64,000 bases of DNA from Pseudomonas sp. TH41 (lineage in GTDB: Bacteria; Pseudomonadota; Gammaproteobacteria; Pseudomonadales; Pseudomonadaceae): positions 330,001 through 394,000 of the forward strand of contig NZ_JAEKFH010000003.1 in the NCBI RefSeq assembly GCF_016650695.1, given 5' to 3'. Shown in pieces: positions 1 through 64,000 of this stretch. Each line of letters starts with the position of its first letter. The stretch's first letter is position 1. Under the pieces are notes generated by a model, which saw only the letters and a program-made list of their open reading frames with translations, made no database searches and was not told where the DNA came from. Made by a program: the position numbers and the translations under genes.

Positions 1-1
1 C

Positions 2-805
2 GCCTCCCTGGCCAAAAGCATGTTTCCTATTGTTGGCGCGCAAGGGACCACTACCCTGCGTCTCATTTTCGCCAGCGTGATCATGATGATGATTCTGCGC
101 CCATGGCGGGCGAAGCTCACGGCGAAATCCCTGCGCACCGTCATCGTCTACGGAATGGCGCTGGGCGGCATGAACTTCCTCTTTTATATGTCCTTGCAGA
201 CAGTGCCCCTGGGTATCGCGGTAGCGCTAGAGTTCACCGGGCCACTGGCGGTAGCTATCTATGCCTCACGTCGCGCGATCGATTTCTTGTGGATCGCCCT
301 CGCCGCCGTAGGCCTGCTGCTATTAGTACCTATTGGAGCAACAGCGGCGGGAATCGACTTGGTAGGCGCCGGTTATGCCTTGGGCGCCGGTGTTTGCTGG
401 GCCCTGTACATTCTGTTCGGTCAAAAGGCCGGTGCCGACAATGGGGTTCAGACCGCGGCACTGGGGGTAATGATCGCGGCCCTGTTTGTGGCCCCTATCG
501 GCATCGTCCATGCTGGCGCTGCATTGCTGACGCCCTCGCTGATTCCCGTGGCCATTGGTGTCGCCCTTCTCTCCACTGCTTTGCCCTATACGCTGGAGAT
601 GATCGCGCTCACCCGAATGCCGGCCCGTACCTTCGGCACACTAATGAGTATTGAACCTGCGATCGGCGCATTGTCTGGCCTGCTGTTCCTCCACGAATAC
701 CTCACGCTGTCACAGTGGATGGCCATCGCCTGCATCATTCTGGCTTCCGTTGGCGCGACCATGACCATGGGGAGTGCTGCGAAGCCTGCGGTCGCAGCCG
801 ATTGA
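2..805 (+). CDS. rhtA: RhtA-like EamA-family exporter, 5' end cut by window
   Basis: Inner-membrane exporter of the drug/metabolite transporter superfamily; RhtA members export threonine and homoserine. The frame is open to the first bases of the window: codons from position 2 read A-S-L-A-K-S before the first ATG at 20, which matches the conserved start region of RhtA, so the true start lies upstream and roughly 20-30 residues are missing. The visible part is almost wholly hydrophobic, with about nine membrane segments and the second EamA repeat after about residue 130. Substrate is inferred from family resemblance only. The gene ends with TGA at 805 and is followed by 170 bp without a gene. 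Confidence 0.8.
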   Translation, partial: ASLAKSMFPIVGAQGTTTLRLIFASVIMMMILRPWRAKLTAKSLRTVIVYGMALGGMNFLFYMSLQTVPLGIAVALEFTGPLAVAIYASRRAIDFLWIALAAVGLLLLVPIGATAAGIDLVGAGYALGAGVCWALYILFGQKAGADNGVQTAALGVMIAALFVAPIGIVHAGAALLTPSLIPVAIGVALLSTALPYTLEMIALTRMPARTFGTLMSIEPAIGALSGLLFLHEYLTLSQWMAIACIILASVGATMTMGSAAKPAVAAD

Positions 806-975
806 TATCGGATTTGACGTGGGTCTGGTATTTAACGCTCAATTAGGCCATGTTTAGGGCCGTAACCCGGCGTCAGACATGGATTTTTCAGGATAGAGAT
901 CTCAAAGCGCTTCATGCAAAAAGCGAAAACAGCCAAACCCGGGCGCTAGATCCGGGGACGCTAATAAGGACGGCA

Positions 976-1257
976 ATGAAACGAATTTTGATACTGATCG
1001 CTGTACTCGCAGTTGCGGGCTGCGCGGCGACATCGGAAACGCATACGAAGCGCGGCAAGAAAGGACTTCATATCAACTGTTCCGGGCTGTCGTCATCCTG
1101 GGACAAGTGCTACACCAGCGCAGCCAACTCATGTGCCCCCAAGGGATACAAGGTTGTCGCCAAGTCAGGGGACGCCGTGGAAGAACCAGGCGATTATCCG
1201 TTTGGCCTCAACCCTGCCGGCTATACCAGCCGCAGCATGATCGTCATCTGCAAATAG
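976..1257 (+). CDS. Small predicted lipoprotein
   Basis: A 93-residue protein. The open frame extends to an upstream ATG at 850, but ATG 976 is preferred because AAGGACGG precedes it closely and because it gives a clean lipoprotein signal: positive MKR, a hydrophobic stretch and the lipobox V-A-G-C with Cys at about residue 15. After cleavage the protein would be lipid-anchored. The mature part holds several cysteines (C-S-G-L, D-K-C, N-S-C and the final C-K) that could form disulfides. I recognise no specific function. It stands alone between the exporter and a convergent TetR gene. Confidence 0.75.
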   Translation: MKRILILIAVLAVAGCAATSETHTKRGKKGLHINCSGLSSSWDKCYTSAANSCAPKGYKVVAKSGDAVEEPGDYPFGLNPAGYTSRSMIVICK

Positions 1258-1272
1258 GTTGATGCCGCCCTG

Positions 1273-1833
1273 TCAGGTTCGTGGACTTGAGATCTGGCGG
1301 CCAATCTCATCGTAACTGGACTTCAGCACCCTGCGCTGAATGTCCGGAGTGGCCAGCATTCTCGCCACCACCAATGCACCGATGCATTGCGACAAAATCG
1401 CCCAGGCCAGGCTGTCGCTTTCCAAAACCCGTGCCCAACTCTCCTGAAGTCGACAAATCCAGCTTTCCGCTTGCTGACGAACCATCACGTCGGAGCGAGC
1501 AATTTCAGCGCCTAATGTCGGCAAGGCACAACCGGATTCCGGGTGCTCGACATGAGCCATGGTCAGGTAATGCTTCACGCAGCGCTCGAGTTTGTCGCGG
1601 CCCTGGTCAGCGCCCAATCGAGCCAGGCTTTGGCCCAGCTCACGCTCGACAATTGAAGCGAACAATTCGTCCTTCGACGAAAAGTGACTGTAGAAAGCCC
1701 CCCCGCTCAAACCGATAGCCTTCATCAAACCGTCGACCCCCACCGTCGAAAACCCGGACTTCTTGGCGGACACCGCACTGCTTTCCAGCAACTTCTCTTT
1801 GGTTTCCAGCTTGTGATTGGCCGAGTATCGCAT
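1273..1833 (-). CDS. TetR/AcrR-family transcriptional regulator
   Basis: DNA-binding repressor of 186 residues. The N-terminal helix-turn-helix is clear at about residues 22-55 (T-V-G-V-D-G-L-M-K-A-I-G-L-S-G-G-A-F-Y-S-H-F) and is followed by S-K-D-E-L-F, the usual TetR helix 4. The rest is an alpha-helical ligand domain with no recognisable specificity. It is divergent from the SDR gene at 1926 across 92 bp that contain a palindromic candidate operator, so it probably represses that gene, the isomerase gene behind it, and itself. Confidence 0.88.
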   Translation of the reverse strand: MRYSANHKLETKEKLLESSAVSAKKSGFSTVGVDGLMKAIGLSGGAFYSHFSSKDELFASIVERELGQSLARLGADQGRDKLERCVKHYLTMAHVEHPESGCALPTLGAEIARSDVMVRQQAESWICRLQESWARVLESDSLAWAILSQCIGALVVARMLATPDIQRRVLKSSYDEIGRQISSPRT

Positions 1834-1882
1834 TGCCTTGCCCTCAGGATTGTTCGCCTTGACGCTTGCCGAATCGTAGCAT

Positions 1883-1907
1883 AACGTTCGTTCAGTTAAC
1901 GATCGTT
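1883..1907. promoter_or_regulatory. Candidate TetR operator
   Basis: Between the divergent TetR and SDR genes lie AACGTTCGTT (1883-1892) and, five bases on, the perfect 10-bp palindrome AACGATCGTT (1898-1907). Each is self-complementary or nearly so and the pair overlaps the region where both promoters must lie. Assignment to the neighbouring TetR protein is inference from position and symmetry. Confidence 0.45.
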
Positions 1908-1925
1908 TAACAAAGGGATCTACTC

Positions 1926-2654
1926 ATGAATAACAAGAAGGTCGTATTGGTTGTCGGCGCTGGGGATGCCACAGGCGGCTCCATTGCCAAGCGTTTTGCA
2001 CAGGAAGGATTTGTGGCCTGTGTCACCCGGCGTAGCGCGGACAAACTCCAGCCGCTGGTGGATGCCATCAAGGCTGACGGTGGCCAGGCCTACGGTTTTG
2101 CCTGCGATGCGCGCAAAGAAGAGGATGTGGTTGCCCTGGTCGAGCAGATAGAAAGCGAAATCGGCCCCATCGAAGCGTTCGTCTTCAATATCGGCGCCAA
2201 TGTGCCATGCAGCATTCTCGAAGAAACCGCCCGCAAATATTTCAAAATCTGGGAAATGGCCTGCTTCTCAGGCTTTCTCAATGCCCGTGAAGTGGCCAAG
2301 CGCATGGCCAAGCGTCAGCGTGGCACTATCCTGTTCACCGGTGCCACCGCCGGCATGCGTGGTGCCGCGGGTTTCGCGGCATTCGCCGGAGCCAAGCACG
2401 GTATTCGTGCACTGGCCCAAAGTATGGCCCGCGAACTGGGTCCGATGAATATTCACGTCGCCCACGTTGTCGTCGACGGTGCCATCGATACCGACTTCAT
2501 TAGAGACACCTTTCCCGAAAAGTACGCGACCAAGGATCAGGACGGCATCCTCAACCCCGAGCACATCGCCGAGAATTATTGGTACCTGCACAGCCAGCCC
2601 CGAGACGCCTGGACCTTCGAACTGGATCTGCGCCCCTGGAGCGAACGTTGGTAA
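1926..2654 (+). CDS. SDR-family protein with altered catalytic motif
   Basis: A 242-residue Rossmann-fold protein of the short-chain dehydrogenase/reductase superfamily. The N-terminal nucleotide motif V-V-G-A-G-D-A-T-G-G-S-I-A fits the classical SDR glycine pattern. At the position of the catalytic Y-x-x-x-K the protein has F-A-G-A-K (about residues 154-158), so the proton-donating tyrosine is replaced by phenylalanine, and the serine position reads G-A-T-A-G. It may therefore not be a normal oxidoreductase. Start ATG 1926 is the first codon after the operator region and follows AAAGGGATC. The gene lies 36 bp before the DsbA-like isomerase gene, probably in one transcript. Confidence 0.85.
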   Translation: MNNKKVVLVVGAGDATGGSIAKRFAQEGFVACVTRRSADKLQPLVDAIKADGGQAYGFACDARKEEDVVALVEQIESEIGPIEAFVFNIGANVPCSILEETARKYFKIWEMACFSGFLNAREVAKRMAKRQRGTILFTGATAGMRGAAGFAAFAGAKHGIRALAQSMARELGPMNIHVAHVVVDGAIDTDFIRDTFPEKYATKDQDGILNPEHIAENYWYLHSQPRDAWTFELDLRPWSERW

Positions 2655-2690
2655 GCCCTCCCCCACAACACTAAGCAGAGCGTATCGACC

Positions 2691-3281
2691 ATGAGCAAAA
2701 CCGTGGAGTTCTACTTCGACCTCGGCAGCCCAGCCACCTACCTGGCCTACACCCAACTGCCAACAATCTGCCAACAGACCGACAGTCAGCTGATCTACAT
2801 CCCAATATTGCTGGGCGGTATCTTCAAAGCCACTGGCAACGCCTCCCCGGCGACTATCCCGGCCAAGGGCCGGTATATGTTTCAGGACCTGGACCGCTAT
2901 GCCAAACGCTACGGCGTGCCGCTCAAGTACAATCCGCACTTTCCCATCAATACCCTGATGCTGATGCGCGCCGTAACAGGCATGCAACTGCGCCATCCCG
3001 AACGCTTTCAGGCCTTTATCGACTGCCTGTTTCAAGCCCTTTGGGTTGAAGGCCGCAGCCTCGATGACCCGGCAACCGTCGCGATCGTTCTGACACAGAA
3101 CGGCTTCGATCCCAATCAGATAATGACCCTGACCGCCGATGAGGAGGTCAAAGCCGCGCTCAAGAACAACACCGAGAAAGCCGTGCAGCGAGGTGTATTC
3201 GGCGCACCGAGCATGTTTGTCGATAATCAATTGTTCTTCGGCCAGGATCGACTGGACTTCGTCCTTGAAGCCCTGCGTTAA
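2691..3281 (+). CDS. 2-hydroxychromene-2-carboxylate isomerase-like (DsbA/GST-kappa fold)
   Basis: A 196-residue thioredoxin-fold protein of the HCCA isomerase/GST kappa family, which performs glutathione-dependent isomerisation in aromatic degradation. The N-terminal F-Y-F-D-L-G-S-P-A-T-Y motif carries the family serine, and the C-terminal F-G-A-P-S-M-F-V-D-N-Q-L-F-F-G-Q-D-R is the usual cis-proline and closing motif. No other aromatic-pathway gene is nearby, so the substrate is unknown. It is probably co-transcribed with the upstream SDR-like gene, and its last four bases overlap the convergent quinone-reductase gene. Confidence 0.85.
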   Translation: MSKTVEFYFDLGSPATYLAYTQLPTICQQTDSQLIYIPILLGGIFKATGNASPATIPAKGRYMFQDLDRYAKRYGVPLKYNPHFPINTLMLMRAVTGMQLRHPERFQAFIDCLFQALWVEGRSLDDPATVAIVLTQNGFDPNQIMTLTADEEVKAALKNNTEKAVQRGVFGAPSMFVDNQLFFGQDRLDFVLEALR

Positions 3282-4276
3282 ATCTCGACGACCAACCGCC
3301 CCTGTGCTGCTCCGGACATCAGCAGCTCATGGGCGGCCTCGGCGTTTTGTAATGTGAAATGCCGAGGGTCTACCAACGGTTTCAACTTGCCCGCCTCGAT
3401 CAATTGCGCCGCTTCTCGAAGAATCTGTCCATGATGCTCAAGCCCCTTGCCAGTCAACAACGGCAATAAGGTAAACACCCCGGAATAAGTCGCTCCGCGA
3501 AACGATAGCGGCGCGAGGCTGTGCTGGCCCCAACCCAGGCAGCTCACCACATGGCCGTGATAAATCCGGACCGCCTTGAACGACGCATTCAGCGTTTCAC
3601 CGCCCACCGTGTCGTAGACGATATCGAAACCCTCCCCGCTCGTGTACTCGGCCACGTAGTCCTCAACCGAGGACGCGCGGTAATCAATAAATGTCGCACC
3701 GAACCCTTCGAAGATCGCTTGTTGACTGGCTGAGCCGGTGGCGAACACCTCGGCACCCAAGGCGCGTGCTATTTGCACAGCAACGTGCCCGACCCCACCC
3801 GCGCCGCCATGAATCAATACTTTCTGACCCGCTCGCACCCGAGCCCGGTCCACCAATCCTTCCCATGCCGTGATCAACACCAACGGCAACCCTGCTGCTT
3901 CGCGCAGACTCAGATTGCGCGGTTTACGCGCCAACAATCGGGCATCAACCACCGCGTATTCAGCCAGCGAACCCTGCGCACCGCCAATTCCGGTCGCCAT
4001 TGCGTAGACCTCATCGCCCGGCAGCCATCCGCTGACGCCCTCCCCCAACACTTCAACAACGCCCGCAAGATCAATACCCAATACCGCGGGCAACGGCTGC
4101 CGAGCATGGTCTGCCTGGCCCGCACGAATTTTTCCATCCAGAGGATTCACCCCGCTGGCCCTGATCCTGACCAACACCTGACCCGCTGCAGGCACAGGAC
4201 GCTGAATTAAAGCCAAGCGTAACGGCCCGTTGGCCGAGTCAACAATCAGAGCGCGCATTTCAAGTGAGTCAGTCAT
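3278..4276 (-). CDS. Zinc-independent MDR-family quinone/alkenal oxidoreductase
   Basis: A 332-residue NADPH-dependent oxidoreductase of the medium-chain dehydrogenase superfamily. GroES-like N-terminal domain (about residues 8-125) with S-G-V-N-P-L-D-G-K, then the Rossmann motif H-G-G-A-G-G-V-G-H-V-A-V-Q-I-A at about 155-169. The four-cysteine structural zinc lobe and the catalytic Cys/His pair of true alcohol dehydrogenases are absent, which places it with quinone oxidoreductase-like enzymes. A LysR gene is transcribed divergently from just upstream and is its likely regulator. Confidence 0.87.
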   Translation of the reverse strand: MTDSLEMRALIVDSANGPLRLALIQRPVPAAGQVLVRIRASGVNPLDGKIRAGQADHARQPLPAVLGIDLAGVVEVLGEGVSGWLPGDEVYAMATGIGGAQGSLAEYAVVDARLLARKPRNLSLREAAGLPLVLITAWEGLVDRARVRAGQKVLIHGGAGGVGHVAVQIARALGAEVFATGSASQQAIFEGFGATFIDYRASSVEDYVAEYTSGEGFDIVYDTVGGETLNASFKAVRIYHGHVVSCLGWGQHSLAPLSFRGATYSGVFTLLPLLTGKGLEHHGQILREAAQLIEAGKLKPLVDPRHFTLQNAEAAHELLMSGAAQGRLVVEI

Positions 4277-4392
4277 TTCGCAAATTCCCGTCAGAGGTGG
4301 CTGTGGGATAAATCTTGCGCTTAGTCATTCATGCCGATAAGGCGTCATATCGCTATAGTGATCATGCCCAATTGGCATCAATGAGAAAGCCC

Positions 4393-5301
4393 ATGGACAA
4401 ACTCAATGCAATGGCGATCTTCGTCCGTGTGGTCGAACGCGGTAGCTTTTCGGCCGTCGCCCGAGAGTTGCAGACCAGCCAACCCACCATCAGCAAAGTC
4501 CTGCGAGCGCTGGAAACCGAGCTGGGGGGCAAGCTGATTGCCCGCAGTACCCGGAAGCTCTCCCTGACCGACGAAGGTCAGCGGTACTACAGCGAATGTC
4601 GACACATCCTCGCGGCCGTGGATGCTGCGGAGCACAGCTTTCATTCAGGGCGCGAAACCGTTGCTGGAAACCTCAGAATTGGCTCGTCAGTGAGCTTTGG
4701 ACGTTTGCAGATTGCGTCGCGACTGCCGGGTTTTCTGACTAAATACCCACAGGTGCAGATCGATCTGCAACTCAGTGATCAAAACCAGGACTTGGTCAGC
4801 GAAGGATTGGACGTCACGTTCAGGATCGGCGAGCTAAACGACAGCGGCTTGATCGCCCGACGCATCGGTACGACCCATCGAGTCACTGTCGCAGCCCCCG
4901 TCTATCTCAAACAACACGGCCAGCCGCAAACGCCGCAAGAACTGGGCGGGCATAACTGCCTGCAGTTCAACTTGCTGAACAGTCAAAACCTATGGGCTTA
5001 CGAAAAAGACGCCCGACGTCACGAAGTGCGGATCAAGGGCAATGCGCAAAGTAACAATTCCGAGGCGATTCGCGAGATGGTGCTGGGGGGATTGGGGATT
5101 GCGCTGTCGCCAGTGTGGCTGTTCAGCGAGGATCTGAAAGCCGGTCGAGTGACGGCCATTTTGCAGGACTACACCGCGCAGTCGCTGCCGATTCATGCCG
5201 TGTCCCCGGCCAATCGTCGCCAATCCGCCAGGGTCAAAGCCTTTGTCGACTACATGAGCCAGGCGCTGGAAACAGCGCCTGAACTCAAGCCGGTCAGATA
5301 G
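4393..5301 (+). CDS. LysR-family transcriptional regulator
   Basis: A 302-residue LysR regulator. The winged HTH is at residues 1-60 (M-D-K-L-N-A-M-A-I-F-V-R-V-V-E-R-G-S-F, then L-Q-T-S-Q-P-T-I-S-K-V-L-R) and a periplasmic-binding-protein-like effector domain follows. ATG 4393 is chosen over the in-frame ATG 4381 and further upstream starts because MDKLNAMAIF is the canonical beginning of this subgroup. It is divergent from the oxidoreductase gene at 3278-4276, the usual LysR-target arrangement. The 3' end overlaps the convergent aminopeptidase gene by eight bases. Confidence 0.9.
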   Translation: MDKLNAMAIFVRVVERGSFSAVARELQTSQPTISKVLRALETELGGKLIARSTRKLSLTDEGQRYYSECRHILAAVDAAEHSFHSGRETVAGNLRIGSSVSFGRLQIASRLPGFLTKYPQVQIDLQLSDQNQDLVSEGLDVTFRIGELNDSGLIARRIGTTHRVTVAAPVYLKQHGQPQTPQELGGHNCLQFNLLNSQNLWAYEKDARRHEVRIKGNAQSNNSEAIREMVLGGLGIALSPVWLFSEDLKAGRVTAILQDYTAQSLPIHAVSPANRRQSARVKAFVDYMSQALETAPELKPVR

Positions 5302-7102
5302 CTGCGGTGCGGGTGTTCAGCCATTCAAGGGCTGCGCCGTCGAGCAACGGGCTCAACCGTTCGCGCACTTCGGCGTGGTAGGCGTTGAACCACTGCTTCT
5401 CGTCCAGCGTCAGCAGCGACGGCTCCAGGCAGCGCGTGTCGATCGGGCACAGGGTCAGGGTTTCGAACTTCAGGAATTCACCGAATTCGCTGCTGCCCGC
5501 CTCGCGGTTCAATACCAGGTTCTCGATCCGCACGCCCCAGCGGCCCGGACGGTAAGTGCCCGGTTCGATCGAGGTGATCATGCCGGGTTGCATCGCGGTT
5601 TGCGGCGCCGCAGCGGCCTGATAGGCGATGACTTGCGGACCTTCGTGAACATTCAGGAAATAACCAACGCCGTGACCGGTGCCGTGACCGTAATCGACGC
5701 TCTCCGCCCAGATCGGCGCCCGGGCGATGGAGTCCAGCAACGGCGACAGAATGCCCCGAGGAAATTGCGCACGGGACAGCGCAATCACGCCTTTGAGTAC
5801 CCGCGTGCAGTCGCGCTTCTGCTCATCGGTTGGCGTACCGACCGGCACCATCCGGGTGATGTCGGTGGTACCGCCCAAATACTGGCCGCCGGAGTCGATC
5901 AGCAACAGGCCGTCGCCTTCGATCACCGCGTGTTCTTCTTCGGTAGCGTGGTAATGCGGCATGGCGCCATTGGCATTGAACGCGGCAATGGTATTGAAAC
6001 TCAGCGACACATAACCTGGACGTCGAGTACGCGCGGCCGTCAGGTGTTCATCGATGGTCAGTTCGGTGACGCGTTCACGCCCCAGCGCGGTGTCCAGCCA
6101 GGTGAAGAATTCACACAGCGCCGCGCCGTCCTGCTCCATGGCCTGACGAATGTGCTCGGCATCGGCCAGGCTTTTCTGCGATTTGGCCAGGGTGGTCGGG
6201 TTCAGGCCTTCGACCAGTTTCACGCCACTGTCCAGATTATCCAGCAAACCCGCCGTGACCCGGGCCGGGTCGACCTGCAAGCTCGCCCCACTCGGTACCG
6301 CGCGCAAGGCTGCCGCCACTTCGCTGTAATCACGCAGGGTCACGCCGTCTTGTTCAAGGACCGCACGCAACTCGGCGTCGACCTTGCTCAGCGCCACAAA
6401 CAATGTCGCCTGCTGCTGGCTGATCAAGGCAAAGGACACGAACACAGGGTTGAACGACACATCACCGCCGCGCAGGTTGAACAGCCAGGCGATGTCATCG
6501 AGGGTCGCGATGAAATGCCAGTCGGCACCACGTGCCTGAAGCGTTTCACGTAGTTTGGCGAGTTTTTCACCACGGCTGACTGTTGCCTGTGGCGGCAAGT
6601 GTTGATAGATCGGCTCATTCGGCAGCGTCGGACGATCGCTCCAGACGTCGCTCAACAAATCGATGTCGGTGCGCAGACGTGCGCCGCGCTCCTCGAGTTT
6701 GCCGCTCAACGTACGCGCCGACGCCACGGCCATCACCGCACCATCTACCGCAACGACGCCGCCTTCAGGGGTTTGCTCGGCCAGCCAGTCCAGCGGACCG
6801 GGCTGACCCGGTTGCAGCTTGACCAATTCGATGCCGCTGCCTTTGAGTTCCTTGGTCGCTTGCTCCCAGTAACGGCTGTCAGCCCAGACGCCGGCAAAGT
6901 CCGGGGTGACGATCAAGGTGCCGACCGAACCGTGGAAACCCGACAGCCATTGCCGCCCTTGCCAATAGCCCGGCAGGTATTCCGAGAGGTGCGGGTCGGC
7001 CGACGGCACCAGCAAGGCGTGAATGCCTTCCCGGCTCATCAGTTCGCGGGTTTGCGCCAGGCGCTGGGGCACTGACCCATTGATCGAAGGCTGCGTACTC
7101 AT
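5294..7102 (-). CDS. Xaa-Pro aminopeptidase (aminopeptidase P, M24B)
   Basis: Cytosolic metallopeptidase of 602 residues that removes N-terminal residues preceding proline. Two creatinase-like N-terminal domains precede the C-terminal pita-bread domain. The metal ligands are visible: L-I-D-S-G-G-Q-Y and T-T-D-I-T-R (Asp pair), G-H-G-T-G-H-G-V-G-Y (His), S-I-E-P-G-T-Y and R-I-E-N-L (Glu pair). Its length fits the long, eukaryote-like three-domain form. ATG 7102 (M-S-T-Q-P-S) is preferred to an upstream ATG at 7129 because AGGAGACACG lies just before it. Confidence 0.92.
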   Translation of the reverse strand: MSTQPSINGSVPQRLAQTRELMSREGIHALLVPSADPHLSEYLPGYWQGRQWLSGFHGSVGTLIVTPDFAGVWADSRYWEQATKELKGSGIELVKLQPGQPGPLDWLAEQTPEGGVVAVDGAVMAVASARTLSGKLEERGARLRTDIDLLSDVWSDRPTLPNEPIYQHLPPQATVSRGEKLAKLRETLQARGADWHFIATLDDIAWLFNLRGGDVSFNPVFVSFALISQQQATLFVALSKVDAELRAVLEQDGVTLRDYSEVAAALRAVPSGASLQVDPARVTAGLLDNLDSGVKLVEGLNPTTLAKSQKSLADAEHIRQAMEQDGAALCEFFTWLDTALGRERVTELTIDEHLTAARTRRPGYVSLSFNTIAAFNANGAMPHYHATEEEHAVIEGDGLLLIDSGGQYLGGTTDITRMVPVGTPTDEQKRDCTRVLKGVIALSRAQFPRGILSPLLDSIARAPIWAESVDYGHGTGHGVGYFLNVHEGPQVIAYQAAAAPQTAMQPGMITSIEPGTYRPGRWGVRIENLVLNREAGSSEFGEFLKFETLTLCPIDTRCLEPSLLTLDEKQWFNAYHAEVRERLSPLLDGAALEWLNTRTAAI

Positions 7103-7167
7103 CGTGTCTCCTGCTAACCACTTCATCATTATTGTTGAGTGCCGATACGGGTCGGCGCTTTAAGACG

Positions 7168-8325
7168 CTACTGCCAGAATGCCGGAGCACTGGCGCAGGC
7201 CGCTTTAATCAGTTCAACTGCTTGGTCGATGTCCTGCTCGGTGGTGAAACGCCCGAGACTCAAGCGAATGGTTCGACCGGCCGAGCGCGCGTCATGCCCT
7301 AACGCTAGCAGCACATGGGACGGCGCATTGCTCGCGGAGTTGCAGGCCGACGTCGCGGAAAACGCGATCGATGTGCTCAGCGCGGCGGAATTGAACTCGC
7401 CTTCGTCGAAGGTCAGGCTCAGGGTATGGGGAATCCGCTGGATCGGGCTGCCATTGAGGCGAACGCCGGGAATGCTCAGTAGCTGTTCGAGCAAACGCTC
7501 GCGCAGACGCACAATCGTGTCTTTTTCTTCAGCGAACACTTGCGCTGCCAACGCGAAAGCCGCGCCCATGGCAGCAATCTGGTGAGTCGCCAAAGTGCCC
7601 GAACGTAACCCGCCCTCGTGACCACCGCCGTGAATCTGCGCCTGTAAACGCTGCTGCGCGCGAGGGCCGACATACAGCGCGCCAATGCCCTTGGGGCCAT
7701 AAATCTTGTGCGCGGAGAACGACATCAAATCCACCGGCCACTGAGCCAGGTCAATCGCCACTTTGCCCGCGCCCTGGGCCGCGTCGACATGGAACAACGC
7801 ATCGCGATCACGCACCACCTGGCCGATGGCCGGAATGTCGTTGACGGTGCCCAGTTCGTTATTGACCAGCATTAGCGAGACCAGAAAGGTGTCCTCGCGC
7901 ATCGCCTCGCTGACCGCTTGCGGGGTAATCAGCCCCTCGGCGTCAGGCACCAGATAAGTCACCGTAACACCCGCGTCCTGCAATTGTTTTGCGGTGTCGA
8001 GAATCGCCTTGTGTTCAATCTGACTGGTGATGATGTGGCCGCCGGAAATACCGCGAGCCTGGGCGACGCCCTTGAGGGCGAGGTTATTGGACTCAGTGGC
8101 ACCGGAGGTCCAGACGATCTGTTCCGCTTGGGCGCCGACCAGTTCGGCCACCTGACGCCGCGCTTGCTCGACCGATTGTCGGGCCTGTTGGCCAAACGCG
8201 TGGGAGCTGGACGCCGGGTTGCCGAAGTTGCCGCTAAAACCCAGACACTCGACCATGACCTTGATGACCCGCTCATCCACCGGCGTGGTGGCGGCGTAGT
8301 CGAAATACAACGGACGTTTATTCAT
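7168..8325 (-). CDS. Cysteine desulfurase, class V aminotransferase (NifS/IscS-like)
   Basis: PLP enzyme of 385 residues that takes sulfur from cysteine as an enzyme-bound persulfide. The PLP lysine lies in S-F-S-A-H-K-I-Y-G-P-K-G (about residue 205), and the mobile active-site loop is A-T-S-A-C-N-S-A-S near residue 330. It is not in an isc cluster: no iscU, iscA or hscB adjoins it, so it is an extra desulfurase beside any housekeeping IscS. It lies 65 bp downstream of the convergently unrelated start region of nothing else; the next gene on the same strand is aminopeptidase P, so the two may be co-transcribed. Confidence 0.88.
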   Translation of the reverse strand: MNKRPLYFDYAATTPVDERVIKVMVECLGFSGNFGNPASSSHAFGQQARQSVEQARRQVAELVGAQAEQIVWTSGATESNNLALKGVAQARGISGGHIITSQIEHKAILDTAKQLQDAGVTVTYLVPDAEGLITPQAVSEAMREDTFLVSLMLVNNELGTVNDIPAIGQVVRDRDALFHVDAAQGAGKVAIDLAQWPVDLMSFSAHKIYGPKGIGALYVGPRAQQRLQAQIHGGGHEGGLRSGTLATHQIAAMGAAFALAAQVFAEEKDTIVRLRERLLEQLLSIPGVRLNGSPIQRIPHTLSLTFDEGEFNSAALSTSIAFSATSACNSASNAPSHVLLALGHDARSAGRTIRLSLGRFTTEQDIDQAVELIKAACASAPAFWQ

Positions 8326-8486
8326 AAAAGACTCGCAGAGCTTGTTCCGGGATCAGGTGCTGGAAACCACCGCACCAGCAATACCTGATCGGATGCGTTA
8401 AAGAAGTACGACTTCATTTAAAAGTGCGTAGGAACGCTCCTGAAGTCGAGCTTAACAGGCATCGGGCAACCGGTTGAAGCAATGCG

Positions 8487-9101
8487 TCAGCGAAAGCTTT
8501 CAAGCAACAACGGATACAACGAAACCACCAGCAATGCGGCCATGCCCCAGTTGAACAGGCGCAACCAGCGGCGATCCTTCAGCACATTGCGCAACAGCGT
8601 GCCACAAGCGGCCCAGACGCCAACGCTCGGCAGGTTGATCAGGGCGAAGACCGCTGCAATCACGATCACGTTGGTGAAATAGCCCTGCATGGGTGTGTAA
8701 GTGCTGATGGCACCGATCGCCATGATCCAGGCCTTAGGGTTGACCCACTGAAACGCGGCGGCGCCGAGGTAGCTGATCGGTTTGCTCTTGCCTTCGTCAC
8801 GCTCGGAAACCGGCCCGGAATGGGCGATTTTCCACGCCAGGTACAGCAAATACGCCGCCCCGACGTAACGCAGCACGCTGTAGAGCAACGGATAGGTTTT
8901 GAACACGGCGCCCAGACCGAAACCCACTGCCACGACCAGCACAAAGAAGCCGCAGGTGATGCCCAGCATATGGGGGATGGTCCGGTTAAAGCCGAAGTTC
9001 ACGCCCGATGCCAGCAACATGGTGTTGTTCGGGCCTGGCGTGATCGAGGTGACGAGCGCAAACAGGGCGAAGCCCAGCATCAGATCGAATGAGAGCGTCA
9101 T
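8487..9101 (-). CDS. LysE-family amino-acid exporter
   Basis: A 204-residue inner-membrane protein of the LysE/RhtB translocator family, which exports amino acids such as lysine, homoserine or cysteine derivatives. The family signature S-I-T-P-G-P-N-N-T-M-L-L-A-S-G lies at about residues 19-33, and W-V-N-P-K-A-W follows the second hydrophobic block. Six hydrophobic segments are visible. Start ATG 9101 is the first in-frame start. The substrate cannot be told from sequence. The 160 bp between it and the cysteine desulfurase gene contain no gene. Confidence 0.88.
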   Translation of the reverse strand: MTLSFDLMLGFALFALVTSITPGPNNTMLLASGVNFGFNRTIPHMLGITCGFFVLVVAVGFGLGAVFKTYPLLYSVLRYVGAAYLLYLAWKIAHSGPVSERDEGKSKPISYLGAAAFQWVNPKAWIMAIGAISTYTPMQGYFTNVIVIAAVFALINLPSVGVWAACGTLLRNVLKDRRWLRLFNWGMAALLVVSLYPLLLESFR

Positions 9102-9278
9102 GAGCGGCAGTCCATCAAGGTCAGTCAGGTATTGACCCTATCGCACGCCCTGCGGGAAACCCATGGACAGTTGGGTGAAAGTTCGAGCAGTACAGTCTCA
9201 GCTAGGGTGGCCGTGAAGCTGTACAGCACGTTCGGCGTTCATCTCGCCATGCTTGTCAAAACTGAACGACTTCTGTGG

Positions 9279-9467
9279 TTAGCCGAGCAATTCGGCTTTT
9301 TTCGCCTGGTATTCGTCGAAGGACAAACCGCGACGATTCAGGTTCTCCAGTGCCAGTTCCCGGCTTTCTTCCGCCGTGTATGGCCGCAATTCCGGTGAAA
9401 CATGGCTTGCACATCCGGCGAGAACGGAGACCGCTAGGAGCATGGATATCGCGATTAGAGGTTTCAT
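9279..9467 (-). CDS. Short lipoprotein with SHOCT-like tail
   Basis: A 62-residue predicted lipoprotein. ATG 9467 is chosen (M-K-P-L-I-A-I) over an upstream in-frame start at 9506 because it yields a correct signal peptide with lipobox L-A-G-C and has AGGACG ten bases upstream. The mature C-terminal part, A-L-E-N-L-N-R-R-G-L-S-F-D-E-Y-Q-A-K-K-A-E-L-L, resembles a SHOCT short oligomerisation motif (L-x-x-G-x-x-x-x-E-Y-x-x-x-K-x-x-L-L). Function unknown. Confidence 0.7.
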   Translation of the reverse strand: MKPLIAISMLLAVSVLAGCASHVSPELRPYTAEESRELALENLNRRGLSFDEYQAKKAELLG

Positions 9468-9506
9468 GTCTGGCGTCCTGACATCTGTGTTCGGGGCAAT
9501 GAACAC

Positions 9507-9880
9507 AGGCTACGCCCGGCCTTGGCTCAGTAGAAATCAACGCGCTCGATAGTGGGTATCACGGTCAAAAGATCGCGGTCAGCCTATTTTTATATTCACT
9601 TATGATCTATAAATATTTTTTAATGATCTTTTACGGAATAAGGGAGAGTGTTTATAACAACTCCGTCGATTAAACAGACCTTCACGCCTACCGCTCCATG
9701 TGCTGAACGCCCCATCGAATGCCTGACAAATCATCCCTGTGGGAGCGAGCTTGCTCGCGAATGGGCCTGAACAGCCAACTTCAGTGTCGACTGGGCGGAC
9801 GTCTTCGCGAGCAAGCTCGCTCCCACAGGGATGATGTGTCGACTTTCTATTCATAGCCTTCTATTCATGGAGCTTGCCCC
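9507..9880. other. Gene-free stretch with one REP pair
   Basis: 374 bp between the small lipoprotein gene and the sigma-54 activator. The left half is AT-rich (9575-9640) and should hold the promoter of the lipoprotein gene. The right half contains the REP inverted pair described separately. Small open frames here only read through the repeat and look non-coding. Confidence 0.6.
9733..9836. repeat. REP-B inverted pair
   Basis: CATCCCTGTGGGAGCGAGC and its continuation TTGCTCGCGA occur at 9733-9761 and again as reverse complement at 9805-9836. Each half is itself an imperfect palindrome (GCGAGC-TTGCTCGC). The pair could fold into a long hairpin in transcripts from either side. Confidence 0.9.
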
Positions 9881-10984
9881 ATGCAACTGCTGACCTTACC
9901 GCCCTCGCCCGCACTGGCCACTTCGATCCGCGCCACGGCCCAGGTGTTCGAAGATCCGAAATCCCAGGCCTTGCTCACGCATTTGCAGCAGGTCGCGCCG
10001 AGTGAAGCCAGCGTACTGATCATCGGCGAAACCGGCACTGGCAAGGAGCTGGTTGCCCGACATATCCACAACCTCAGCGCGCGACGCAACCGGCCGTTCG
10101 TGGCGGTGAACTGCGGCGCGTTCTCCGAATCCCTGGTGGAGGCCGAATTGTTCGGCCATGAAAAAGGTGCCTTTACCGGGGCGCTGAGTGCCAAGGCCGG
10201 CTGGTTCGAAGAGGCCGACGGCGGCACGTTGTTCCTCGATGAAATCGGCGACTTGCCAATGGCGATTCAGGTCAAGTTGCTGCGGGTGCTGCAGGAGCGC
10301 GAAGTGGTGCGACTGGGTTCGCGCAAGAGCACTCCCATCAATGTGCGCGTACTGGCCGCGACCAATGTGCAACTGGAAAAAGCCATCAGCGCCGGGCATT
10401 TCCGTGAGGATTTGTACTACCGCCTTAACGTGGTCAACCTGGAATTGAGTCCCCTGCGCGACCGCCCCGGCGACGTCCTGCCGCTGACCCGACATTTCGT
10501 CAAAGCCTACAGCCAGCGCTTGGGCTACGGCAGCATTACCATCAGCAAAGACGCTGAACTGAAACTGCGCAGCTACAGTTGGCCGGGCAACATCCGCGAG
10601 TTGGAAAACGTCATTCACCACACCCTGCTGATCTGCCGCAATGGCGTGATCGAGTGCGAAGACCTGCGGCTATCGAACCTGCGCATCGAGCGCCAGGACG
10701 ACTACCAGGCGAATATCGACGATTCAGCGCAAGCCTTGCTCGACCGGGCCTTTCAAAAACTTTTCGAGGAACAGGCGGGCGCACTGCACGAAAAGGTAGA
10801 AGACGCTTTATTGCGGGCGGCTTATCGCTTCAGCCATTACAACCAGGTCCACACGGCAGCACTGCTGGGGCTGAGCCGCAACGTCACCCGCACACGATTG
10901 ATCAAGATCGGTGAGCTGGCGGTGAACAAGCGCCGCCCCACGGAAAATGTGCTGGGTGAGCGCTTGATGCAGCTGTCGATTTAA
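9881..10984 (+). CDS. sfnR: Sigma-54-dependent activator, SfnR-like
   Basis: Bacterial enhancer-binding protein of 367 residues with no N-terminal sensor domain: it starts almost directly with the AAA+ core. Walker A is G-E-T-G-T-G-K (about 48-54), the sigma-54 contact loop G-A-F-T-G-A is near 100, Walker B F-L-D-E-I-G-D near 120, and the R-finger region R-E-D-L-Y-Y-R near 175. A Fis-type HTH closes it ([15 protein letters not shown]). Family knowledge: SfnR activates sulfone-scavenging genes under sulfate limitation. The nearby sfnB operon has a sigma-54 promoter, which supports the assignment. The exact name is inferred. Confidence 0.85.
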
Positions 10985-11346
10985 CCCACCAGATTGCAGT
11001 GCAACGCGTTGTCGTGGCTACGCTCCAGACTGTGCAGTACCTGGAACGAGCCGAAGGTCACGGTTTTCGCCTGATGGGCACGGATCAGTTGCCAGAAATC
11101 CTGCTCGCCACTTTCAAAACGCTGGAACGCGGCTTCACCCGCTTCGCGAGATTGCCATTGCAAGTAGTTGAGCACCCGCCGGCCGTCGTCGCTGGCCTGG
11201 ATGCTGGCGCTCAGAAAACCGCTGTTGCTCTGGGCCAGGTGCTCGGTTTGTTTCGATAATGCCGACACCAGTGCATGTTGGTGATGGGGTTCGATCTCGA
11301 ATTCGATCAATTGGGTGAAGCTGCGATTTTTCTCTGGCGCTTGCAT
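10981..11346 (-). CDS. Antibiotic-biosynthesis-monooxygenase-type small protein
   Basis: A 121-residue protein with a dimeric alpha+beta-barrel (ABM) fold: the pattern L-I-E-F-E-I-E-P ... G-F-L-S-A-S-I-Q ... V-L-N-Y-L-Q-W-Q-S-R-E-A-G-E-A-A-F is typical. These proteins oxidise quinone-like substrates or act as cofactor-free monooxygenases. It is divergent from soxR and has a SoxR-type promoter with a 19-bp spacer about 50 bp upstream of its ATG. In P. aeruginosa a gene in the same position (PA2274, from memory) belongs to the SoxR regulon. Function in redox-cycling defence is inferred. The end overlaps the convergent sfnR gene by four bases. Confidence 0.8.
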   Translation of the reverse strand: MQAPEKNRSFTQLIEFEIEPHHQHALVSALSKQTEHLAQSNSGFLSASIQASDDGRRVLNYLQWQSREAGEAAFQRFESGEQDFWQLIRAHQAKTVTFGSFQVLHSLERSHDNALHCNLVG

Positions 11347-11396
11347 GAAAAGTCCCCACTGACGTGTAAGCCGGATCTTGCGATCCGAAGGCCTGC

Positions 11397-11427
11397 AGGG
11401 TAAAACCTCTAGTTAACTAGAGGTCAA
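11397..11427 (-). promoter_or_regulatory. SoxR box and SoxR-type promoter for the monooxygenase gene
   Basis: The 18-bp perfect palindrome CCTCTAGTTAACTAGAGG spans 11406-11423 and differs from the enterobacterial SoxR box by one symmetrical base pair. Read on the minus strand it sits between a -35 TTGACC (11427-11422) and a -10 TACCCT (11402-11397). The spacer is 19 bp, the overlong spacing that MerR-family activators such as SoxR correct by distorting DNA. It is placed for divergent control of soxR and the monooxygenase gene. Confidence 0.9.
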
Positions 11428-11441
11428 GGGGCATTGTTTAA

Positions 11442-11909
11442 ATGATCACCTCGGAAAATTTGCATAAAGAACTCACCGTTGGCCAAGTCGCCGCCCGCAG
11501 CGGTGTGGCGGTCACGGCGCTGCACTTTTATGAATCCAAGGGATTGATCAAAAGCCATCGCAATCAGGGCAACCAGCGGCGTTATCCACGGGAAGTGTTG
11601 CGGCGGGTGGCGTTGATCAAGGTGGCGCAGCGGTTGGGGATTCCGTTGGCGGAGATTGGTGAGGCGTTGAAATCCCTACCGGATAACCGGGCGCCCACGG
11701 CGGCGGACTGGAAGGTGTTGTCGGCGCAGTGGAGTCGGGATCTGGATGAGCGGATCAACCAGTTGGTGATGTTGCGGGACCGGCTCAATGGCTGCATCGG
11801 GTGTGGGTGTTTGTCGATGGAGGCGTGTCCGTTGCGTAATTTTGGTGATGTATTGGGGGAGCGTGGGCCGGGGGCGCAGCTGTTGGAATCGGGAGTTGAT
11901 CCGGAATAG
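11442..11909 (+). CDS. soxR: Redox-sensitive transcriptional activator SoxR
   Basis: MerR-family [2Fe-2S] sensor of 155 residues. N-terminal winged HTH ([25 protein letters not shown]) is followed by a dimerisation helix and by the cluster-binding [12 protein letters not shown] at about residues 121-132, with the four SoxR cysteines in C-x2-C-x-C-x5-C spacing. In pseudomonads SoxR responds to redox-cycling compounds such as phenazines and controls a small efflux and monooxygenase regulon. ATG 11442 lies 18 bp after the SoxR box. Confidence 0.97.
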
Positions 11910-11916
11910 CGGCGCG

Positions 11917-11997
11917 GCCTTCGCGAGCAGGCTCGCTCCCACAGGAGATCTGTGGCGTTCACAAATCCTATGTGGGAGCGAGCCTGCTCGCGAAGGC
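11917..11997. repeat. REP-B inverted pair
   Basis: GCCTTCGCGAGCAGGCTCGC at 11917 and its reverse complement ending at 11997 form an 81-bp inverted pair with a short centre. It lies between the convergent ends of soxR and the MetQ-like gene, a usual REP position where it may act as a transcript terminator or stabiliser. Confidence 0.9.
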
Positions 11998-12018
11998 GTC
12001 CTGTCAGTCAGCGGGAAT

Positions 12019-12789
12019 TTAGAACCCCGGCGCAATCTGCCCTTTATAGCGGGTCAAAATGAACTGCCGGACCTCATCGGAGTTCAACGCCTTGGCCAGT
12101 TTCTGCAGGCCAGGGTCGTTGATGTTGTCCGGCCGTGCGACGAGGAATTCGATGTACAGGCTCTTGCCCTTCTCGACGATCAACGCGCTGTTGGTGTCGA
12201 TCCCAGCTTCCAGGGCGTAGTTGGCGAAGACAAACGCCAGGTCCACTTGGCTCACCGAACGGGCCAGCAACGCGCCTTCCAGTTCACGGATCTTCAGGTG
12301 CTTGGGGTTTTCAACGATGTCGCGCTGCGTCGCCAGGGTGTTGCTCGGGTCCTTGAGTTTGATCAGCCCTGCTTCGTGCAAAAGCACCAGCGCGCGACCG
12401 GTGTTCACCGGGTCGTTGGGGATCGACACGGTAGCGCCATCCTTGAGTTCGGCGATGTTTTTGATTTTGGTCGAGTACGCCCCGAACGGTTCGATGTGCA
12501 CCCCGACCACCGGCACCAGATTGGTGTGGCGGGTCTTGTTGTAGTCATCGAGAAACGGACGGTACTGGTAATAGTTGGCGTCGAGGTTCTTCAATGCCAA
12601 CTGCTGGTTGGGCTGGATGAAGTCAGTGAAGACCTTGATGTCCAGGTCCACGCCTTCCTTGGCCAGTGTTGGTTTAACAAATTCGAGAATTTCCGCGTGC
12701 GGCACCGGGGTGGCGCCAACGGTCAGTTTTTCGTTAGCGTGAACGCTCAACGACACAACGGCAGCCAGTATGGCCAGGGTCTTTTTCAT
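12019..12789 (-). CDS. MetQ/NlpA-family ABC transporter binding protein
   Basis: Periplasmic binding protein of 256 residues of the NlpA/MetQ family, which deliver methionine or other sulfur compounds to MetNI transporters. ATG 12789 (M-K-K-T-L-A-I-L-A-A-V-V) is taken rather than the in-frame ATG 12801. The signal peptide ends S-V-H-A-N-E without a lipobox cysteine, so unlike MetQ itself it should be a soluble periplasmic protein. The conserved family start L-T-V-G-A-T-P-V-P-H-A-E-I-L follows. Third gene of the sfnB operon; a role in uptake of organosulfur compounds is inferred from that. Confidence 0.9.
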   Translation of the reverse strand: MKKTLAILAAVVSLSVHANEKLTVGATPVPHAEILEFVKPTLAKEGVDLDIKVFTDFIQPNQQLALKNLDANYYQYRPFLDDYNKTRHTNLVPVVGVHIEPFGAYSTKIKNIAELKDGATVSIPNDPVNTGRALVLLHEAGLIKLKDPSNTLATQRDIVENPKHLKIRELEGALLARSVSQVDLAFVFANYALEAGIDTNSALIVEKGKSLYIEFLVARPDNINDPGLQKLAKALNSDEVRQFILTRYKGQIAPGF

Positions 12790-12866
12790 GCTGTGCTCCA
12801 AGGCAGATTTAAGTGGCCGTCGTGGGGTGGACGTGGGGCCGATTTTTTGGGGTTTGAGTTAAAGGT

Positions 12867-13538
12867 TCAGCGATGGCTATAGCGCGCCACCAACCGGTCG
12901 CCGGTCATTTGCAGGGCCTGGACCAGGATCAGCAGAAGCACCACGGTCACCACCATCACGTCGGTTTGAAAACGCTGGTAGCCGTAGCGAATCGCCAGGT
13001 CGCCAAGGCCGCCGCCGCCAATCACCCCGGCCATTGCGGTGTAATCCACCAGCACAATGGCCGTGACAGTGACGGCGGCCAACAGCCCTCCCCGTGCTTC
13101 GGGCAACAAGGTGTGGCGGATAATCTGCCAAGTGTTCGCGCCCATGGCCTGGGTCGCTTCCACCACCCCGCGATCGACTTCACGCAACGCGGTTTCCACC
13201 AGCCGCGCGAAGAACGGCGTGCAACCCACCACCAGCGGCGGAATCGTCCCCGGCACGCCGAGCGAAGTGCCTACCAGCAGCGTGGTCAGGGGAATCAATA
13301 CGATCAGTAAAATGATGAATGGCAGCGAACGCAGCATGTTCACGATGATCGACAGCACCCGATAAACGCCGACGGCTTCATGTAACTGGCGCTTGCCGGT
13401 GAGGAATAACACGACCCCCAGCGGCAACCCCAACAGCACGGTAAAACCGAGGGCGGCACCGAGCATGCTCAGGGTGTCGAGACATGCCTGGGCGATGTCG
13501 GCCCAATAAATGTTTTTCAGCAGTTCAGCCATGATCAC
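12867..13538 (-). CDS. MetI-like ABC transporter permease
   Basis: A 223-residue inner-membrane permease with five to six hydrophobic segments. The cytoplasmic EAA loop, which docks the ATPase, reads V-E-A-T-Q-A-M-G-A-N-T-W-Q-I-I at about residues 133-147. A GTG at 13538 overlaps the sfnB stop as GTGA; an ATG two codons later at 13532 is the alternative start. Both imply translational coupling to sfnB. No MetN-type ATPase gene lies in this operon or elsewhere in the window, so the ATPase must be shared or encoded elsewhere. Confidence 0.92.
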   Translation of the reverse strand: MIMAELLKNIYWADIAQACLDTLSMLGAALGFTVLLGLPLGVVLFLTGKRQLHEAVGVYRVLSIIVNMLRSLPFIILLIVLIPLTTLLVGTSLGVPGTIPPLVVGCTPFFARLVETALREVDRGVVEATQAMGANTWQIIRHTLLPEARGGLLAAVTVTAIVLVDYTAMAGVIGGGGLGDLAIRYGYQRFQTDVMVVTVVLLLILVQALQMTGDRLVARYSHR

Positions 13539-14749
13539 GACCAGTCGTGGCGCGGAGGTTTCACGCCGTTGAGCAGCCAGTTGCCGACCACGTGGTACTT
13601 CCAGCGCACCGGGTCGTGCAAGGTGTGAACCCGCGCGTTGCGCCAGTGGCGATCGAAGTTGTGCTGCTTCAGCGTCGAGCGAGTGCCGCCGAGTTCGAAC
13701 AGTTTGTTGCTGGCCTCGATGGCGATTTCGGTGGTCAGCACCTTGGCCTTGGCCACCGCCAGGGAGGCACGGGCGACGTTGTCTTCATCCGGCGCCGGCC
13801 GCGCCGCATCCAGGGCTAGACCCGCCCGTTCCAGCAAGGCTTCGGCGGCTTCCAGACGAATCTCCAGGCCCCCGACCTGAATGATGGTCAGCGGGTCTTC
13901 GCTGGCTTTTTCCACACCCGCGTCGATCCACGGCCGGGCAAATTGTTGAACGAACGCAATGGTGTCGCGCAGGGCCGCCCGGGCAATGCCGGCATCGATG
14001 GCGGCAGTGGTCAATTGCGCAAACGGGCCGGCCAGGGTCGGGCTTTCATACGAGCGATAGGTCGGGAACACATTGAACGCCGAGACGTGCAGGTCCTCGG
14101 CCAGCACCGTGCCGCTGGACGTGGTGCGCTGGCCGATGCTGTCCCAATCGTCGACGATCACCAGCCCTGGGGTTGCGCGCTCGACGAAAGACAGCTGGCC
14201 GTTCTGATCCTCATCCAGCGCCAGCACCGCCAGCCAGTGGGCATACAGCGAACCGGTGCAGTAACCCTTGCGGCCGTTGATCACATGGCCGTCGCCATAA
14301 CGGCGGAGGGTCGCCTGAATATCCTGCACGTTCTTGCCGCCGGTTTCCGACAGGGCATTGGCGAAACGATGACCTTGCAGTGCCAGCTCAAAGAAATGCG
14401 CCTGCTGCTCGGGCGTGCCCTGGAGGCGAATGTCTTCCAGCAGGCAATAGTGATTTTGCGGGATTTGCCCCAGGGACGGATCGGCTGCCGAGATGATGGC
14501 GATGACCTGCGCCAGCACCGCGTAGGACACCTGCGCACCACCGAAGGCTTTCGGCACACTGATGCCCCACAAACCACTGTTGGAGTAGAAGTCGACGATC
14601 TCGGCGGGCACCTCGCGACTGCGGTCACGCTCGGCATCCTGCTGCAGTAAAACGGCGGCCACGCGTTCGGCAACCTGCAGGGCTTCGGCCTCATCGGCGA
14701 TCCGATGGGCGGCCGGTGGGTTGATCGGATAAACGGCAGATTCAGGCAT
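13535..14749 (-). CDS. sfnB: SfnB-family sulfur-acquisition flavin oxidoreductase
   Basis: Acyl-CoA-dehydrogenase-fold flavoprotein of 404 residues. The family is tied to sulfur scavenging from organosulfur compounds, probably with FMNH2-type monooxygenase chemistry. The start ATG 14749 (M-P-E-S-A-V-Y-P) is chosen over an in-frame start at 14785. Visible family blocks include W-G-I-S-V-P-K-A-F-G-G-A near residue 65, F-A-N-A-L-S-E-T-G-G-K-N near 125, and the C-terminal N-F-D-R-H-W-R-N-A-R-V-H-T-L-H-D-P. First gene of an operon with the MetI- and MetQ-like genes, led by a sigma-54 promoter. Confidence 0.93.
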   Translation of the reverse strand: MPESAVYPINPPAAHRIADEAEALQVAERVAAVLLQQDAERDRSREVPAEIVDFYSNSGLWGISVPKAFGGAQVSYAVLAQVIAIISAADPSLGQIPQNHYCLLEDIRLQGTPEQQAHFFELALQGHRFANALSETGGKNVQDIQATLRRYGDGHVINGRKGYCTGSLYAHWLAVLALDEDQNGQLSFVERATPGLVIVDDWDSIGQRTTSSGTVLAEDLHVSAFNVFPTYRSYESPTLAGPFAQLTTAAIDAGIARAALRDTIAFVQQFARPWIDAGVEKASEDPLTIIQVGGLEIRLEAAEALLERAGLALDAARPAPDEDNVARASLAVAKAKVLTTEIAIEASNKLFELGGTRSTLKQHNFDRHWRNARVHTLHDPVRWKYHVVGNWLLNGVKPPRHDWS

Positions 14750-14784
14750 ACAAGACTCTCGGTACCAGTGTTTAGGTGAGGTCA

Positions 14785-14801
14785 TTGCAGCTTCTGTGCC
14801 T
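14785..14801 (-). promoter_or_regulatory. Sigma-54 (-24/-12) promoter of the sfnB operon
   Basis: On the minus strand AGGCAC-AGAAG-CTGCAA runs from 14801 to 14785. It keeps the invariant GG and GC with exactly ten bases between them, and the remaining bases fit the TGGCAC-N5-TTGCA consensus closely. The -12 element lies about 36 bp before the sfnB ATG. It fits activation by the SfnR-like protein encoded nearby. Confidence 0.8.
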
Positions 14802-14925
14802 GACAGCCGGAGCCCCTGTTTTCGGGCAGTTCAGCGCCTTCTCGAGGGTTTTTTGATGAGAAAACCGAGCAATCTGTTGCAGCGCTGTTGATGGCTGAAC
14901 AGTGGCTTAGTTATGCCTTAAACCT

Positions 14926-15021
14926 GTAGGAGCTGCCGAAGGCTGCGATCTTTTGATCTTGATTGTGTATTGACCTTATTGGCGACAGGGTCAAAAGATC
15001 GCAGCCTTCGGCAGCTCCTAC
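14926..15021. repeat. REP-A inverted pair
   Basis: GTAGGAGCTGCCGAAGGCTG and the following CGATCTTTTGA (14926-14956) recur as a perfect 31-bp reverse complement at 14991-15021. The 34-bp centre holds no gene. The rest of this gap between sfnB and the VOC gene (14750-15078) carries the sigma-54 promoter and nothing else recognisable. Confidence 0.92.
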
Positions 15022-15078
15022 TATATTTGTTCGCTCGGAATACTTTTTGTTTCATAACAAAAATCAGGGAGATCGATC

Positions 15079-15537
15079 ATGAGCGTCAAACCCATTCCAG
15101 AGGGTTATCACAGCATCACCCCGTATCTGGGCATCCAGAAAGCGGCCGAAGCCATCGATTTTTACAAGAAGGCCTTTGGCGCGATTGAAGTCATGCGCCT
15201 GTCCATGCCCGACGGCGGCATCGGCCACGCTGAACTGCGCATCGGCGACTGCCCGATCATGCTCGGCACACCGTGCGATCAGGGGCCATTGAGCAATCCG
15301 GATAAATCACCGTCCGTGGGGCTGCATCTGTACGTGACCGACGTCGATAAGTCCTATGCCAAGGCGATTGCCGCCGGTGGCATCGTCGTGTCCGAGGTCA
15401 AGGATCAGTTTTATGGCGACCGGTCCGGGACCTTGAAAGACCCCTATGGGCATCTGTGGTTTCTGGCCACGCGTAAAGAAGATCTGACACAGGAGCAGAT
15501 CGAAAAGCGGGCGAAGGAGATGTTCAGCCAGGGTTGA
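15079..15537 (+). CDS. VOC-superfamily (PhnB/glyoxalase-like) protein
   Basis: A 152-residue protein of the vicinal-oxygen-chelate fold, PhnB/YdcI-like subgroup. The paired beta-alpha-beta modules are visible: S-I-T-P-Y-L-G-I-Q-K-A-A-E-A-I-D-F-Y-K-K-A-F-G-A near the start and L-H-L-Y-V-T-D-V-D-K-S-Y-A-K-A in the middle, ending in the characteristic G-D-R-S-G-T-L-K-D-P-Y-G-H-L-W. ATG 15079 follows GGGAGATCG. The substrate of this widespread group is not established. It is flanked by REP repeats on both sides and appears monocistronic. Confidence 0.9.
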   Translation: MSVKPIPEGYHSITPYLGIQKAAEAIDFYKKAFGAIEVMRLSMPDGGIGHAELRIGDCPIMLGTPCDQGPLSNPDKSPSVGLHLYVTDVDKSYAKAIAAGGIVVSEVKDQFYGDRSGTLKDPYGHLWFLATRKEDLTQEQIEKRAKEMFSQG

Positions 15538-15563
15538 GTTTTGCAGTCGATGTTATGGCCTCA

Positions 15564-15632
15564 TCGCGAGCAGGCTCGCTCCCACAGTAGATTTGTGCGC
15601 ACAGTCAAATGTGGGAGTGAGCCTGCTCGCGA
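15564..15632. repeat. REP-B inverted pair
   Basis: TCGCGAGCAGGCTCGCTCCC at 15564 and its reverse complement, with one mismatch (GGGAGTGAGC), ending at 15632. It sits between the convergent ends of the VOC and acetyltransferase genes. Confidence 0.9.
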
Positions 15633-15665
15633 AGGGCCCAAGGGCTTAGACCCTTGATCTGCTTT

Positions 15666-16151
15666 CTATGAAGGGGGCGACAGGCCTTTGTCCATGGGAA
15701 TGGCGTGGAGCCCCGACACCTCGAAAGTTTGAGCGCAGGGCCGATAACCCAAATGACGGTAAAACGCTTCGCTGGTTCGGGTGCTGTTGAGTTGTGCCTG
15801 ACGTAAACCCTGATTGATCAACCAGCCTTCCAGGTCCTGCACCAGCGCTTGCCCGGCACCCCGGCGAAACCATTCCGGCTGCACGTAACAGAACGCGACC
15901 TTGCCACTGATCGCGGCCATGGCGACGCCGACCGGTTTGTCCTGCAACAGGGCGATGTTCAGGTACAACCGATGGTCAGTCAGCCAGGCGCTGATGTGTT
16001 CAACGGTTTTGTTGTGGACCCAGGCCGCGACGATTTTTGCATCATTGCGGTGGTCGAGCGCACAGCCGACACGGATGGAGCGCTCGACGATCCGGCTGAT
16101 GATGCCGGCGTCGGCGGCGGTTGCCTTGCTGATGTGTATCGATGCATTCAT
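15666..16151 (-). CDS. GNAT-family N-acetyltransferase
   Basis: A 161-residue acetyl-CoA-dependent acyltransferase. The acetyl-CoA loop region reads V-Q-P-E-W-F-R-R-G-A-G-Q-A-L-V-Q-D-L-E at about residues 91-109 (R-R-x-G-x-G/A), preceded by the strand V-G-V-A-M-A-A-I-S-G-K-V-A-F-C-Y. The C-terminal L-N-S-T-R-T-S-E-A-F-Y-R-H-L-G-Y-R is the usual GNAT motif B. The acceptor is unknown. Monocistronic between REP repeats. Confidence 0.9.
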   Translation of the reverse strand: MNASIHISKATAADAGIISRIVERSIRVGCALDHRNDAKIVAAWVHNKTVEHISAWLTDHRLYLNIALLQDKPVGVAMAAISGKVAFCYVQPEWFRRGAGQALVQDLEGWLINQGLRQAQLNSTRTSEAFYRHLGYRPCAQTFEVSGLHAIPMDKGLSPPS

Positions 16152-16262
16152 GGCGCTGTTACCTCAATCCATTGAGAAAAAGCTGCCGGGGACGATAGCG
16201 CCGGCGACGGCAGCTACACCAGTGGAGAGAGGTTTCATTTGATGTGCAACGCAGAACCTAAT

Positions 16263-16380
16263 GTAGGAGCTGCCGCAGGCTGCGATCTTTTGATCTTTTT
16301 TCAGCAAGATCAAAAGATCAAAAGATCAAAAGATCAAAAGATCAAAAGATCAAAAGATCGCAGCCTTCGGCAGCTCCTAC
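16263..16380. repeat. REP-A inverted pair with expanded GATCAAAA tandem loop
   Basis: A REP-A arm (GTAGGAGCTGCCGCAGGCTG...) at 16263 is matched by its inverted partner ending at 16380. The inner side carries six perfect 8-bp GATCAAAA units (16308-16355) plus a seventh GATC. Other REP-A pairs in this window have one or two of these units. The array looks like a short VNTR produced by slippage inside a hairpin. Confidence 0.93.
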
Positions 16381-16388
16381 AGGGTTTG

Positions 16389-17714
16389 TCAGGCCGGATG
16401 CAACGGCATGGTCAGTTCAACCCGCAACCCGTCCGGTCGGCTGTCGAAATGCAACGTGCAACCACAACGCTGAACGATCGCCTGAACAATCGCCAACCCC
16501 AGACCGCAGCCGGTGCTTTGGCCATTGCGCCAGAAGCGCTGGGTCAGGTGTTGCAGATCGTCTTCGGCAATGCCCGGGCCATGGTCTCGAACGACAAACC
16601 GCACCCGAGCCTCAGTCGTTTCAAGGCTCAGTTCGACGGCCCCGTCGCTTGGAGTATGCCGCAGCGCGTTGTCCAGCAGGTTGCGCAGCGCGGCGATCGA
16701 CAGCACCGCCGGCATTTTCACCGGGGCATGAGACAGCGTTGGCGGCAGCTGAAACCTGATGCGCTGACGATCACTGCTGGCGGCGTCCTGAATCGCCAGT
16801 TTCGCCACCTGTTCGGCGCTGCATTGCACGCCATCGTCGAACGACAGACTGCCCTCGACGCGCGCCAGCAACAGCAATTGTTCAAGGGTGCGATGCAGGC
16901 GATCGGCGCCCTCTTCGGCACGGGCCAGGGATTGATCCCGGGCCGCGCCTTCGGTCATACGCGCCACTTGCAGGTGGGTCTTGATCGCCGTCAGCGGACT
17001 GCGTAATTCATGGGCCGCGTCGCCGGTCAGCCGGCGTTCGCGTTCGATGGTCTTGCCGATGCGCTGGAGCAGTTGATTCTGGGTGTCCAGCAAAGGTTGC
17101 AGTTCGCTGGGAAGCGGCTGGATCTGCAAGGGCTCGAGGGAATCGGCACTGCGGCGCATCAAGGCATCGCGCATGCGGTTCAGCGGCGCCAGCCCTTGCC
17201 CGATCCCCAGCCATAGCAGACACAGGCAACCGAGCAATGCCACGCCGACCGGAACCGAAGCCGCCAGCAGGATCGACATATTCAGCGCCTCACGCTCGAT
17301 CTGCCGATCCGCCGTGGTAATCCGCAGGTCGCCACGCGCCAGGGTGAAGCTGCGCCACGGCGCGCCGTCGATCATCTGATCGTGAAAGCCCACCTTCTCG
17401 GCTTCCAGTGTTTGCTGCGGATCGGTATGACTGCGGGCAAGGATCTCGCCACGCAACGAGCTGACCTGACAGGCCATGCCGCCGGGAATATTCAATTGTT
17501 CCGCGCTGAAGTGAGTGCCTTCGCCCTTACTCGGCAACGCCGGCATTTGCTCCATCAGGCCGGCGACCATGCGCGCCGACGCCACCAGCCGCTGGTCGAG
17601 GGAAAACATCATCTGGTTGCGCAAATCGCTGAGCATCCAGGCCGCCGCCAAGGCCCAGATCAGCGCAAATGCGGCGCCGAGTGTCAGGCTCAGGCGCAAA
17701 CGCAGGCTCATCAC
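16389..17714 (-). CDS. dsbS: Sensor histidine kinase, DsbS-like
   Basis: Inner-membrane sensor kinase of 441 residues. A transmembrane helix at about 8-28, a periplasmic loop to about 150, a second helix at about 150-170, then HAMP, the phospho-acceptor H-box D-A-A-H-E-L-R-S-P-L-T-A-I-K, N-box L-R-N-L-L-D-N-A-L-R-H, and G-boxes D-H-G-P-G-I and G-C-G-L-G-L-A-I-V. The only cysteine in the periplasmic loop is at residue 82 (G-M-A-C-Q-V). In P. aeruginosa the equivalent DsbS is reported to sense copper through Cys82 (from memory). The start overlaps the regulator stop by four bases, and dsbD, dsbE-like and dsbG genes follow on the other strand. Confidence 0.9.
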   Translation of the reverse strand: MMSLRLRLSLTLGAAFALIWALAAAWMLSDLRNQMMFSLDQRLVASARMVAGLMEQMPALPSKGEGTHFSAEQLNIPGGMACQVSSLRGEILARSHTDPQQTLEAEKVGFHDQMIDGAPWRSFTLARGDLRITTADRQIEREALNMSILLAASVPVGVALLGCLCLLWLGIGQGLAPLNRMRDALMRRSADSLEPLQIQPLPSELQPLLDTQNQLLQRIGKTIERERRLTGDAAHELRSPLTAIKTHLQVARMTEGAARDQSLARAEEGADRLHRTLEQLLLLARVEGSLSFDDGVQCSAEQVAKLAIQDAASSDRQRIRFQLPPTLSHAPVKMPAVLSIAALRNLLDNALRHTPSDGAVELSLETTEARVRFVVRDHGPGIAEDDLQHLTQRFWRNGQSTGCGLGLAIVQAIVQRCGCTLHFDSRPDGLRVELTMPLHPA

Positions 17715-18391
17715 TTCGATTGATCTCCGCCATCGGCCGGCCCCAGTCGATAACCCAGGCCGCGCACTGTCTCGACAATGCCATTGCCAAGTTTGCGCCG
17801 CAGGTGATGGATATGCACGTTGAGGGCGTTGCTCTCCAGTTCGTCGTTGAAACCGTACACGCTGTCCTTGAGCTGCTCGGTGGACAGCACGCGGCCACGG
17901 TTATGCAGCAGGGCCTGCAACAACGACTGCTCGCGACGCGATAAATCGACCGGTTGGCCGCCGAGCATGGTTTCGCGGCTGCTTGGATCGTAGGTCAGAG
18001 CACCGTGCTCGATCAGATTCACACTGCGCCCCGCCACACGCCGCAGCAGGGTGTGCAAACGTGCCGCGAGTTCGCGCAGGTCGAAGGGTTTGAGCAAATA
18101 GTCGTCGGCGCCGGCTTGCAGACCATCGACGCGGTCAGTGACCGAATCGCGCGCTGTCAGAATCAACACCGGAATTTCCAGGCCATGTTGACGCAATTGC
18201 TGAAGGAGTTTGAGCCCGTCTTCGTCCGGAAGGCCAAGGTCGAGCACCATGACGTCGAACTCGGCCACTTTAAGCATCGCGCGGGCCGCCGATGCAGTGG
18301 CGACATGCTCTACGGTCAGGCCCTGGGCGGTCAGGCCGGCGACAATGCCGCTGGCGATCAACTCATCGTCTTCACAAACCAGTACGTGCAT
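17711..18391 (-). CDS. dsbR: OmpR-family response regulator, DsbR-like
   Basis: Response regulator of 226 residues. Receiver domain 1-115 with acidic pocket E-D-D, phospho-acceptor Asp in V-M-V-L-D-L-G-L-P-D (about 51), switch Thr in L-I-L-T-A-R and Lys in L-K-P-F-D. A winged-helix DNA-binding domain fills the C-terminus (S-R-R-E-Q-S-L-L-Q-A-L-L, N-V-H-I-H-H-L-R-R-K-L-G). It is the first gene of the two-gene operon with the kinase. In P. aeruginosa PA2479-PA2480 are next to dsbD2-dsbG (from memory), which fits this layout; the name is inferred from that synteny. Confidence 0.9.
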   Translation of the reverse strand: MHVLVCEDDELIASGIVAGLTAQGLTVEHVATASAARAMLKVAEFDVMVLDLGLPDEDGLKLLQQLRQHGLEIPVLILTARDSVTDRVDGLQAGADDYLLKPFDLRELAARLHTLLRRVAGRSVNLIEHGALTYDPSSRETMLGGQPVDLSRREQSLLQALLHNRGRVLSTEQLKDSVYGFNDELESNALNVHIHHLRRKLGNGIVETVRGLGYRLGPADGGDQSK

Positions 18392-18582
18392 GGTTTTACC
18401 TGCAAATGCGTTGATTAAAAGGGCTGCCGATTAACCCCGGATTATGCCTGCGGCCAACACGCGCTGTCCGGACAAGCCGTCGATTAATGGCATGCAATAA
18501 CTATGTACCGCACATCACTCGTCTCCACTCAATAGCCTGTGTCGGGTGTTACCTCAACCCTCCAAAGACACAGGAATCAATG

Positions 18583-19563
18583 ATGTATACCCATTCAGAT
18601 GCACTTACGATGCTGTTCGGTTTTCTCGAAAACCTGAACGCACTGATCAAGTCCGTGCAAGAGCAGCAAGAGTCCGCCAAAAAACAGGCCATGGACTTAT
18701 ACAACTTGGGCGAATTCACCCATGCGGAAGCTTTTTTGAAGATCCCGGCGTGTGCCGGAGACGCTGCGGCGCAGTTTGCCTTGGGCGAAATTTTCAGGCG
18801 GCGGGATAAAAAGGTTACCGACGAAAAAAAACGGGATAAGACCGTTATCGAAGAAGCAAAAAAATGGTACGCGCTCGCCGCTGCCCAGAATCATGTCTAT
18901 GCCTTGATGCGACTGGCAGACGAAGATTCACTGAAAAACGCTAAAGCGCTGGCTCAGACGGCTGCCGATGGAGGCAGTGGCGAAGCGATGCTTCAGATGT
19001 ACGAGCTAACAAATGACATTGAATGGCTGAAAAAATCCGCCGACGCGAATTTTCAGGAAGGGCAATACCTCCTGGCCAGACGGTATGACAAAGATGAAAC
19101 CCTCATTACAGATGCGGTCACACGTCGAACGACTGTCAACACTCTGCTTGAAAAGGCTGCCAATGCGGGGTTTTCCAAAGCCATGCTCTGGTATGGCAAT
19201 CGTCCCCCCGTCAGCAACGATAAGGCTGCGAAGCGGCAGTGGCTGGAAAAGAGAACACAATTAAACGACGTCAACGCGGTGCTCGATTATGGGTATGCGC
19301 TCGCCTTCGACTACACAGACGAGGAAGACGCCGATGAGTACGGTTTTGAAAGGGACGTGGTAAAGGGCTATGGACTGGTCTGGCTGGTGGTCGATACCAC
19401 TCGAGAGTTTCTGCAATACGACACTGCCAGAACCAATCTTGAGGAGATCGGCAAGGGCATGACAGCGGCACAAATCCAGGCAGCCATAGCATTCGCCCAG
19501 GAATGGAAAAGCATCCATGTCTCCATGTCCGAATACCGACTGACCTACAACGAAGATCGCTAA
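18583..19563 (+). CDS. Sel1-like (TPR-type) repeat protein
   Basis: A roughly 326-residue protein built of short alpha-helical repeats. Sel1-type units are visible, such as E-E-A-K-K-W-Y-A-L-A-A-A-Q-N-H-V-Y-A-L-M and I-E-W-L-K-K-S-A-D-A-N-F-Q-E-G-Q-Y-L. AGGAA sits seven bases before ATG 18583; ATG 18580 is an equal alternative, and an upstream in-frame start at 18487 lacks a ribosome site. No signal peptide is evident, so it may be cytoplasmic. It lies between the DsbRS-like operon and dsbD, on the dsbD strand, with 126 bp to dsbD. It may be an insertion into an otherwise conserved neighbourhood. Function unknown. Confidence 0.8.
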   Translation: MYTHSDALTMLFGFLENLNALIKSVQEQQESAKKQAMDLYNLGEFTHAEAFLKIPACAGDAAAQFALGEIFRRRDKKVTDEKKRDKTVIEEAKKWYALAAAQNHVYALMRLADEDSLKNAKALAQTAADGGSGEAMLQMYELTNDIEWLKKSADANFQEGQYLLARRYDKDETLITDAVTRRTTVNTLLEKAANAGFSKAMLWYGNRPPVSNDKAAKRQWLEKRTQLNDVNAVLDYGYALAFDYTDEEDADEYGFERDVVKGYGLVWLVVDTTREFLQYDTARTNLEEIGKGMTAAQIQAAIAFAQEWKSIHVSMSEYRLTYNEDR

Positions 19564-19624
19564 GCGGGCCGGTTGAACAGCGCAGCAGTCAGACTGACAA
19601 CTTCAATATTCGCCGACACCTTGC

Positions 19625-19640
19625 GTTAACACCCGGTTAA
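19625..19640 (+). promoter_or_regulatory. GTTAA direct repeat upstream of dsbD
   Basis: GTTAA-CACCCG-GTTAA is a direct repeat with an 11-bp period, one helical turn, centred about 57 bp before the dsbD ATG. OmpR-family regulators bind such repeats as tandem dimers. Assignment to the neighbouring DsbR-like regulator is inference. Confidence 0.4.
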
Positions 19641-19689
19641 TCGATGACCATCATCGTAATCAGCATCTGTAAATTCCAAGGCGTTGCCG

Positions 19690-21432
19690 ATGCGTTTTCT
19701 TTTCCTGCTTGTATTTGGATTGTTTGCCGGACTGGCTCAAGCACAGTCCGGCAACAATCCGTTTGAAACCAAACCCGACTTTCTTCCCGTTGGCAAAGCC
19801 TTCATCTTTACCTCCGAACGCCTTGAGTCCGGTGAAACCCAGCTCTATTGGCAGATTGCCGATGGCTACTACCTGTACCAACAACGCCTGAAATTCGATG
19901 GCTTGCCGACGGAGCACAAACCGGAATTGCCCCAGGGTGAATCCCACAGCGATGAATTCTTTGGCGAACAGCAGGTTTATCGTCAAGGCCTGGAACTGAA
20001 GATTCCCGCCGGGGCCAGTGGCCAGATCAAGGTGGGTTTCCAGGGCTGTGCCGATGCCGGTTTGTGTTATCCACCGCAAACTCAAGTGGTGAATCTGGGC
20101 GGCGACGCGGCCACTTCGGCGACTAACGAAGCGCCGGATCAAGCATTGGCCAGCGGCCTCCAACAACGGGCGCTTGGCTGGAGTCTGCTGGTGTTCTTCG
20201 GCCTGGGTCTGCTGCTGGCCTTCGCCCCGTGTTCGTTGCCGATGCTGCCGATTCTCGCCGGATTGGTCGTCGGCAGTGGCGCCACGCCCAAGCGCGGTTT
20301 TGCCCTGGCCGGCAGTTATGTGGTCAGCATGGCGCTGGTATATGCGGCGATGGGTGTGCTGGCCGCGCTGCTCGGGGCAAACCTTCAGGCGCTGCTGCAA
20401 AACCCTTGGTTGCTGGGCAGTTTCGCCGCGATTTTTGTGCTGCTGGCGTTGCCGATGTTCGGGTTCTTCGAACTGCAATTGCCGGTGGCCGTGCGTGACC
20501 GACTGGAAAATGTTTCGCGCAATCAGCGCGGCGGCAGCCTCATCGGCGCTGGTGTACTGGGCGCCTTGTCCGGTCTGCTGGTCGGCCCGTGCATGACCGC
20601 CCCGCTGGCCGGCGCCCTGCTCTACATTGCGCAAAGCGGTAACGCGCTGCACGGCGGGTTGATTCTGTTCGCCATGGGCATCGGCATCGGTGTGCCGCTG
20701 CTGTTGCTGGTGACCGTTGGCAATCGCTTCCTGCCCAAACCTGGCGCCTGGATGAACCTGCTCAAAGGCGTGTTCGGCTTTCTGTTCCTGGCGACTGCGC
20801 TGTTGATGCTGCGCCCGGTGCTGGATGAATCGCTGTGGGTCGGTTTGTGCGGTGCGTTGCTGTTGATTGCTGCTTACGCCGCCTGGCGCCAGTCCGCGGG
20901 TTTCGGCCGGTCCACCCATGTATTCGGTGCCGGTTCGTTATTGCTGGGTTTTTGGGGCAGCCTGCTGGTCATTGGTGCGGCGGGCGGCAGTGATGATGTG
21001 TTCAAGCCGTTGCAGGTCTACCGCGCTTCAAATTCGAGCAATGTGGCAAGTCCCACGGCTCATGACGCTTTCACCACGATCAAGGACCCGAGCGCACTGC
21101 AGCGGGAACTGGACGAAGCGCAAACGCAAGGCCAGTGGGTGTTGCTGGACTATTACGCCGACTGGTGCGTGTCGTGCAAGGTCATGGAAAAGCAAGTGTT
21201 CGCCAAGCCCCAAGTGCTGGAAGCCCTCAGCGAGGTGCGCTTGCTACGGCTGGACGTCACCGCAGACAATGCCGCCAGCCGCGAGCTGCTCGGTCGATAT
21301 AAAGTGCCGGGGCCACCGAGTCTGCTGTGGATCGGTGCCGACGGCGAAGAACGCCGTAGTCAGCGCATCACCGGCGAGGTCGATGCCGACACGTTCCTGC
21401 AACGCTGGACCACCACCCGAGACGCCCGTTAA
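19690..21432 (+). CDS. dsbD: Thiol:disulfide interchange protein DsbD
   Basis: Inner-membrane reductant conduit of 580 residues that passes electrons from cytoplasmic thioredoxin to periplasmic partners. Signal peptide 1-20; periplasmic alpha domain with C-A-D-A-G-L-C-Y-P-P (about 117-126); eight-helix core with the redox cysteines in F-A-P-C-S-L-P-M and V-G-P-C-M-T-A-P; C-terminal thioredoxin-like gamma domain with D-W-C-V-S-C-K. ATG 19690 is preferred to a TTG two codons earlier. Its TAA overlaps the next ATG (TAATG), so the three dsb genes are translationally coupled. Confidence 0.95.
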   Translation: MRFLFLLVFGLFAGLAQAQSGNNPFETKPDFLPVGKAFIFTSERLESGETQLYWQIADGYYLYQQRLKFDGLPTEHKPELPQGESHSDEFFGEQQVYRQGLELKIPAGASGQIKVGFQGCADAGLCYPPQTQVVNLGGDAATSATNEAPDQALASGLQQRALGWSLLVFFGLGLLLAFAPCSLPMLPILAGLVVGSGATPKRGFALAGSYVVSMALVYAAMGVLAALLGANLQALLQNPWLLGSFAAIFVLLALPMFGFFELQLPVAVRDRLENVSRNQRGGSLIGAGVLGALSGLLVGPCMTAPLAGALLYIAQSGNALHGGLILFAMGIGIGVPLLLLVTVGNRFLPKPGAWMNLLKGVFGFLFLATALLMLRPVLDESLWVGLCGALLLIAAYAAWRQSAGFGRSTHVFGAGSLLLGFWGSLLVIGAAGGSDDVFKPLQVYRASNSSNVASPTAHDAFTTIKDPSALQRELDEAQTQGQWVLLDYYADWCVSCKVMEKQVFAKPQVLEALSEVRLLRLDVTADNAASRELLGRYKVPGPPSLLWIGADGEERRSQRITGEVDADTFLQRWTTTRDAR

Positions 21433-22298
21433 TGCTGACTTTTACCCTCGGCACTTTTGCCATCGCGCTCAATCACCTGCTGCTGATCAGCGCCCTGGCG
21501 CTGGCGACTTTTGTCGGCTGGCGGGTGGCCAAGCGCGGAGGCGAGAATCCGGAGTCGGCGCTGTTCAGCCTGTTCCTGATCGGCATGCTCGCCGCCCGGA
21601 TCAGCTTCGTGGCGGTTTACTGGGCGCACTATCGCAATGATCCATGGCAAATCATCGACCTGCGCGATGGTGGCTTCCTCGCCTGGCCCGGCGTGATCAC
21701 GCTGCTACTCGCCACCTTGTATCGAGGCTGGCGTCGCCCTGGCTTGCGCCGCCCCTTGGGCTTTGGCGTGGCCAGCGGCTTGGCATTCTGGCTACTGGCA
21801 ACCTTCTCCCTGACAATTTACGAACAAGGCACGCGCCTGCCGGAAATCACCCTGCGCAATGCCGCCGGTCAAACCGTGCAACTTGCCGACTACAAGGGCG
21901 GTCCATTGGTTATCAACCTGTGGGCCACCTGGTGCCCGCCATGCCGCCGGGAAATGCCGGTGCTTGAAAACGCCCAGCAACACCGCCCGGACCTGACCTT
22001 CCTGTTCGTCAATCAGGCTGAAAGCATGCAAAGTGTCAGCACCTTTCTGGAAACCCAGGGCCTGAGCCTGTCCAACGTGCTATTCGACGGCGGCGGTCGA
22101 TTGGGTCAGGCCGTCGGTTCGATGGCGTTGCCGACGACCCTGTTCTATAGCCCCGACGGGCGCCTGTTGGGCAGCCATCTGGGGGAACTGTCGGAAGCGA
22201 GCCTGGCCCGCGCCCTGGAAAACTTTGATTCAACTCATTCGGCCACCACGGCCACGCCTTCAAGGAAACTGCCATGCCCCGCCTCCGCCACCTGCTGA
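21432..22298 (+). CDS. TlpA/DsbE-like membrane-anchored thioredoxin
   Basis: A 288-residue protein. The first about 130 residues hold four hydrophobic helices resembling a small membrane anchor. A TlpA-like thioredoxin domain follows with W-A-T-W-C-P-P-C-R-R-E-M-P at about 162-174 and cis-proline in S-M-A-L-P-T-T-L-F. It should face the periplasm and take electrons from DsbD. It overlaps the dsbD stop by one base and overlaps dsbG by 25 bp, so a polycistronic dsbD-dsbE-dsbG unit is clear. Which oxidised partners it reduces cannot be told. Confidence 0.9.
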   Translation: MLTFTLGTFAIALNHLLLISALALATFVGWRVAKRGGENPESALFSLFLIGMLAARISFVAVYWAHYRNDPWQIIDLRDGGFLAWPGVITLLLATLYRGWRRPGLRRPLGFGVASGLAFWLLATFSLTIYEQGTRLPEITLRNAAGQTVQLADYKGGPLVINLWATWCPPCRREMPVLENAQQHRPDLTFLFVNQAESMQSVSTFLETQGLSLSNVLFDGGGRLGQAVGSMALPTTLFYSPDGRLLGSHLGELSEASLARALENFDSTHSATTATPSRKLPCPASATC

Positions 22299-23041
22299 CC
22301 CTGACCCTGGGCGCTGCCCTGCTGCACCTGCCGTCAGTGCAGGCCGAAGAATTGCCCGAGGCGATCAAGAAAATCGAAGCCAAAGGCGCGAAAATCGTCG
22401 GCCAGTTCGATGCGCCCGACGGTCTACGGGGTTATGCGGCGCAGTACCAGAATCGCGGCATGGCGCTGTACCTGACGCCCGATGGCAAGCACGTGCTACT
22501 GGGCAATTTGTATGACGCCGAGGGCAATGACCTGACCAGCGCGCCGTTGCAAAAGCTGGTGTACGCACCGATGGCGAAAGAAGTCTGGGGCAAGATGGAA
22601 GCCAGTAACTGGATCGCTGACGGCAACAAAGATGCGCCACGCGTCGTCTACCTGTTCAGCGATCCGAACTGCCCCTACTGCAACATGTTTTGGGAGCAGG
22701 CACGGCCGTGGGTGAAGGCCGGCAAAGTGCAACTGCGCCACATCATGGTCGGCATCATCCGCGAAGACAGCCCGGGCAAATCCGCTGCGTTGCTGGCGGC
22801 AAAGGATCCGAGCAAAGCGCTGGAAAACCACGAGAAATCCGGCAAAGAGAGCTCGCTCAAGGCATTGAAAGACGTGCCGCCGGCAATTCAGGTGAAACTC
22901 GCGGCGAACATGCAGTTGATGGAGGACCTGGAGTTGTCCGCCACCCCGGCGATTTTCTACATGGACGACAAGGGCGAGCTGCAACAGCAGCAAGGCGCGC
23001 CTTCGCCGGACGCGTTGGTGAAAATTCTCGGGCCGAAGTGA
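22274..23041 (+). CDS. dsbG: Thiol:disulfide interchange protein DsbG
   Basis: Periplasmic disulfide isomerase/sulfenate reductase of 255 residues. Signal peptide M-P-R-L-R-H-L-L-T-L-T-L-G-A-A-L-L with cleavage after V-Q-A; N-terminal dimerisation domain to about 115; thioredoxin domain with F-S-D-P-N-C-P-Y-C-N-M-F-W at about 132-144 and cis-proline in L-S-A-T-P-A-I-F-Y. C-P-Y-C is the DsbG/DsbC-type active site. DsbD, encoded two genes upstream, normally keeps it reduced. Copper regulation is plausible if the DsbRS-like pair controls the operon. Confidence 0.95.
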   Translation: MPRLRHLLTLTLGAALLHLPSVQAEELPEAIKKIEAKGAKIVGQFDAPDGLRGYAAQYQNRGMALYLTPDGKHVLLGNLYDAEGNDLTSAPLQKLVYAPMAKEVWGKMEASNWIADGNKDAPRVVYLFSDPNCPYCNMFWEQARPWVKAGKVQLRHIMVGIIREDSPGKSAALLAAKDPSKALENHEKSGKESSLKALKDVPPAIQVKLAANMQLMEDLELSATPAIFYMDDKGELQQQQGAPSPDALVKILGPK

Positions 23042-23051
23042 TTTTGAGATT

Positions 23052-23129
23052 AAAAGATCGCAGCCTTCGGCAGCTCCTACAGGGGGGCGGGCGTATTCCT
23101 GTAGGAGCTGGCGCAGCCTGCGATCTTTT
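23052..23129. repeat. REP-A inverted pair
   Basis: AAAAGATCGCAGCCTTCGGC from 23052 pairs with an imperfect inverse copy (GTAGGAGCTGGCGCAGCCTG...) ending at 23129. It lies just downstream of dsbG, between convergent operons. The remaining 170 bp to the ABC ATPase gene show no gene. Confidence 0.9.
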
Positions 23130-23298
23130 GACTTTAAAGCCCCTCCAACTCCGCCATTAAATCATTGAGGCGATCAACCTTGTCTCGCTGATATCACTCA
23201 CACCTTCTTGGCCTTGATGCTGCTCGCTGGGTACCCAGCATCTAAAGCCCTTTGTGCGATGAACCAGTCGCTAAAAGGTGTGACTCGGACTATGTGAT

Positions 23299-24063
23299 TT
23301 ACTTCAGGTTGCCTCCAAGGAACTGCTGCAGCCGTTCACTCTGCGGATTGCCCAGTACGTCATCGGGCGCCCCCTGCTCTTCGACCAGTCCCTGATGCAG
23401 AAACATCACCTGGTTTGACACCTGGCGAGCGAAGCTCATTTCGTGGGTGACCATGATCATGGTACGACCTTCTTCGGCCAGCCCCTGAATGACCTTGAGC
23501 ACTTCGCCCACCAGTTCCGGATCGAGTGCCGAGGTTGGCTCGTCGAATAGCATGACTTCCGGTTCCATGGACAAGGCCCGGGCAATGGCGACACGCTGTT
23601 GCTGACCGCCAGAGAGGAATGCCGGATATTGATCAGCGACTCGGGCCGGCAGACCGACCTTATCCAGATAACGTCGAGCCCGATCCTCTGCATCTTTCTT
23701 GCTGACACCCAGCACCCGACGCGGGGCCATGGTGATATTTTCCAGCACCGTCATGTGGCTCCACAGGTTGAAGTGTTGGAACACCATCGCCAGACGGGTG
23801 CGGATGCGCTGCAGTTCAGCCTCGTCGGCCACGCGCATGCCGTGCCGCTCATGAACCATGCGAATCGGCTGGTTGTCCAGGCTCATGGCACCGTCGTTGG
23901 GCGTTTCGAGGAAATTGATGCAGCGCAGGAAGGTGCTCTTGCCCGAACCACTGGCGCCAATCAGGCTGATCACATCGCCGGTTTTGGCTTTCAGTGAGAC
24001 GCCCTTGAGGACTTCGTGGTTGCCATAGCTTTTATGCAGGTTATCAACGGTCAGTTTGTACAT
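23299..24063 (-). CDS. Polar amino-acid ABC transporter ATPase (HisP/ArtP-like)
   Basis: ATPase of 254 residues. Walker A G-A-S-G-S-G-K-S-T (about 37-45), Q-loop V-F-Q-H-F-N-L-W, signature L-S-G-G-Q-Q-Q-R-V-A-I-A-R-A, Walker B V-M-L-F-D-E-P-T-S-A-L-D-P and H-loop M-V-T-H-E. The H-E-R-H-G-M-R-V-A-D insert is typical of the histidine/lysine-arginine-ornithine transporters. Last gene of a six-gene minus-strand unit with two permeases, a binding protein, a deacylase and ornithine cyclodeaminase. Confidence 0.93.
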   Translation of the reverse strand: MYKLTVDNLHKSYGNHEVLKGVSLKAKTGDVISLIGASGSGKSTFLRCINFLETPNDGAMSLDNQPIRMVHERHGMRVADEAELQRIRTRLAMVFQHFNLWSHMTVLENITMAPRRVLGVSKKDAEDRARRYLDKVGLPARVADQYPAFLSGGQQQRVAIARALSMEPEVMLFDEPTSALDPELVGEVLKVIQGLAEEGRTMIMVTHEMSFARQVSNQVMFLHQGLVEEQGAPDDVLGNPQSERLQQFLGGNLK

Positions 24064-24079
24064 GTGCGCAAATCCTGAA

Positions 24080-24790
24080 TTAGTGAGCCGGGCCCAGGAA
24101 AGACAGCCAACGGCGTTCGGCCAGGCGGAACGAACCGACCAGGGAGAAACTGACCGCCAGGTAGATCGCCGCCGCGATGCCGAACGACTGGAAAGTCAGA
24201 AAGGTTGCCGAGTTGGCATCGCGAGCGATCTTGAGGATGTCCGGCACGGTGGCGGTGAAGGCCAGCGTGGTCGAGTGCAGCATCAGAATCACCTCGTTGC
24301 TGTAGTACGGCAACGAACGGCGCAGGGCCGACGGCATGATCACATAGGCATAGAGTTTCCAGCCGCGCAGGCCATAAGCCTTGGCCGCCTCGACTTCGCC
24401 ATGGTTCATGCTGCGAATCGCCCCGGCGAAAATTTCCGTGGTATAGGCGCAGGTGTTCAGGGCAAAGGCCAGAATGGTGCAGTTCATTGCATCGCGAAAA
24501 AATGCATCGAACATGGGCTGAGCGCGCACCGCGGCGATGCTGTAGATCCCTGTGTAGCAAATCAGCAACTGGATATACAGCGGCGTACCGCGGAACAGAT
24601 AGGTGTAGAACTGTACCGGCCAGCGCACCCAAACATTGCTTGAAACCCGGGCAATCGACAGCGGGATCGACATCAAAAAGCCGAAAAAGATCGACGCGCT
24701 GAGCAGCCAGAGAGTCATGGTCAACCCGGTGATGTGATGACCGTCGTGATAAAGGAAAGGTTTCCAGTATTCCTGCAGTAGTTCAATCAT
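24080..24790 (-). CDS. Polar amino-acid ABC permease (HisM-like)
   Basis: Inner-membrane permease of 236 residues. ATG 24790 (M-I-E-L-L-Q-E-Y-W) overlaps the stop of the upstream permease by four bases; an in-frame start at 24835 lies inside that gene and is rejected. Five hydrophobic segments, with the EAA loop G-E-V-E-A-A-K-A-Y-G-L-R-G-W at about 146-159. The partner region Q-F-Y-T-Y-L-F-R-G-T-P-L-Y-I-Q-L is the His/Glu/Gln/Arg permease signature. Confidence 0.93.
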   Translation of the reverse strand: MIELLQEYWKPFLYHDGHHITGLTMTLWLLSASIFFGFLMSIPLSIARVSSNVWVRWPVQFYTYLFRGTPLYIQLLICYTGIYSIAAVRAQPMFDAFFRDAMNCTILAFALNTCAYTTEIFAGAIRSMNHGEVEAAKAYGLRGWKLYAYVIMPSALRRSLPYYSNEVILMLHSTTLAFTATVPDILKIARDANSATFLTFQSFGIAAAIYLAVSFSLVGSFRLAERRWLSFLGPAH

Positions 24791-25515
24791 CGTACAGCCT
24801 CTCGGGAACCGGCCGCGTAATGCCGTTCGAGCCAACGCAAGACGACATTTGAGGCACTGGTAATCAGCAAGTAAATCAGCGCTGCCAGCACCAGAAAGTA
24901 GAACAGTTGGTAGGTGCTTTTGCCGGCATCCTGAGCAGCCTTGACCAGATCGGCCAGGCCGATGATCGAGACCAGTGCGGTGGCCTTGAGGATCACCATC
25001 CAGTTATTACCGATGCCCGGCAGGGCAAAGCGCATCATTTGCGGGAACACCACGTATCGAAAGCGCTGGGTGCGGCTCAGGCCGTAGGCGGTAGCCGCCT
25101 CCATTTGGCCGCGGGGTACGGCGAGGATCGCGCCGCGAAACGTTTCGGTGAAATACGCTCCGTAGATGAAGCCCAGGGTGATGACCCCGGCGCTAAACGG
25201 ATCGATCTCAATGTAGTCCCAACCCAGCGCTGCAGTGAGGCTCGTCAGCCAGGTTTGCAGGCTGTAGAAAATCAGCAGCATTAGCACCAGGTCCGGCACC
25301 CCACGGATCAGCGTGGTATAGAGTTGCGCGGGAATGCGCAACGCAGAAGATCGTGAAAGTTTGGAACTGGCGCCAATCAGGCCGAGCAACGCGCTCAACA
25401 ACAGTGACAACACCGATAGTTTGACGGTCATCCAGGTGCCTGACAGCAACAGCGGACCGAAGCCCTTTAGACTGAAGCCGGATAGCCCCAGAATCTGCAA
25501 TAGGTTTTCGAACAT
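24787..25515 (-). CDS. Polar amino-acid ABC permease (HisQ-like)
   Basis: Inner-membrane permease of 242 residues. ATG 25515 (M-F-E-N-L-L-Q-I-L-G) is preferred to 25533. The EAA loop reads G-Q-M-E-A-A-T-A-Y-G-L-S-R-T at about 141-154, and Y-T-T-L-I-R-G-V-P-D-L-V-L is the family N-terminal signature. It forms a heterodimer with the HisM-like permease encoded next. Confidence 0.93.
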   Translation of the reverse strand: MFENLLQILGLSGFSLKGFGPLLLSGTWMTVKLSVLSLLLSALLGLIGASSKLSRSSALRIPAQLYTTLIRGVPDLVLMLLIFYSLQTWLTSLTAALGWDYIEIDPFSAGVITLGFIYGAYFTETFRGAILAVPRGQMEAATAYGLSRTQRFRYVVFPQMMRFALPGIGNNWMVILKATALVSIIGLADLVKAAQDAGKSTYQLFYFLVLAALIYLLITSASNVVLRWLERHYAAGSREAVR

Positions 25516-25570
25516 TGGGCAGCCCTTTGGCAATCAAGAAAGCGCCCATCCGGGGATGGGCGCAGGGTCG

Positions 25571-26353
25571 TTACTTGCCGCTGTAAAGATTCAGATCGCC
25601 AAAGTGCTTTTGCTGAACGGCCGCGTAGGTACCATTGTCGTGCAGCGCTTTGAGGCCTTTGTCCAGAAGCGCTTTGAGTTCCTGATTGCCTTTAGTGATG
25701 CCCACCGCCGTTTGCTCTGGCATTAACTCGCTGTCGATCTGCTTGCTGACCTGGAAATCGGCACCTTGTGGTGACTTCAAAAAGCTCAATTCGGCTTGCA
25801 GCTTTTCCTGGATCGAGGCATCGAGGCGGCCGGAGACCAGGTCGGCATAGACCTGATCCTGGTTCGCATAGGCCTGGGTTTCTACCCCGGCCTTGTCCAG
25901 TACGGCTTTGGCGTAGGCTTCCTGGATAGAGCCTTGCTCGTAGCCGACTTTTTTGCCTTTGAGCGATACTGGATCAATGTCGATTGCTGCGCCTTTTTTG
26001 AAGACTAGGACAGTCGGGCTCGAGAACAACTCGCTGGAAAAATCGATGACTTTCTCACGGGCTGGAGTGACCGTCATAGACGAGAGTACGCCGTCGAATT
26101 TGTTGGCCCTGAGGCCCGGAATCATGCCATCAAAATCGCTTTCGACCCATTTGCACTTGACCTTCAGTTCGGCACAGATCGCATTACCCAAGTCGATATC
26201 GAAGCCCACCAGGCTGCCATCGGCAGCCTTGGACTCAAAGGGTGCATAGGACGGATCGACGCCAAAGCGCAACTCTTTGTATTCCTTGGCCAGGGCGGAA
26301 CCGGCAGCGACACATAGAGCCACTGCAGAAAGGGTCAGAAATGCTTTTTTCAT
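25571..26353 (-). CDS. Periplasmic binding protein for lysine/arginine/ornithine-type substrates
   Basis: Solute-binding protein of 260 residues, family 3. Signal peptide M-K-K-A-F-L-T-L-S-A-V-A-L-C-V-A-A-G-S-A-L-A with cleavage before K-E; ATG 26353 is preferred to 26377 for that reason. The ligand motif L-R-F-G-V-D-P-S-Y-A-P-F-E-S-K-A and G-F-D-I-D-L-G-N-A-I-C are as in LAO/histidine-binding proteins; D-F-D-G-M-I-P-G-L follows. Linkage with ornithine cyclodeaminase and a deacylase suggests a basic or acylated ornithine-like ligand, by inference. Confidence 0.93.
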   Translation of the reverse strand: MKKAFLTLSAVALCVAAGSALAKEYKELRFGVDPSYAPFESKAADGSLVGFDIDLGNAICAELKVKCKWVESDFDGMIPGLRANKFDGVLSSMTVTPAREKVIDFSSELFSSPTVLVFKKGAAIDIDPVSLKGKKVGYEQGSIQEAYAKAVLDKAGVETQAYANQDQVYADLVSGRLDASIQEKLQAELSFLKSPQGADFQVSKQIDSELMPEQTAVGITKGNQELKALLDKGLKALHDNGTYAAVQQKHFGDLNLYSGK

Positions 26354-26487
26354 TGTTATATTCCTAATATCCAACATGAGCGCTTGTGGCGCATGAGTAC
26401 TGTTACTGGAACTTGCATGGCATACAGAAACGAAACCTGATGTTCATCTTGTTGCTCTCACACCGTTCGGCTCTGCCGGAGAAATTG

Positions 26488-27618
26488 TCAGGCGCAGAGC
26501 AGTGAGCCTGAGCGCACAGGCTCTTGCCCCGCGACAAACGTCAGCTCGGTATTGGCTTCGGTGAAACGCTCGATCACCCGTGCGTAGAAAACGCCAGCCA
26601 CGCTGCTGTAGAGGGTGCTGACTTGGCCGCTGAGCGGATCGATAACATCGGCCAGCGCGGTGCCTGGTTCGACCCTGCTGCCAATTGGCGCGCGGTATGC
26701 AACTACTCCGGCGTGTGGAGCATTGAGTATCTCCACCCCGGCCAAAGGCGTCGGCTCGCACAAGGGTGTCGGCACCTTGGTCTGTGCATCCGCGATCAAA
26801 CCCAGGTGCCCCAGGTACGCCAACAGCGCATCGGCATCGCGCGTCGCTAGCTCGTGGCTAACATCAAACAGGCCGCGCAGTTCTAACGTGGCGGAGAAAG
26901 TTGCCAGCGGAATCGGCAAATGTGGGAAGCGCTGTTGCAGCCTGTCCCAGATGGCCGTGAAGGACTCGTCGAAACTATAGGTTTTGGCGTCGGGACCACC
27001 CTGCTCGGTGGCATGCAGCACGGCATGTGCACCGGTGAAGCTGGCCAGTACTCGCGCCTGATCCTGCTGTTTGCTGTGTGCGTAAATGTGCACCATGGCC
27101 TCACTGTCGCAGTGCACATCGATGACGTAGTCGGCAGCACTGGCCAGGCGCAGCAGCGTCAGGCGCAAAGACTCCAGCTCGGTGCGTGGCTGCAGGGCTT
27201 CGAGGCGTTCGCGAGTGCAGCGACGGATCAGCGCGACATTGGCAATGGGATCGCTACCAAGCTCACTGCTAACCTGCTCGCATACGAGTTCGGCGAGATC
27301 GAGGTAGTGGCGGTTGAAGTTCTCTCGGCTGGACAGCTCAAAGCGGCCCAACTGACGCCCGAATACATAATTGCCCAGGCCGATTGGGTTAGCGATCGGC
27401 ACCAGTACCACCTCACCCGTCAGGCGGCCAGCGGACTCTAGCGCCAGCAGGTGGTTTTTGAGGTGATGCAGAACCAGCATACCGGGATGCTCATCGGCAT
27501 GCAGACCAGCCTGCAGGTAAACCTTTTTGCCCTGCCCCTGCGGCCCGAAATGCAGACTGATGACTTCACGGGGTGCGCCAAGGGTCTGCGCTATAAGCAC
27601 ATGTCGAAGCTCTTGCAT
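26488..27618 (-). CDS. Aspartoacylase/succinylglutamate desuccinylase-like deacylase
   Basis: Zinc hydrolase of 376 residues in the AstE/AspA family (M14-like), enzymes that release amino acids from N-acyl derivatives. Zinc-site motifs G-L-H-A-D-E-H-P-G (about 43-51; H and E ligands) and V-I-D-V-H-C-D-S-E (about 149-157; H ligand) are intact. ATG 27618 is preferred; a TTG at 27630 is the alternative. It sits between ocd and the binding-protein gene in the same direction, so it may remove an acyl group from an imported compound before ornithine cyclodeaminase acts. The acyl group is unknown. Confidence 0.87.
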   Translation of the reverse strand: MQELRHVLIAQTLGAPREVISLHFGPQGQGKKVYLQAGLHADEHPGMLVLHHLKNHLLALESAGRLTGEVVLVPIANPIGLGNYVFGRQLGRFELSSRENFNRHYLDLAELVCEQVSSELGSDPIANVALIRRCTRERLEALQPRTELESLRLTLLRLASAADYVIDVHCDSEAMVHIYAHSKQQDQARVLASFTGAHAVLHATEQGGPDAKTYSFDESFTAIWDRLQQRFPHLPIPLATFSATLELRGLFDVSHELATRDADALLAYLGHLGLIADAQTKVPTPLCEPTPLAGVEILNAPHAGVVAYRAPIGSRVEPGTALADVIDPLSGQVSTLYSSVAGVFYARVIERFTEANTELTFVAGQEPVRSGSLLCA

Positions 27619-27710
27619 GGGAATATCCAAATAGGTGGTTCAGACGAGCGCAGCAGCACCGGGATAGCGGCTTTTCTGCCTGCCACGCCTTGGCGCGACA
27701 GGTAGACGTC

Positions 27711-28757
27711 TTAGGCGCGTTTCTTCTGCGGTACAGAAGCTTTGGGCTGTAGACGGGCGAACAGGTCTTTGGGATCTTTCAAGTCAGGTACCAGCTCGAT
27801 CTCGCTGCCGATATCCAGAGCCTTGGCGGTGTCGAGGACGTAGCGCAATGCCGAGTAGTCCTCCAGTGCGAAGCCTACGGAGTCGAACAAGGTGACGCTT
27901 TGCTCGCTGTCGCGACCGACCACCTCGCCGTTCACCACGCGCCAGAATTCGATGATCGGCGAGTCCTGCGGCATCTGCTGGATCTCCCCTTCGATACGAC
28001 TTTGTGGTTCGTATTCGACGACCACCCGGGCTCGTTCGACGATATCGCGGTGCAACTCGGTCTTGCCGGGACAGTCGCCGCCCACAGCATTGAGGTGCAT
28101 GCCGGGCTCAATCATGTCTGGGGTGAGAATGGTGGCGTAGGTCTTGTCGGCGGTTACGGTGGTGACGATATCGGCACCGCGCACGGCCTCGGCTACGCTA
28201 CCGGCAAGGATCACCTTGATCGCAGGGAAGCCGCTGAGGTTGGCAGCCAGCTTGGCAGTAGCCTTCGGATCAACGTCGTACAGACGGATCTCCTCGATAC
28301 CCAGCAACGTGTGGAAGGCCAGTGCCTGGAATTCGCTCTGCGAGCCGTTGCCGATCAGCGCCATGCTACGGCTGTTGGTGCGCGCCAGGTAGCGGGCAGC
28401 CAGGGCTGATGTGGCGGCGGTGCGGATCGCCGTGGTCAGGGTCATCTCGCTGATCAGGAGCGGGGTTCCGGTATCGACATCCGCCAACGCACCAAAGGCC
28501 ATCACCGTCAGCCTGCCGGTCTCGGGGTTCTTCGGGTGGCCGTTAACGCACTTGAAGGCATAGAGTAAATGGTCCGAGATCGGCATCAACTCGATCACCC
28601 CTTCGGGGGAGTGGTTGGCCAGGCGGGCGCACTTTTCGAAAGCGTGCCAGCGCAGATAGTCCTCACGAATGTATTCGGCCATTTCAGTCAGGCACTGCGT
28701 GAGGCCTTTTTGCGCAACGAGCTGGCTCAGGTCGTTGACGTCGATATAACGGGTCAT
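27711..28757 (-). CDS. ocd: Ornithine cyclodeaminase
   Basis: NAD-dependent enzyme of 348 residues that converts L-ornithine to L-proline and ammonia. It matches the well-studied P. putida enzyme closely along its length: G-V-I-E-L-M-P-I-S-D, Y-A-F-K-C-V-N-G-H-P, A-L-I-G-N-G-S-Q-S-E-F-Q-A-L-A-F-H (Rossmann), and N-A-V-G-G-D-C-P-G-K-T-E-L with the catalytic Asp. ATG 28757 is chosen because AGGAG lies six bases upstream; ATG 28763 would touch it. First gene of the catabolic operon and divergent from the MocR regulator. Confidence 0.93.
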   Translation of the reverse strand: MTRYIDVNDLSQLVAQKGLTQCLTEMAEYIREDYLRWHAFEKCARLANHSPEGVIELMPISDHLLYAFKCVNGHPKNPETGRLTVMAFGALADVDTGTPLLISEMTLTTAIRTAATSALAARYLARTNSRSMALIGNGSQSEFQALAFHTLLGIEEIRLYDVDPKATAKLAANLSGFPAIKVILAGSVAEAVRGADIVTTVTADKTYATILTPDMIEPGMHLNAVGGDCPGKTELHRDIVERARVVVEYEPQSRIEGEIQQMPQDSPIIEFWRVVNGEVVGRDSEQSVTLFDSVGFALEDYSALRYVLDTAKALDIGSEIELVPDLKDPKDLFARLQPKASVPQKKRA

Positions 28758-29036
28758 GCACATCTCCTTTAATCGGGTTTTTCAGGACGTTTGAATCGCC
28801 CCGGTTTTCCCGGACACTCTTCCACGCTCAGTGCGTAACGCTTTCAAAGCGCAAGCAGCGATAGCTGTTTGTTGAAACGATGACGACGCTTTGGCATGCG
28901 ACACGGCAGCCCAAGATCATCAGGCCAAGAAGTATTTTTTATTCTGTGCATCTGCATAACACCGGTTAAGAGCGCGATTACTTCGACGCCAAACTACGCG
29001 ATATTCGCTTTCAATCCATACACAGCACCCCCTAAG

Positions 29037-30473
29037 ATGAACGTACCTGTATTGGTCGAAAAGGCTGCACACCCCCTCATGAGTTCGCCGCAAAAGACAT
29101 CCCTTATTGGTCGGCTGGTGCAGCATTTTTCGCAATTGATCGATCAGGCCAAGCTGGCCCAGGGCGCCCGTTTGCCATCCATTCGTGCCGCAGCCAAGGA
29201 GTTCGAGGTCAGTACCTTCACCGTGGTACAGGCTTATGATCGCCTGGTCGCTTTGAGTTATGTCGAGGTGCGCAAAGGGGCTGGCTTCTTTGTCGCCCAG
29301 GCCTCGCCGAGTATTGAGCAGCAACGCAGCGAAGCCCCGTTGGGGGATGTCTATTGGCTGCTGGATGATGCGTTCCAACCGGATGCTGATGCCTTGCAAC
29401 CGGGTAGCGGCGGCCTGCCAGATAGCTGGCTGGATGAGGCGGGCCTTCGCCTGGCCATGCGCAGCCTTGCTCGTGGCTCTGGGCTGATTGCCGAGTATGG
29501 TGAGTCTCGCGGCCTCCTGGACCTTCGACAATGGCTGCAGCGCCATCTGAACGAGCGAGGGGTACCCGCACAAAGTGAGCAAATCTTGCTTACCCAGGGA
29601 GCCAGCCAGGCGCTCAACATAGTGATCAACGCCCTACTGCATCCGGGTGATTGTGTGCTGGTGGACGACCCAGGCTATATCAACCTGCTGTCTAATCTGC
29701 GTGACCACAAAGTCAAAATTATCGGGGTGCCCTGGACCCCACAGGGTCCGGATGTGGAGAAGCTTGGCGAGCTGCTGAGCCTTCATCGGCCCAAGGCCTT
29801 TTTCACCAATCCTTGGCTGCAGAACCCAACCGGCGCCAGTTATAGCCCAGCGGTAGCCCATCGCGTGCTGCAACTTGCCGATACTCATGATTGCTGGATC
29901 GTTGAGGATGACGTGCATGGTCAGTTGGTACCGAACAACCAGCCAACACTGGCCGCCCTCGACAACCTGCAGCGGGTGATTCATATCGGCAGCATTTCTA
30001 AAAGCATGGCCCCCTCGCTGCGGGTTGGCTTCGTCACCGCCGAACCGGCAGTGGCCGAAGCTTTGCTGCACTACAAGATGACCACCGGCCTCTACAGTTC
30101 GCAGCTTTGCGAACGGCTGGCGTTGCAGATGCTCAATGACGGCACCCAGCGCAAACGCTGCCAGAGGCTGCGCGATCGTCTATTGCAGGCCCAGGTGTTT
30201 GCTCGCCAGCAACTGCAACAACTCGGCTGGCAATGCTGGGCCCCCATCGCACCGGCGCCGTATCTGTGGATCGGTAGCGGCCAGGAAGGTTTCGATCCGG
30301 TGGCCCTGACACGCGCAGGGCTCAAGCAGAATATCCTGCTGTCCCCCGGCTGCATCTTCCGCCCCGACCTGGAAGTTACCCCCTGGCTTCGCTTTAACGC
30401 GGCCTTTGGCGAAGACCCGGCAGTCTGGCGCTTTCTCGCCGAAAGTCAGGGAAACAAGCCACGGACTGCTTAA
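29037..30473 (+). CDS. MocR-family regulator (GntR HTH + aminotransferase-like domain)
   Basis: Regulator of 478 residues. N-terminal GntR-type winged HTH (L-P-S-I-R-A-A-A-K-E-F-E-V-S-T-F-T-V-V-Q-A-Y-D-R-L) and a class I aminotransferase-fold domain with the PLP lysine in S-I-S-K-S-M-A-P-S-L-R-V-G. Such proteins sense amino compounds through PLP. ATG 29037 (M-N-V-P-V-L-V) is used; ATG 29079 is possible and upstream frame to 28896 is unlikely. It is divergent from the ocd operon and is its probable regulator. The 279 bp between them hold both promoters; no clear operator was found. Confidence 0.9.
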   Translation: MNVPVLVEKAAHPLMSSPQKTSLIGRLVQHFSQLIDQAKLAQGARLPSIRAAAKEFEVSTFTVVQAYDRLVALSYVEVRKGAGFFVAQASPSIEQQRSEAPLGDVYWLLDDAFQPDADALQPGSGGLPDSWLDEAGLRLAMRSLARGSGLIAEYGESRGLLDLRQWLQRHLNERGVPAQSEQILLTQGASQALNIVINALLHPGDCVLVDDPGYINLLSNLRDHKVKIIGVPWTPQGPDVEKLGELLSLHRPKAFFTNPWLQNPTGASYSPAVAHRVLQLADTHDCWIVEDDVHGQLVPNNQPTLAALDNLQRVIHIGSISKSMAPSLRVGFVTAEPAVAEALLHYKMTTGLYSSQLCERLALQMLNDGTQRKRCQRLRDRLLQAQVFARQQLQQLGWQCWAPIAPAPYLWIGSGQEGFDPVALTRAGLKQNILLSPGCIFRPDLEVTPWLRFNAAFGEDPAVWRFLAESQGNKPRTA

Positions 30474-30741
30474 CGCGAACTCTCGATCCAGTCATGGTTC
30501 TGCTGACGACCCTTTTCTGCTGAAGACCAAATAACGGAACGTGTTGTCTAGTCCTGAATAAGGTTTCACCTGTTCCGACGTGATTCAAGGCAAAGCCAAA
30601 TCTGGTAAGCGTCCGGCCAACACGCCTTCCTGATCTCAACACCTCATAGCGTTAGCAGTAATGTCCGATACACTCCTGTGAGAGAACGTCTTACAGCACC
30701 CAGGTTTTGCGTCCGATTAACTATTTAGATGTGGTGTTTTG

Positions 30742-32163
30742 ATGCGGCGGAAAGTTAATCGTGTCGTCATTTTAAGCCTAATGCTTACAAGCTGCTTTCT
30801 ACAGGTATCCGCAGAGCCGGCTCCTCCCGATCCTGATCAGGCGATTGGCCGTTCGTTGTCAATTATTCGGTCAGCAACTCCAGAGACGCCGCAGGTCCTG
30901 AAAATTCTTTTCTACGGACAATCGATCAGTACGCCGAAGTGGACCGATCTGGCTATTGCGACTTTGCGAGCCAAATATCCCAACGTGGCCTTCGATTACC
31001 GTAACCTCGCTTTGGGGGGCTGGGGCGCCGCTCTCCTGGAGCAGGCGGTTGCCCGCGACGTGGAGGAAGTCTATCCCGATCTGATCGTTTTCCACGCTTA
31101 TGGCGATCACCGTGCCTACGAACGAATTATACGAACCCTTCGCTCAAAAACGGCAGCCGACGTCATCATTCAAACCGACCACGTCGTAAGTCCGCTTGAA
31201 CCCGTGTGTGACACTGGCTTTCATCTTCAATGGTCGCCGCCCGAGGGCTGTGTGGGCCATTTTTGGTTCAAGCAAAGGAGCTGGGAGGAGTTCATGTCCG
31301 GCGTCTGGGAGCCAGCCCTGGCGGCGAAATATGACCTTGCGCTGGAACCGCGCCGCCAGCGCTGGAATGCCTATTTGCAGGAGCATAATCTTCAAATAGC
31401 TGATCTTCTCGCCGATTCGCCGCATCCCAACGCCGAGGGGTGGACCCTCATGGCTAACCTGTTCACCTCTTGGGTCGAGGAGCTTGGGGATCGTCCTCAA
31501 AATAATGGGTGGAACACTTCCGGGCAAGTTCGGAGTTTTACTGCGCCGGTCCCTGGCGAAAAGACCCGCTATGAATTTGATGGAAACCGCGCCGAACTAA
31601 TCGCCGCGGGGCCCTTGGACGGAAAAGTAAATCTCAAAATCGACGGAAAGGACCCTAGCGAGCTCGACGGCTGCTGGCAGACCAGCCGCGTGACGCGTTT
31701 GACTAATGTCCCGGATTGGCCGGCCCTGACAAAAGTCGACGTCCGCCTATCTTATCGAGAAGCGGATGTTTGGACGCTTCGGGTACGGAGTCTCGACATC
31801 TCGCAGGAAAACTTCGACTTTGACGTCGAGAGTGCTCGTACAGGAGCAGAGGGAAGCGGCTCGGGTAAGGACGTTTTCACGTCGCTCTCGGGAAACTTTA
31901 CTATACAGCCGGGCGCCTGGAACCTTTCCTATGCCAAGACGACATCCGGTAAAGGTCTCGCGGAGGAACAAAGCTTTCAATGGGAGCGACGCTTCGCCTG
32001 CGGAGACGAACTGGCGACCGCCCTGGCAGATGGCTCGGTGCAGCAACGTCATGTACTGGCAACCGGCCTTCCAAATACACATCATGTCATCGAGTTAACC
32101 GTTTCTTCTGATACTCCCGCGATTTTGGAATTGCGGGCTTATCGGCCACCGCTTATTGAGTGA
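30742..32163 (+). CDS. Secreted SGNH/GDSL-like hydrolase
   Basis: A 473-residue exported protein. Signal peptide 1-24 (V-I-L-S-L-M-L-T-S-C-F-L-Q-V-S-A). SGNH blocks can be read: block I F-Y-G-Q-S-I-S with the candidate nucleophile Ser near 60, block II-like L-A-L-G-G-W-G-A near 93, and block V D-S-P-H-P-N-A-E-G-W near 226 with the Asp/His pair. About 220 further residues form a probable beta-rich domain. The substrate may be an acetylated polysaccharide or lipid; this is inference. Codon use is looser than in flanking core genes. A strong terminator follows at 32193. Confidence 0.75.
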   Translation: MRRKVNRVVILSLMLTSCFLQVSAEPAPPDPDQAIGRSLSIIRSATPETPQVLKILFYGQSISTPKWTDLAIATLRAKYPNVAFDYRNLALGGWGAALLEQAVARDVEEVYPDLIVFHAYGDHRAYERIIRTLRSKTAADVIIQTDHVVSPLEPVCDTGFHLQWSPPEGCVGHFWFKQRSWEEFMSGVWEPALAAKYDLALEPRRQRWNAYLQEHNLQIADLLADSPHPNAEGWTLMANLFTSWVEELGDRPQNNGWNTSGQVRSFTAPVPGEKTRYEFDGNRAELIAAGPLDGKVNLKIDGKDPSELDGCWQTSRVTRLTNVPDWPALTKVDVRLSYREADVWTLRVRSLDISQENFDFDVESARTGAEGSGSGKDVFTSLSGNFTIQPGAWNLSYAKTTSGKGLAEEQSFQWERRFACGDELATALADGSVQQRHVLATGLPNTHHVIELTVSSDTPAILELRAYRPPLIE

Positions 32164-32192
32164 TATTGCAGAAAAAAGCGGATAGTTTTAGC

Positions 32193-32225
32193 AAAAAGGG
32201 CGTTCCTGATGGAGCGCCCTTTTTC
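32193..32225 (+). terminator. Rho-independent terminator after the SGNH gene
   Basis: AAAAAGGGCG and CGCCCTTTTT form a 10-bp stem around an 11-base loop, with a T-run at 32220-32224. The inverted A-run makes it usable from the other strand too, where the small lipoprotein gene ends at 32253. Confidence 0.88.
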
Positions 32226-32252
32226 GTTGTGGTTCAGGTGGTTCGTGGCGGA

Positions 32253-32471
32253 TCAATCGTCATGCAGCAAACCGGAACTGTATTGGCTAAAGCTGCTGCC
32301 AAGCGCACTGCCATGGAAATTCATCTGGTTGGGGTTGTTGCTGTGGCTCGGAGTAAAGCCATCAGACGACTGGCAGTCTTCGCCATAACAGTCATGGGTG
32401 CTCGCCCCGGAACAGGCGCTCAACAGCAAAGCACCGGCGATGAGCGAGACTTTGATTATGTTTGAGATCAC
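32253..32471 (-). CDS. Small predicted lipoprotein
   Basis: A 72-residue protein with a lipoprotein signal peptide (M-I-S-N-I-I-K-V-S-L-I-A-G-A-L-L-L-S-A-C) and lipobox L-S-A-C at residues 17-20. The mature part is polar, Ser/Asn/His-rich with two further cysteines (H-D-C-Y-G-E-D-C). I recognise no family. AGGAATCTGAAAAGTG precedes its start on the minus strand. Confidence 0.65.
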   Translation of the reverse strand: MISNIIKVSLIAGALLLSACSGASTHDCYGEDCQSSDGFTPSHSNNPNQMNFHGSALGSSFSQYSSGLLHDD

Positions 32472-32745
32472 TTTTCAGATTCCTTTGGGGAAGACGCAGT
32501 GGCTTGGCTTTGTGATTTCATTCTAGTTCGTTGACCAGCCACCCATTATGAAACTTTGCTGAGTGACAGCGCTGGTTCAGGTACGGTGGTATCTCAAGTA
32601 AAAAGGACGCCTCTCAGGGTAATGCCGATCAGTTAAGCAAATTCAGCAGCAACACATACCTTGTAATTGGATGGACTCGCCCAAGCCGAGGCGTCAATGC
32701 GCCACGGTGGCAGTCTAAACAGCCAACGACAGCGAGGGCGAGTCC

Positions 32746-33849
32746 ATGAAAAATCATAGTTCGATTGATCAATCCCTGTCTTCTTCCGATTTGTCGGCCT
32801 GCACAACCTTAGCGGTCGATCTGGCCAAGCAGGTCTTTCAGGTTGCCGGTGAAGATGTCCTCGGTCAGGTGCGCTACGAGCAGCGGATCAAGTCGCGCGA
32901 GGCGTTTTATGAGTTTCTCCACAAGTTACCGCCTTATGTCGTGGTTTTGATGGAGACCGGTCCGGGTGCTCAAGCCTGGGCCCGGCAGTTGCAAGAACAA
33001 GGCAATCTGGCGCGGATTCTTCCAGCCGGTTTGGTGGCCACGCATCGCAGCGGGCCAAAAAATGATCGCAACGATGCGCTGGCGATTCTGCGGGCTGGTC
33101 GCGATGAAAAAATCTGCGCAGTACCGGTCAAAAGCGTCGCGGCGCTGGCAATGCAGGCGTTGCATCGCGCCCGTCAGGGCTATGTGCGTCGGCGCACGGC
33201 TGTCAGTAATCAGATGCGCGGCCTGCTGCTCGAGCACGGCGTGGCCTTGGCGCAGGGCGATGTTGCGATCAGCCAGAAAATTCCGCGGGTACTGGAAGAT
33301 GCTACCCAGCCGGTGCCGGGCCTGCTGCGTGAACTGATCGACGAACTGTTGGCCGAGTGGCGCCATTTGGGCGAGCGCATCAGCGTGCTGACGGGACGCC
33401 TGGAAGTGGCCGCCAACGCCGACATGACGGCGAAGCGACTGATGACTGTGCGCGGCATCGGCCCAGTCACGGCCACGGCACTGGTGGCCAAGGAAACCAA
33501 GCCTGAGCGATTCCCCAATGCCCGCAAGTTTGCCGCGTACTTTGGCATGGTGCCTGACCAGCACAGCAGCGGGGAGACGGTCCGGCTAGGGGATATGACC
33601 AAGCGAGGCGATGTTTATTTACGCAGCCTGATGATCCAGGGAGCCCATGCGGTGCTGCAACAACTACGACCTGATTCCCAGCAACCCGATGACCGCCGCT
33701 TGTTGCGCTGGATGAGCCGGCTGGGCCGTAAGGAGGCTGCGATCAGGCTAGCCAACCGCAACCTGCGAATCGTCTGGGTGCTTTTACAGAATGATCAGAC
33801 TTATCGTCGCCACGCTGGTGATGGCCAGCAAGCGACAATGAGCCACTGA
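32746..33849 (+). CDS. IS110-family transposase (DEDD recombinase)
   Basis: A 367-residue transposase. N-terminal RuvC-like DEDD domain: A-V-D-L-A-K-Q-V-F (first Asp), V-L-M-E-T-G-P-G (Glu), and K-N-D-R-N-D-A-L-A-I (Asp pair). The C-terminal transposase_20 domain has L-M-T-V-R-G-I-G-P-V-T-A-T-A-L and the F-A-A-Y-F-G-M-V-P-D-Q-H-S-S-G region with the conserved serine. Full length and undamaged, so the element may be active. Confidence 0.95.
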   Translation: MKNHSSIDQSLSSSDLSACTTLAVDLAKQVFQVAGEDVLGQVRYEQRIKSREAFYEFLHKLPPYVVVLMETGPGAQAWARQLQEQGNLARILPAGLVATHRSGPKNDRNDALAILRAGRDEKICAVPVKSVAALAMQALHRARQGYVRRRTAVSNQMRGLLLEHGVALAQGDVAISQKIPRVLEDATQPVPGLLRELIDELLAEWRHLGERISVLTGRLEVAANADMTAKRLMTVRGIGPVTATALVAKETKPERFPNARKFAAYFGMVPDQHSSGETVRLGDMTKRGDVYLRSLMIQGAHAVLQQLRPDSQQPDDRRLLRWMSRLGRKEAAIRLANRNLRIVWVLLQNDQTYRRHAGDGQQATMSH

Positions 33850-34087
33850 GCGAAAGAGTTCTGTCACCGAGGTACTAACTGTCCGACCCTTTGCTGAAAA
33901 AAATTGACCCCAGGTAAGACCGGCGTGGATTGATGCCTAAGCTGCTACTGGCCTTCGAGGCCTGACCGTAATCGGCATACCACGAGCTTTTCCAATTTTG
34001 GCCAGAAGCCGAAGACGGCTTCCACGAATAGGCCTGATACATAGATGCAACGGGGCGACGGTTTTTCAAAAGCGGGTAGACAGTGGG
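33850..34087 (+). ncRNA. Putative IS-encoded guide (bridge/seek) RNA region
   Basis: About 240 bp between the transposase stop and the right inverted repeat carry no gene. In IS1111-group elements this 3' non-coding end encodes the guide RNA that pairs with target and donor DNA, whereas IS110-group elements use the left end. Internal dyads such as CTGGCCTTCGAGGC-CTG near 33947 and GCCAGAAGCCGAAGACGGC near 34000 are visible. Exact RNA ends are not determinable by eye. Confidence 0.5.
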
Positions 34088-34102
34088 GGGCGAGTCCATA
34101 CA

Positions 34103-34135
34103 TAGCAGCTGGCGAAGCCTGCGTCCGGCTGCTAC
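34103..34135. repeat. REP sequence split by the IS
   Basis: TAGCAGCTGGCGAAGCCTGC and the following GTCCGGCTGCTAC make the right part of a REP whose first base (G of GTAGCAGC) is at the left flank of the IS at 32663. It differs in its arms from the REP-A and REP-B types elsewhere in the window. Confidence 0.75.
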
Positions 34136-34160
34136 GGATCGTGTTATGGCGCTTAAGAAT

Positions 34161-34976
34161 TCATAGAGGGTCTACAGGCTGCGAGGGAAACCAGTGCGTA
34201 TGAATTTGCTTGAGCACGCCGTTAGCCTTTATGCGTCGATAGCCTTCGTCATACATCGTCAGTGCCCGCAATCCGTCCGGGTGAGCCAGACTAAAGCCTA
34301 TGGTCGCGGTTGCCACCCCGCAATTGAAGGCAAATTGAACGGCATCTTCTGTGCCGGATTGTTTGGCCTTCTGTCTTTTTTCTTCCAGATTATTGGTCAC
34401 TATCAAGGCGGCAGATAAGCGCCGAGCAGCGAGTTTCTTAAGGTTCTGCACATCCGAGTCGGCGCTCTCGAATACCACCCCGGCAGACTGTAGCGCTGTA
34501 GCCTGGGGCGAATATTCGTAGCCTCTGACAGTGCCCACTACAGTGCCGGGCGGCAAGGTGCATGTGCCTTTCTGCGACTTCGGCAAGGGGGCTTTGGTCA
34601 GTTCGAAAATATCATTATTGACCGTGTAGATCGGTTGCGAGGCCAGTTTGATCTTGCCCTCGAATTCGGGCAGCCAACTCATATTGAAGCAGGCCACACT
34701 CGTGCCGTTGAGCACCAAGTACTTGCAACGGGCGTAGGGCACGACTTTGAGCTTCACTTCGACCGCCATTTCTTTGAAGGCGGCGACCACTACGTCGTTG
34801 GCGTAACCTGTGCCGTCATGCTCCGACCAAGGGGCGGCGGCATCCTCGACCATAATCGTCATCGTCTCGTGCGTCTCCAGTGCAGCGGCGGCGCTCGGAG
34901 CCAGCAGGTAGAGTGTGCACATCAGCAGCATCGGTTTGAACTGCCACATTCCGTGGTTAGACTTTTGTTGGTACAT
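34161..34976 (-). CDS. Solitary family-3-like periplasmic binding protein
   Basis: A 271-residue secreted protein. Signal peptide about 1-32 (M-L-L-M-C-T-L-Y-L-L-A-P-S-A-A-A-A-L-E), then the bac_3-type opening T-I-M-V-E-D-A-A-A-P-W-S and later G-T-V-R-G-Y-E-Y-S-P and Y-D-E-G-Y-R-R-I-K-A-N-G-V-L-K-Q-I. No transporter gene adjoins it. Such orphans often feed signalling proteins; a decayed chemotaxis receptor fragment lies next to it, but any link is speculative. Confidence 0.82.
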   Translation of the reverse strand: MYQQKSNHGMWQFKPMLLMCTLYLLAPSAAAALETHETMTIMVEDAAAPWSEHDGTGYANDVVVAAFKEMAVEVKLKVVPYARCKYLVLNGTSVACFNMSWLPEFEGKIKLASQPIYTVNNDIFELTKAPLPKSQKGTCTLPPGTVVGTVRGYEYSPQATALQSAGVVFESADSDVQNLKKLAARRLSAALIVTNNLEEKRQKAKQSGTEDAVQFAFNCGVATATIGFSLAHPDGLRALTMYDEGYRRIKANGVLKQIHTHWFPSQPVDPL

Positions 34977-35085
34977 GTTTCCTCATTGAACCGTCGCCCC
35001 CTATAGCAGTAGGTCGATATCTATAACAGATGTACCCGTAGAACGCAGATCCACATCCCTGTGGGCGCTCAGTAGACGCTTATGA

Positions 35086-35235
35086 TTATGGGTTGAAACG
35101 CTCAGCCAGGCTATGCAGATACTCGGCCATACGTTCAAGATCCTGGCTGATCTCGGCGCCTTGTTTGGCCCGTCCGGCGCTGTGATCGCACTACTGGGCA
35201 ATGCGCGTGATCTGTTGATTGATATCTTCAGCCGA
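35086..35235 (-). pseudogene. C-terminal remnant of a methyl-accepting chemotaxis protein
   Basis: Minus-strand translation gives S-A-E-D-I-N-Q-Q-I-T-R-I-A-Q, an in-frame TAG, then C-D-H-S-A-G-R-A-K-Q-G-A-E-I-S and L-E-R-M-A-E-Y-L-H-S-L-A-E-R-F before the normal TAA at 35086-35088. This is the usual end of a receptor signalling domain. Everything upstream is gone and the remaining 50 codons carry a nonsense mutation, so it is debris. Confidence 0.65.
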
Positions 35236-35261
35236 GCAAAAAAGAACAAAAATGGGAGCTA

Positions 35262-35517
35262 TTGGATCGAGCCTGGGCCATGTACTACGAGGGGAACTCC
35301 TATTTCGCGGCGCTGCACCTTGCAGGCGGTGCTGAGGAAATTCTCGGCTCCTATGTTGAGCGCAGGGGGATGAGTCGTCGTTCAAAAGCCTGCAGCCGGA
35401 GCAGTGAAACTCTCCAAGATTTTCAACGACGGAATGGGGTCGAAATCCAAAGACATCACTGAGATCATGAATCACGCGAAGAACCGAACCAAGTGTTCAT
35501 CTTTAGACCATGCTTAG
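35262..35517 (+). pseudogene. Frameshifted fragment of an unnamed conserved protein
   Basis: From TTG 35262 the frame reads L-D-R-A-W-A-M-Y-Y-E-G-N-S-Y-F-A-A-L-H-L and G-G-A-E-E-I-L-G-S-Y-V-E. The coherent sequence then continues in a second frame (S-S-F-K-S-L-Q-P) and a third (G-A-V-K-L-S-K-I-F-N-D and D-I-T-E-I-M-N-H-A-K-N-R-T-K) to TAG at 35515. Two frameshifts within about 60 bp mark it as a pseudogene. The family is familiar in shape but I cannot name it. Confidence 0.55.
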
Positions 35518-35789
35518 ACTGCTCAAAAGAGCCGATTGACAAACGGCTAGAGTCAGTGTGGATATCCGCACAAAAATAGTCTACACCTTTATTGTGCCTG
35601 ATGAGACCGAACACACAAATTAATGCTGAACTAGCGCCTCCTTCAGATCAGCATAGAGCAACATGCAAGCCAGGTCGGAATCTCAATTTTAGAAACATGC
35701 AACAAGGCAACTTATTTATAGTACTCAGCACAACATATTGCTTCATTGCTTGGATCTGACCATCAACAGAAATTTAGCAAGGAACTAAC
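35518..35789. other. AT-rich spacer
   Basis: Between the gene debris and the first of the paralogous pair. AT content rises sharply here and stays high through 37.9 kb. No gene, repeat or hairpin of note was seen; the promoter of the gene at 35790 must lie here. Confidence 0.5.
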
Positions 35790-36788
35790 ATGAAAGCAAA
35801 ATATATAAAAAACATATTTCTAACGACCTTACTCTTCAGCGTTTCTTTTTTAGTATTTTCGACTGAAACCAAGGAAACTTCAATTTTAGAAAAACAAAAA
35901 GAAGCCCTTTTAGCCATACAAAGTTTTGCAGCCTCCATTTGTGATTCAGTAAAGGCTGTTGGTAAACAAACAGCATGGGAGGCCTCCACTGATGCAAAAG
36001 CAAAACTCGGAGGGGTTGTGAAAGTCATAAGCGACCTTGGTGTTGAAGGAGCCGCAAAATATAAGTCTTCTGAATACGAAGGAGTTTTACAGTCGGACCT
36101 AAGCAAAGTGCTAACAGATCAAGGATCCTGTCGCCACTCAGTATTCATAGAGTTGAAAGACAAGCTCATTCCCGAGAGCGGAACTTCTATACCTCCCGGT
36201 TCCTCCAAGGCGAGCACTGTGATATACGGGGAGTTTGGGAAAACAGTACAAGAAGTTGAACAGACAAATAAAGTCACTACTTCGCTGCACAAGGATGATG
36301 ATACAGGAACATTCTGGATAAGCTATAAGCAGCCTATATTTGGCAAAAGCTTTATTGTAGCGCAGAACTTAGACAACGCAAAAAAAACCGAAATGGCACG
36401 GGCAAGTTACAAGCTGCTTGGCGGTGATAGTTGGGGAAGCAAGGGAGCCGACATTGATGAAACACATACTATGTGTTCTACTACACATTATAACTCCATG
36501 CTATCCCAACTGATTCAAAAATTCGGCACTCCCACTGACATCAAAAATCCAAAAGAGAAAACCACATATTCCAACGACGGAGGAGTTAAAGTTAATGCAT
36601 TATTTAATAGTGCAGGCGCTGCATGGCGGTTTTCTGATGAAAGCAAATTACTTTTCCAGATGAACTCCCGAGATGTTGAGCGAACATTCAGCAAGACCGA
36701 GAACTATTGGGAGTGCATCGTCGAACTATGCGCGATACCTACAGACACCAAAGAAACTTGTTTTGATATACCAGGACTAGCACTCTAG
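35790..36788 (+). CDS. AT-rich exported protein of unknown function, paralogue 1
   Basis: A 332-residue protein with signal peptide (I-F-L-T-T-L-L-F-S-V-S-F-L-V-F-S). The N-terminal half contains S-I-C-D-S-V-K-A-V-G, L-G-G-V-V-K-V-I-S-D-L-G-V-E-G-A and Y-E-G-V-L-Q-S-D-L ... C-R-H-S-V-F-I-E-L-K-D-K-L. I recall this pattern as a recurring module in bacterial hypothetical proteins but cannot name it. The C-terminal half ends with S-M-L-S-Q-L-I-Q-K-F-G-T-P-T-D-I-K and W-R-F-S-D-E-S-K-L-L-F-Q. Its twin of equal length lies tail to tail 66 bp away. GC is well below flanking genes, suggesting transfer. Confidence 0.8.
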   Translation: MKAKYIKNIFLTTLLFSVSFLVFSTETKETSILEKQKEALLAIQSFAASICDSVKAVGKQTAWEASTDAKAKLGGVVKVISDLGVEGAAKYKSSEYEGVLQSDLSKVLTDQGSCRHSVFIELKDKLIPESGTSIPPGSSKASTVIYGEFGKTVQEVEQTNKVTTSLHKDDDTGTFWISYKQPIFGKSFIVAQNLDNAKKTEMARASYKLLGGDSWGSKGADIDETHTMCSTTHYNSMLSQLIQKFGTPTDIKNPKEKTTYSNDGGVKVNALFNSAGAAWRFSDESKLLFQMNSRDVERTFSKTENYWECIVELCAIPTDTKETCFDIPGLAL

Positions 36789-36854
36789 CGACTAACTTAA
36801 CCACTCAGATCAAGCGCTGTATGAGGATAATTAATCTCGATTAGAGAATATACA

Positions 36855-37853
36855 TTAAAGCTCAATTCCAGGTATTTCAAAACAAGATTTTTTCCACCCT
36901 TTGGGTATGGCACATAATTGCACGACACACTTCCAAGTGATCTGGGCATTTCCATATACCCGCTCTTTCTCACTTGATCTAATCTGGAAAAGTAATTTGC
37001 TTTCATCAGAAAATCGCCATCCGGCGCCAGCGGTTTTTGATATCCCTTTATACGTCGTTCCTCCTTCGTTTGAGTATGCCTCTTCCTCACTTGGATCTTT
37101 TATATCAGTAGGAATGCCGAATCTCTCGATCAATTTAGATAGCATGGAGTTATAACGTGTTATTGTGCACATAGAGTGTGCTTCAGCAAAGTCTGCGTTT
37201 TTGAATAAACTACCATCACCACCATAAAGGCTATAGTACGCCCTTGCCATTTCGGTTTTCTTGGAGTCATCTAAACTCTGAGCTACTGTAAAGATTTTAC
37301 CGAACAGAGGCTGCTTGTATTCTATCCAAAGTGTTCCTTCTTCTTCACTTTTATGAAGTGAAGTAGTGATATCATTGTTGTCTTCAACCTCTTTAACGGT
37401 AAGGCCGAACCGCCCCAATATCGAATCTCTCGCACTGGATGAAACTATCGGTTTAATAGCGACAGCATCAGGAATGAGTTTATCTTTCAATTCGACGAAT
37501 ACAGAATGTCGGCAGGATCCTTGCTCTGTAAGCACTTTGCTTAGGTCGGTTTGCAAAACCCCTTCATATTCAGAAGACTTATATTTCTCTGCTCCTTCAA
37601 CACCAAGGTCGCTTATGATTTTAACTACTCCTCCGAGTTTCGCTTTCGCACCAGTAGAGCCTTCCCATGCTGTTGCCTTGCCTTGTGCTTTTACTGAATC
37701 ACAAATGGAGGTGGCAAAATCTCTTATGGTTAGTAGAGCTTCTTTTTGTTTTTCGAGCGTTGAATCATCTTTAGTATCAGCTGCAATCGATAAAGAAGAA
37801 ACATTGTAGAACAGGAGTGTTAGAATTGCGCCCCTCAAGTAACCGGCTTTCAT
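36855..37853 (-). CDS. AT-rich exported protein of unknown function, paralogue 2
   Basis: A 332-residue protein, the same length as its convergent neighbour and clearly its paralogue: signal peptide, then S-I-C-D-S-V-K-A-Q-G, L-G-G-V-V-K-I-I-S-D-L-G-V-E-G-A, Y-E-G-V-L-Q-T-D-L-S-K-V-L and the same S-D-E-S-K-L-L-F-Q near the end. Four cysteines are shared between the two (I-C-D-S, S-C-R-H, M-C-T/M-C-S and the C-terminal pairs), fitting disulfides in the periplasm. The N-terminal half is far more conserved between the twins than the signal peptide or middle. Function unknown. Confidence 0.8.
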   Translation of the reverse strand: MKAGYLRGAILTLLFYNVSSLSIAADTKDDSTLEKQKEALLTIRDFATSICDSVKAQGKATAWEGSTGAKAKLGGVVKIISDLGVEGAEKYKSSEYEGVLQTDLSKVLTEQGSCRHSVFVELKDKLIPDAVAIKPIVSSSARDSILGRFGLTVKEVEDNNDITTSLHKSEEEGTLWIEYKQPLFGKIFTVAQSLDDSKKTEMARAYYSLYGGDGSLFKNADFAEAHSMCTITRYNSMLSKLIERFGIPTDIKDPSEEEAYSNEGGTTYKGISKTAGAGWRFSDESKLLFQIRSSEKERVYGNAQITWKCVVQLCAIPKGWKKSCFEIPGIEL

Positions 37854-37935
37854 ATTGACTCCTTAAGCTCAATACCTTTCGTAACTGGTGCAATCGGCCT
37901 CAGCAAACATACTAAAGGTGTAGCCTACGCAAGCA

Positions 37936-38220
37936 CTAATAGCCACATCGACTCAGTTCATTTGTCAATCGCTCCACTGCAGCAACGATTGCGATCTGCT
38001 TGTCACTGAGTAATTCTAGGATGGCGTAATTTTTAAGACTAGCAGTCCTGTGGTTTCATTCAATCCCTACTAGGTCGGTATCAATGAGCATGTGATCCCT
38101 GCTGTTTATTTCATAGACAGTTACCATGGGGGGCAGGCAGTCATTGCCGTGAACGGGGAGCATGAGTGGATAGGGATCCGAACCCCTTACAAGTTCTCTG
38201 AGGACTGCTCCAGACCATAG
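37936..38220. other. Two probable gene fragments in a gene-free stretch
   Basis: The stretch 37854-38737 has no intact gene. On the minus strand 37936-38055 reads L-E-L-L-S-D-K-Q-I-A-I-V-A-A-V-E-R-L and ends T-N-E-L-S-R-C-G-Y-stop. On the plus strand 38074-38220 reads I-N-E-H-V-I-P-A-V-Y-F-I-D, H-G-G-Q-A-V-I-A-V-N-G-E-H-E-W and Y-K-F-S-E-D-C before TAG. Both look like protein tails without starts, so I take them as remnants. Neither family is recognised. Confidence 0.35.
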
Positions 38221-38235
38221 AATACGGCGCTATCA

Positions 38236-38326
38236 CCCCTCTTCTCATAAGCGAAAAAAGAGGGGCCGAAAAAAGATGGGACAGATTTATTTTTCCATGC
38301 TGCGAAGTACAAAAATAAATCCGTCC
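38236..38326. repeat. Two adjacent hairpins of mobile-element type
   Basis: CCCCTCTT (38236-38243) pairs with AAGAGGGG (38258-38265). GGGACAGATTTATTTTT (38278-38294) pairs with AAAAATAAATCCGTCC (38311-38326) with one mismatch. GGGACAGATTTATTT blocks commonly border REP-associated transposase genes in proteobacteria, so this may be the remains of such an element. A 68-codon minus-strand frame through it (38187-38393) seems non-coding. Confidence 0.5.
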
Positions 38327-38395
38327 ACTTTTCTACCCTTCGAGGTTTGAGCATCGAAAACGCACCACGTGGCCTTTCATTAAACATCGCCAAAA

Positions 38396-38737
38396 GGTGC
38401 TTGTTTAAGCACCCTCAAGCTTACTTCCTGAAAGCTACAAAACCTTGCGCCGTTGCCTACGGTTACGCCAGAATCCGCCGGCTTGTGCGCCTTGGGCCCG
38501 CTCGGTAACTTGATTCGTGTCACTGCCCATCAGTGATCGGGTTTAGCAGCCCGCGATAACCTAAGTCGTACGACGCTTCTATCAGTCAGGTTTTTCGCCT
38601 GCATTTTGATGGTAGCTGTGCGCAGGGCGCCCTTGGGCGCGCCGGCTTCTTAGGTTTCCCGGTCTGCTAACCTGCGTGCAGCTGCCACCCTCTCGTTTAG
38701 CAGCAGGAGGGTTGGCACACCATTAGGAACCTAAGAT
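38396..38737 (+). ncRNA. Structured leader of the DUF6124 gene
   Basis: Over 300 bp before ATG 38738 are packed with stem-loops: GGTGCTT-GTTT-AAGCACC (38396-38413), TCACTG-CCCAT-CAGTGA (38520-38536), CGGG-TTTAGCAG-CCCG (38538-38553), and GCCACCCTC/GAGGGTTGGC (38684-38716) whose loop again displays TTTAGCAG. CTGCTAA at 38664-38670 could pair with either loop. No open frame explains it. It looks like a regulatory leader or a small RNA. Confidence 0.5.
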
Positions 38738-39097
38738 ATGTTCAAAGTCACACCCAACCCACCGGACACCGATCCGGCATCCCCGTACGAACCCGATTCA
38801 AAAAAACTCAACGACGCCGCCGAACGGGCCCTTGATTATCACTTCCCCTCCACTGCCGATATCAAAGCGAAGCCGCGTACGCCCAGCACTCTGTTCACCG
38901 TGGCCCCAGAGGTCACTACCGAAACCCTGATGGTTTATCTGGTCGAGACCCTGGCCTCGGTCGATGTGATGGTCCATCACTTGGTGGATCTTCTAGAGGG
39001 TGGGTCGCGCAATGCCCTGCTGGGTATTTCAAACAGCATCATGCTGGCGGAGATCACGGCTAACCGGGTGTTGGATCAGATTGATCCGCCCGTGTAG
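38738..39097 (+). CDS. DUF6124-type Pseudomonas protein
   Basis: A 119-residue cytosolic protein of a Pseudomonas-specific family of unknown function (DUF6124, from memory). The N-terminus is proline-rich (M-F-K-V-T-P-N-P-P-D-T-D-P-A-S-P-Y), followed by a helical domain: L-F-T-V-A-P-E-V-T-T-E-T-L, L-V-E-T-L-A-S-V-D-V-M-V-H-H-L and I-S-N-S-I-M-L-A-E-I-T-A-N. AGGAACCTAAGAT precedes the start. Members of this family are usually present in several copies per genome behind long leaders. Confidence 0.8.
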   Translation: MFKVTPNPPDTDPASPYEPDSKKLNDAAERALDYHFPSTADIKAKPRTPSTLFTVAPEVTTETLMVYLVETLASVDVMVHHLVDLLEGGSRNALLGISNSIMLAEITANRVLDQIDPPV

Positions 39098-39113
39098 GCC
39101 TGGTTCGTTCTGA

Positions 39114-39193
39114 CGAGGGGCTTGTCGGTGTTGGGCTGCTGCGACGGCTGCGCAGTCCAACGGGGCGGTGCGGCGTTCCGACAAGCCCCCTCG
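39114..39193. repeat. Large imperfect hairpin
   Basis: CGAGGGGCTTGTCGG (39114-39128) pairs with CCGACAAGCCCCCTCG (39178-39193) with one extra C. The 49-base interior, with GGCTGCTGCGACGGCTGCGC, can fold further. It lies just after the DUF6124 gene and could terminate it, though there is no T-run. Confidence 0.7.
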
Positions 39194-39302
39194 CCACGGT
39201 TTCTCATCGCTTGTTTATCTCTTATCCGGGGGGGTTATCTCAGTCCTAAGCCAATCCTGATAAACTCTCCCACCTCCTAGCCTCACCGATTCCAGATCCC
39301 CA

Positions 39303-40298
39303 ATGTCCGTAACCAACGCCACACCCGCCCCGCTCTCCCGCCGTTTCTCCGTCGCCCCGATGATGGACTGGACCGACCGCCACTGCCGTTTCTTCCTGCG
39401 CCTGCTCTCCAGGCACGCGCTCCTCTACACCGAAATGGTCACCACTGGCGCGCTGCTCAACGGCGATCACGAGCGTTTCCTGCGGCACAACGAGGCCGAG
39501 CACCCGCTCGCGTTGCAGCTTGGCGGCAGTGTGCCGTTGGACCTGGCTGCCTGCGCGCGCATGGCCCAGGACCACGGTTACGACGAAGTGAATCTGAATG
39601 TCGGCTGCCCGAGTGATCGGGTGCAGAACAATATGATTGGTGCGTGCCTGATGGGGCATCCGCAGTTGGTGGCCGATTGTGTGAAGGCGATGCGCGATGC
39701 GGTGTCGATTCCGGTGACGGTGAAACACCGGATCGGGATTAATGGGCGGGACAGTTACGAGGAATTGTGTGATTTCGTCGGCACGGTTCGGGATGCCGGA
39801 TGCACGAGTTTTACGGTGCATGCGCGGATTGCGATTCTGGAGGGGTTGTCGCCGAAGGAGAATCGGGACATTCCGCCGTTGCGCTATGACGTGGCGGCAC
39901 GGTTGAAAGAGGATTTTCCGGAGCTGGAGATTATTCTCAACGGCGGGATCAAGACGCTGGAAGCCTGCCACGCGCATTTGCAGACGTTTGACGGTGTGAT
40001 GTTGGGCCGTGAGGCGTATCACAATCCTTATGTGATGGCTGAGGTGGATCAGCAGCTGTTCGGCAGCACGGCACCCGTGATCAGTCGGGCCGAAGCGCTG
40101 GCGCAGTTGCGGCCCTATATTGCTGCGCACCTTGAGGCGGGCGGTTCGATGCACCATATCACTCGGCATGTGCTGGGACTGGGCACCGGTTTTCCGGGGG
40201 CGCGCAAGTTTCGGCAGCTGTTGTCGGTGGATATCCACAAGGCCAAAGAGCCTTTGGCGTTGCTGGATCAGGCCGCCGAGTTGCTTGAGGGGCGTTAA
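39303..40298 (+). CDS. dusA: tRNA-dihydrouridine(20/20a) synthase DusA
   Basis: Flavin enzyme of 331 residues that reduces U20/U20a in the tRNA D-loop. The DusA start R-R-F-S-V-A-P-M-M-D-W-T-D-R-H-C-R is intact, as are E-M-V-T-T-G-A-L, N-V-G-C-P-S-D-R-V-Q with the catalytic Cys (about residue 101), V-K-H-R-I-G-I-N and G-G-I-K-T-L. FMN barrel plus helical tRNA-binding domain from about 250. Monocistronic; its end is 16 bp from the convergent kinase gene. Confidence 0.96.
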   Translation: MSVTNATPAPLSRRFSVAPMMDWTDRHCRFFLRLLSRHALLYTEMVTTGALLNGDHERFLRHNEAEHPLALQLGGSVPLDLAACARMAQDHGYDEVNLNVGCPSDRVQNNMIGACLMGHPQLVADCVKAMRDAVSIPVTVKHRIGINGRDSYEELCDFVGTVRDAGCTSFTVHARIAILEGLSPKENRDIPPLRYDVAARLKEDFPELEIILNGGIKTLEACHAHLQTFDGVMLGREAYHNPYVMAEVDQQLFGSTAPVISRAEALAQLRPYIAAHLEAGGSMHHITRHVLGLGTGFPGARKFRQLLSVDIHKAKEPLALLDQAAELLEGR

Positions 40299-40314
40299 GC
40301 GCCCCGCTGTTGTA

Positions 40315-41628
40315 TCAGCGTTTCGGCAACTTGATGGTCACATTCAACCCGCCCCACTCGCTCTCCTGCAACAGCAATGCCCCGCGCCACGTGTCGACGA
40401 TGTCACGCACGATCGCGAGGCCCAAGCCATGCCCGTCAGTCTGTTCATCCAGCCGTGTTCCACGGCTGAACACCTTATCGCGTTGGTCCTGGGGTATCCC
40501 CGGTCCGTCGTCTGCCACGCTTAACTCAAAGCTTTCTGTGGTTACCGTCACGTTCAATCGAACCTCGGCGTCCGCCCATTTGCAGGCGTTGTCCAACAGG
40601 TTGCCAAGCAGTTCCAGCAAATCCTCGCGATCCCACGGCAGTTGCAGTCCGGCGGGGGCGAGGTAACTGAGGTGCAGATGCTCGCCATGAATCATGTTCA
40701 ACGTGGCCAGCAAGCCGGGCAATTCAGCGTCGCAATCAAACAACGCGCCCGGCAGTGCGTCACCGGACAACCGGGCACGATTGAGTTCGCGATTGAGTCG
40801 ATGCTGGACCTGTTCCAGTTGTTCCTTGAGGGTTTTGCGCAGTTGCGGATGCGCATCGAGCTGCTCGCTTGACGCCAGGCTCAACAATACCGCCAACGGG
40901 GTTTTCAAGGCATGACCGAGGTTGCCCAAGGCATTGCGCGAACGCTTGAGACTGTCTTCGGTGTGGGCCAGCAAATGATTGATCTGCGCCACCAGCGGTT
41001 CAAGCTCCACGGGCACCTGGTCATCGAGTTGCGAGCGCTGGCCCTGCTGCAACTGGGCGATCTGCTCGCGGGCTTTTTCCAGCGGACGCAACGCGCGGCG
41101 AACAGTGACCCGCTGCAACAGCAGAATCAGCAGCAGCCCCGCCAGACCCAGGCCAAGGCCGATCTGCTGCATGCGCAGGAAGCTCTCGCGTACCGGCGTG
41201 TAGTCCTGGGCCACGCTGATGGAAATTGACTGGCCCAATCGGCGATAGTCCGAACGCAACACCAGCAACTGCTGCCCTTCCGGTCCCAGTTGCAGGTTGC
41301 TGTGCAGACCGGGATGGTCCATCAACGGCAGTTCCTGATCCCACAGCGAACGGGAACGCCAATGGCTGTCGGCAAAATCGATACGGAAGTAATGCCCGGA
41401 AAACGGTCGCTGATACGCCGGCGACAGGTGCCGCTCATCCAGTTGCAAGCCCTGCGGGCCACGCACCAGTGCCACCAGCAGGTTTTCGCTGTCGTCGCGC
41501 AGCCCGGCTTCGAGGTAACGCTGCAAGCCCATTTCGAACAGCCACAGACTGGTTTGCGCCAGCACCAGGCCGACAATCACCATCACGCTGATCAGCCCCA
41601 GGCTCAAGCGGCGCTGGATTGACCTCAC
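40315..41628 (-). CDS. Sensor histidine kinase (PhoQ-like)
   Basis: Inner-membrane kinase of 437 residues: transmembrane helix at about 10-30, periplasmic domain to about 155, second helix at about 156-175, HAMP, atypical H-box [16 protein letters not shown]-box [12 protein letters not shown], and G-boxes D-D-G-P-G-I-P and H-G-L-G-L-A-I-V. The H-box G-H-A-L-K-T-P-L is the PhoQ-type variant. The periplasmic domain has acidic patches (L-D-E-R-H, F-A-D-S-H-W) but no R-E-x-x-E iron motif. It overlaps the regulator gene by four bases. Confidence 0.9.
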
Positions 41629-42293
41629 TGGGCTTGCCCGCCGAACAGGTACCCTTGACCGCGACGGGTTTCGATCACGCTACGACCGAGTTTGCGTCGC
41701 AGGTGATTGACGTGGACTTCCAGCACATTGGAATCGCGCTCGGTTTCACCGTCGTAGAGGTGTTCGGCGAGGTGGCTTTTGGAGAGGATCTGTTCGGGGT
41801 GCAGCATGAAGTAACGCAACAGACGGAATTCAGCGGCGGTGAGCTGGATGTCGGCGCCGTCGCGGGTCACGCATTGACGGCCCTCATCCAGGTGCAAGCC
41901 GGCCGCCTTGAGGGTCGGCTGATTGGCCTGACCGTGGGACCGGCGCAACAATGCCTGAACCCGCAAATGCAACTCTTCGGGGTGGAACGGTTTGGTCAGG
42001 TAATCGTCCGCGCCAGCCTTGAGGCCTTCGATCCGTTCGGCCCAGGAACCGCGCGCGGTGAGGATCAGCACCGGCGTCGACAATCCGCCAGCGCGCCATT
42101 GGGTCAACACCTCAAGCCCCGGCAACCCCGGCAGGCCGAGGTCGAGGATGATCAGGTCATAGGGTTCGCTGCTGCCCTGGTACACCGCGTCGCGACCGTC
42201 GGCCAGCCAGTCCACGGCATAACCCTGGCGGTTGAGCCCGGCCATCAATTCGTCGGCCAGGGGCACGTGGTCTTCCACCAGCAGCAATCGCAT
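41625..42293 (-). CDS. OmpR-family response regulator (PhoP-like)
   Basis: A 222-residue regulator. Receiver domain with E-D pocket (V-E-D-H), phospho-Asp in [15 protein letters not shown] and T-K-P-F-H, followed by a winged helix ([24 protein letters not shown]). The middle gene of a unit mini-ORF, PepSY protein, regulator, kinase, all on the minus strand with gaps of at most 4 bp or small overlaps. PepSY neighbours suggest an envelope or metal-ion signal; the ligand is unknown. Confidence 0.92.
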
Positions 42294-42296
42294 CGA

Positions 42297-42602
42297 TCAA
42301 TCTTCCTTGTCTTTCAATAAACGGCCAGTGACGGCTTCGATGTCCAGTTCGCGGACCACGCCTTCGGTGGTCAACAGCTCGACTTCATACAGGTAGACGT
42401 CGTGTTTTTCTTCGAGATCGGCTTCCAGCAGTTTGGAACCGGGGTAGCGGTCCAGCGCCTGTTGCAACAGCTGTTCCAATGGCAGGATCACACCCTGCTG
42501 ACGCAGGCGCAGGGCTTCGTCCTGATTCAGCTCGCGCGCCATGACCGCCGAGCAAAAAGCCAGCAGCGCCAAAGCCAGGCATGAAAAAGAAAGCACCTTC
42601 AT
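42297..42602 (-). CDS. Exported PepSY-domain protein
   Basis: A 101-residue periplasmic protein. Signal peptide M-K-V-L-S-F-S-C-L-A-L-A-L-L-A-F-C-S-A-V-M-A, then one PepSY unit: N-Q-D-E-A-L-R-L-R-Q-Q-G, L-E-Q-L-L-Q-Q-A-L-D-R-Y-P-G, Y-L-Y-E-V-E-L-L-T and D-I-E-A-V-T-G-R-L-L-K-D. PepSY domains often accompany two-component systems and may tune the sensor. The start overlaps the stop of a 36-codon frame (TAATG), and the stop is 3 bp before the regulator gene. Confidence 0.88.
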   Translation of the reverse strand: MKVLSFSCLALALLAFCSAVMARELNQDEALRLRQQGVILPLEQLLQQALDRYPGSKLLEADLEEKHDVYLYEVELLTTEGVVRELDIEAVTGRLLKDKED

Positions 42603-42712
42603 TACGTATCCTGTTTCCCGGACGACACAAGGGTACCCGCATCGCGCAGCCTCAGGGCTTCATCGGGGCCGAGGTCGAGAGCATGGGCGATGCTGGCGGT
42701 CAGGACTTTCAT
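42602..42712 (-). CDS. 36-codon frame, likely internally deleted PepSY gene
   Basis: Minus strand ATG 42712 with GGAGA seven bases upstream opens a 36-residue frame: M-K-V-L-T-A-S-I-A-H-A-L-D-L-G, P-D-E-A-L-R-L-R-D-A-G-T-L and the end S-G-K-Q-D-T. Its D-E-A-L-R-L-R matches the start of the PepSY protein encoded next, and K-Q-D-T resembles PepSY tails ending K-D-H-Q-D-T (from memory). It may be a PepSY gene that lost its middle in frame, or a leader peptide coupling translation. It ends in TAATG shared with the next gene. Confidence 0.5.
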   Translation of the reverse strand: MKVLTASIAHALDLGPDEALRLRDAGTLVSSGKQDT

Positions 42713-42824
42713 CGGTGTCTCCGTATCTTTGTGTGTCGCCTACGGGGGCACCTTAGCGATCCGAACTTAACTGAAACTGAATTGCCATCATGGAGCACCG
42801 CACCGTGCAATCACGGGCTGATTT

Positions 42825-43988
42825 TTATTGCGCCAACACCTCGTCTGCCCGGCCGCCTTCCTGCTGTATCACCAAGTGAATGAAGTGCAGTTTGGCGATC
42901 ACCGCAGGTGAAAGGACAAACGGATAGAAGTCCGGCTGCCCCATGCTGCGCGACAGTTCATTGAGCATGCCGGCCAGTTCGATCCACGCATTGACGAACG
43001 ACAGGAACGCCGCGCCACCGGGATGGTGTGGATCGTAGAGGGTGCTGGGCGGGAATGGCTGATAGTCGAAATCCATTTCCCGGGCGCTCATGCCAAAACC
43101 CAGCGCCGTATCTACCGCGTCCATCATGTGCAGGTAGTGAGCCCAGGTTTCGGCCCAGTCCTCCCAAGGGTGCATGGTGGCGTAGGCGCTGACGTAATGC
43201 GGTTGCCAGTCGAGGGGCGCGCCTTGCTGATAATGCCGCTCCATCGCGTCGGCATAATTGGCGCGCTCGTCACCGAACACACCGCGAAAGTGCTCCAGCC
43301 ACTGGCTGTTGGCGATCAATCGGTCCCAGTAGTAATGCCCGACTTCATGCCGAAAGTGCCCGAGCAACGTGCGATACGGTTCGTGCATCTGCACCCGGAC
43401 CTGCTCGCGATGGGCATCGTCGGCTTCCTTGATATCGAGGGTGATCAGGCCGTTGGCGTGGCCGGTGGTCGGCGGATTGCCTTCGAGGTCGACACCGATG
43501 AAATCGAAGGCCAGGCCGGTCTCTTCGTCCACGGTTTTCGGGATCACCTGCAAGCCGAGGCTGACTAACTGAGCGACCAGGCGCCGCTTGGCAATTTCGA
43601 CCTTGCGCCAGCGTTCGTGGTTTTCTGCAATGGATAGATCAGGGATGGTGTGGTTCAAGCTGCACGCGATACATAACGCATCGTGGCCGTTGGCCGGCAG
43701 CAACCAATTACACGCGGCGGGGGTATCGAGGTTGGCACAGCGGCTGAACACGCCCGCCTCGAGATCGACATCGAGTAACCATGTATTGGCTAGAGGGCCA
43801 GGCTGCAGTGAGGACAGGCGACTCTGCTCCGGCTGATAACCCAGCGCCGCCGAACAGGCCAAGCATTGGCTGTTGCGAAAAAACAGCGACTGCCCGCAGC
43901 GGCAATGCCAGACCTTGCTGTTGCGCGAGCTTTCCCCGATGAAAGGCGCGGCGATGCGTGAGCTGAGCTGTTCGAAGAAGCGGTGCAT
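42825..43988 (-). CDS. Putative zinc-binding metallopeptidase
   Basis: A 387-residue protein. N-terminal zinc ribbon W-H-C-R-C-G-Q-S-L-F-F plus S-Q-C-L-A-C (about residues 28-46). The catalytic H-F-R-H-E-V-G-H-Y-Y-W, an H-E-x-x-H zincin motif, is near residue 215-222, and D-W-A-E-T-W-A-H-Y lies downstream where a third ligand is expected. No signal peptide, so presumably cytoplasmic. It matches a family known only as putative zinc-binding metallopeptidases. Monocistronic. Confidence 0.88.
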   Translation of the reverse strand: MHRFFEQLSSRIAAPFIGESSRNSKVWHCRCGQSLFFRNSQCLACSAALGYQPEQSRLSSLQPGPLANTWLLDVDLEAGVFSRCANLDTPAACNWLLPANGHDALCIACSLNHTIPDLSIAENHERWRKVEIAKRRLVAQLVSLGLQVIPKTVDEETGLAFDFIGVDLEGNPPTTGHANGLITLDIKEADDAHREQVRVQMHEPYRTLLGHFRHEVGHYYWDRLIANSQWLEHFRGVFGDERANYADAMERHYQQGAPLDWQPHYVSAYATMHPWEDWAETWAHYLHMMDAVDTALGFGMSAREMDFDYQPFPPSTLYDPHHPGGAAFLSFVNAWIELAGMLNELSRSMGQPDFYPFVLSPAVIAKLHFIHLVIQQEGGRADEVLAQ

Positions 43989-44065
43989 GGCGATCTCTCC
44001 CTGGGGCTTGCCAAGACTAGATCATTCTCGGGCCATGATCGTTCCTGCGTATTGGGTGGGGGAAA

Positions 44066-44176
44066 TCAAAAGATCGCAGCCTTCGGCAGCTCCTACAGGG
44101 GATTGGCGGTCACCGCACGTTTGGCGGAAACGACATCGATCTACTGTAGGAGCTGCCGCAGGCTGCGATCTTTTGA
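44066..44176. repeat. REP-A inverted pair
   Basis: TCAAAAGATCGCAGCCTTCG from 44066 pairs with its inverse ending at 44176. It lies between the peptidase start and the ligA end. Confidence 0.92.
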
Positions 44177-44193
44177 TCTTGTGCTTCCCTGTG

Positions 44194-46596
<2,403 letters not shown>

Positions 46597-46616
46597 TCAT
46601 CTCATCAAGATCAAGA

Positions 46617-46683
46617 TCAAGAGATCGCAGCCTCGTTTCACTCGACAGCTCCTACAGAGTGAAACGAGGCTGCGATCTCTTGA
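46617..46683. repeat. REP-A variant with GTTTCACTC arms
   Basis: TCAAGAGATCGCAGCCTCGT continues TTCACTC and pairs with GAGTGAAACGAGGCTGCGAT ending at 46683. The central TTCGGCAG of the common REP-A type is replaced by CGTTTCACTCGACAG. The same variant recurs at 63088-63181. Confidence 0.9.
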
Positions 46684-46685
46684 CT

Positions 46686-47540
46686 TTAGCGCTTCTGGGT
46701 CAGGGCACGACGTTCGAATTCGACGATGCGCTGACGGTAGTGCTCAATCGTCTGGGCGGTCAGCACGCTGCGCTGGTCGTCTTTCAGTTCGCCGTTCAAT
46801 TCCTGGGACAGTTTGCGTGCCGCAGCCACCATCACGTCGAAGGCTTGCTTCGGATGACGCGGGCCTGGCAGACCGAGGAAGAAGCTCACCGCCGGCGTGC
46901 TGAAGTGGTCGATGTCGTCCAGGTCGAAGACGCCCGGCTTGACCGCGTTAGCCATCGAGAACAGCACTTCGCCATTGCCGGCCATGCTTTCGTGACGGTG
47001 GAAGATGTCCATCTCGCCGAAACGCAGACCGCTCTCCAGAATGTTCTGCAACAGCGCCGGGCCTTTGAAACCGGCCGCGTCGCGGCAGATCACGCTGATC
47101 ACCAGCACTTCTTCGGCTTGCGGTTGCTCTTTTTCGCTGACCGAAGGCGCGGCCTTGGTGTCATCCGGGAAATCGTCGTCACGGCTGCTGAAGCTTGGGC
47201 CGCCGTCCAGGTCCAGGCTGAGGTTCATGTCGCCCTGGGAGGGCTCGCCATGGCCACGCTTGCCGCGCTTGGAACCCGAATCACGGGGTTCACGGGCAGG
47301 CATGCTGACCGACGGCAGATCATGCTCGTCCAGTTGCGGTTCTTTGTGCGTATCCAGCACGCGGGGCGGGCCCAACAGCTCGGCGCCGGTGTCCTCTTCC
47401 GGCAGGTTGGACAAACTTCGATCAAGACGGAATTTCAGTTTTCCCTTACCGCCGCGCATGCGACGCCATCCATCGAAAAGAATACCGGCAATGACAATAA
47501 TGCCGATGACGATCAGCCACTCGCGCAGACCGATTTCCAT
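46686..47540 (-). CDS. zipA: Cell division protein ZipA
   Basis: Inner-membrane anchor of FtsZ, 284 residues. N-out transmembrane helix at about 6-24 ([17 protein letters not shown]), a basic stretch ([12 protein letters not shown]), a charged flexible linker to about 145, and the C-terminal FtsZ-binding domain ([21 protein letters not shown]). Upstream smc is 268 bp away with no gene between; smc-zipA-ligA is the usual Pseudomonas order. Confidence 0.95.
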
Positions 47541-47808
47541 GTAATCCCGTGCCTCTATAAAAAATGCTGAAAAATAAGGGGTTTACAACTCGTAAACCGC
47601 TTTAAAACGTGGCGCCAACTCTATGTTCTGACAGGCGTTTTGCCCACGTATACGAAAAATTGACATTAAACTAGCACGACCAAAGGCAACTTTACACCGT
47701 CAGTCACAATGGCTTGAGCGAATATGTCGATTGGCCAGCAAGTAGAGACCGGTAATTCGCCAAACCCCACGCGAATACGTGCTCTACATTGTCCTACAAG
47801 GCCGCACC

Positions 47809-50800
47809 TCAGGCCTCAACCATCGCCATCGCCTCCTCGACATCCACTGCCACCAGTCGCGAGCAACCCGGTTCGTGCATCGTCACCCCCATCAGTTGAT
47901 CGGCCATTTCCATGGCGATCTTGTTGTGGGTGATATAGATGAACTGCACCGTCTGCGACATCTCTTTGACCAGCCGTGCGTAGCGTCCAACGTTAGCGTC
48001 ATCCAGTGGCGCGTCAACTTCATCGAGCATGCAGAACGGCGCCGGATTCAACTTGAAGATGGCAAAAACCAGGGCCAATGCTGTCAGGGCTTTTTCGCCA
48101 CCGGAGAGCAAATGGATGGTGCTGTTCTTCTTTCCTGGCGGCCGCGCCATGATCGTCACCCCTGTATCGAGTAGATCTTCGCCCGTCAGTTCCAAATACG
48201 CGCTGCCACCACCGAAAACTTTTGGGAAAAGTGCCTGTAAACCGGCATTGATCTGATCAAAGGTATCTTTGAAGCGGTTTCGCGTTTCCTTGTCGATCTT
48301 GCGAATCACGTTTTCGAGCGTGTCCAGCGCTTCCACCAAATCGTCGTTTTGTGCATCCAGATAACGTTTACGCTCGGATTGTTGCTGGTATTCGTCGATG
48401 GCCGCCAGGTTGATCGCACCGAGGCGCTGAATCCGAGCGGCAATGCGTTCGAGCTCTTCCTCGGCGTCCTTCTCGTTCGCCTCGGCCGTCAGCGTGGCGA
48501 GCACGCCGTGAAGGTCGTAGCCGTCTTCGAGCAATTGATCTTCGAGGGTCTTGCGGCGCACGGTCAGGGCTTGCCATTCCATGCGCTGGTGTTCGAGCTG
48601 GCTGCGGATCAGTTGGGATTGCTGTTCGGCCTGATTGCGGCGCTTCTCGGCATCGCGCAGTTCGCGGTCGGCATCTTCCAGGGCGATCTGCGCAGCCTTG
48701 AGTTCTTCGTCGACGGTCATGCGCTTGTCGAGCAACTCTTCAAGTTTGAGGCGCAGCTCTTCCAGCGGTGCCTCGCCCTCTTCCAGATTGAGGCTGAGCT
48801 GTTCCCGCTTTTCGGTCAGCCGCTCGGACTGCATCTCCAGCCGTTCCAGCGCCTGACGCGTCGAATCGTGCTGCGCCTTGAGTGAACCCAGGCGTACCGC
48901 CAATTGATGCGCGTGATCCTTGTGTTGCCGGGCTTCCTGACGCACGCGATCAAGTCGCTCGCGAAGGCTGTCGCGCTGAGCCAGCAGCAACTCTCGCTGC
49001 TCGGTGTCCAGCGCCATGGCATCCAGCGCTTCCTGCAATTGCAGGCGCGCTTCGCCGATCTGTTCGTGCTCCAACGCGCGCTGCTCGCCCAACTCGGTGA
49101 GCTCTTCGTCGAGGCGCGTGCGGCGCAGCGTCAATTGTTCAGCCTTGGCTTTGCCGGCGGACAGTTGAGCTTTTAATTCACCTTGCTGACGGGCTTCATC
49201 CTGCAGCAAGCGACGCAAATGCTCGCGACCGTTTTCCTGCTGACGCTGCTGCGCCCGCAGGTTTTGCAACGTAGTTTCCAGCGTTTCGACCGTGGCTTCG
49301 CGCTCTTCACGCTCCAGGCCCAGACGCTGGATTTCCTGACCACGGGCCAGCACACCGCTTTCCGCTTCGCTGGCCCGACGCACACGCAAAAAATGGCGCC
49401 CGACCCAGTAACCGTCGCGGCTGATCAGGCTTTGGCCGACAGTCAGTTGGCCGCGCAGGACCAAGGCCTGCTCAAGGCTGTCGACCGGTTTAACCTGGCC
49501 CAGCCACGGCGACAGATCGATTGGCGCTTCAACTTTATCGAGCAAGCTGCCCGGCATACGCACGCCATCACTGGCTGGGCTCAGCAATCGCAGATCGCCT
49601 TGGGTAAACCCGGCCAGATCGAAGCCACCGAAATCGTCCACCAGCACCGCTTGCAGATCGGCGCCGAGCACGGTTTCCACCGCCAGCTCCCAACCCGCTT
49701 CAACCTTCAGGCCTTCCGCCAGACGCGGGCGATCCGCCAGATGCTGTTCGCGCAGCCATTGCGCGGTGCCGGTGCCCGGATCGAGCGCGGCCTGCTGCAG
49801 GGCTTCAAGCGATGCGAGTCGACCGTTGAGGCGCTGCAAATCGCCCTGAGCCTGTTGCTGATTTTGCAGGGCCAATTGCAATTCCTGGCGCAGTTGCTCC
49901 AGGCGTTCAACCTGCGCTTCTTCGCTGGCCTGTAAATCTTCGAGCGTCGCTTCGCTGGCCGCCAGCTGTTCGCTGAGTTCCATGATCGCCGCGTCTTCCG
50001 GATCCGCCGAGAGCAAGTCGCGCTCTTCGCCAAGGCGCTTCTGGCGATCAGCCAAACGCTCCATGCTGGTTTCCAGCTGCTGGATCCGTGACTGTTGAAC
50101 CTCGGATTGACGTCGAGGTTCGGCGGCGGTGAGGTTGAACGTGTCCCACTGCTCCTGCCAGCCGTGCATGGTGGTTTCAGATTCTTCCAGCGCCGCGGCG
50201 GCTTCTTCGGCAGCGGCACTGGTGACTTCCTGTTCCGGCGTGAGCTGGTCGAGCTCTTCGCCGAGGGTCAGCAGCAAGGTGCGGTCATGGCCCAGGTGAG
50301 ACTCGGTTTCCAGTCGCGCGCGCTCGGCTTCCTTCAAATCGTCCTGCAATTGACGCAGACGCTGTTGACCGTGCTGAATGCTCTGCTCGACCCGGGCGAT
50401 GTCGCCGCCGACCGAATAGAAGCGTCCTTGCACCAGATTGAAGCGTTCCGAGAGGTCGTGATGCCCGTCACGGAAGCGTTCGATGCTCGCGTCTGCGTTG
50501 CGCTGCTCGGCGACCAGCGCTTCGAAGGTGATTTCCTGAGTGCCGATGATCGCTTCACGCTGGCCCACCTGCTCGTTCAACGCCTGCCAACGCAAGGCCG
50601 ACAGCTGGGCCTTGAGCTGACGCTCTTCGCCTTTGAATTCCTGATACTTCTTGGCGGCTTCGGCCTGGCGGTGCAAGCGTTCGAGCTGACGCTCAAGCTC
50701 TTCGCGCAAGTCGGTCAGGCGGGCCAGGTTTTCGTGAGTGCGGCGGATGCGGTTCTCGGTCTCGCGCCGGCGCTCCTTGTACTTGGAGATGCCGGCCGCT

Positions 50801-51297
50801 TCTTCGATGAAGTTGCGCAGGTCTTCGGGCTTGGACTCGATCAGCTTGGAGATCATCCCCTGCTCGATGATTGAGTAGCTGCGCGGGCCGAGGCCGGTGC
50901 CAAGGAAGATGTCGGTGATGTCGCGGCGGCGGCATTTGGTGCCGTTGAGGTAGTAAGTGGTCTGACTGTCGCGGGTCACTTTGCGGCGAATGGAAATTTC
51001 CGCATAGGCGGCGTATTCGCCGAGCAGGGTGCCGTCGGAGTTATCGAACACCAGCTCGATACTTGCCTGGCTCACCGGTTTGCGGCTGGTGGAGCCGTTG
51101 AAGATGACGTCGGTCATCGACTCGCCGCGCAAGTTCTTGGCCGAGCTCTCGCCCATCACCCACCGGACGGCGTCGATGATGTTCGACTTGCCGCAACCAT
51201 TGGGCCCGACCACTGCCGCCATGTTACTGGGGAAGTTCACCGTGGTCGGGTCGACGAAGGATTTGAACCCCGCCAGTTTGATGCACTTGAGCCGCAC
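47809..51297 (-). CDS. smc: Chromosome segregation protein Smc
   Basis: Condensin-like ATPase of 1,162 residues. N-terminal Walker A V-V-G-P-N-G-C-G-K-S-N (about 28-38), coiled coil, hinge at about 500-670, returning coiled coil, and C-terminal signature L-S-G-G-E-K-A-L-T-A with Walker B F-C-M-L-D-E-V-D-A-P-L-D. The start is GTG at 51297 (V/M-R-L-K-C-I-K-L-A-G-F), which matches the family N-terminus exactly; the frame open further upstream runs into the GntR gene. GTG lies 2 bp after the GntR stop, so the genes are probably co-transcribed. Confidence 0.96.
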   Translation of the reverse strand: MRLKCIKLAGFKSFVDPTTVNFPSNMAAVVGPNGCGKSNIIDAVRWVMGESSAKNLRGESMTDVIFNGSTSRKPVSQASIELVFDNSDGTLLGEYAAYAEISIRRKVTRDSQTTYYLNGTKCRRRDITDIFLGTGLGPRSYSIIEQGMISKLIESKPEDLRNFIEEAAGISKYKERRRETENRIRRTHENLARLTDLREELERQLERLHRQAEAAKKYQEFKGEERQLKAQLSALRWQALNEQVGQREAIIGTQEITFEALVAEQRNADASIERFRDGHHDLSERFNLVQGRFYSVGGDIARVEQSIQHGQQRLRQLQDDLKEAERARLETESHLGHDRTLLLTLGEELDQLTPEQEVTSAAAEEAAAALEESETTMHGWQEQWDTFNLTAAEPRRQSEVQQSRIQQLETSMERLADRQKRLGEERDLLSADPEDAAIMELSEQLAASEATLEDLQASEEAQVERLEQLRQELQLALQNQQQAQGDLQRLNGRLASLEALQQAALDPGTGTAQWLREQHLADRPRLAEGLKVEAGWELAVETVLGADLQAVLVDDFGGFDLAGFTQGDLRLLSPASDGVRMPGSLLDKVEAPIDLSPWLGQVKPVDSLEQALVLRGQLTVGQSLISRDGYWVGRHFLRVRRASEAESGVLARGQEIQRLGLEREEREATVETLETTLQNLRAQQRQQENGREHLRRLLQDEARQQGELKAQLSAGKAKAEQLTLRRTRLDEELTELGEQRALEHEQIGEARLQLQEALDAMALDTEQRELLLAQRDSLRERLDRVRQEARQHKDHAHQLAVRLGSLKAQHDSTRQALERLEMQSERLTEKREQLSLNLEEGEAPLEELRLKLEELLDKRMTVDEELKAAQIALEDADRELRDAEKRRNQAEQQSQLIRSQLEHQRMEWQALTVRRKTLEDQLLEDGYDLHGVLATLTAEANEKDAEEELERIAARIQRLGAINLAAIDEYQQQSERKRYLDAQNDDLVEALDTLENVIRKIDKETRNRFKDTFDQINAGLQALFPKVFGGGSAYLELTGEDLLDTGVTIMARPPGKKNSTIHLLSGGEKALTALALVFAIFKLNPAPFCMLDEVDAPLDDANVGRYARLVKEMSQTVQFIYITHNKIAMEMADQLMGVTMHEPGCSRLVAVDVEEAMAMVEA

Positions 51298-51299
51298 GC

Positions 51300-51959
51300 T
51301 TAAGCGCCCGTCAGGGCGGAAACCACCAGATCGCAACTGCGCTGGGTGTAAGCCGTCAGCACCTCGCGAATCTGCGGAAAGTCACGGGCTATCACGGCGG
51401 CGAGCAAGCGTTCGAACAGCGCCAGGAACTCGCTCATCGAGGCCTTGCGCTGGTCCAGGGCGAGAAAATACGCGCGGCTCATGGCGGGCTGCAGATTCTC
51501 GACGGTTTCCTGCAAGTAAGGGTTGTTGGCGAACGGATAGGCGGCGCGCATCACGTTGAAGCTGTCGTCGACGAAGGTCCGGATATCCTGGCGCTCGTAG
51601 CTGGCGCTCAGGCGCTGCTGAATCTGCACGAACGGCGCCAGGTCAGGCTGGACTTGCCAGCCCGTGGCCACGGCGTTACCGAGCAAGATATAGAGCTCGC
51701 TCATGAGTTTGCACAGGCTCTGGACCTTGTGGGCGGTGAGTTCGGTCACATGGGCACCGCGTCGCGGCAGGATCGCGATCAAGTGACGGCGCTCGAGAAT
51801 CAGCAAGGCCTCACGGACCGAACCGCGACTGACATTAAGGGCCAGCGTGACCTTCTGTTCCTGGATGCGCTCCCCGGGCTTCATTTCGCCGCGAATGATG
51901 CGTTCGGCGAGGTGGTGAGCGATTTGCTCGGCGAGGCTGTCCGGCGCCTTGAACGTCAT
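51300..51959 (-). CDS. GntR-family regulator (FCD domain)
   Basis: A 219-residue FadR-type regulator. N-terminal winged HTH (R-I-I-R-G-E-M-K-P-G-E-R-I-Q-E-Q-K-V-T-L-A-L-N-V-S-R-G-S-V-R-E-A-L) and an alpha-helical FCD ligand domain. It is divergent from xdhA across 267 bp holding two TGAC-N6-GTCA repeats, so it probably controls purine catabolism, yet its 3' end abuts smc on the same strand. This would put smc downstream of a purine-responsive gene. Confidence 0.9.
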   Translation of the reverse strand: MTFKAPDSLAEQIAHHLAERIIRGEMKPGERIQEQKVTLALNVSRGSVREALLILERRHLIAILPRRGAHVTELTAHKVQSLCKLMSELYILLGNAVATGWQVQPDLAPFVQIQQRLSASYERQDIRTFVDDSFNVMRAAYPFANNPYLQETVENLQPAMSRAYFLALDQRKASMSEFLALFERLLAAVIARDFPQIREVLTAYTQRSCDLVVSALTGA

Positions 51960-52131
51960 GGTTGTCCTTCAAACTCTTCGATTTGCACAAGCGGCGCAGT
52001 GTAGCGCAATTGATACGCCATGGCCGAGTGCCCACTCGGCGGTTTTTGGCACGATTCAAGCAAAAAAGCAGGCTATCCCGCGAGGGTCAATACTGATGAA
52101 ACGTACTGTTGATCGCCAAAACACGATTTCC

Positions 52132-52168
52132 TGACCTTTAAGTCAGAAAATCATTGACCGAAAAGTCA
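52132..52168. promoter_or_regulatory. Double TGAC-N6-GTCA operator candidate before xdhA
   Basis: TGAC-CTTTAA-GTCA (52132-52145) and TGAC-CGAAAA-GTCA (52155-52168) are two dyads with the same arms and the same 6-bp spacer, offset by 23 bp, about two helical turns. They lie 59-95 bp before the xdhA start. Site of a dimeric GntR regulator is the simplest reading. Confidence 0.6.
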
Positions 52169-52226
52169 GACCTGATAAATTCGGTTCAAAGCGGTTAACA
52201 ACAATAATGAGTCTGCGAGGCCTTCC

Positions 52227-53681
52227 GTGATCCAGTTTTTACTAAACCAGGAACTCCGTAGCGAGCACGCCCTGGACCCAAACCTGACCGTGCTCAATTA
52301 TCTGCGCGACCATGTGGGCAAATCCGGCACCAAAGAAGGCTGCGCCAGCGGTGACTGCGGCGCCTGCACGGTGGTGGTCGGCGAGTTGCAAACGGATGAG
52401 GATGGCCGCGAACACATTCGCTATCGCAGCCTCAACTCGTGCCTGACGTTCGTTTCGTCACTGCACGGCAAACAACTGATCAGCGTCGAAGACCTCAAGC
52501 ACAACGGCGAGCTGCACAGCGTGCAAAAAGCCATGGTCGAGTGCCACGGCTCGCAGTGCGGCTTCTGCACCCCCGGCTTCGTCATGTCGCTGTTCGCGCT
52601 GCAAAAGAACAGCGATCAACCGGACCTGCATAAAGCCCACGAAGCGCTGGCCGGCAACCTCTGCCGCTGCACCGGCTATCGACCCATCCTCGCCGCCGCC
52701 GAGCAATCCTGCTGCGGCCAGCAGCCGGACCAGTTTGATGCCCGTGAAGCCGACACCATCGCCCGCCTGAAAGCCATTGCCCCCTCCGATATCGGCGAAC
52801 TCAACAGCGGTGACAAGCGCTGCCTGGTGCCGCTGACGGTGGCCGATCTGGCCGACCTCTACGACGCTTATCCACAGGCCCGCCTGCTGGCTGGCGGCAC
52901 CGATCTGGCGCTGGAAGTCACGCAATTCCACCGCACGCTGCCGGTGATGATTTACGTCGGCAACGTCGCTGAAATGAAGCGCATCGAGCGCTTCGACGAT
53001 CGACTGGAAATCGGCGCCGCCACCGCCCTCTCCGATTGCTATGAGGCTTTGAAAACCGAGTACCCGGACTTTGGCGAACTGCTGCAACGCTTTGCTTCCT
53101 TGCAAATCCGTAACCAGGGCACCCTCGGCGGCAACATCGGCAACGCCTCGCCCATCGGCGACTCGCCACCGCTATTGATTGCATTGGGCGCACAGATCGT
53201 CCTGTGCAAAGGTGAAACCCGGCGCACGATGGCGCTCGAGGATTACTTCATCGATTACCGGGTGACCGCGCGTCAGGAAAGCGAGTTCATCGAGAAGATC
53301 ATCGTGCCCCGTGCCAGTGCCGAACAACTGTTCCGCGCCTACAAGGTGTCCAAGCGTCTGGACGATGATATTTCCGCCGTCTGCGCGGCGTTCAACCTGC
53401 GCATCGACAACGGCGTGATTGCGGACGCCCGCGTCGCCTTCGGCGGCATGGCGGCCACACCAAAACGCGCCAAGAGTTGCGAAGCCGTCCTGCTCGGCGC
53501 CCAGTGGAACAACGCCACCGTCGAACGCGCCTGTGCCGCACTGGCCGAAGATTTCACGCCGCTCTCGGACTTTCGCGCCAGCAAGGAATATCGCCTGCTC
53601 AGCGCGCAGAACCTGCTGCGCAAATACTTCATCGAACTGCAAACGCCGCACATCGAAACTCGGGTGACCGCTTATGTCTAA
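52227..53681 (+). CDS. xdhA: Xanthine dehydrogenase small subunit XdhA
   Basis: Iron-sulfur/FAD subunit of 484 residues for hypoxanthine and xanthine oxidation to urate. Plant-type [2Fe-2S] motif C-A-S-G-D-C-G-A-C-T-V-V-V (about 40-52), second cluster G-F-C-T-P-G-F and N-L-C-R-C-T-G-Y-R-P, and FAD domain L-L-A-G-G-T-D-L-A-L-E-V-T and G-N-I-G-N-A-S-P-I-G-D. GTG 52227 follows GCGAGGCC. It overlaps xdhB by eight bases. Confidence 0.97.
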   Translation: MIQFLLNQELRSEHALDPNLTVLNYLRDHVGKSGTKEGCASGDCGACTVVVGELQTDEDGREHIRYRSLNSCLTFVSSLHGKQLISVEDLKHNGELHSVQKAMVECHGSQCGFCTPGFVMSLFALQKNSDQPDLHKAHEALAGNLCRCTGYRPILAAAEQSCCGQQPDQFDAREADTIARLKAIAPSDIGELNSGDKRCLVPLTVADLADLYDAYPQARLLAGGTDLALEVTQFHRTLPVMIYVGNVAEMKRIERFDDRLEIGAATALSDCYEALKTEYPDFGELLQRFASLQIRNQGTLGGNIGNASPIGDSPPLLIALGAQIVLCKGETRRTMALEDYFIDYRVTARQESEFIEKIIVPRASAEQLFRAYKVSKRLDDDISAVCAAFNLRIDNGVIADARVAFGGMAATPKRAKSCEAVLLGAQWNNATVERACAALAEDFTPLSDFRASKEYRLLSAQNLLRKYFIELQTPHIETRVTAYV

Positions 53682-56073
53682 TCATCACGCCGTAGAGAAG
53701 ACCCAGGCCGAACTGGCTGAACTGTTCGCCAAGGACCTGACCACCGGTGTCGGCCGCAGCGTCAAGCACGACAGCGCCGCCAAGCATGTGTCCGGCGAAG
53801 CGCAGTACATCGACGATCGCCTGGAATTTCCGAATCAGCTGCATGTTTATGCCCGACTGTCGGACCGCGCCCACGCGAAAATAATCAGCATCGACACCCA
53901 GCCGTGTTACGCCTTCGACGGGGTGCGCATCGCCATCACCCACAAAGACGTTCCGGGTTTGAAAGACATCGGCCCACTGATGCCGGGCGACCCGCTGCTG
54001 GCCATCGACGATGTGCAATTCGTCGGTCAGGTGGTGCTCGCAGTCGCGGCGAAAGACCTGGAAACCGCGCGCCAGGCCGCAATGGCCGCGATCATTGAAT
54101 ACGAAGATCTGGAACCGGTACTGGACGTCGTCGAAGCCCTGCGCAAACGCCACTTCGTGCTCGACAGTCACACACACCAGCGGGGGGATTCGGCCAATGC
54201 GTTGGCAACGGCTGAACATCGCATTCAGGGCACGCTGCACATTGGCGGCCAGGAACACTTCTACCTCGAAACCCAAATCTCTTCGGTGATGCCGACGGAA
54301 GATGGCGGGATGATCGTCTACTGCTCGACGCAAAACCCCACCGAAGTGCAGAAACTGGTGGCGGAAGTGCTGGACGTGTCGATGAACAAAATCGTCGTCG
54401 ACATGCGCCGCATGGGCGGTGGTTTTGGCGGTAAGGAAACCCAGGCCGCGAGCCCGGCGTGCCTCTGCGCCGTCATCGCGCACCTGACCGGCCAGCCGAC
54501 CAAAATGCGCCTGCCACGGGTCGAAGACATGCTGATGACCGGCAAGCGTCACCCGTTCTACGTCGAGTATGACGTGGGCTTCGACAGCACCGGCCGCTTG
54601 CACGGTATCGCCCTGGAACTGGCCGGGAACTGCGGTTGCTCGCCGGACTTGTCGGCCTCGATTGTCGACCGTGCGATGTTCCACGCCGACAACTCGTACT
54701 ACCTGGGCGACGCGACCATCAACGGTCATCGCTGCAAGACCAACACCGCGTCGAACACCGCTTATCGGGGTTTCGGCGGCCCGCAAGGCATGGTCGCCAT
54801 CGAGGAAGTGATGGACGCGATTGCCCGTCATCTGGCCCTTGATCCGCTGGCGGTGCGCAAGGCCAACTACTATGGCAAGACCGAGCGCAACGTCACCCAT
54901 TATTACCAGACCGTCGAGCACAACATGCTCGAGGAAATGACCGCTGAGCTGGAAGAAAGCAGCCAGTACGCCGAGCGCCGTGAAGCGATCCGTCGCTACA
55001 ACGCCAACAGTCCGATCCTGAAAAAAGGCCTGGCGTTGACCCCGGTGAAATTCGGTATCTCCTTCACCGCCAGCTTCCTCAACCAGGCCGGTGCGCTGAT
55101 CCACATTTACACCGACGGCAGCATTCACCTGAACCATGGCGGCACCGAGATGGGCCAGGGGTTGAACACCAAGGTTGCTCAGGTGGTGGCCGAAGTGTTC
55201 CAGGTGGAAATGGACCGTGTGCAGATCACCGCGACCAACACCGACAAGGTGCCGAACACCTCGCCGACTGCGGCTTCCAGCGGTGCCGACCTGAACGGCA
55301 AAGCGGCGCAGAACGCTGCAGAGATCATCAAGAAACGCCTGGTCGAGTTCGCCGCGCGGCAGTACAAGGTCAGCGAAGAAGACGTCGAGTTCCACAATGG
55401 CCACGTGCGCGTTCGCGATCACATCCTGACGTTCGAAGCGCTGATCCAGCAGGCGTATTTTGCTCAGGTGTCGCTGTCGAGCACCGGGTTCTACAAAACC
55501 CCGAAAATTTTCTACGACCGCAGCCAGGCCCGTGGCCGGCCGTTCTACTACTACGCCTTTGGCGCGGCGTGCTGCGAAGTGATCGTCGACACCCTGACCG
55601 GCGAGTACAAGATGCTGCGTACTGACATCCTCCACGACGTCGGCGACTCGCTGAACCCGGCGATCGACATAGGCCAGGTCGAGGGTGGTTTCATTCAGGG
55701 CATGGGCTGGCTGACCATGGAAGAACTGGTGTGGAACAACAAAGGCAAACTGATGACCAACGGCCCGGCGAGCTACAAGATCCCGGCCGTGGCGGACATG
55801 CCTTTGGACCTGCGGGTGAAGCTGGTGGAAAACCGCAAGAACCCGGAAGACACGGTGTTCCACTCCAAGGCCGTGGGTGAACCGCCGTTCATGCTCGGCA
55901 TCGCCTCGTGGTGTGCGATCAAGGATGCCGTGGCGAGTTTGGGTGACTACAAGCATCAACCGAAAATCGACGCACCGGCGACCCCGGAGCGGGTGTTGTG
56001 GGGCTGTGAACAGATGCGGCAGTTGAAGGTGGCGAAAGCCGCCGAGGCTGAGCCGGAGTTGGCTTCGCTTTAA
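53674..56073 (+). CDS. xdhB: Xanthine dehydrogenase molybdopterin subunit XdhB
   Basis: Molybdenum-binding catalytic subunit of 799 residues. Moco and substrate motifs are visible: G-G-G-F-G-G-K-E-T-Q-A (about 248), A-Y-R-G-F-G-G-P-Q-G (Arg for substrate), N-H-G-G-T-E-M-G-Q-G-L and the catalytic-Glu motif V-G-E-P-P-F-M-L-G. Together with XdhA it forms the bacterial XDH heterotetramer. A block of degenerate REP sequences separates it from xdhC. Confidence 0.97.
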   Translation: MSNHHAVEKTQAELAELFAKDLTTGVGRSVKHDSAAKHVSGEAQYIDDRLEFPNQLHVYARLSDRAHAKIISIDTQPCYAFDGVRIAITHKDVPGLKDIGPLMPGDPLLAIDDVQFVGQVVLAVAAKDLETARQAAMAAIIEYEDLEPVLDVVEALRKRHFVLDSHTHQRGDSANALATAEHRIQGTLHIGGQEHFYLETQISSVMPTEDGGMIVYCSTQNPTEVQKLVAEVLDVSMNKIVVDMRRMGGGFGGKETQAASPACLCAVIAHLTGQPTKMRLPRVEDMLMTGKRHPFYVEYDVGFDSTGRLHGIALELAGNCGCSPDLSASIVDRAMFHADNSYYLGDATINGHRCKTNTASNTAYRGFGGPQGMVAIEEVMDAIARHLALDPLAVRKANYYGKTERNVTHYYQTVEHNMLEEMTAELEESSQYAERREAIRRYNANSPILKKGLALTPVKFGISFTASFLNQAGALIHIYTDGSIHLNHGGTEMGQGLNTKVAQVVAEVFQVEMDRVQITATNTDKVPNTSPTAASSGADLNGKAAQNAAEIIKKRLVEFAARQYKVSEEDVEFHNGHVRVRDHILTFEALIQQAYFAQVSLSSTGFYKTPKIFYDRSQARGRPFYYYAFGAACCEVIVDTLTGEYKMLRTDILHDVGDSLNPAIDIGQVEGGFIQGMGWLTMEELVWNNKGKLMTNGPASYKIPAVADMPLDLRVKLVENRKNPEDTVFHSKAVGEPPFMLGIASWCAIKDAVASLGDYKHQPKIDAPATPERVLWGCEQMRQLKVAKAAEAEPELASL

Positions 56074-56087
56074 GACCGAGGCGCGGC

Positions 56088-56230
56088 CATCGCGAGCAGG
56101 CTCGCTCCCACAGTTGATCGCATTGCCTTGTGGGAATGGGCTTGCTCCCACAATTGATTGCGGTCCCTTCTGGGGATGGGCTTGCTCTCACAGTGATCGC
56201 ATTCCCCTGTGGGAGCGAGCCTGCTCGCGA
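56088..56230. repeat. Four REP-B units between xdhB and xdhC
   Basis: Two good units (56088-56112 and 56205-56230, inverted to each other) frame two degenerate ones with GGGAATGGGCTTGCTCCCAC and GGGGATGGGCTTGCTCTCAC. The array lies inside the probable xdh operon and adds about 190 bp before xdhC. Confidence 0.85.
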
Positions 56231-56267
56231 AGAGGCCCGAACAGACAACAACGATGTCGAGGTGGAT

Positions 56268-57110
56268 ATGTACAACTGGATCGACGCCCTCGCCGACCTG
56301 CAATCCCGGGGTGAACCCTGCGTGTTGGTGACCATCATCGAAGAGCTCGGCTCGACGCCGCGCAATGCCGGCTCGAAGATGGTCATCAGCGCTAACCAGA
56401 CGTTCGACACCATTGGTGGCGGGCATCTGGAATACAAGGCCATGCAGATTGGCCGGGAGATGCTTGCCAGCGGTAAGCAGGACACGCATCTGGAGCGCTT
56501 CAGCCTGGGTGCCAGTCTGGGCCAGTGCTGCGGCGGTGCGACCGTGTTGCTGTTCGAACCAATGGGCCAGGTCCAGGCGCAAATTGCCGTGTTCGGCGCC
56601 GGCCACGTCGGTCGGGCCCTGGTGCCGCTGCTCGCCAGCCTGCCTTGCCGGGTGCGCTGGATCGACTCGCGGGAAGACGAGTTCCCGGAACAGATCCCCC
56701 ACGGCGTGCGCAAAATTGTCGCCGAAGAACCGGTGGACGAAATTGATGACCTGCCCGCCGGCAGCTACTGCATTGTCATGACCCACAACCACCAGCTCGA
56801 CCTTGAACTCACCGCCGCGATTCTCAAGCGCAACGACTTTGCTTACTTCGGCCTGATCGGTTCGAAGACCAAACGGGTGAAGTTCGAACATCGCCTGCGC
56901 GACCGCGGTTTTGACAGCAGCGTGCTGCAACGCATGCGCTGCCCGATGGGCCTCGGCGAAGTCAAAGGCAAGTTGCCTGTGGAAATCGCCATCTCCATCG
57001 CCGGCGAAATCATCGCCACCTATAACGCCAATTTCGGCCAGCACACTGCCAGCGCCGGATCGATTGCCAAACTGCTGCCTGCTTCACGTCGCAGCCAAGC
57101 CTCCCATTGA
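56268..57110 (+). CDS. xdhC: Xanthine dehydrogenase accessory protein XdhC
   Basis: A 280-residue protein that binds sulfurated molybdenum cofactor and inserts it into XdhB. N-terminal XdhC/CoxI domain P-C-V-L-V-T-I-I-E-E-L-G-S-T-P-R and G-G-G-H-L-E-Y-K-A; C-terminal Rossmann-like domain (I-A-V-F-G-A-G-H-V-G-R-A-L). ATG 56268 is chosen because GAGGTGG lies just upstream; the open frame before it is REP sequence. guaD begins 8 bp after its stop. Confidence 0.95.
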   Translation: MYNWIDALADLQSRGEPCVLVTIIEELGSTPRNAGSKMVISANQTFDTIGGGHLEYKAMQIGREMLASGKQDTHLERFSLGASLGQCCGGATVLLFEPMGQVQAQIAVFGAGHVGRALVPLLASLPCRVRWIDSREDEFPEQIPHGVRKIVAEEPVDEIDDLPAGSYCIVMTHNHQLDLELTAAILKRNDFAYFGLIGSKTKRVKFEHRLRDRGFDSSVLQRMRCPMGLGEVKGKLPVEIAISIAGEIIATYNANFGQHTASAGSIAKLLPASRRSQASH

Positions 57111-57118
57111 GAACGCTC

Positions 57119-58423
57119 ATGCCTCAGACTCGCAAAGCCTACCGCGCCGCTATCCTGCACAGCATCGCCGACCCAGCCGAAGTGGGCATCGAAGCCTCTT
57201 ATGAGTATTTCGAGGACGGCTTGCTGGTCATTGATAACGGCCAGATCAGCGCACTGGGCCATGCCAGCGAATTGCTGCCGACCCTGCCCGCCGATATCGA
57301 CATCACTCATTATCAAGACGCACTGATTACGCCTGGCTTCATCGACACGCATATCCACTTGCCGCAAACCGGCATGGTCGGTGCTTATGGCGAGCAACTG
57401 CTGGACTGGCTCAACACCTACACCTTCCCGTGCGAAAGCCAGTTCGCCGACAAGGCTCACGCCGACGAAGTCGCCGACATTTTCATCAAGGAACTGCTGC
57501 GCAATGGCACCACCACCGCGCTGGTGTTCGGCAGCGTGCACCCGCAATCGGTGAATTCATTCTTCGAAGCCGCCGAACAGCTGGACCTGCGGATGATCGC
57601 CGGCAAGGTGATGATGGACCGCAACGCGCCGGACTACCTGACCGATACCGCCGAATCCAGCTACGTGGAAAGCAAGGCGCTGATCGAACGCTGGCACGGC
57701 AAAGGTCGGCTGCACTACGCCGTCACCCCGCGCTTCGCCCCGACCAGCACCCCGGAACAACTGACCCTCGCCGGCCAGTTGCTCAGCGAATTCCCGGATC
57801 TGTACATGCAGACCCACATCAGCGAAAACCTCAAGGAAGTCGAGTGGGTCAAGGCGCTGTTCCCGGAGCGTAAAGGCTATCTGGACGTCTATGACCACTA
57901 CCAACTGCTGGGCGAGCGCTCAGTGTTCGCCCACGGCGTGCACCTGTGCGATGACGAATGCGCGCGCCTTGCAGAAACCGGTTCGGCGATTGCCTTCTGC
58001 CCGACCTCTAACTTCTTCCTCGGCAGCGGTTTGTTCAACCTGCCGATGGCCGAGAAGCACAAGTTGAACGTCGGTTTGGGCACTGACGTTGGCGGCGGCA
58101 CCAGTTTCTCGCTCCTGCAAACGCTGAATGAAGCGTACAAGGTCATGCAACTTCAAGGTGCGCGACTGAGCCCGTTCAAATCGTTGTACCTGGCCACCCT
58201 CGGCGGCGCACGGGCACTGCGACTGGAAGACAAGATCGGCACCCTGCAACCGGGCACCGACGCCGATTTCCTGGTGCTCGACTACAACGCCACGCCGCTG
58301 CTGAGCTATCGCTTGAAGCAGGCGAAAAACATTGCCGAGACGTTGTTTGTATTGATGACGCTGGGGGATGACCGGACGGTGTTGCAGACGTATGCGGCGG
58401 GGAATCAGGTGCATCAGCGCTAA
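57119..58423 (+). CDS. guaD: Guanine deaminase
   Basis: Zinc amidohydrolase of 434 residues that converts guanine to xanthine, the substrate of XdhAB. Metal motif D-T-H-I-H-L-P-Q-T (about 76-84), then H-I-S-E-N (His), F-A-H-G-V-H-L (His) and G-L-G-T-D-V-G-G-G-T (Asp). ATG 57119 (M-P-Q-T-R-K-A) is preferred to the TTG four codons earlier. Last gene of the xdhABC-guaD operon; a strong terminator follows. Confidence 0.96.
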   Translation: MPQTRKAYRAAILHSIADPAEVGIEASYEYFEDGLLVIDNGQISALGHASELLPTLPADIDITHYQDALITPGFIDTHIHLPQTGMVGAYGEQLLDWLNTYTFPCESQFADKAHADEVADIFIKELLRNGTTTALVFGSVHPQSVNSFFEAAEQLDLRMIAGKVMMDRNAPDYLTDTAESSYVESKALIERWHGKGRLHYAVTPRFAPTSTPEQLTLAGQLLSEFPDLYMQTHISENLKEVEWVKALFPERKGYLDVYDHYQLLGERSVFAHGVHLCDDECARLAETGSAIAFCPTSNFFLGSGLFNLPMAEKHKLNVGLGTDVGGGTSFSLLQTLNEAYKVMQLQGARLSPFKSLYLATLGGARALRLEDKIGTLQPGTDADFLVLDYNATPLLSYRLKQAKNIAETLFVLMTLGDDRTVLQTYAAGNQVHQR

Positions 58424-58437
58424 GGTTTTACAGGCAC

Positions 58438-58476
58438 AAAAAATCCCCCGCAATCGATGGTTGCGGGGGATTTTTT
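58438..58476 (+). terminator. Rho-independent terminator after guaD
   Basis: AAAAAATCCCCCGCAA and TTGCGGGGGATTTTTT make a perfect 16-bp stem around a 7-base loop, with the T-run built into the stem. It works in both directions, so it can also end transcripts of the convergent GntR gene. Confidence 0.93.
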
Positions 58477-58481
58477 ATGAT

Positions 58482-58583
58482 CTGTAGGAGCGAGCTTGCT
58501 CGCGATGGGCTTGAGGACGCCAGGGGGTGTCAGACTTCCCGCGTAATCGTTTACGACCATCGCGAGCAAGCTCGCTCCTACAG
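58482..58583. repeat. REP-B inverted pair
   Basis: CTGTAGGAGCGAGCTTGCTC at 58482 pairs perfectly over 27 bp with CCATCGCGAGCAAGCTCGCT ending at 58583. The right arm overlaps the last 6 bp of the convergent GntR gene. Confidence 0.92.
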
Positions 58584-59342
58584 TTTGGCGGTCGGCCGCC
58601 CTGGCTTCTTGGTCTGCAACAAATGCGAGAACACCGCATGCAAATCATCCGACGCGCTTTCTTCGTCGAGGTTGAGTTTGCTGTCGATGTGATCCATGTG
58701 ATGCATCATCAGGTTCACCGCCAGCTCACCGTTGCGTGCTTCGATCGCGTCGATCAGTTGCGTGTGCTCGTCGTAAGAGCAATGCGAACGGTTGCCACTT
58801 TCGTACTGCGCGATGATCAACGAGGTCTGGGAGACGAGGCTGCGCTGGAAGCTGATCAGCGGGGCATTCTTCGCCGCCTCGGCCAGTTTCAGGTGGAATT
58901 CGCCCGACAGACGGATGCCGGCACCGCGATCGCCGCGGGAGAAGCTGTCCCGCTCGTCGTTGACCATTTGGCGCAACTCGGCAATCTGCTCGGCGGTAGC
59001 GTGCTGCACCGCCAGCTCAGTGATTGCTCGCTCCACCAGACGCCGTGCCAGGAAGACCTGACGGGCTTCTTCGACGCTCGGGCTGGCGACGACAGCGCCA
59101 CGATTCGGTCGCAGCAGCACAACGCCTTCATGGGCCAAACGCGACAACGCGCGGCGAATGATGGTGCGGCTGACCCCGAAAATTTCCCCCAGCGCTTCTT
59201 CGCTCAACTTGGTGCCGGGCGCCAGACGCTGTTCGAGGATGGCCTCGAAGATATGCGCGTAGACAATATCGTCCTGGGTACCACTGCGGCCGGCTTTGCC
59301 TGCGCGTGGCTGTTTCTTTAGGGGTTGCAACTGTTCGTTCAT
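58578..59342 (-). CDS. GntR-family regulator (FCD domain)
   Basis: A 254-residue FadR-type regulator: HTH A-P-G-T-K-L-S-E-E-A-L-G-E-I-F-G-V-S-R-T-I-I-R-R-A-L-S-R-L at about 45-73 and an FCD domain with metal-type His residues (F-H-L-K-L-A, M-M-H-H-M). ATG 59342 (M-N-E-Q-L-Q) is chosen; upstream in-frame starts give a long tail without family support. It is divergent from the BenE-like transporter gene at 59681 and may control it. The C-terminal 58 bases of the repeat-rich flank add P-G-R-P-T-A-K-L. Confidence 0.9.
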   Translation of the reverse strand: MNEQLQPLKKQPRAGKAGRSGTQDDIVYAHIFEAILEQRLAPGTKLSEEALGEIFGVSRTIIRRALSRLAHEGVVLLRPNRGAVVASPSVEEARQVFLARRLVERAITELAVQHATAEQIAELRQMVNDERDSFSRGDRGAGIRLSGEFHLKLAEAAKNAPLISFQRSLVSQTSLIIAQYESGNRSHCSYDEHTQLIDAIEARNGELAVNLMMHHMDHIDSKLNLDEESASDDLHAVFSHLLQTKKPGRPTAKL

Positions 59343-59545
59343 GGGCACTCGAGTCGGGAGAACTGCGGCGAATTGACCGTGACTGTAATACGGCACAGTG
59401 GGTCGCTGGCAAGTATCGCGTAAAAAACACCGCGATTGTACACAATGGATGGTGGCAACACGACTGTACGGCTGTTTGTTGCCTCCGCTGTACTGCAACG
59501 ACGGGTTACTTTTGAGTTTAGGCTTTAACGCAGAATCCGCGATCT

Positions 59546-59630
59546 CTGTGGGAGCGAGCCTGCTCGCGATGGTGTGTCAATCGACACCGATGTATCTGAC
59601 ACTCCATCGCGAGCAGGCTCGCTCCCACAG
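59546..59630. repeat. REP-B inverted pair
   Basis: CTGTGGGAGCGAGCCTGCTC at 59546 pairs over 27 bp with CCATCGCGAGCAGGCTCGCT ending at 59630. It sits in the divergent region between the GntR and BenE-like genes, an unusual place for a REP because it is 50 bp upstream of a start codon. Confidence 0.92.
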
Positions 59631-59680
59631 GGTATTGCGGCGCTACGGACATCTTTATCTGAGCAAGGAACACCGCTGTC

Positions 59681-60874
59681 ATGAATGACGCCACGCACAC
59701 GCAACTGCGCCCATTGGCCGACACATCACCCTCGGCCATCGTGGCCGGGTTCATCGCGATGATGACCGGTTACACCAGTTCACTGGTGCTGATGTTCCAG
59801 GCCGGGCAAGCGGCTGGCCTGACCAGCGGGCAGATTTCGTCGTGGATCTGGGCGATTTCGATTGGCATGGCGGTGTGTTCGATCGGCCTGTCCCTGCGCT
59901 ATCGCACCCCGATCACCATTGCCTGGTCGACCCCCGGCGCCGCGCTGCTGATCACCAGCCTGGGCGGTGTGACTTACGGCGAAGCCATCGGCGCCTATAT
60001 TACGTGTGCGGTGCTGGTGACCCTGTGTGGTCTGACCGGCAGCTTCGAACGGCTGGTGAAAAAAATTCCGGCCTCCTTGGCTGCAGCGTTGCTGGCGGGG
60101 ATTTTGTTCAAGATCGGCAGCGAGATTTTTGTTGCCGCTCAGCACCGAACAGGACTGGTGTTGGGGATGTTCTTCACGTACCTCGTGATCAAACGCCTGT
60201 CGCCGCGTTATGCGGTGCTCGCCGCGCTGCTGATCGGCACCGCACTGTCGGGGCTCATGGGTTTGCTGGACTTCAGCGGCTTTCACCTGGAAGTGGCGAC
60301 GCCGATCTGGACCACCCCGCATTTCTCCCTGGCCGCGACCATCAGCATCGGCATTCCGCTGTTCGTGGTGGCGATGACTTCGCAAAACATGCCGGGCATT
60401 GCCGTATTGCGTGCCGACGGTTACACGGTGCCGGCCTCGCCGCTGATCACCACCACTGGCATCGCCTCGCTGCTGCTTGCGCCGTTCGGTTCCCACGGGA
60501 TCAACCTGGCGGCCATCAGCGCAGCCATTTGCACCGGGCCGCACGCCCATGAGGATCGCAACAAGCGCTACACGGCGGCCGTATGGTGCGGGATTTTCTA
60601 CGGGATCGCCGGGGTGTTCGGCGCGACGTTGGCGGCGTTGTTTGCTGCGTTGCCGAAAGAACTGGTGCTGTCGATTGCGGCGCTGGCGTTGTTCGGCTCG
60701 ATCATCAATGGCTTGAACATCGCCATGAGCGAAGTGAAGGAACGTGAAGCGGCGTTGATCACGTTCATGGTCACGGCGTCGGGGCTGACGCTGTTTTCCA
60801 TTGGGTCGGCGTTTTGGGGGATTGTGGCGGGGGTGTTGACGCTGGTGATTTTGAATTGGCGCAAGGTGCCTTGA
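59681..60874 (+). CDS. BenE-family inner-membrane transporter
   Basis: A 397-residue membrane protein with about 11-12 hydrophobic segments of the BenE family (proton symporters named after benzoate). Typical blocks are F-I-A-M-M-T-G-Y-T-S-S-L-V-L, I-A-W-S-T-P-G-A-A-L-L, S-Q-N-M-P-G-I-A-V-L and T-G-P-H-A-H. BenE is related to nucleobase transporters of the same fold. Here it stands next to purine genes rather than ben genes, so a purine-related substrate is possible. AAGGAACACCGCTGTC precedes ATG 59681. Confidence 0.9.
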   Translation: MNDATHTQLRPLADTSPSAIVAGFIAMMTGYTSSLVLMFQAGQAAGLTSGQISSWIWAISIGMAVCSIGLSLRYRTPITIAWSTPGAALLITSLGGVTYGEAIGAYITCAVLVTLCGLTGSFERLVKKIPASLAAALLAGILFKIGSEIFVAAQHRTGLVLGMFFTYLVIKRLSPRYAVLAALLIGTALSGLMGLLDFSGFHLEVATPIWTTPHFSLAATISIGIPLFVVAMTSQNMPGIAVLRADGYTVPASPLITTTGIASLLLAPFGSHGINLAAISAAICTGPHAHEDRNKRYTAAVWCGIFYGIAGVFGATLAALFAALPKELVLSIAALALFGSIINGLNIAMSEVKEREAALITFMVTASGLTLFSIGSAFWGIVAGVLTLVILNWRKVP

Positions 60875-60886
60875 AACACGCCCCTC

Positions 60887-60986
60887 TGTAGGAGCGAGCT
60901 TGCTCGCGAAAAACGTTAACAATGACGTGGGCCGCTTGAATGCACACGTTGTCTGGACGTCTTTCGCGAGCAAGCTCGCTCCTACA
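60887..60986. repeat. REP-B inverted pair
   Basis: TGTAGGAGCGAGCTTGCTCG at 60887 and the inverse ending at 60986, 23 bp each, 12 bp after the transporter stop. Confidence 0.92.
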
Positions 60987-60998
60987 AAAAGCAGGCAT

Positions 60999-61031
60999 AA
61001 AAAAACGGCGACCCTTGGGCCGCCGTTTTTT
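60999..61031. terminator. Bidirectional rho-independent terminator
   Basis: AAAAAAACGGCG and CGCCGTTTTTT pair around ACCCTTGGGC. It serves the transporter gene on the plus strand and yggL, which ends at 61038, on the minus strand. Confidence 0.9.
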
Positions 61032-61037
61032 AGAACA

Positions 61038-61382
61038 TCAAGCTACCGGATTGATCGGCTTTTCCGGGTACCAGACGTCGATCAGCGGGCTGACGGTTGC
61101 TTCGGTCAGTTCGCTGCGGCCTTTGAGCCAGGCTTCAACAGCGGCACGCTGCTCTTCGGAAACCGAGCCACGCTTCTGCAGGCAAACCAGACCGAAGTCG
61201 TCGCCGCCGACATAGCCCAGACCATTGGCTTCCATGGCTTCTTTCAGGAACGCGTCGAGGAAAGCATCAATGGCTTCATCAGCCAAATCTTCTTTGAAAT
61301 CCAGGTTCAGTTCGAAACCCAGCTCTTGAAATTCATCGACGCACAGTTTTTTGCGCAGACGCTGGGAACGGTTAGTCGCCAT
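61038..61382 (-). CDS. yggL: YggL family 50S ribosome-binding protein
   Basis: A 114-residue acidic cytosolic protein (DUF469). Family blocks R-S-Q-R-L-R-K-K-L-C-V-D-E-F-Q-E-L-G-F and L-D-F-K-E-D-L-A-D-E, A-N-G-L-G-Y-V-G-G-D-D-F-G-L are plain. The E. coli protein binds the large ribosomal subunit and affects growth. ATG 61382 (M-A-T-N-R-S) is used; the in-frame start at 61397 lacks a ribosome site. Confidence 0.93.
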   Translation of the reverse strand: MATNRSQRLRKKLCVDEFQELGFELNLDFKEDLADEAIDAFLDAFLKEAMEANGLGYVGGDDFGLVCLQKRGSVSEEQRAAVEAWLKGRSELTEATVSPLIDVWYPEKPINPVA

Positions 61383-61615
61383 TGGAACAATCCTCATAAG
61401 TAATAACGGGCGGCACTTTAGCAGTTTAAGCCGCCAATTGCCCGAATCTCTGGGCTTGCGGGCCTACCATCGGTAAAAAATAGCGCATTAGAGGGCCAGG
61501 GCACGGCACAAGCCGCTACAGCTTGGGGCATAATGCCGACACTTTCGTGACCACTGAGGGAATTTATCTTCATGCCCTCGTCTTTTTCCCCCTCGGCTGT
61601 AGGGTTTTATTTCAG

Positions 61616-63076
61616 ATGATCAAATCTTTGCGTCCATTGTTGCTGGCCGGTTTTCTGCTCCCACTGGCCTTCTCCGTCTCTGCTGAGCCCATCAATACCG
61701 CCCTGTCGCCCAATGTCGAGAAAGCCCTCAAGGCCAGCAAACTGCAGGACAACGCCCTGTCGCTGGTGATGATCCCGCTCACCGGCCCTGGCACCCCGAC
61801 CGTGTTCAACGCTGACGTCTCGGTCAACCCGGCCTCGACCATGAAGTTGGTCACGACTTACGCGGCGCTGGAAATGCTCGGTCCGAATCACCAGTGGAAA
61901 ACCGAGTTTTACACCGACGGCACCCTGAGCGGCGGCATCCTCAACGGCAACCTCTACCTCAAGGGTGGTGGCGATCCGAAGCTGAACATGGAAAAACTCT
62001 GGCTGCTGATGCGCGACCTGCGCGCCAATGGCGTGACGCAAATCACCGGCGACCTCGTGCTGGATCGCAGTTTCTTCGTACAGCCGCAATTGCCCGAGTT
62101 CAACGATGATGGCAATGACGAGAACAAGCCGTTCCTGGTCAAGCCGGACTCGCTGATGGTCAACCTCAAGGCCCTGCGCTTTGTGGCGCGCAACGATAAT
62201 GGCCGAGTGCTGATCTCGGTCGAACCGCCGATTGCCAGCATCAACATCGAAAACCAGGTCAAAGCCATCAACTCCAAGCAATGCACCGGTGGCGTGCGCT
62301 ACAACCCGGTGACCCAGGCCGATGGCAGCGTGACCGTGACCGTTGGCGGTCAGTTGGGCGACGGTTGCAGCTCTCAGACCTACCTGTCGCTGCTCGACCA
62401 CGCGACCTACACCGCGGGTGCCGTGCGGGCGATCTGGAAGGAACTGGGTGGCAGCATTCAGGGCAAGGACCGTCTGGCGCCGACGCCAGGCAACGCCAAG
62501 GTCCTGGCTCGGGCTTTCTCGCCTGACCTCGCGGAAATCATTCGTGACATCAACAAATACAGCAACAACACCATGGCTCAGCAGCTGTTCCTGAGCCTGG
62601 GTCAAAAATTCCGCACTGACGCCGACGCCGACGATGCCAAAGCGGCGCAGCGTGTTGTACGTCAGTGGCTGGCGAAGAAAGGCATCACCGCACCGCACCT
62701 GGTGATGGAGAACGGCTCTGGCCTTTCCCGTGCCGAACGTGTGAGTGCGCGGGAAATGGCTGCGATGTTGCAGGCCGCATGGCGCAGCCCGTACGCCGCC
62801 GAGTTCATCAGTTCGATGCCGATTGCCGGCACCGACGGCACCATGCGCAAACGCCTGAAAACCACCGCGATGCGCGGTGAAGCCCACGTCAAGACCGGCA
62901 CGCTGAACACCGTGCGCGCGATTTCCGGCTTCAGCCGCGACGTCAACGGCAATACCTGGGCGGTGGTAGCGATCCTCAACGATAAGGCACCGTTTGGCGC
63001 GTCCTCGGTGCTGGATCAGGTGCTGCTGGACCTGTATCGCCAGCCAAAACTGCCGACCACGGCTTCTGTGTTGTAA
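61616..63076 (+). CDS. dacB: D-alanyl-D-alanine carboxypeptidase/endopeptidase PBP4 (DacB)
   Basis: Periplasmic peptidoglycan hydrolase of 486 residues, peptidase family S13. Signal peptide M-I-K-S-L-R-P-L-L-L-A-G-F-L-L-P-L-A with cleavage after V-S-A. Active-site triad: S-T-M-K (about 66-69), S-N-N in N-K-Y-S-N-N-T-M (about 317) and K-T-G in A-H-V-K-T-G-T-L (about 426). A family insertion domain lies between the first two. ATG 61616 gives a clean signal peptide; upstream frame to 61523 does not. Confidence 0.95.
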   Translation: MIKSLRPLLLAGFLLPLAFSVSAEPINTALSPNVEKALKASKLQDNALSLVMIPLTGPGTPTVFNADVSVNPASTMKLVTTYAALEMLGPNHQWKTEFYTDGTLSGGILNGNLYLKGGGDPKLNMEKLWLLMRDLRANGVTQITGDLVLDRSFFVQPQLPEFNDDGNDENKPFLVKPDSLMVNLKALRFVARNDNGRVLISVEPPIASINIENQVKAINSKQCTGGVRYNPVTQADGSVTVTVGGQLGDGCSSQTYLSLLDHATYTAGAVRAIWKELGGSIQGKDRLAPTPGNAKVLARAFSPDLAEIIRDINKYSNNTMAQQLFLSLGQKFRTDADADDAKAAQRVVRQWLAKKGITAPHLVMENGSGLSRAERVSAREMAAMLQAAWRSPYAAEFISSMPIAGTDGTMRKRLKTTAMRGEAHVKTGTLNTVRAISGFSRDVNGNTWAVVAILNDKAPFGASSVLDQVLLDLYRQPKLPTTASVL

Positions 63077-63087
63077 GCTTTTAACGG

Positions 63088-63181
63088 CAAAAGATCGCAG
63101 CCTCGTTTCACTCGACAGCTCCTACAGGTGTACGCATAACCCTGTAGGAGCTGTCGAGTGAAACGAGGCTGCGATCTTTTG
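63088..63181. repeat. REP-A variant with GTTTCACTC arms
   Basis: CAAAAGATCGCAGCCTCGTT continuing TCACTCGACAGCTCCTACAG pairs over about 40 bp with its inverse ending at 63181. This is the longest perfect pair in the window and the same variant as at 46617-46683. It separates dacB from the convergent GGDEF gene. Confidence 0.92.
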
Positions 63182-63187
63182 ATTCAC

Positions 63188-64000
63188 CTAATTCAACGCC
63201 CCCTCAACCCGATCCCGTCCTGCCTGCTTCGCCTCATACACCCCCGAATCCGCCCGCAACAACAGCGCATCCGCGCCCTCGCCGACGCGCCAACTGGCAA
63301 TCCCGAAACTCGCGGTCACCGTCCCGACGCCGTCGATCGGTGAATTGCGCAAGCCTTGCCACAGTTGCAAGGCCAGGACGTGAGCGTGTTTGCCGTCGAT
63401 ATCCGGGCAAAGCACCATGAACTCTTCGCCGCCCAGACGACAGAACACGTCGGTGCGCCTCAGCCGATGACCAATGCGCTCACACACGACCTGCAGCACC
63501 CGATCGCCCACCGCGTGACCGTGCTGGTCATTGATCCGTTTGAAGTGGTCGATATCGAGCATGATCACCGACAGCTCGCCACCGCCGCGCTCGACACGGT
63601 CCATTTCGGTGGTCAGCCGTTCCTGGAAATAGCGGCGGTTATAGATGCCGGTCAGGGAGTCGGTGACCGACAGTGCGCGCAACTCTTCTTCCACGCGCTT
63701 CAGGTCGGAGATGTCCGAAATGTAGCCATGCCACAGCACACCGCCACCGGGCAGTTCCTCCGGGGTTGCCTCGCCCCGGACCCAACGCAGCCCTCGCTGA
63801 GGCAGCTGCACGCGATATTCCTCACGCCACGGGCTGAGGGTGTCCGCAGAGGCCCGGATCGAGGCGCGGACGCGGGTGGAGTCCTGGGGATGAATCCGGG
63901 TAAAAATCGCTTCGGCATTCAACAGCAGTACGTCCGGTTCGAGTTCGTAGATCTCGCGAATGCCATCACTGGCGTAGATCACACTGAAACGACCGTCGAA
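63188..64000 (-). CDS. PAS-GGDEF diguanylate cyclase, 5' end beyond window
   Basis: C-terminal 270 codons of a signalling protein; the frame stays open to the window edge (codons before V-I-Y-A-S-D read F-D-G-R-F-S). A PAS_3-type sensor domain ends with W-H-G-Y-I-S-D-I-S-D-L-K-R, followed by a GGDEF domain beginning S-V-T-D-S-L-T-G-I-Y-N-R-R-Y-F. The active-site loop is R-L-G-G-E-E-F and an inhibitory I-site R-R-T-D lies five residues before it, so it should make cyclic-di-GMP under product control. No EAL domain follows. Confidence 0.93.
   Translation of the reverse strand, partial: FDGRFSVIYASDGIREIYELEPDVLLLNAEAIFTRIHPQDSTRVRASIRASADTLSPWREEYRVQLPQRGLRWVRGEATPEELPGGGVLWHGYISDISDLKRVEEELRALSVTDSLTGIYNRRYFQERLTTEMDRVERGGGELSVIMLDIDHFKRINDQHGHAVGDRVLQVVCERIGHRLRRTDVFCRLGGEEFMVLCPDIDGKHAHVLALQLWQGLRNSPIDGVGTVTASFGIASWRVGEGADALLLRADSGVYEAKQAGRDRVEGALN

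Follow-up and report, generated by a model that had tools for sequence, protein, structure and literature searches.

An IS1111-group insertion sequence at Pseudomonas REPs and relatives in which predicted guides vary together with target repeats

RNA-guided IS1111 elements, members of the group that target REPs and natural redirection from one target to another are all in print (PMC11187229, PMC11208160, PMC1525189), and the kind of element described here is therefore already known. As PMC11187229 portrays the family, the sub-terminal repeats usually measure 11-13 bp and are set off by a 7-bp extension on the left and a 3-bp extension on the right. The elements for which it describes a seekRNA (ISEc11, ISPa11, ISKpn4 and ISPst6) combine a DEDD plus PF02371 transposase with 12-bp repeats and 7/3-bp extensions, and their seekRNAs carry, in the 3' region, a complement of the top strand of the target followed by a match to its bottom strand. 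The same source gives a P. aeruginosa REP as the target of ISPa11 and reports natural redirection for the pairs ISEc11/ISXne4 and ISEc21/ISMch6. ISPpu9, ISPpu10, ISPa11 and ISRm19 are described as having all their copies at one REP position, with several copies per chromosome (PMC1525189, PMC8450116), and in the bridge RNA systems (IS621 and IS110 relatives) loops match both target and donor around a short core (PMC11208160). RNA-guided IS110/IS1111 recombinases are under development as genome-insertion tools, and their natural retargeting is little documented.

The element reported here lies in a 64,000-nucleotide stretch (the window) of the genome of Pseudomonas sp. TH41. It resembles the seekRNA elements in its transposase domains, in the length of its repeats and extensions and in the order of its predicted guide segments, the REP-specific elements in having several copies at one REP position, and the bridge RNA systems in having, around a short core, one predicted loop that fits the target and another that may fit the donor. 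In contrast to those systems, its predicted RNA is located in the right end, as PMC11208160 anticipates for IS1111 members, and the target guides follow the IS1111 order. There are also differences: the transposase, at 367 aa, is longer than the 330-350 aa that PMC11187229 states for the IS1111 family; insertion takes place after the first REP base (G|TA of GTAG), whereas ISPa11 is said by its describers to insert between bases 6 and 7 and ISPpu9 and ISPpu10 between bases 9 and 10, in a REP numbering that may differ from ours; and, in contrast to the IS1111 seekRNA elements, both RNA and movement are here predictions from sequence. What appears to be new, judging by sequence comparison, is a fine-grained series of natural retargeting, by 1-3 bases within a 9-nt guide, where the targets of ISEc11 and ISXne4 have only 3 of 13 bp in common (PMC11187229). 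No paper on guide alleles that follow REP classes was found among the open-licence PMC papers listed by our searches.

Anatomy of the element and its insertion site

The insertion sequence occupies positions 32664-34102 of the forward strand, 1439 bp with one copy of the TA core counted, as delimited by its repeats, its ends and comparison of copies. The left sub-terminal inverted repeat, ATGGACTCGCCC (32671-32682), begins 7 bp from the left end and matches at 12/12 positions the right repeat, GGGCGAGTCCAT (34088-34099), which stops 3 bp from the right end. The element holds a transposase gene (32746-33849), with 82 nt of non-coding sequence upstream, and a longer 3' non-coding region of 253 nt (33850-34102). 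The protein matches the family models PF01548 (DEDD_Tnp_IS110, E 4.7e-10) and PF02371 (Transposase_20, E 5e-24) as well as NCBIfam NF033542 (IS110 RNA-guided transposase, E 1.4e-82), carries the G--P----S(T)G motif of the IS1111 group as GMVPDQHSSG at residue 267, and among solved structures gives two weak C-terminal matches, ISCro4 and IS621. Domains, repeats, extensions and the longer 3' non-coding region, together with a single target used at a fixed position and in a fixed orientation by six of six copies in this genome, place the element in the IS1111 group. An earlier, sequence-only reading had made the same assignment, and its spacing of the repeats at 7 and 3 bp agrees with our coordinates; the non-coding 3' end, which it put at about 240 bp, measures 253 nt, and its right boundary at 34135 takes in the REP fragment beyond the true end at 34102. 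A scan of 32300-34600 against Rfam gave no match at E up to 1. A search of plasmid DNA with the element found no near match, and the transposase relatives on plasmids were all below 60% identity in the best 5000 records, with 41% the best among the matches listed.

At least six full-length copies, 99-100% identical, were found by a search of the TH41 genome. We take the element to be an intact insertion sequence that has probably been mobile recently. All six have the same orientation and read (N)TG-TAATTGG...CCATACA-TAGCAGCTGGCG(A/C)AGCCTGCG, and all are inserted at G|TA|GCAGCTGGCG, one base inside a REP; six full-length copies with the same junctions exclude chance. In the window, comparison of occupied copies with empty sites assigns the base to the left of the element (G, 32663) to the interrupted REP, the right part of which, TAGCAGCTGGCGAAGCCTGCG, resumes at 34103-34123. 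The left copy of the TA core (32664-32665) is ambiguous with 34103-34104, and the cut falls within or beside this shared dinucleotide; apart from that the insertion point is fixed, in keeping with its earlier placement to within two bases.

What the six copies have in common is the 5' edge of the REP. To the left of the core the flank is kept only as TG (CTTG, TGTG and four CCTG), the flanks beyond the REP differ among all six, and the other five diverge from the copy in the window downstream of GGCTGC or GGCT. The sequence-only reading placed the element inside a REP whose perfect GTAGCAGC/GCTGCTAC arms are rebuilt when the flanks are joined. Comparison of the other copies upholds the placement, with six of six in REPs and none outside; the rebuilt arms are seen for this copy and not for the other five. 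The genome contains 84 exact instances of the unoccupied form of the repeat, TGTAGCAGCTGGCGNAGCC, and none of the reversed control. Of these instances, 52 are arranged in a REPIN-like manner, as 26 inverted pairs whose starts lie 111-133 bp apart; for a looser right-hand form the number of matches is 118, occupied sites counted in. The Pseudomonas REPs tabulated in PMC2817692 start (T)GTAG or (T)GTGG, and some of the targets used by relatives of the element equal REPs of that table, for example TAGGAGCGGATTCATCCGCGAT at locus L041.

Two minor observations concern the surroundings of such sites. At L007 (C3:2702432-2702559 of the own genome) the left end of a related element survives by itself in degraded form (83% over 127 nt), and it is likewise preceded by CTG at a TA. 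A repeat, GGTAATGCCNNTCAGTTA, lies directly left of the insertion sequence at 32618-32635 of the window, recurs beside L007 and another locus (L003), and has an inverted partial copy beyond the REPIN L064, a placement that suggests REPINs nested inside another small repeat.

The predicted guide RNA and its covariation with targets

In the 3' region we predict a guide RNA of the seekRNA/bridge RNA type at 33906-34049 (144 nt modelled, ends approximate). Its candidate right target guide, AGCTGCTAC (33940-33948), is an exact 9-nt complement of G|TAGCAGCT, a match that, taken alone on this element, is only suggestive, given that a complement as long arises in 19 of 5000 dinucleotide shuffles. From 11 distinct sequences RNAalifold predicts two stem-loops, both interrupted by internal loops. 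The first consists of a stem (33933-33937/33974-33978) and a hairpin (33950-33953/33959-33962), with the right guide on the 5' side of its internal loop and CCGTA (33966-33970) on the 3' side; in a further stem underneath (33924-33928/33980-33984) both partners have changed in three pairs. The second stem-loop has GGCC/GGCC pairing and a GAAGC/GCTTC hairpin, which separate TCCAATT (33991-33997), the complement of the left end AATTGGA, from ATACATA (34037-34043), a sequence identical to the right end with the core added. In all, four pairs are doubly changed, giving 8 such cells where shuffling averages 2.3, and slid versions of the structure pair in 27-44% of cells against 99% for the actual structure, which was derived from the same alignment on which it was tested; 'further pair types' were not above shuffles (470 of 500). 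Single-sequence folding was no better than shuffles (z -0.82 for 144 nt, +0.63 for 253 nt), and folding energy was therefore set aside as evidence. The earlier proposal that folding 33850-34102 would reveal loops complementary to the flanks thus succeeds in so far as the loop is present in the comparative structure, while the energy of the single sequence is unremarkable.

The other segments can be assigned with less confidence. CCGTA, as a match to the bottom strand, would be the left target guide, but the assignment is weak: CCG faces flanks of CTG, TTG or GTG, with a mismatch at -2 in all six copies, and all of 68 left flanks have G at -1, and 60 of them have T at -2, irrespective of the guide. 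The seekRNA-type order, top-strand complement and then bottom-strand match, is accordingly found with a top-strand half made strong by covariation and a weak bottom-strand half. The loop that the sequence-only reading expected to match ...CCTTG and the right flank is borne out in its right half, AGCTGCTAC, which lies in a loop and covaries with the target; CCTTG, its left half, is poorly matched. The two donor guides are plausible candidates: 7-nt matches such as ATACATA and TCCAATT arise in 76 and 105 of 5000 shuffles, and in relatives there is one supporting double change (G104; G and L numbers are our handles for genomes and loci) and a poor fit of the left-end guide in G254 and G012. Two further candidates were rejected, namely GGCATACC (columns 69-76) as a donor guide, columns 75-77 of which covary with 21-23 as a stem, and GGCCTG as a left guide, which is part of the GGCC/GGCC hairpin and does not track the flanks.

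Relatives were collected from protein searches of 298 and 398 genus genomes, own genome counted (12 genomes at E<=1e-100 and 13 at E<=1e-80), from one scan of genome contigs (9 loci) and with a covariance model of the non-coding region, which matched 19 of 398 genus genomes, own included; across the order, the sole match of the RNA model was the own genome (1/390). The genome searches score a few best matches per genome, so copy counts are lower bounds. Where measured, the transposase is 72-97% identical to those of relatives, among them P. lini CC269 (97%), Pseudomonas sp. ERMR1:02 (96%), sp. BGI-2 (96%) and, in part, sp. Ant30-3 (94%). From 96 right-end rows we dropped 12 without a readable guide (one spurious L027 row, L129, L130 and L157-L165) and one duplicate right end (L044), leaving 83; L128, an eighth match in G136, was left out of the table. 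Position 1 was set to G where the left flank was absent from the locus, and the tally over positions 2-9 drops it.

Guides and flanks proved to agree closely. The complement of the guide is GTAGCAGCT in the own genome (at least six copies), G046 (at least one) and G336 (at least one, with C at position 1); GTAGGAGCT in G274 (at least 10), G098 and ERMR1:02 (at least six each) and P. lini, G229 and G242 (at least one each); GTAGGAGCC in G012 (at least seven), G181 (at least six) and G254 (at least five); GTAGGAGCG in G138 and G237 (at least six each), G104 (at least three) and G203 (at least two); GTAGGAGGG in G022 (at least five); and GTAAGAGCG in G263 (at least 10). The right flank equals this complement at all of positions 2-9 in 78 of 83 sites and at seven or more of these eight positions in 82 of 83 copies, and the match is 9/9 at 63 of the 68 sites with a known left flank. 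Because copies within one genome share a guide, we tested 18 genome units, 17 of which match; shuffled guides gave a mean of 4.2 and a maximum of 12, with none of 200,000 reaching 17. Guide and target covary at guide positions 4, 5, 8 and 9, and a tree of the non-coding region with the guide masked, in which only 4 of 15 inner branches are well supported, requires at least eight changes of guide type, three at position 5 and four at position 9. Palindromic repeats are the targets in 17 of 18 units, all but G263. The idea of a guide RNA is thus supported by comparison of sequences and not by folding energy. The comparison shows that among these relatives guides differing by 1-3 bases go with other REP classes or with another repeat; between the own element and those of P. 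lini or ERMR1:02, 96-97% alike, a single base of the 9-nt guide differs. That the change of guide causes the retargeting is what we infer from this pattern.

The match is incomplete at five of the 83 sites: L093, L047, L049 and L032 miss one base, and L044, after which comes part of an IS right end, misses four. (L035 and L044, at about 1790220-1793377 of G254 C1, are copies of the element separated by some 200 bp, and an additional right end of 73 bp comes after the second.) L032, in G046, combines a guide of the own type with the flank of a TAGGAGC REP, and comparison with G098 reveals a 58-bp gap in its transposase gene. For ISEc11 it has been published that donor flanks must match the guide for excision, so a freshly mutated copy should be stranded, and L032, with its older-type flank and broken transposase gene, may be a copy stranded by its own guide change. 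The one readable guide of G336 is predicted to mispair at position 1 because four left flanks in that genome end in G. In G136 there are 106 CTGTAGCAGC sites, yet 7/7 tabulated right flanks read TAGGAG, and the guide lies off the contigs. Short model matches in this genome (positions 80-143) were considered as a swapped target half and rejected: they end within a few bases of contig ends and so reflect assembly breaks.

In G263 each of the 10 tabulated copies is inserted in GTAAGAGC or GTAAAAGC, which belong to a different repeat, and the guide is altered to fit this non-REP-type target, although 684 CTGTAGGAGC sites are open there against 12 of CTGTAAGAGC, a number not above the control of 30. 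The earlier expectation of insertion always in a REP is accordingly borne out for the own copies (6/6) and fails for G263, where the element uses another repeat with a guide changed to fit. The G263 copies (L026, L038, L047, L102-L104, L137, L146-L148) share a repeat, CGCTGTAAGAGCGAAACC..., unlike the REPs used elsewhere, whose letters were not found in papers.

Supply of target sites and explanations for site choice

The own genome holds 1,094 CTGTAGGAGC sites (reversed control 52), 84 CTGTAGCAGC sites (59) and 14 CTGTAAGAGC sites (28); at 84 against 59 the 10-mer count is partly background, while the 19-mer count (84 against 0) is not. Despite the 1,094 CTGTAGGAGC sites, six of six own copies are in the rarer class, GTAGCAGC. 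Under random choice from both classes the odds of this are about 2 in 10 million, (90/1184)^6, a figure for which it should be borne in mind that two of the six left flanks are TTG or GTG and not CTG. The 64-kb window itself has 14 TGTAGGAGC edges and no intact TGTAGCAGC. The three genomes whose guide has the own-type base at position 5 contain 84, 123 and 88 CTGTAGCAGC sites; in each of the 13 genomes that carry another known guide and were counted, P. lini and ERMR1:02 not among them, the number is 4-20.

We consider it very probable that these observations are best explained by an IS1111-group element whose site is chosen by an RNA encoded in its own 3' region. The transposase, clear as to family and presumed active, would release a circular form of the element in which the ends meet as ATACA-TA-ATTGG or, with more of either end included, as CCATACA-TA-ATTGGATGG. 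A promoter predicted at this junction would transcribe the transposase gene together with the 3' non-coding region, and the putative guide RNA, the structure of which comparison supports, would hold two internal loops. The first loop would recognise the target, with AGCUGCUAC paired to the REP top strand G-TA-GCAGCU and a short, weak guide matching the TG on the left side of the TA core; the second would recognise the circle, through UCCAAUU at one of its ends and AUACAUA at the other. The element would then be inserted, by recombination at the TA core, one base inside the 5' GTAG of a REP and in one orientation.

Palindromic targets in all genome units but G263 might instead mean that the transposase protein itself recognises the REP, by sequence or as a hairpin, and that the match in the non-coding region is a by-product, for example a captured piece of REP. 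Transposase and guide do both diverge between genomes, and the first 9-nt match, at a few per thousand shuffles, could be chance; yet the own transposase is 95-97% identical to the proteins of G274, P. lini and ERMR1:02, which use GTAGGAGCT, and the one guide base that differs between the own element and these three is the complement of the sole target base, in nine positions, that differs as well. Guide and target moreover agree at four variable positions in 17 of 18 units, and the own element ignores the commoner GTAGGAGC REPs, all of which makes recognition by the protein very improbable in our estimate. We give hardly any credence to the idea that the agreement stems from one insertion per host which then spread with its flanks, by duplication or REP recombination. 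Several G274 copies do have a common left flank, CGCGGTCC, and a common right flank, meaning that not all copies are independent, but the six own copies have different flanks outside the REP, and the agreement holds between genomes taken as units, with at least eight guide changes on the tree.

We lean slightly towards the view that the guide follows the REP population of its host by point mutation, with REPIN ends as renewable landing sites. If so, a fixed part of the guide would pair with the GTA of the REP 5' GTAG while the rest drifts to match a class of repeat that the host contains, and each insertion would break the GTAG of a REP; G136, with TAGGAG flanks and 106 sites of the other kind, is a possible misfit. 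The natural series hints that guide type follows the REP repertoire of the host, and it suggests both the guide positions that are read (TA is fixed, and changes at 4, 5, 8 and 9 track the target) and how much mismatch between guide and target is tolerated.

Predicted junction promoter and transposase leader

When the two ends are joined, a -35-like TAGACA in the right end (34077-34082) is followed after 18 nt by a -10-like CATAAT that spans the junction and is present only in the joined ends. The joined form scores 9-11 of 12 consensus bases and the integrated form 7-9, with the joined form higher in 11 of 11 elements. This predicted circle junction promoter is in line with the junction promoters described in PMC11187229.

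As the sequence-only reading had noticed, the terminal repeat occurs a third time, as an exact 12-nt copy of the right repeat (GGGCGAGTCCAT, 32736-32747) that overlaps the transposase start codon. The first 127 nt of the element fold better than all 200 shuffles (z -3.37), and in the predicted leader hairpin this third copy pairs with the left sub-terminal repeat (32671-32682), forming a stem that contains or adjoins the start codon. Its exactness could be taken to mean that the third copy belongs to the junction promoter, as had been suggested, or is an alternative end of the element. We regard this as improbable: it has no evident part in a promoter whose predicted -35 and -10 are located in the right end and over the junction, it is not followed by ACATA as the right repeat is, and its sequence differs between relatives, whereas the right end, GGCGAGTCCATACA, is the same in 23 distinct aligned regions. 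Its pairing with the left repeat, in contrast, recurs in the predicted fold of every one of the 16 distinct leaders, even though the third copy varies (56 of 60 elements were used; L057, L058, L059 and L111 were set aside, as were elements under 1370 bp). The third copy is thus better read as part of an mRNA hairpin over the start codon, and by analogy this hairpin might serve as a translational lock comparable to the longer leader of ISPpu9. As PMC8450116 describes ISPpu9 and its RNAs Asr9 and Ssr9, that element likewise has a structured 5' leader, likely with the ribosome-binding site, and a sense RNA downstream of tnp; the leader before the start codon is 244 nt there and 82 nt here. The sense RNA of ISPpu9, Ssr9, is given in the same report as about 180 nt long and lies downstream of the transposase gene, where IS1111 guide RNAs lie, and by analogy it may be the guide RNA of ISPpu9.
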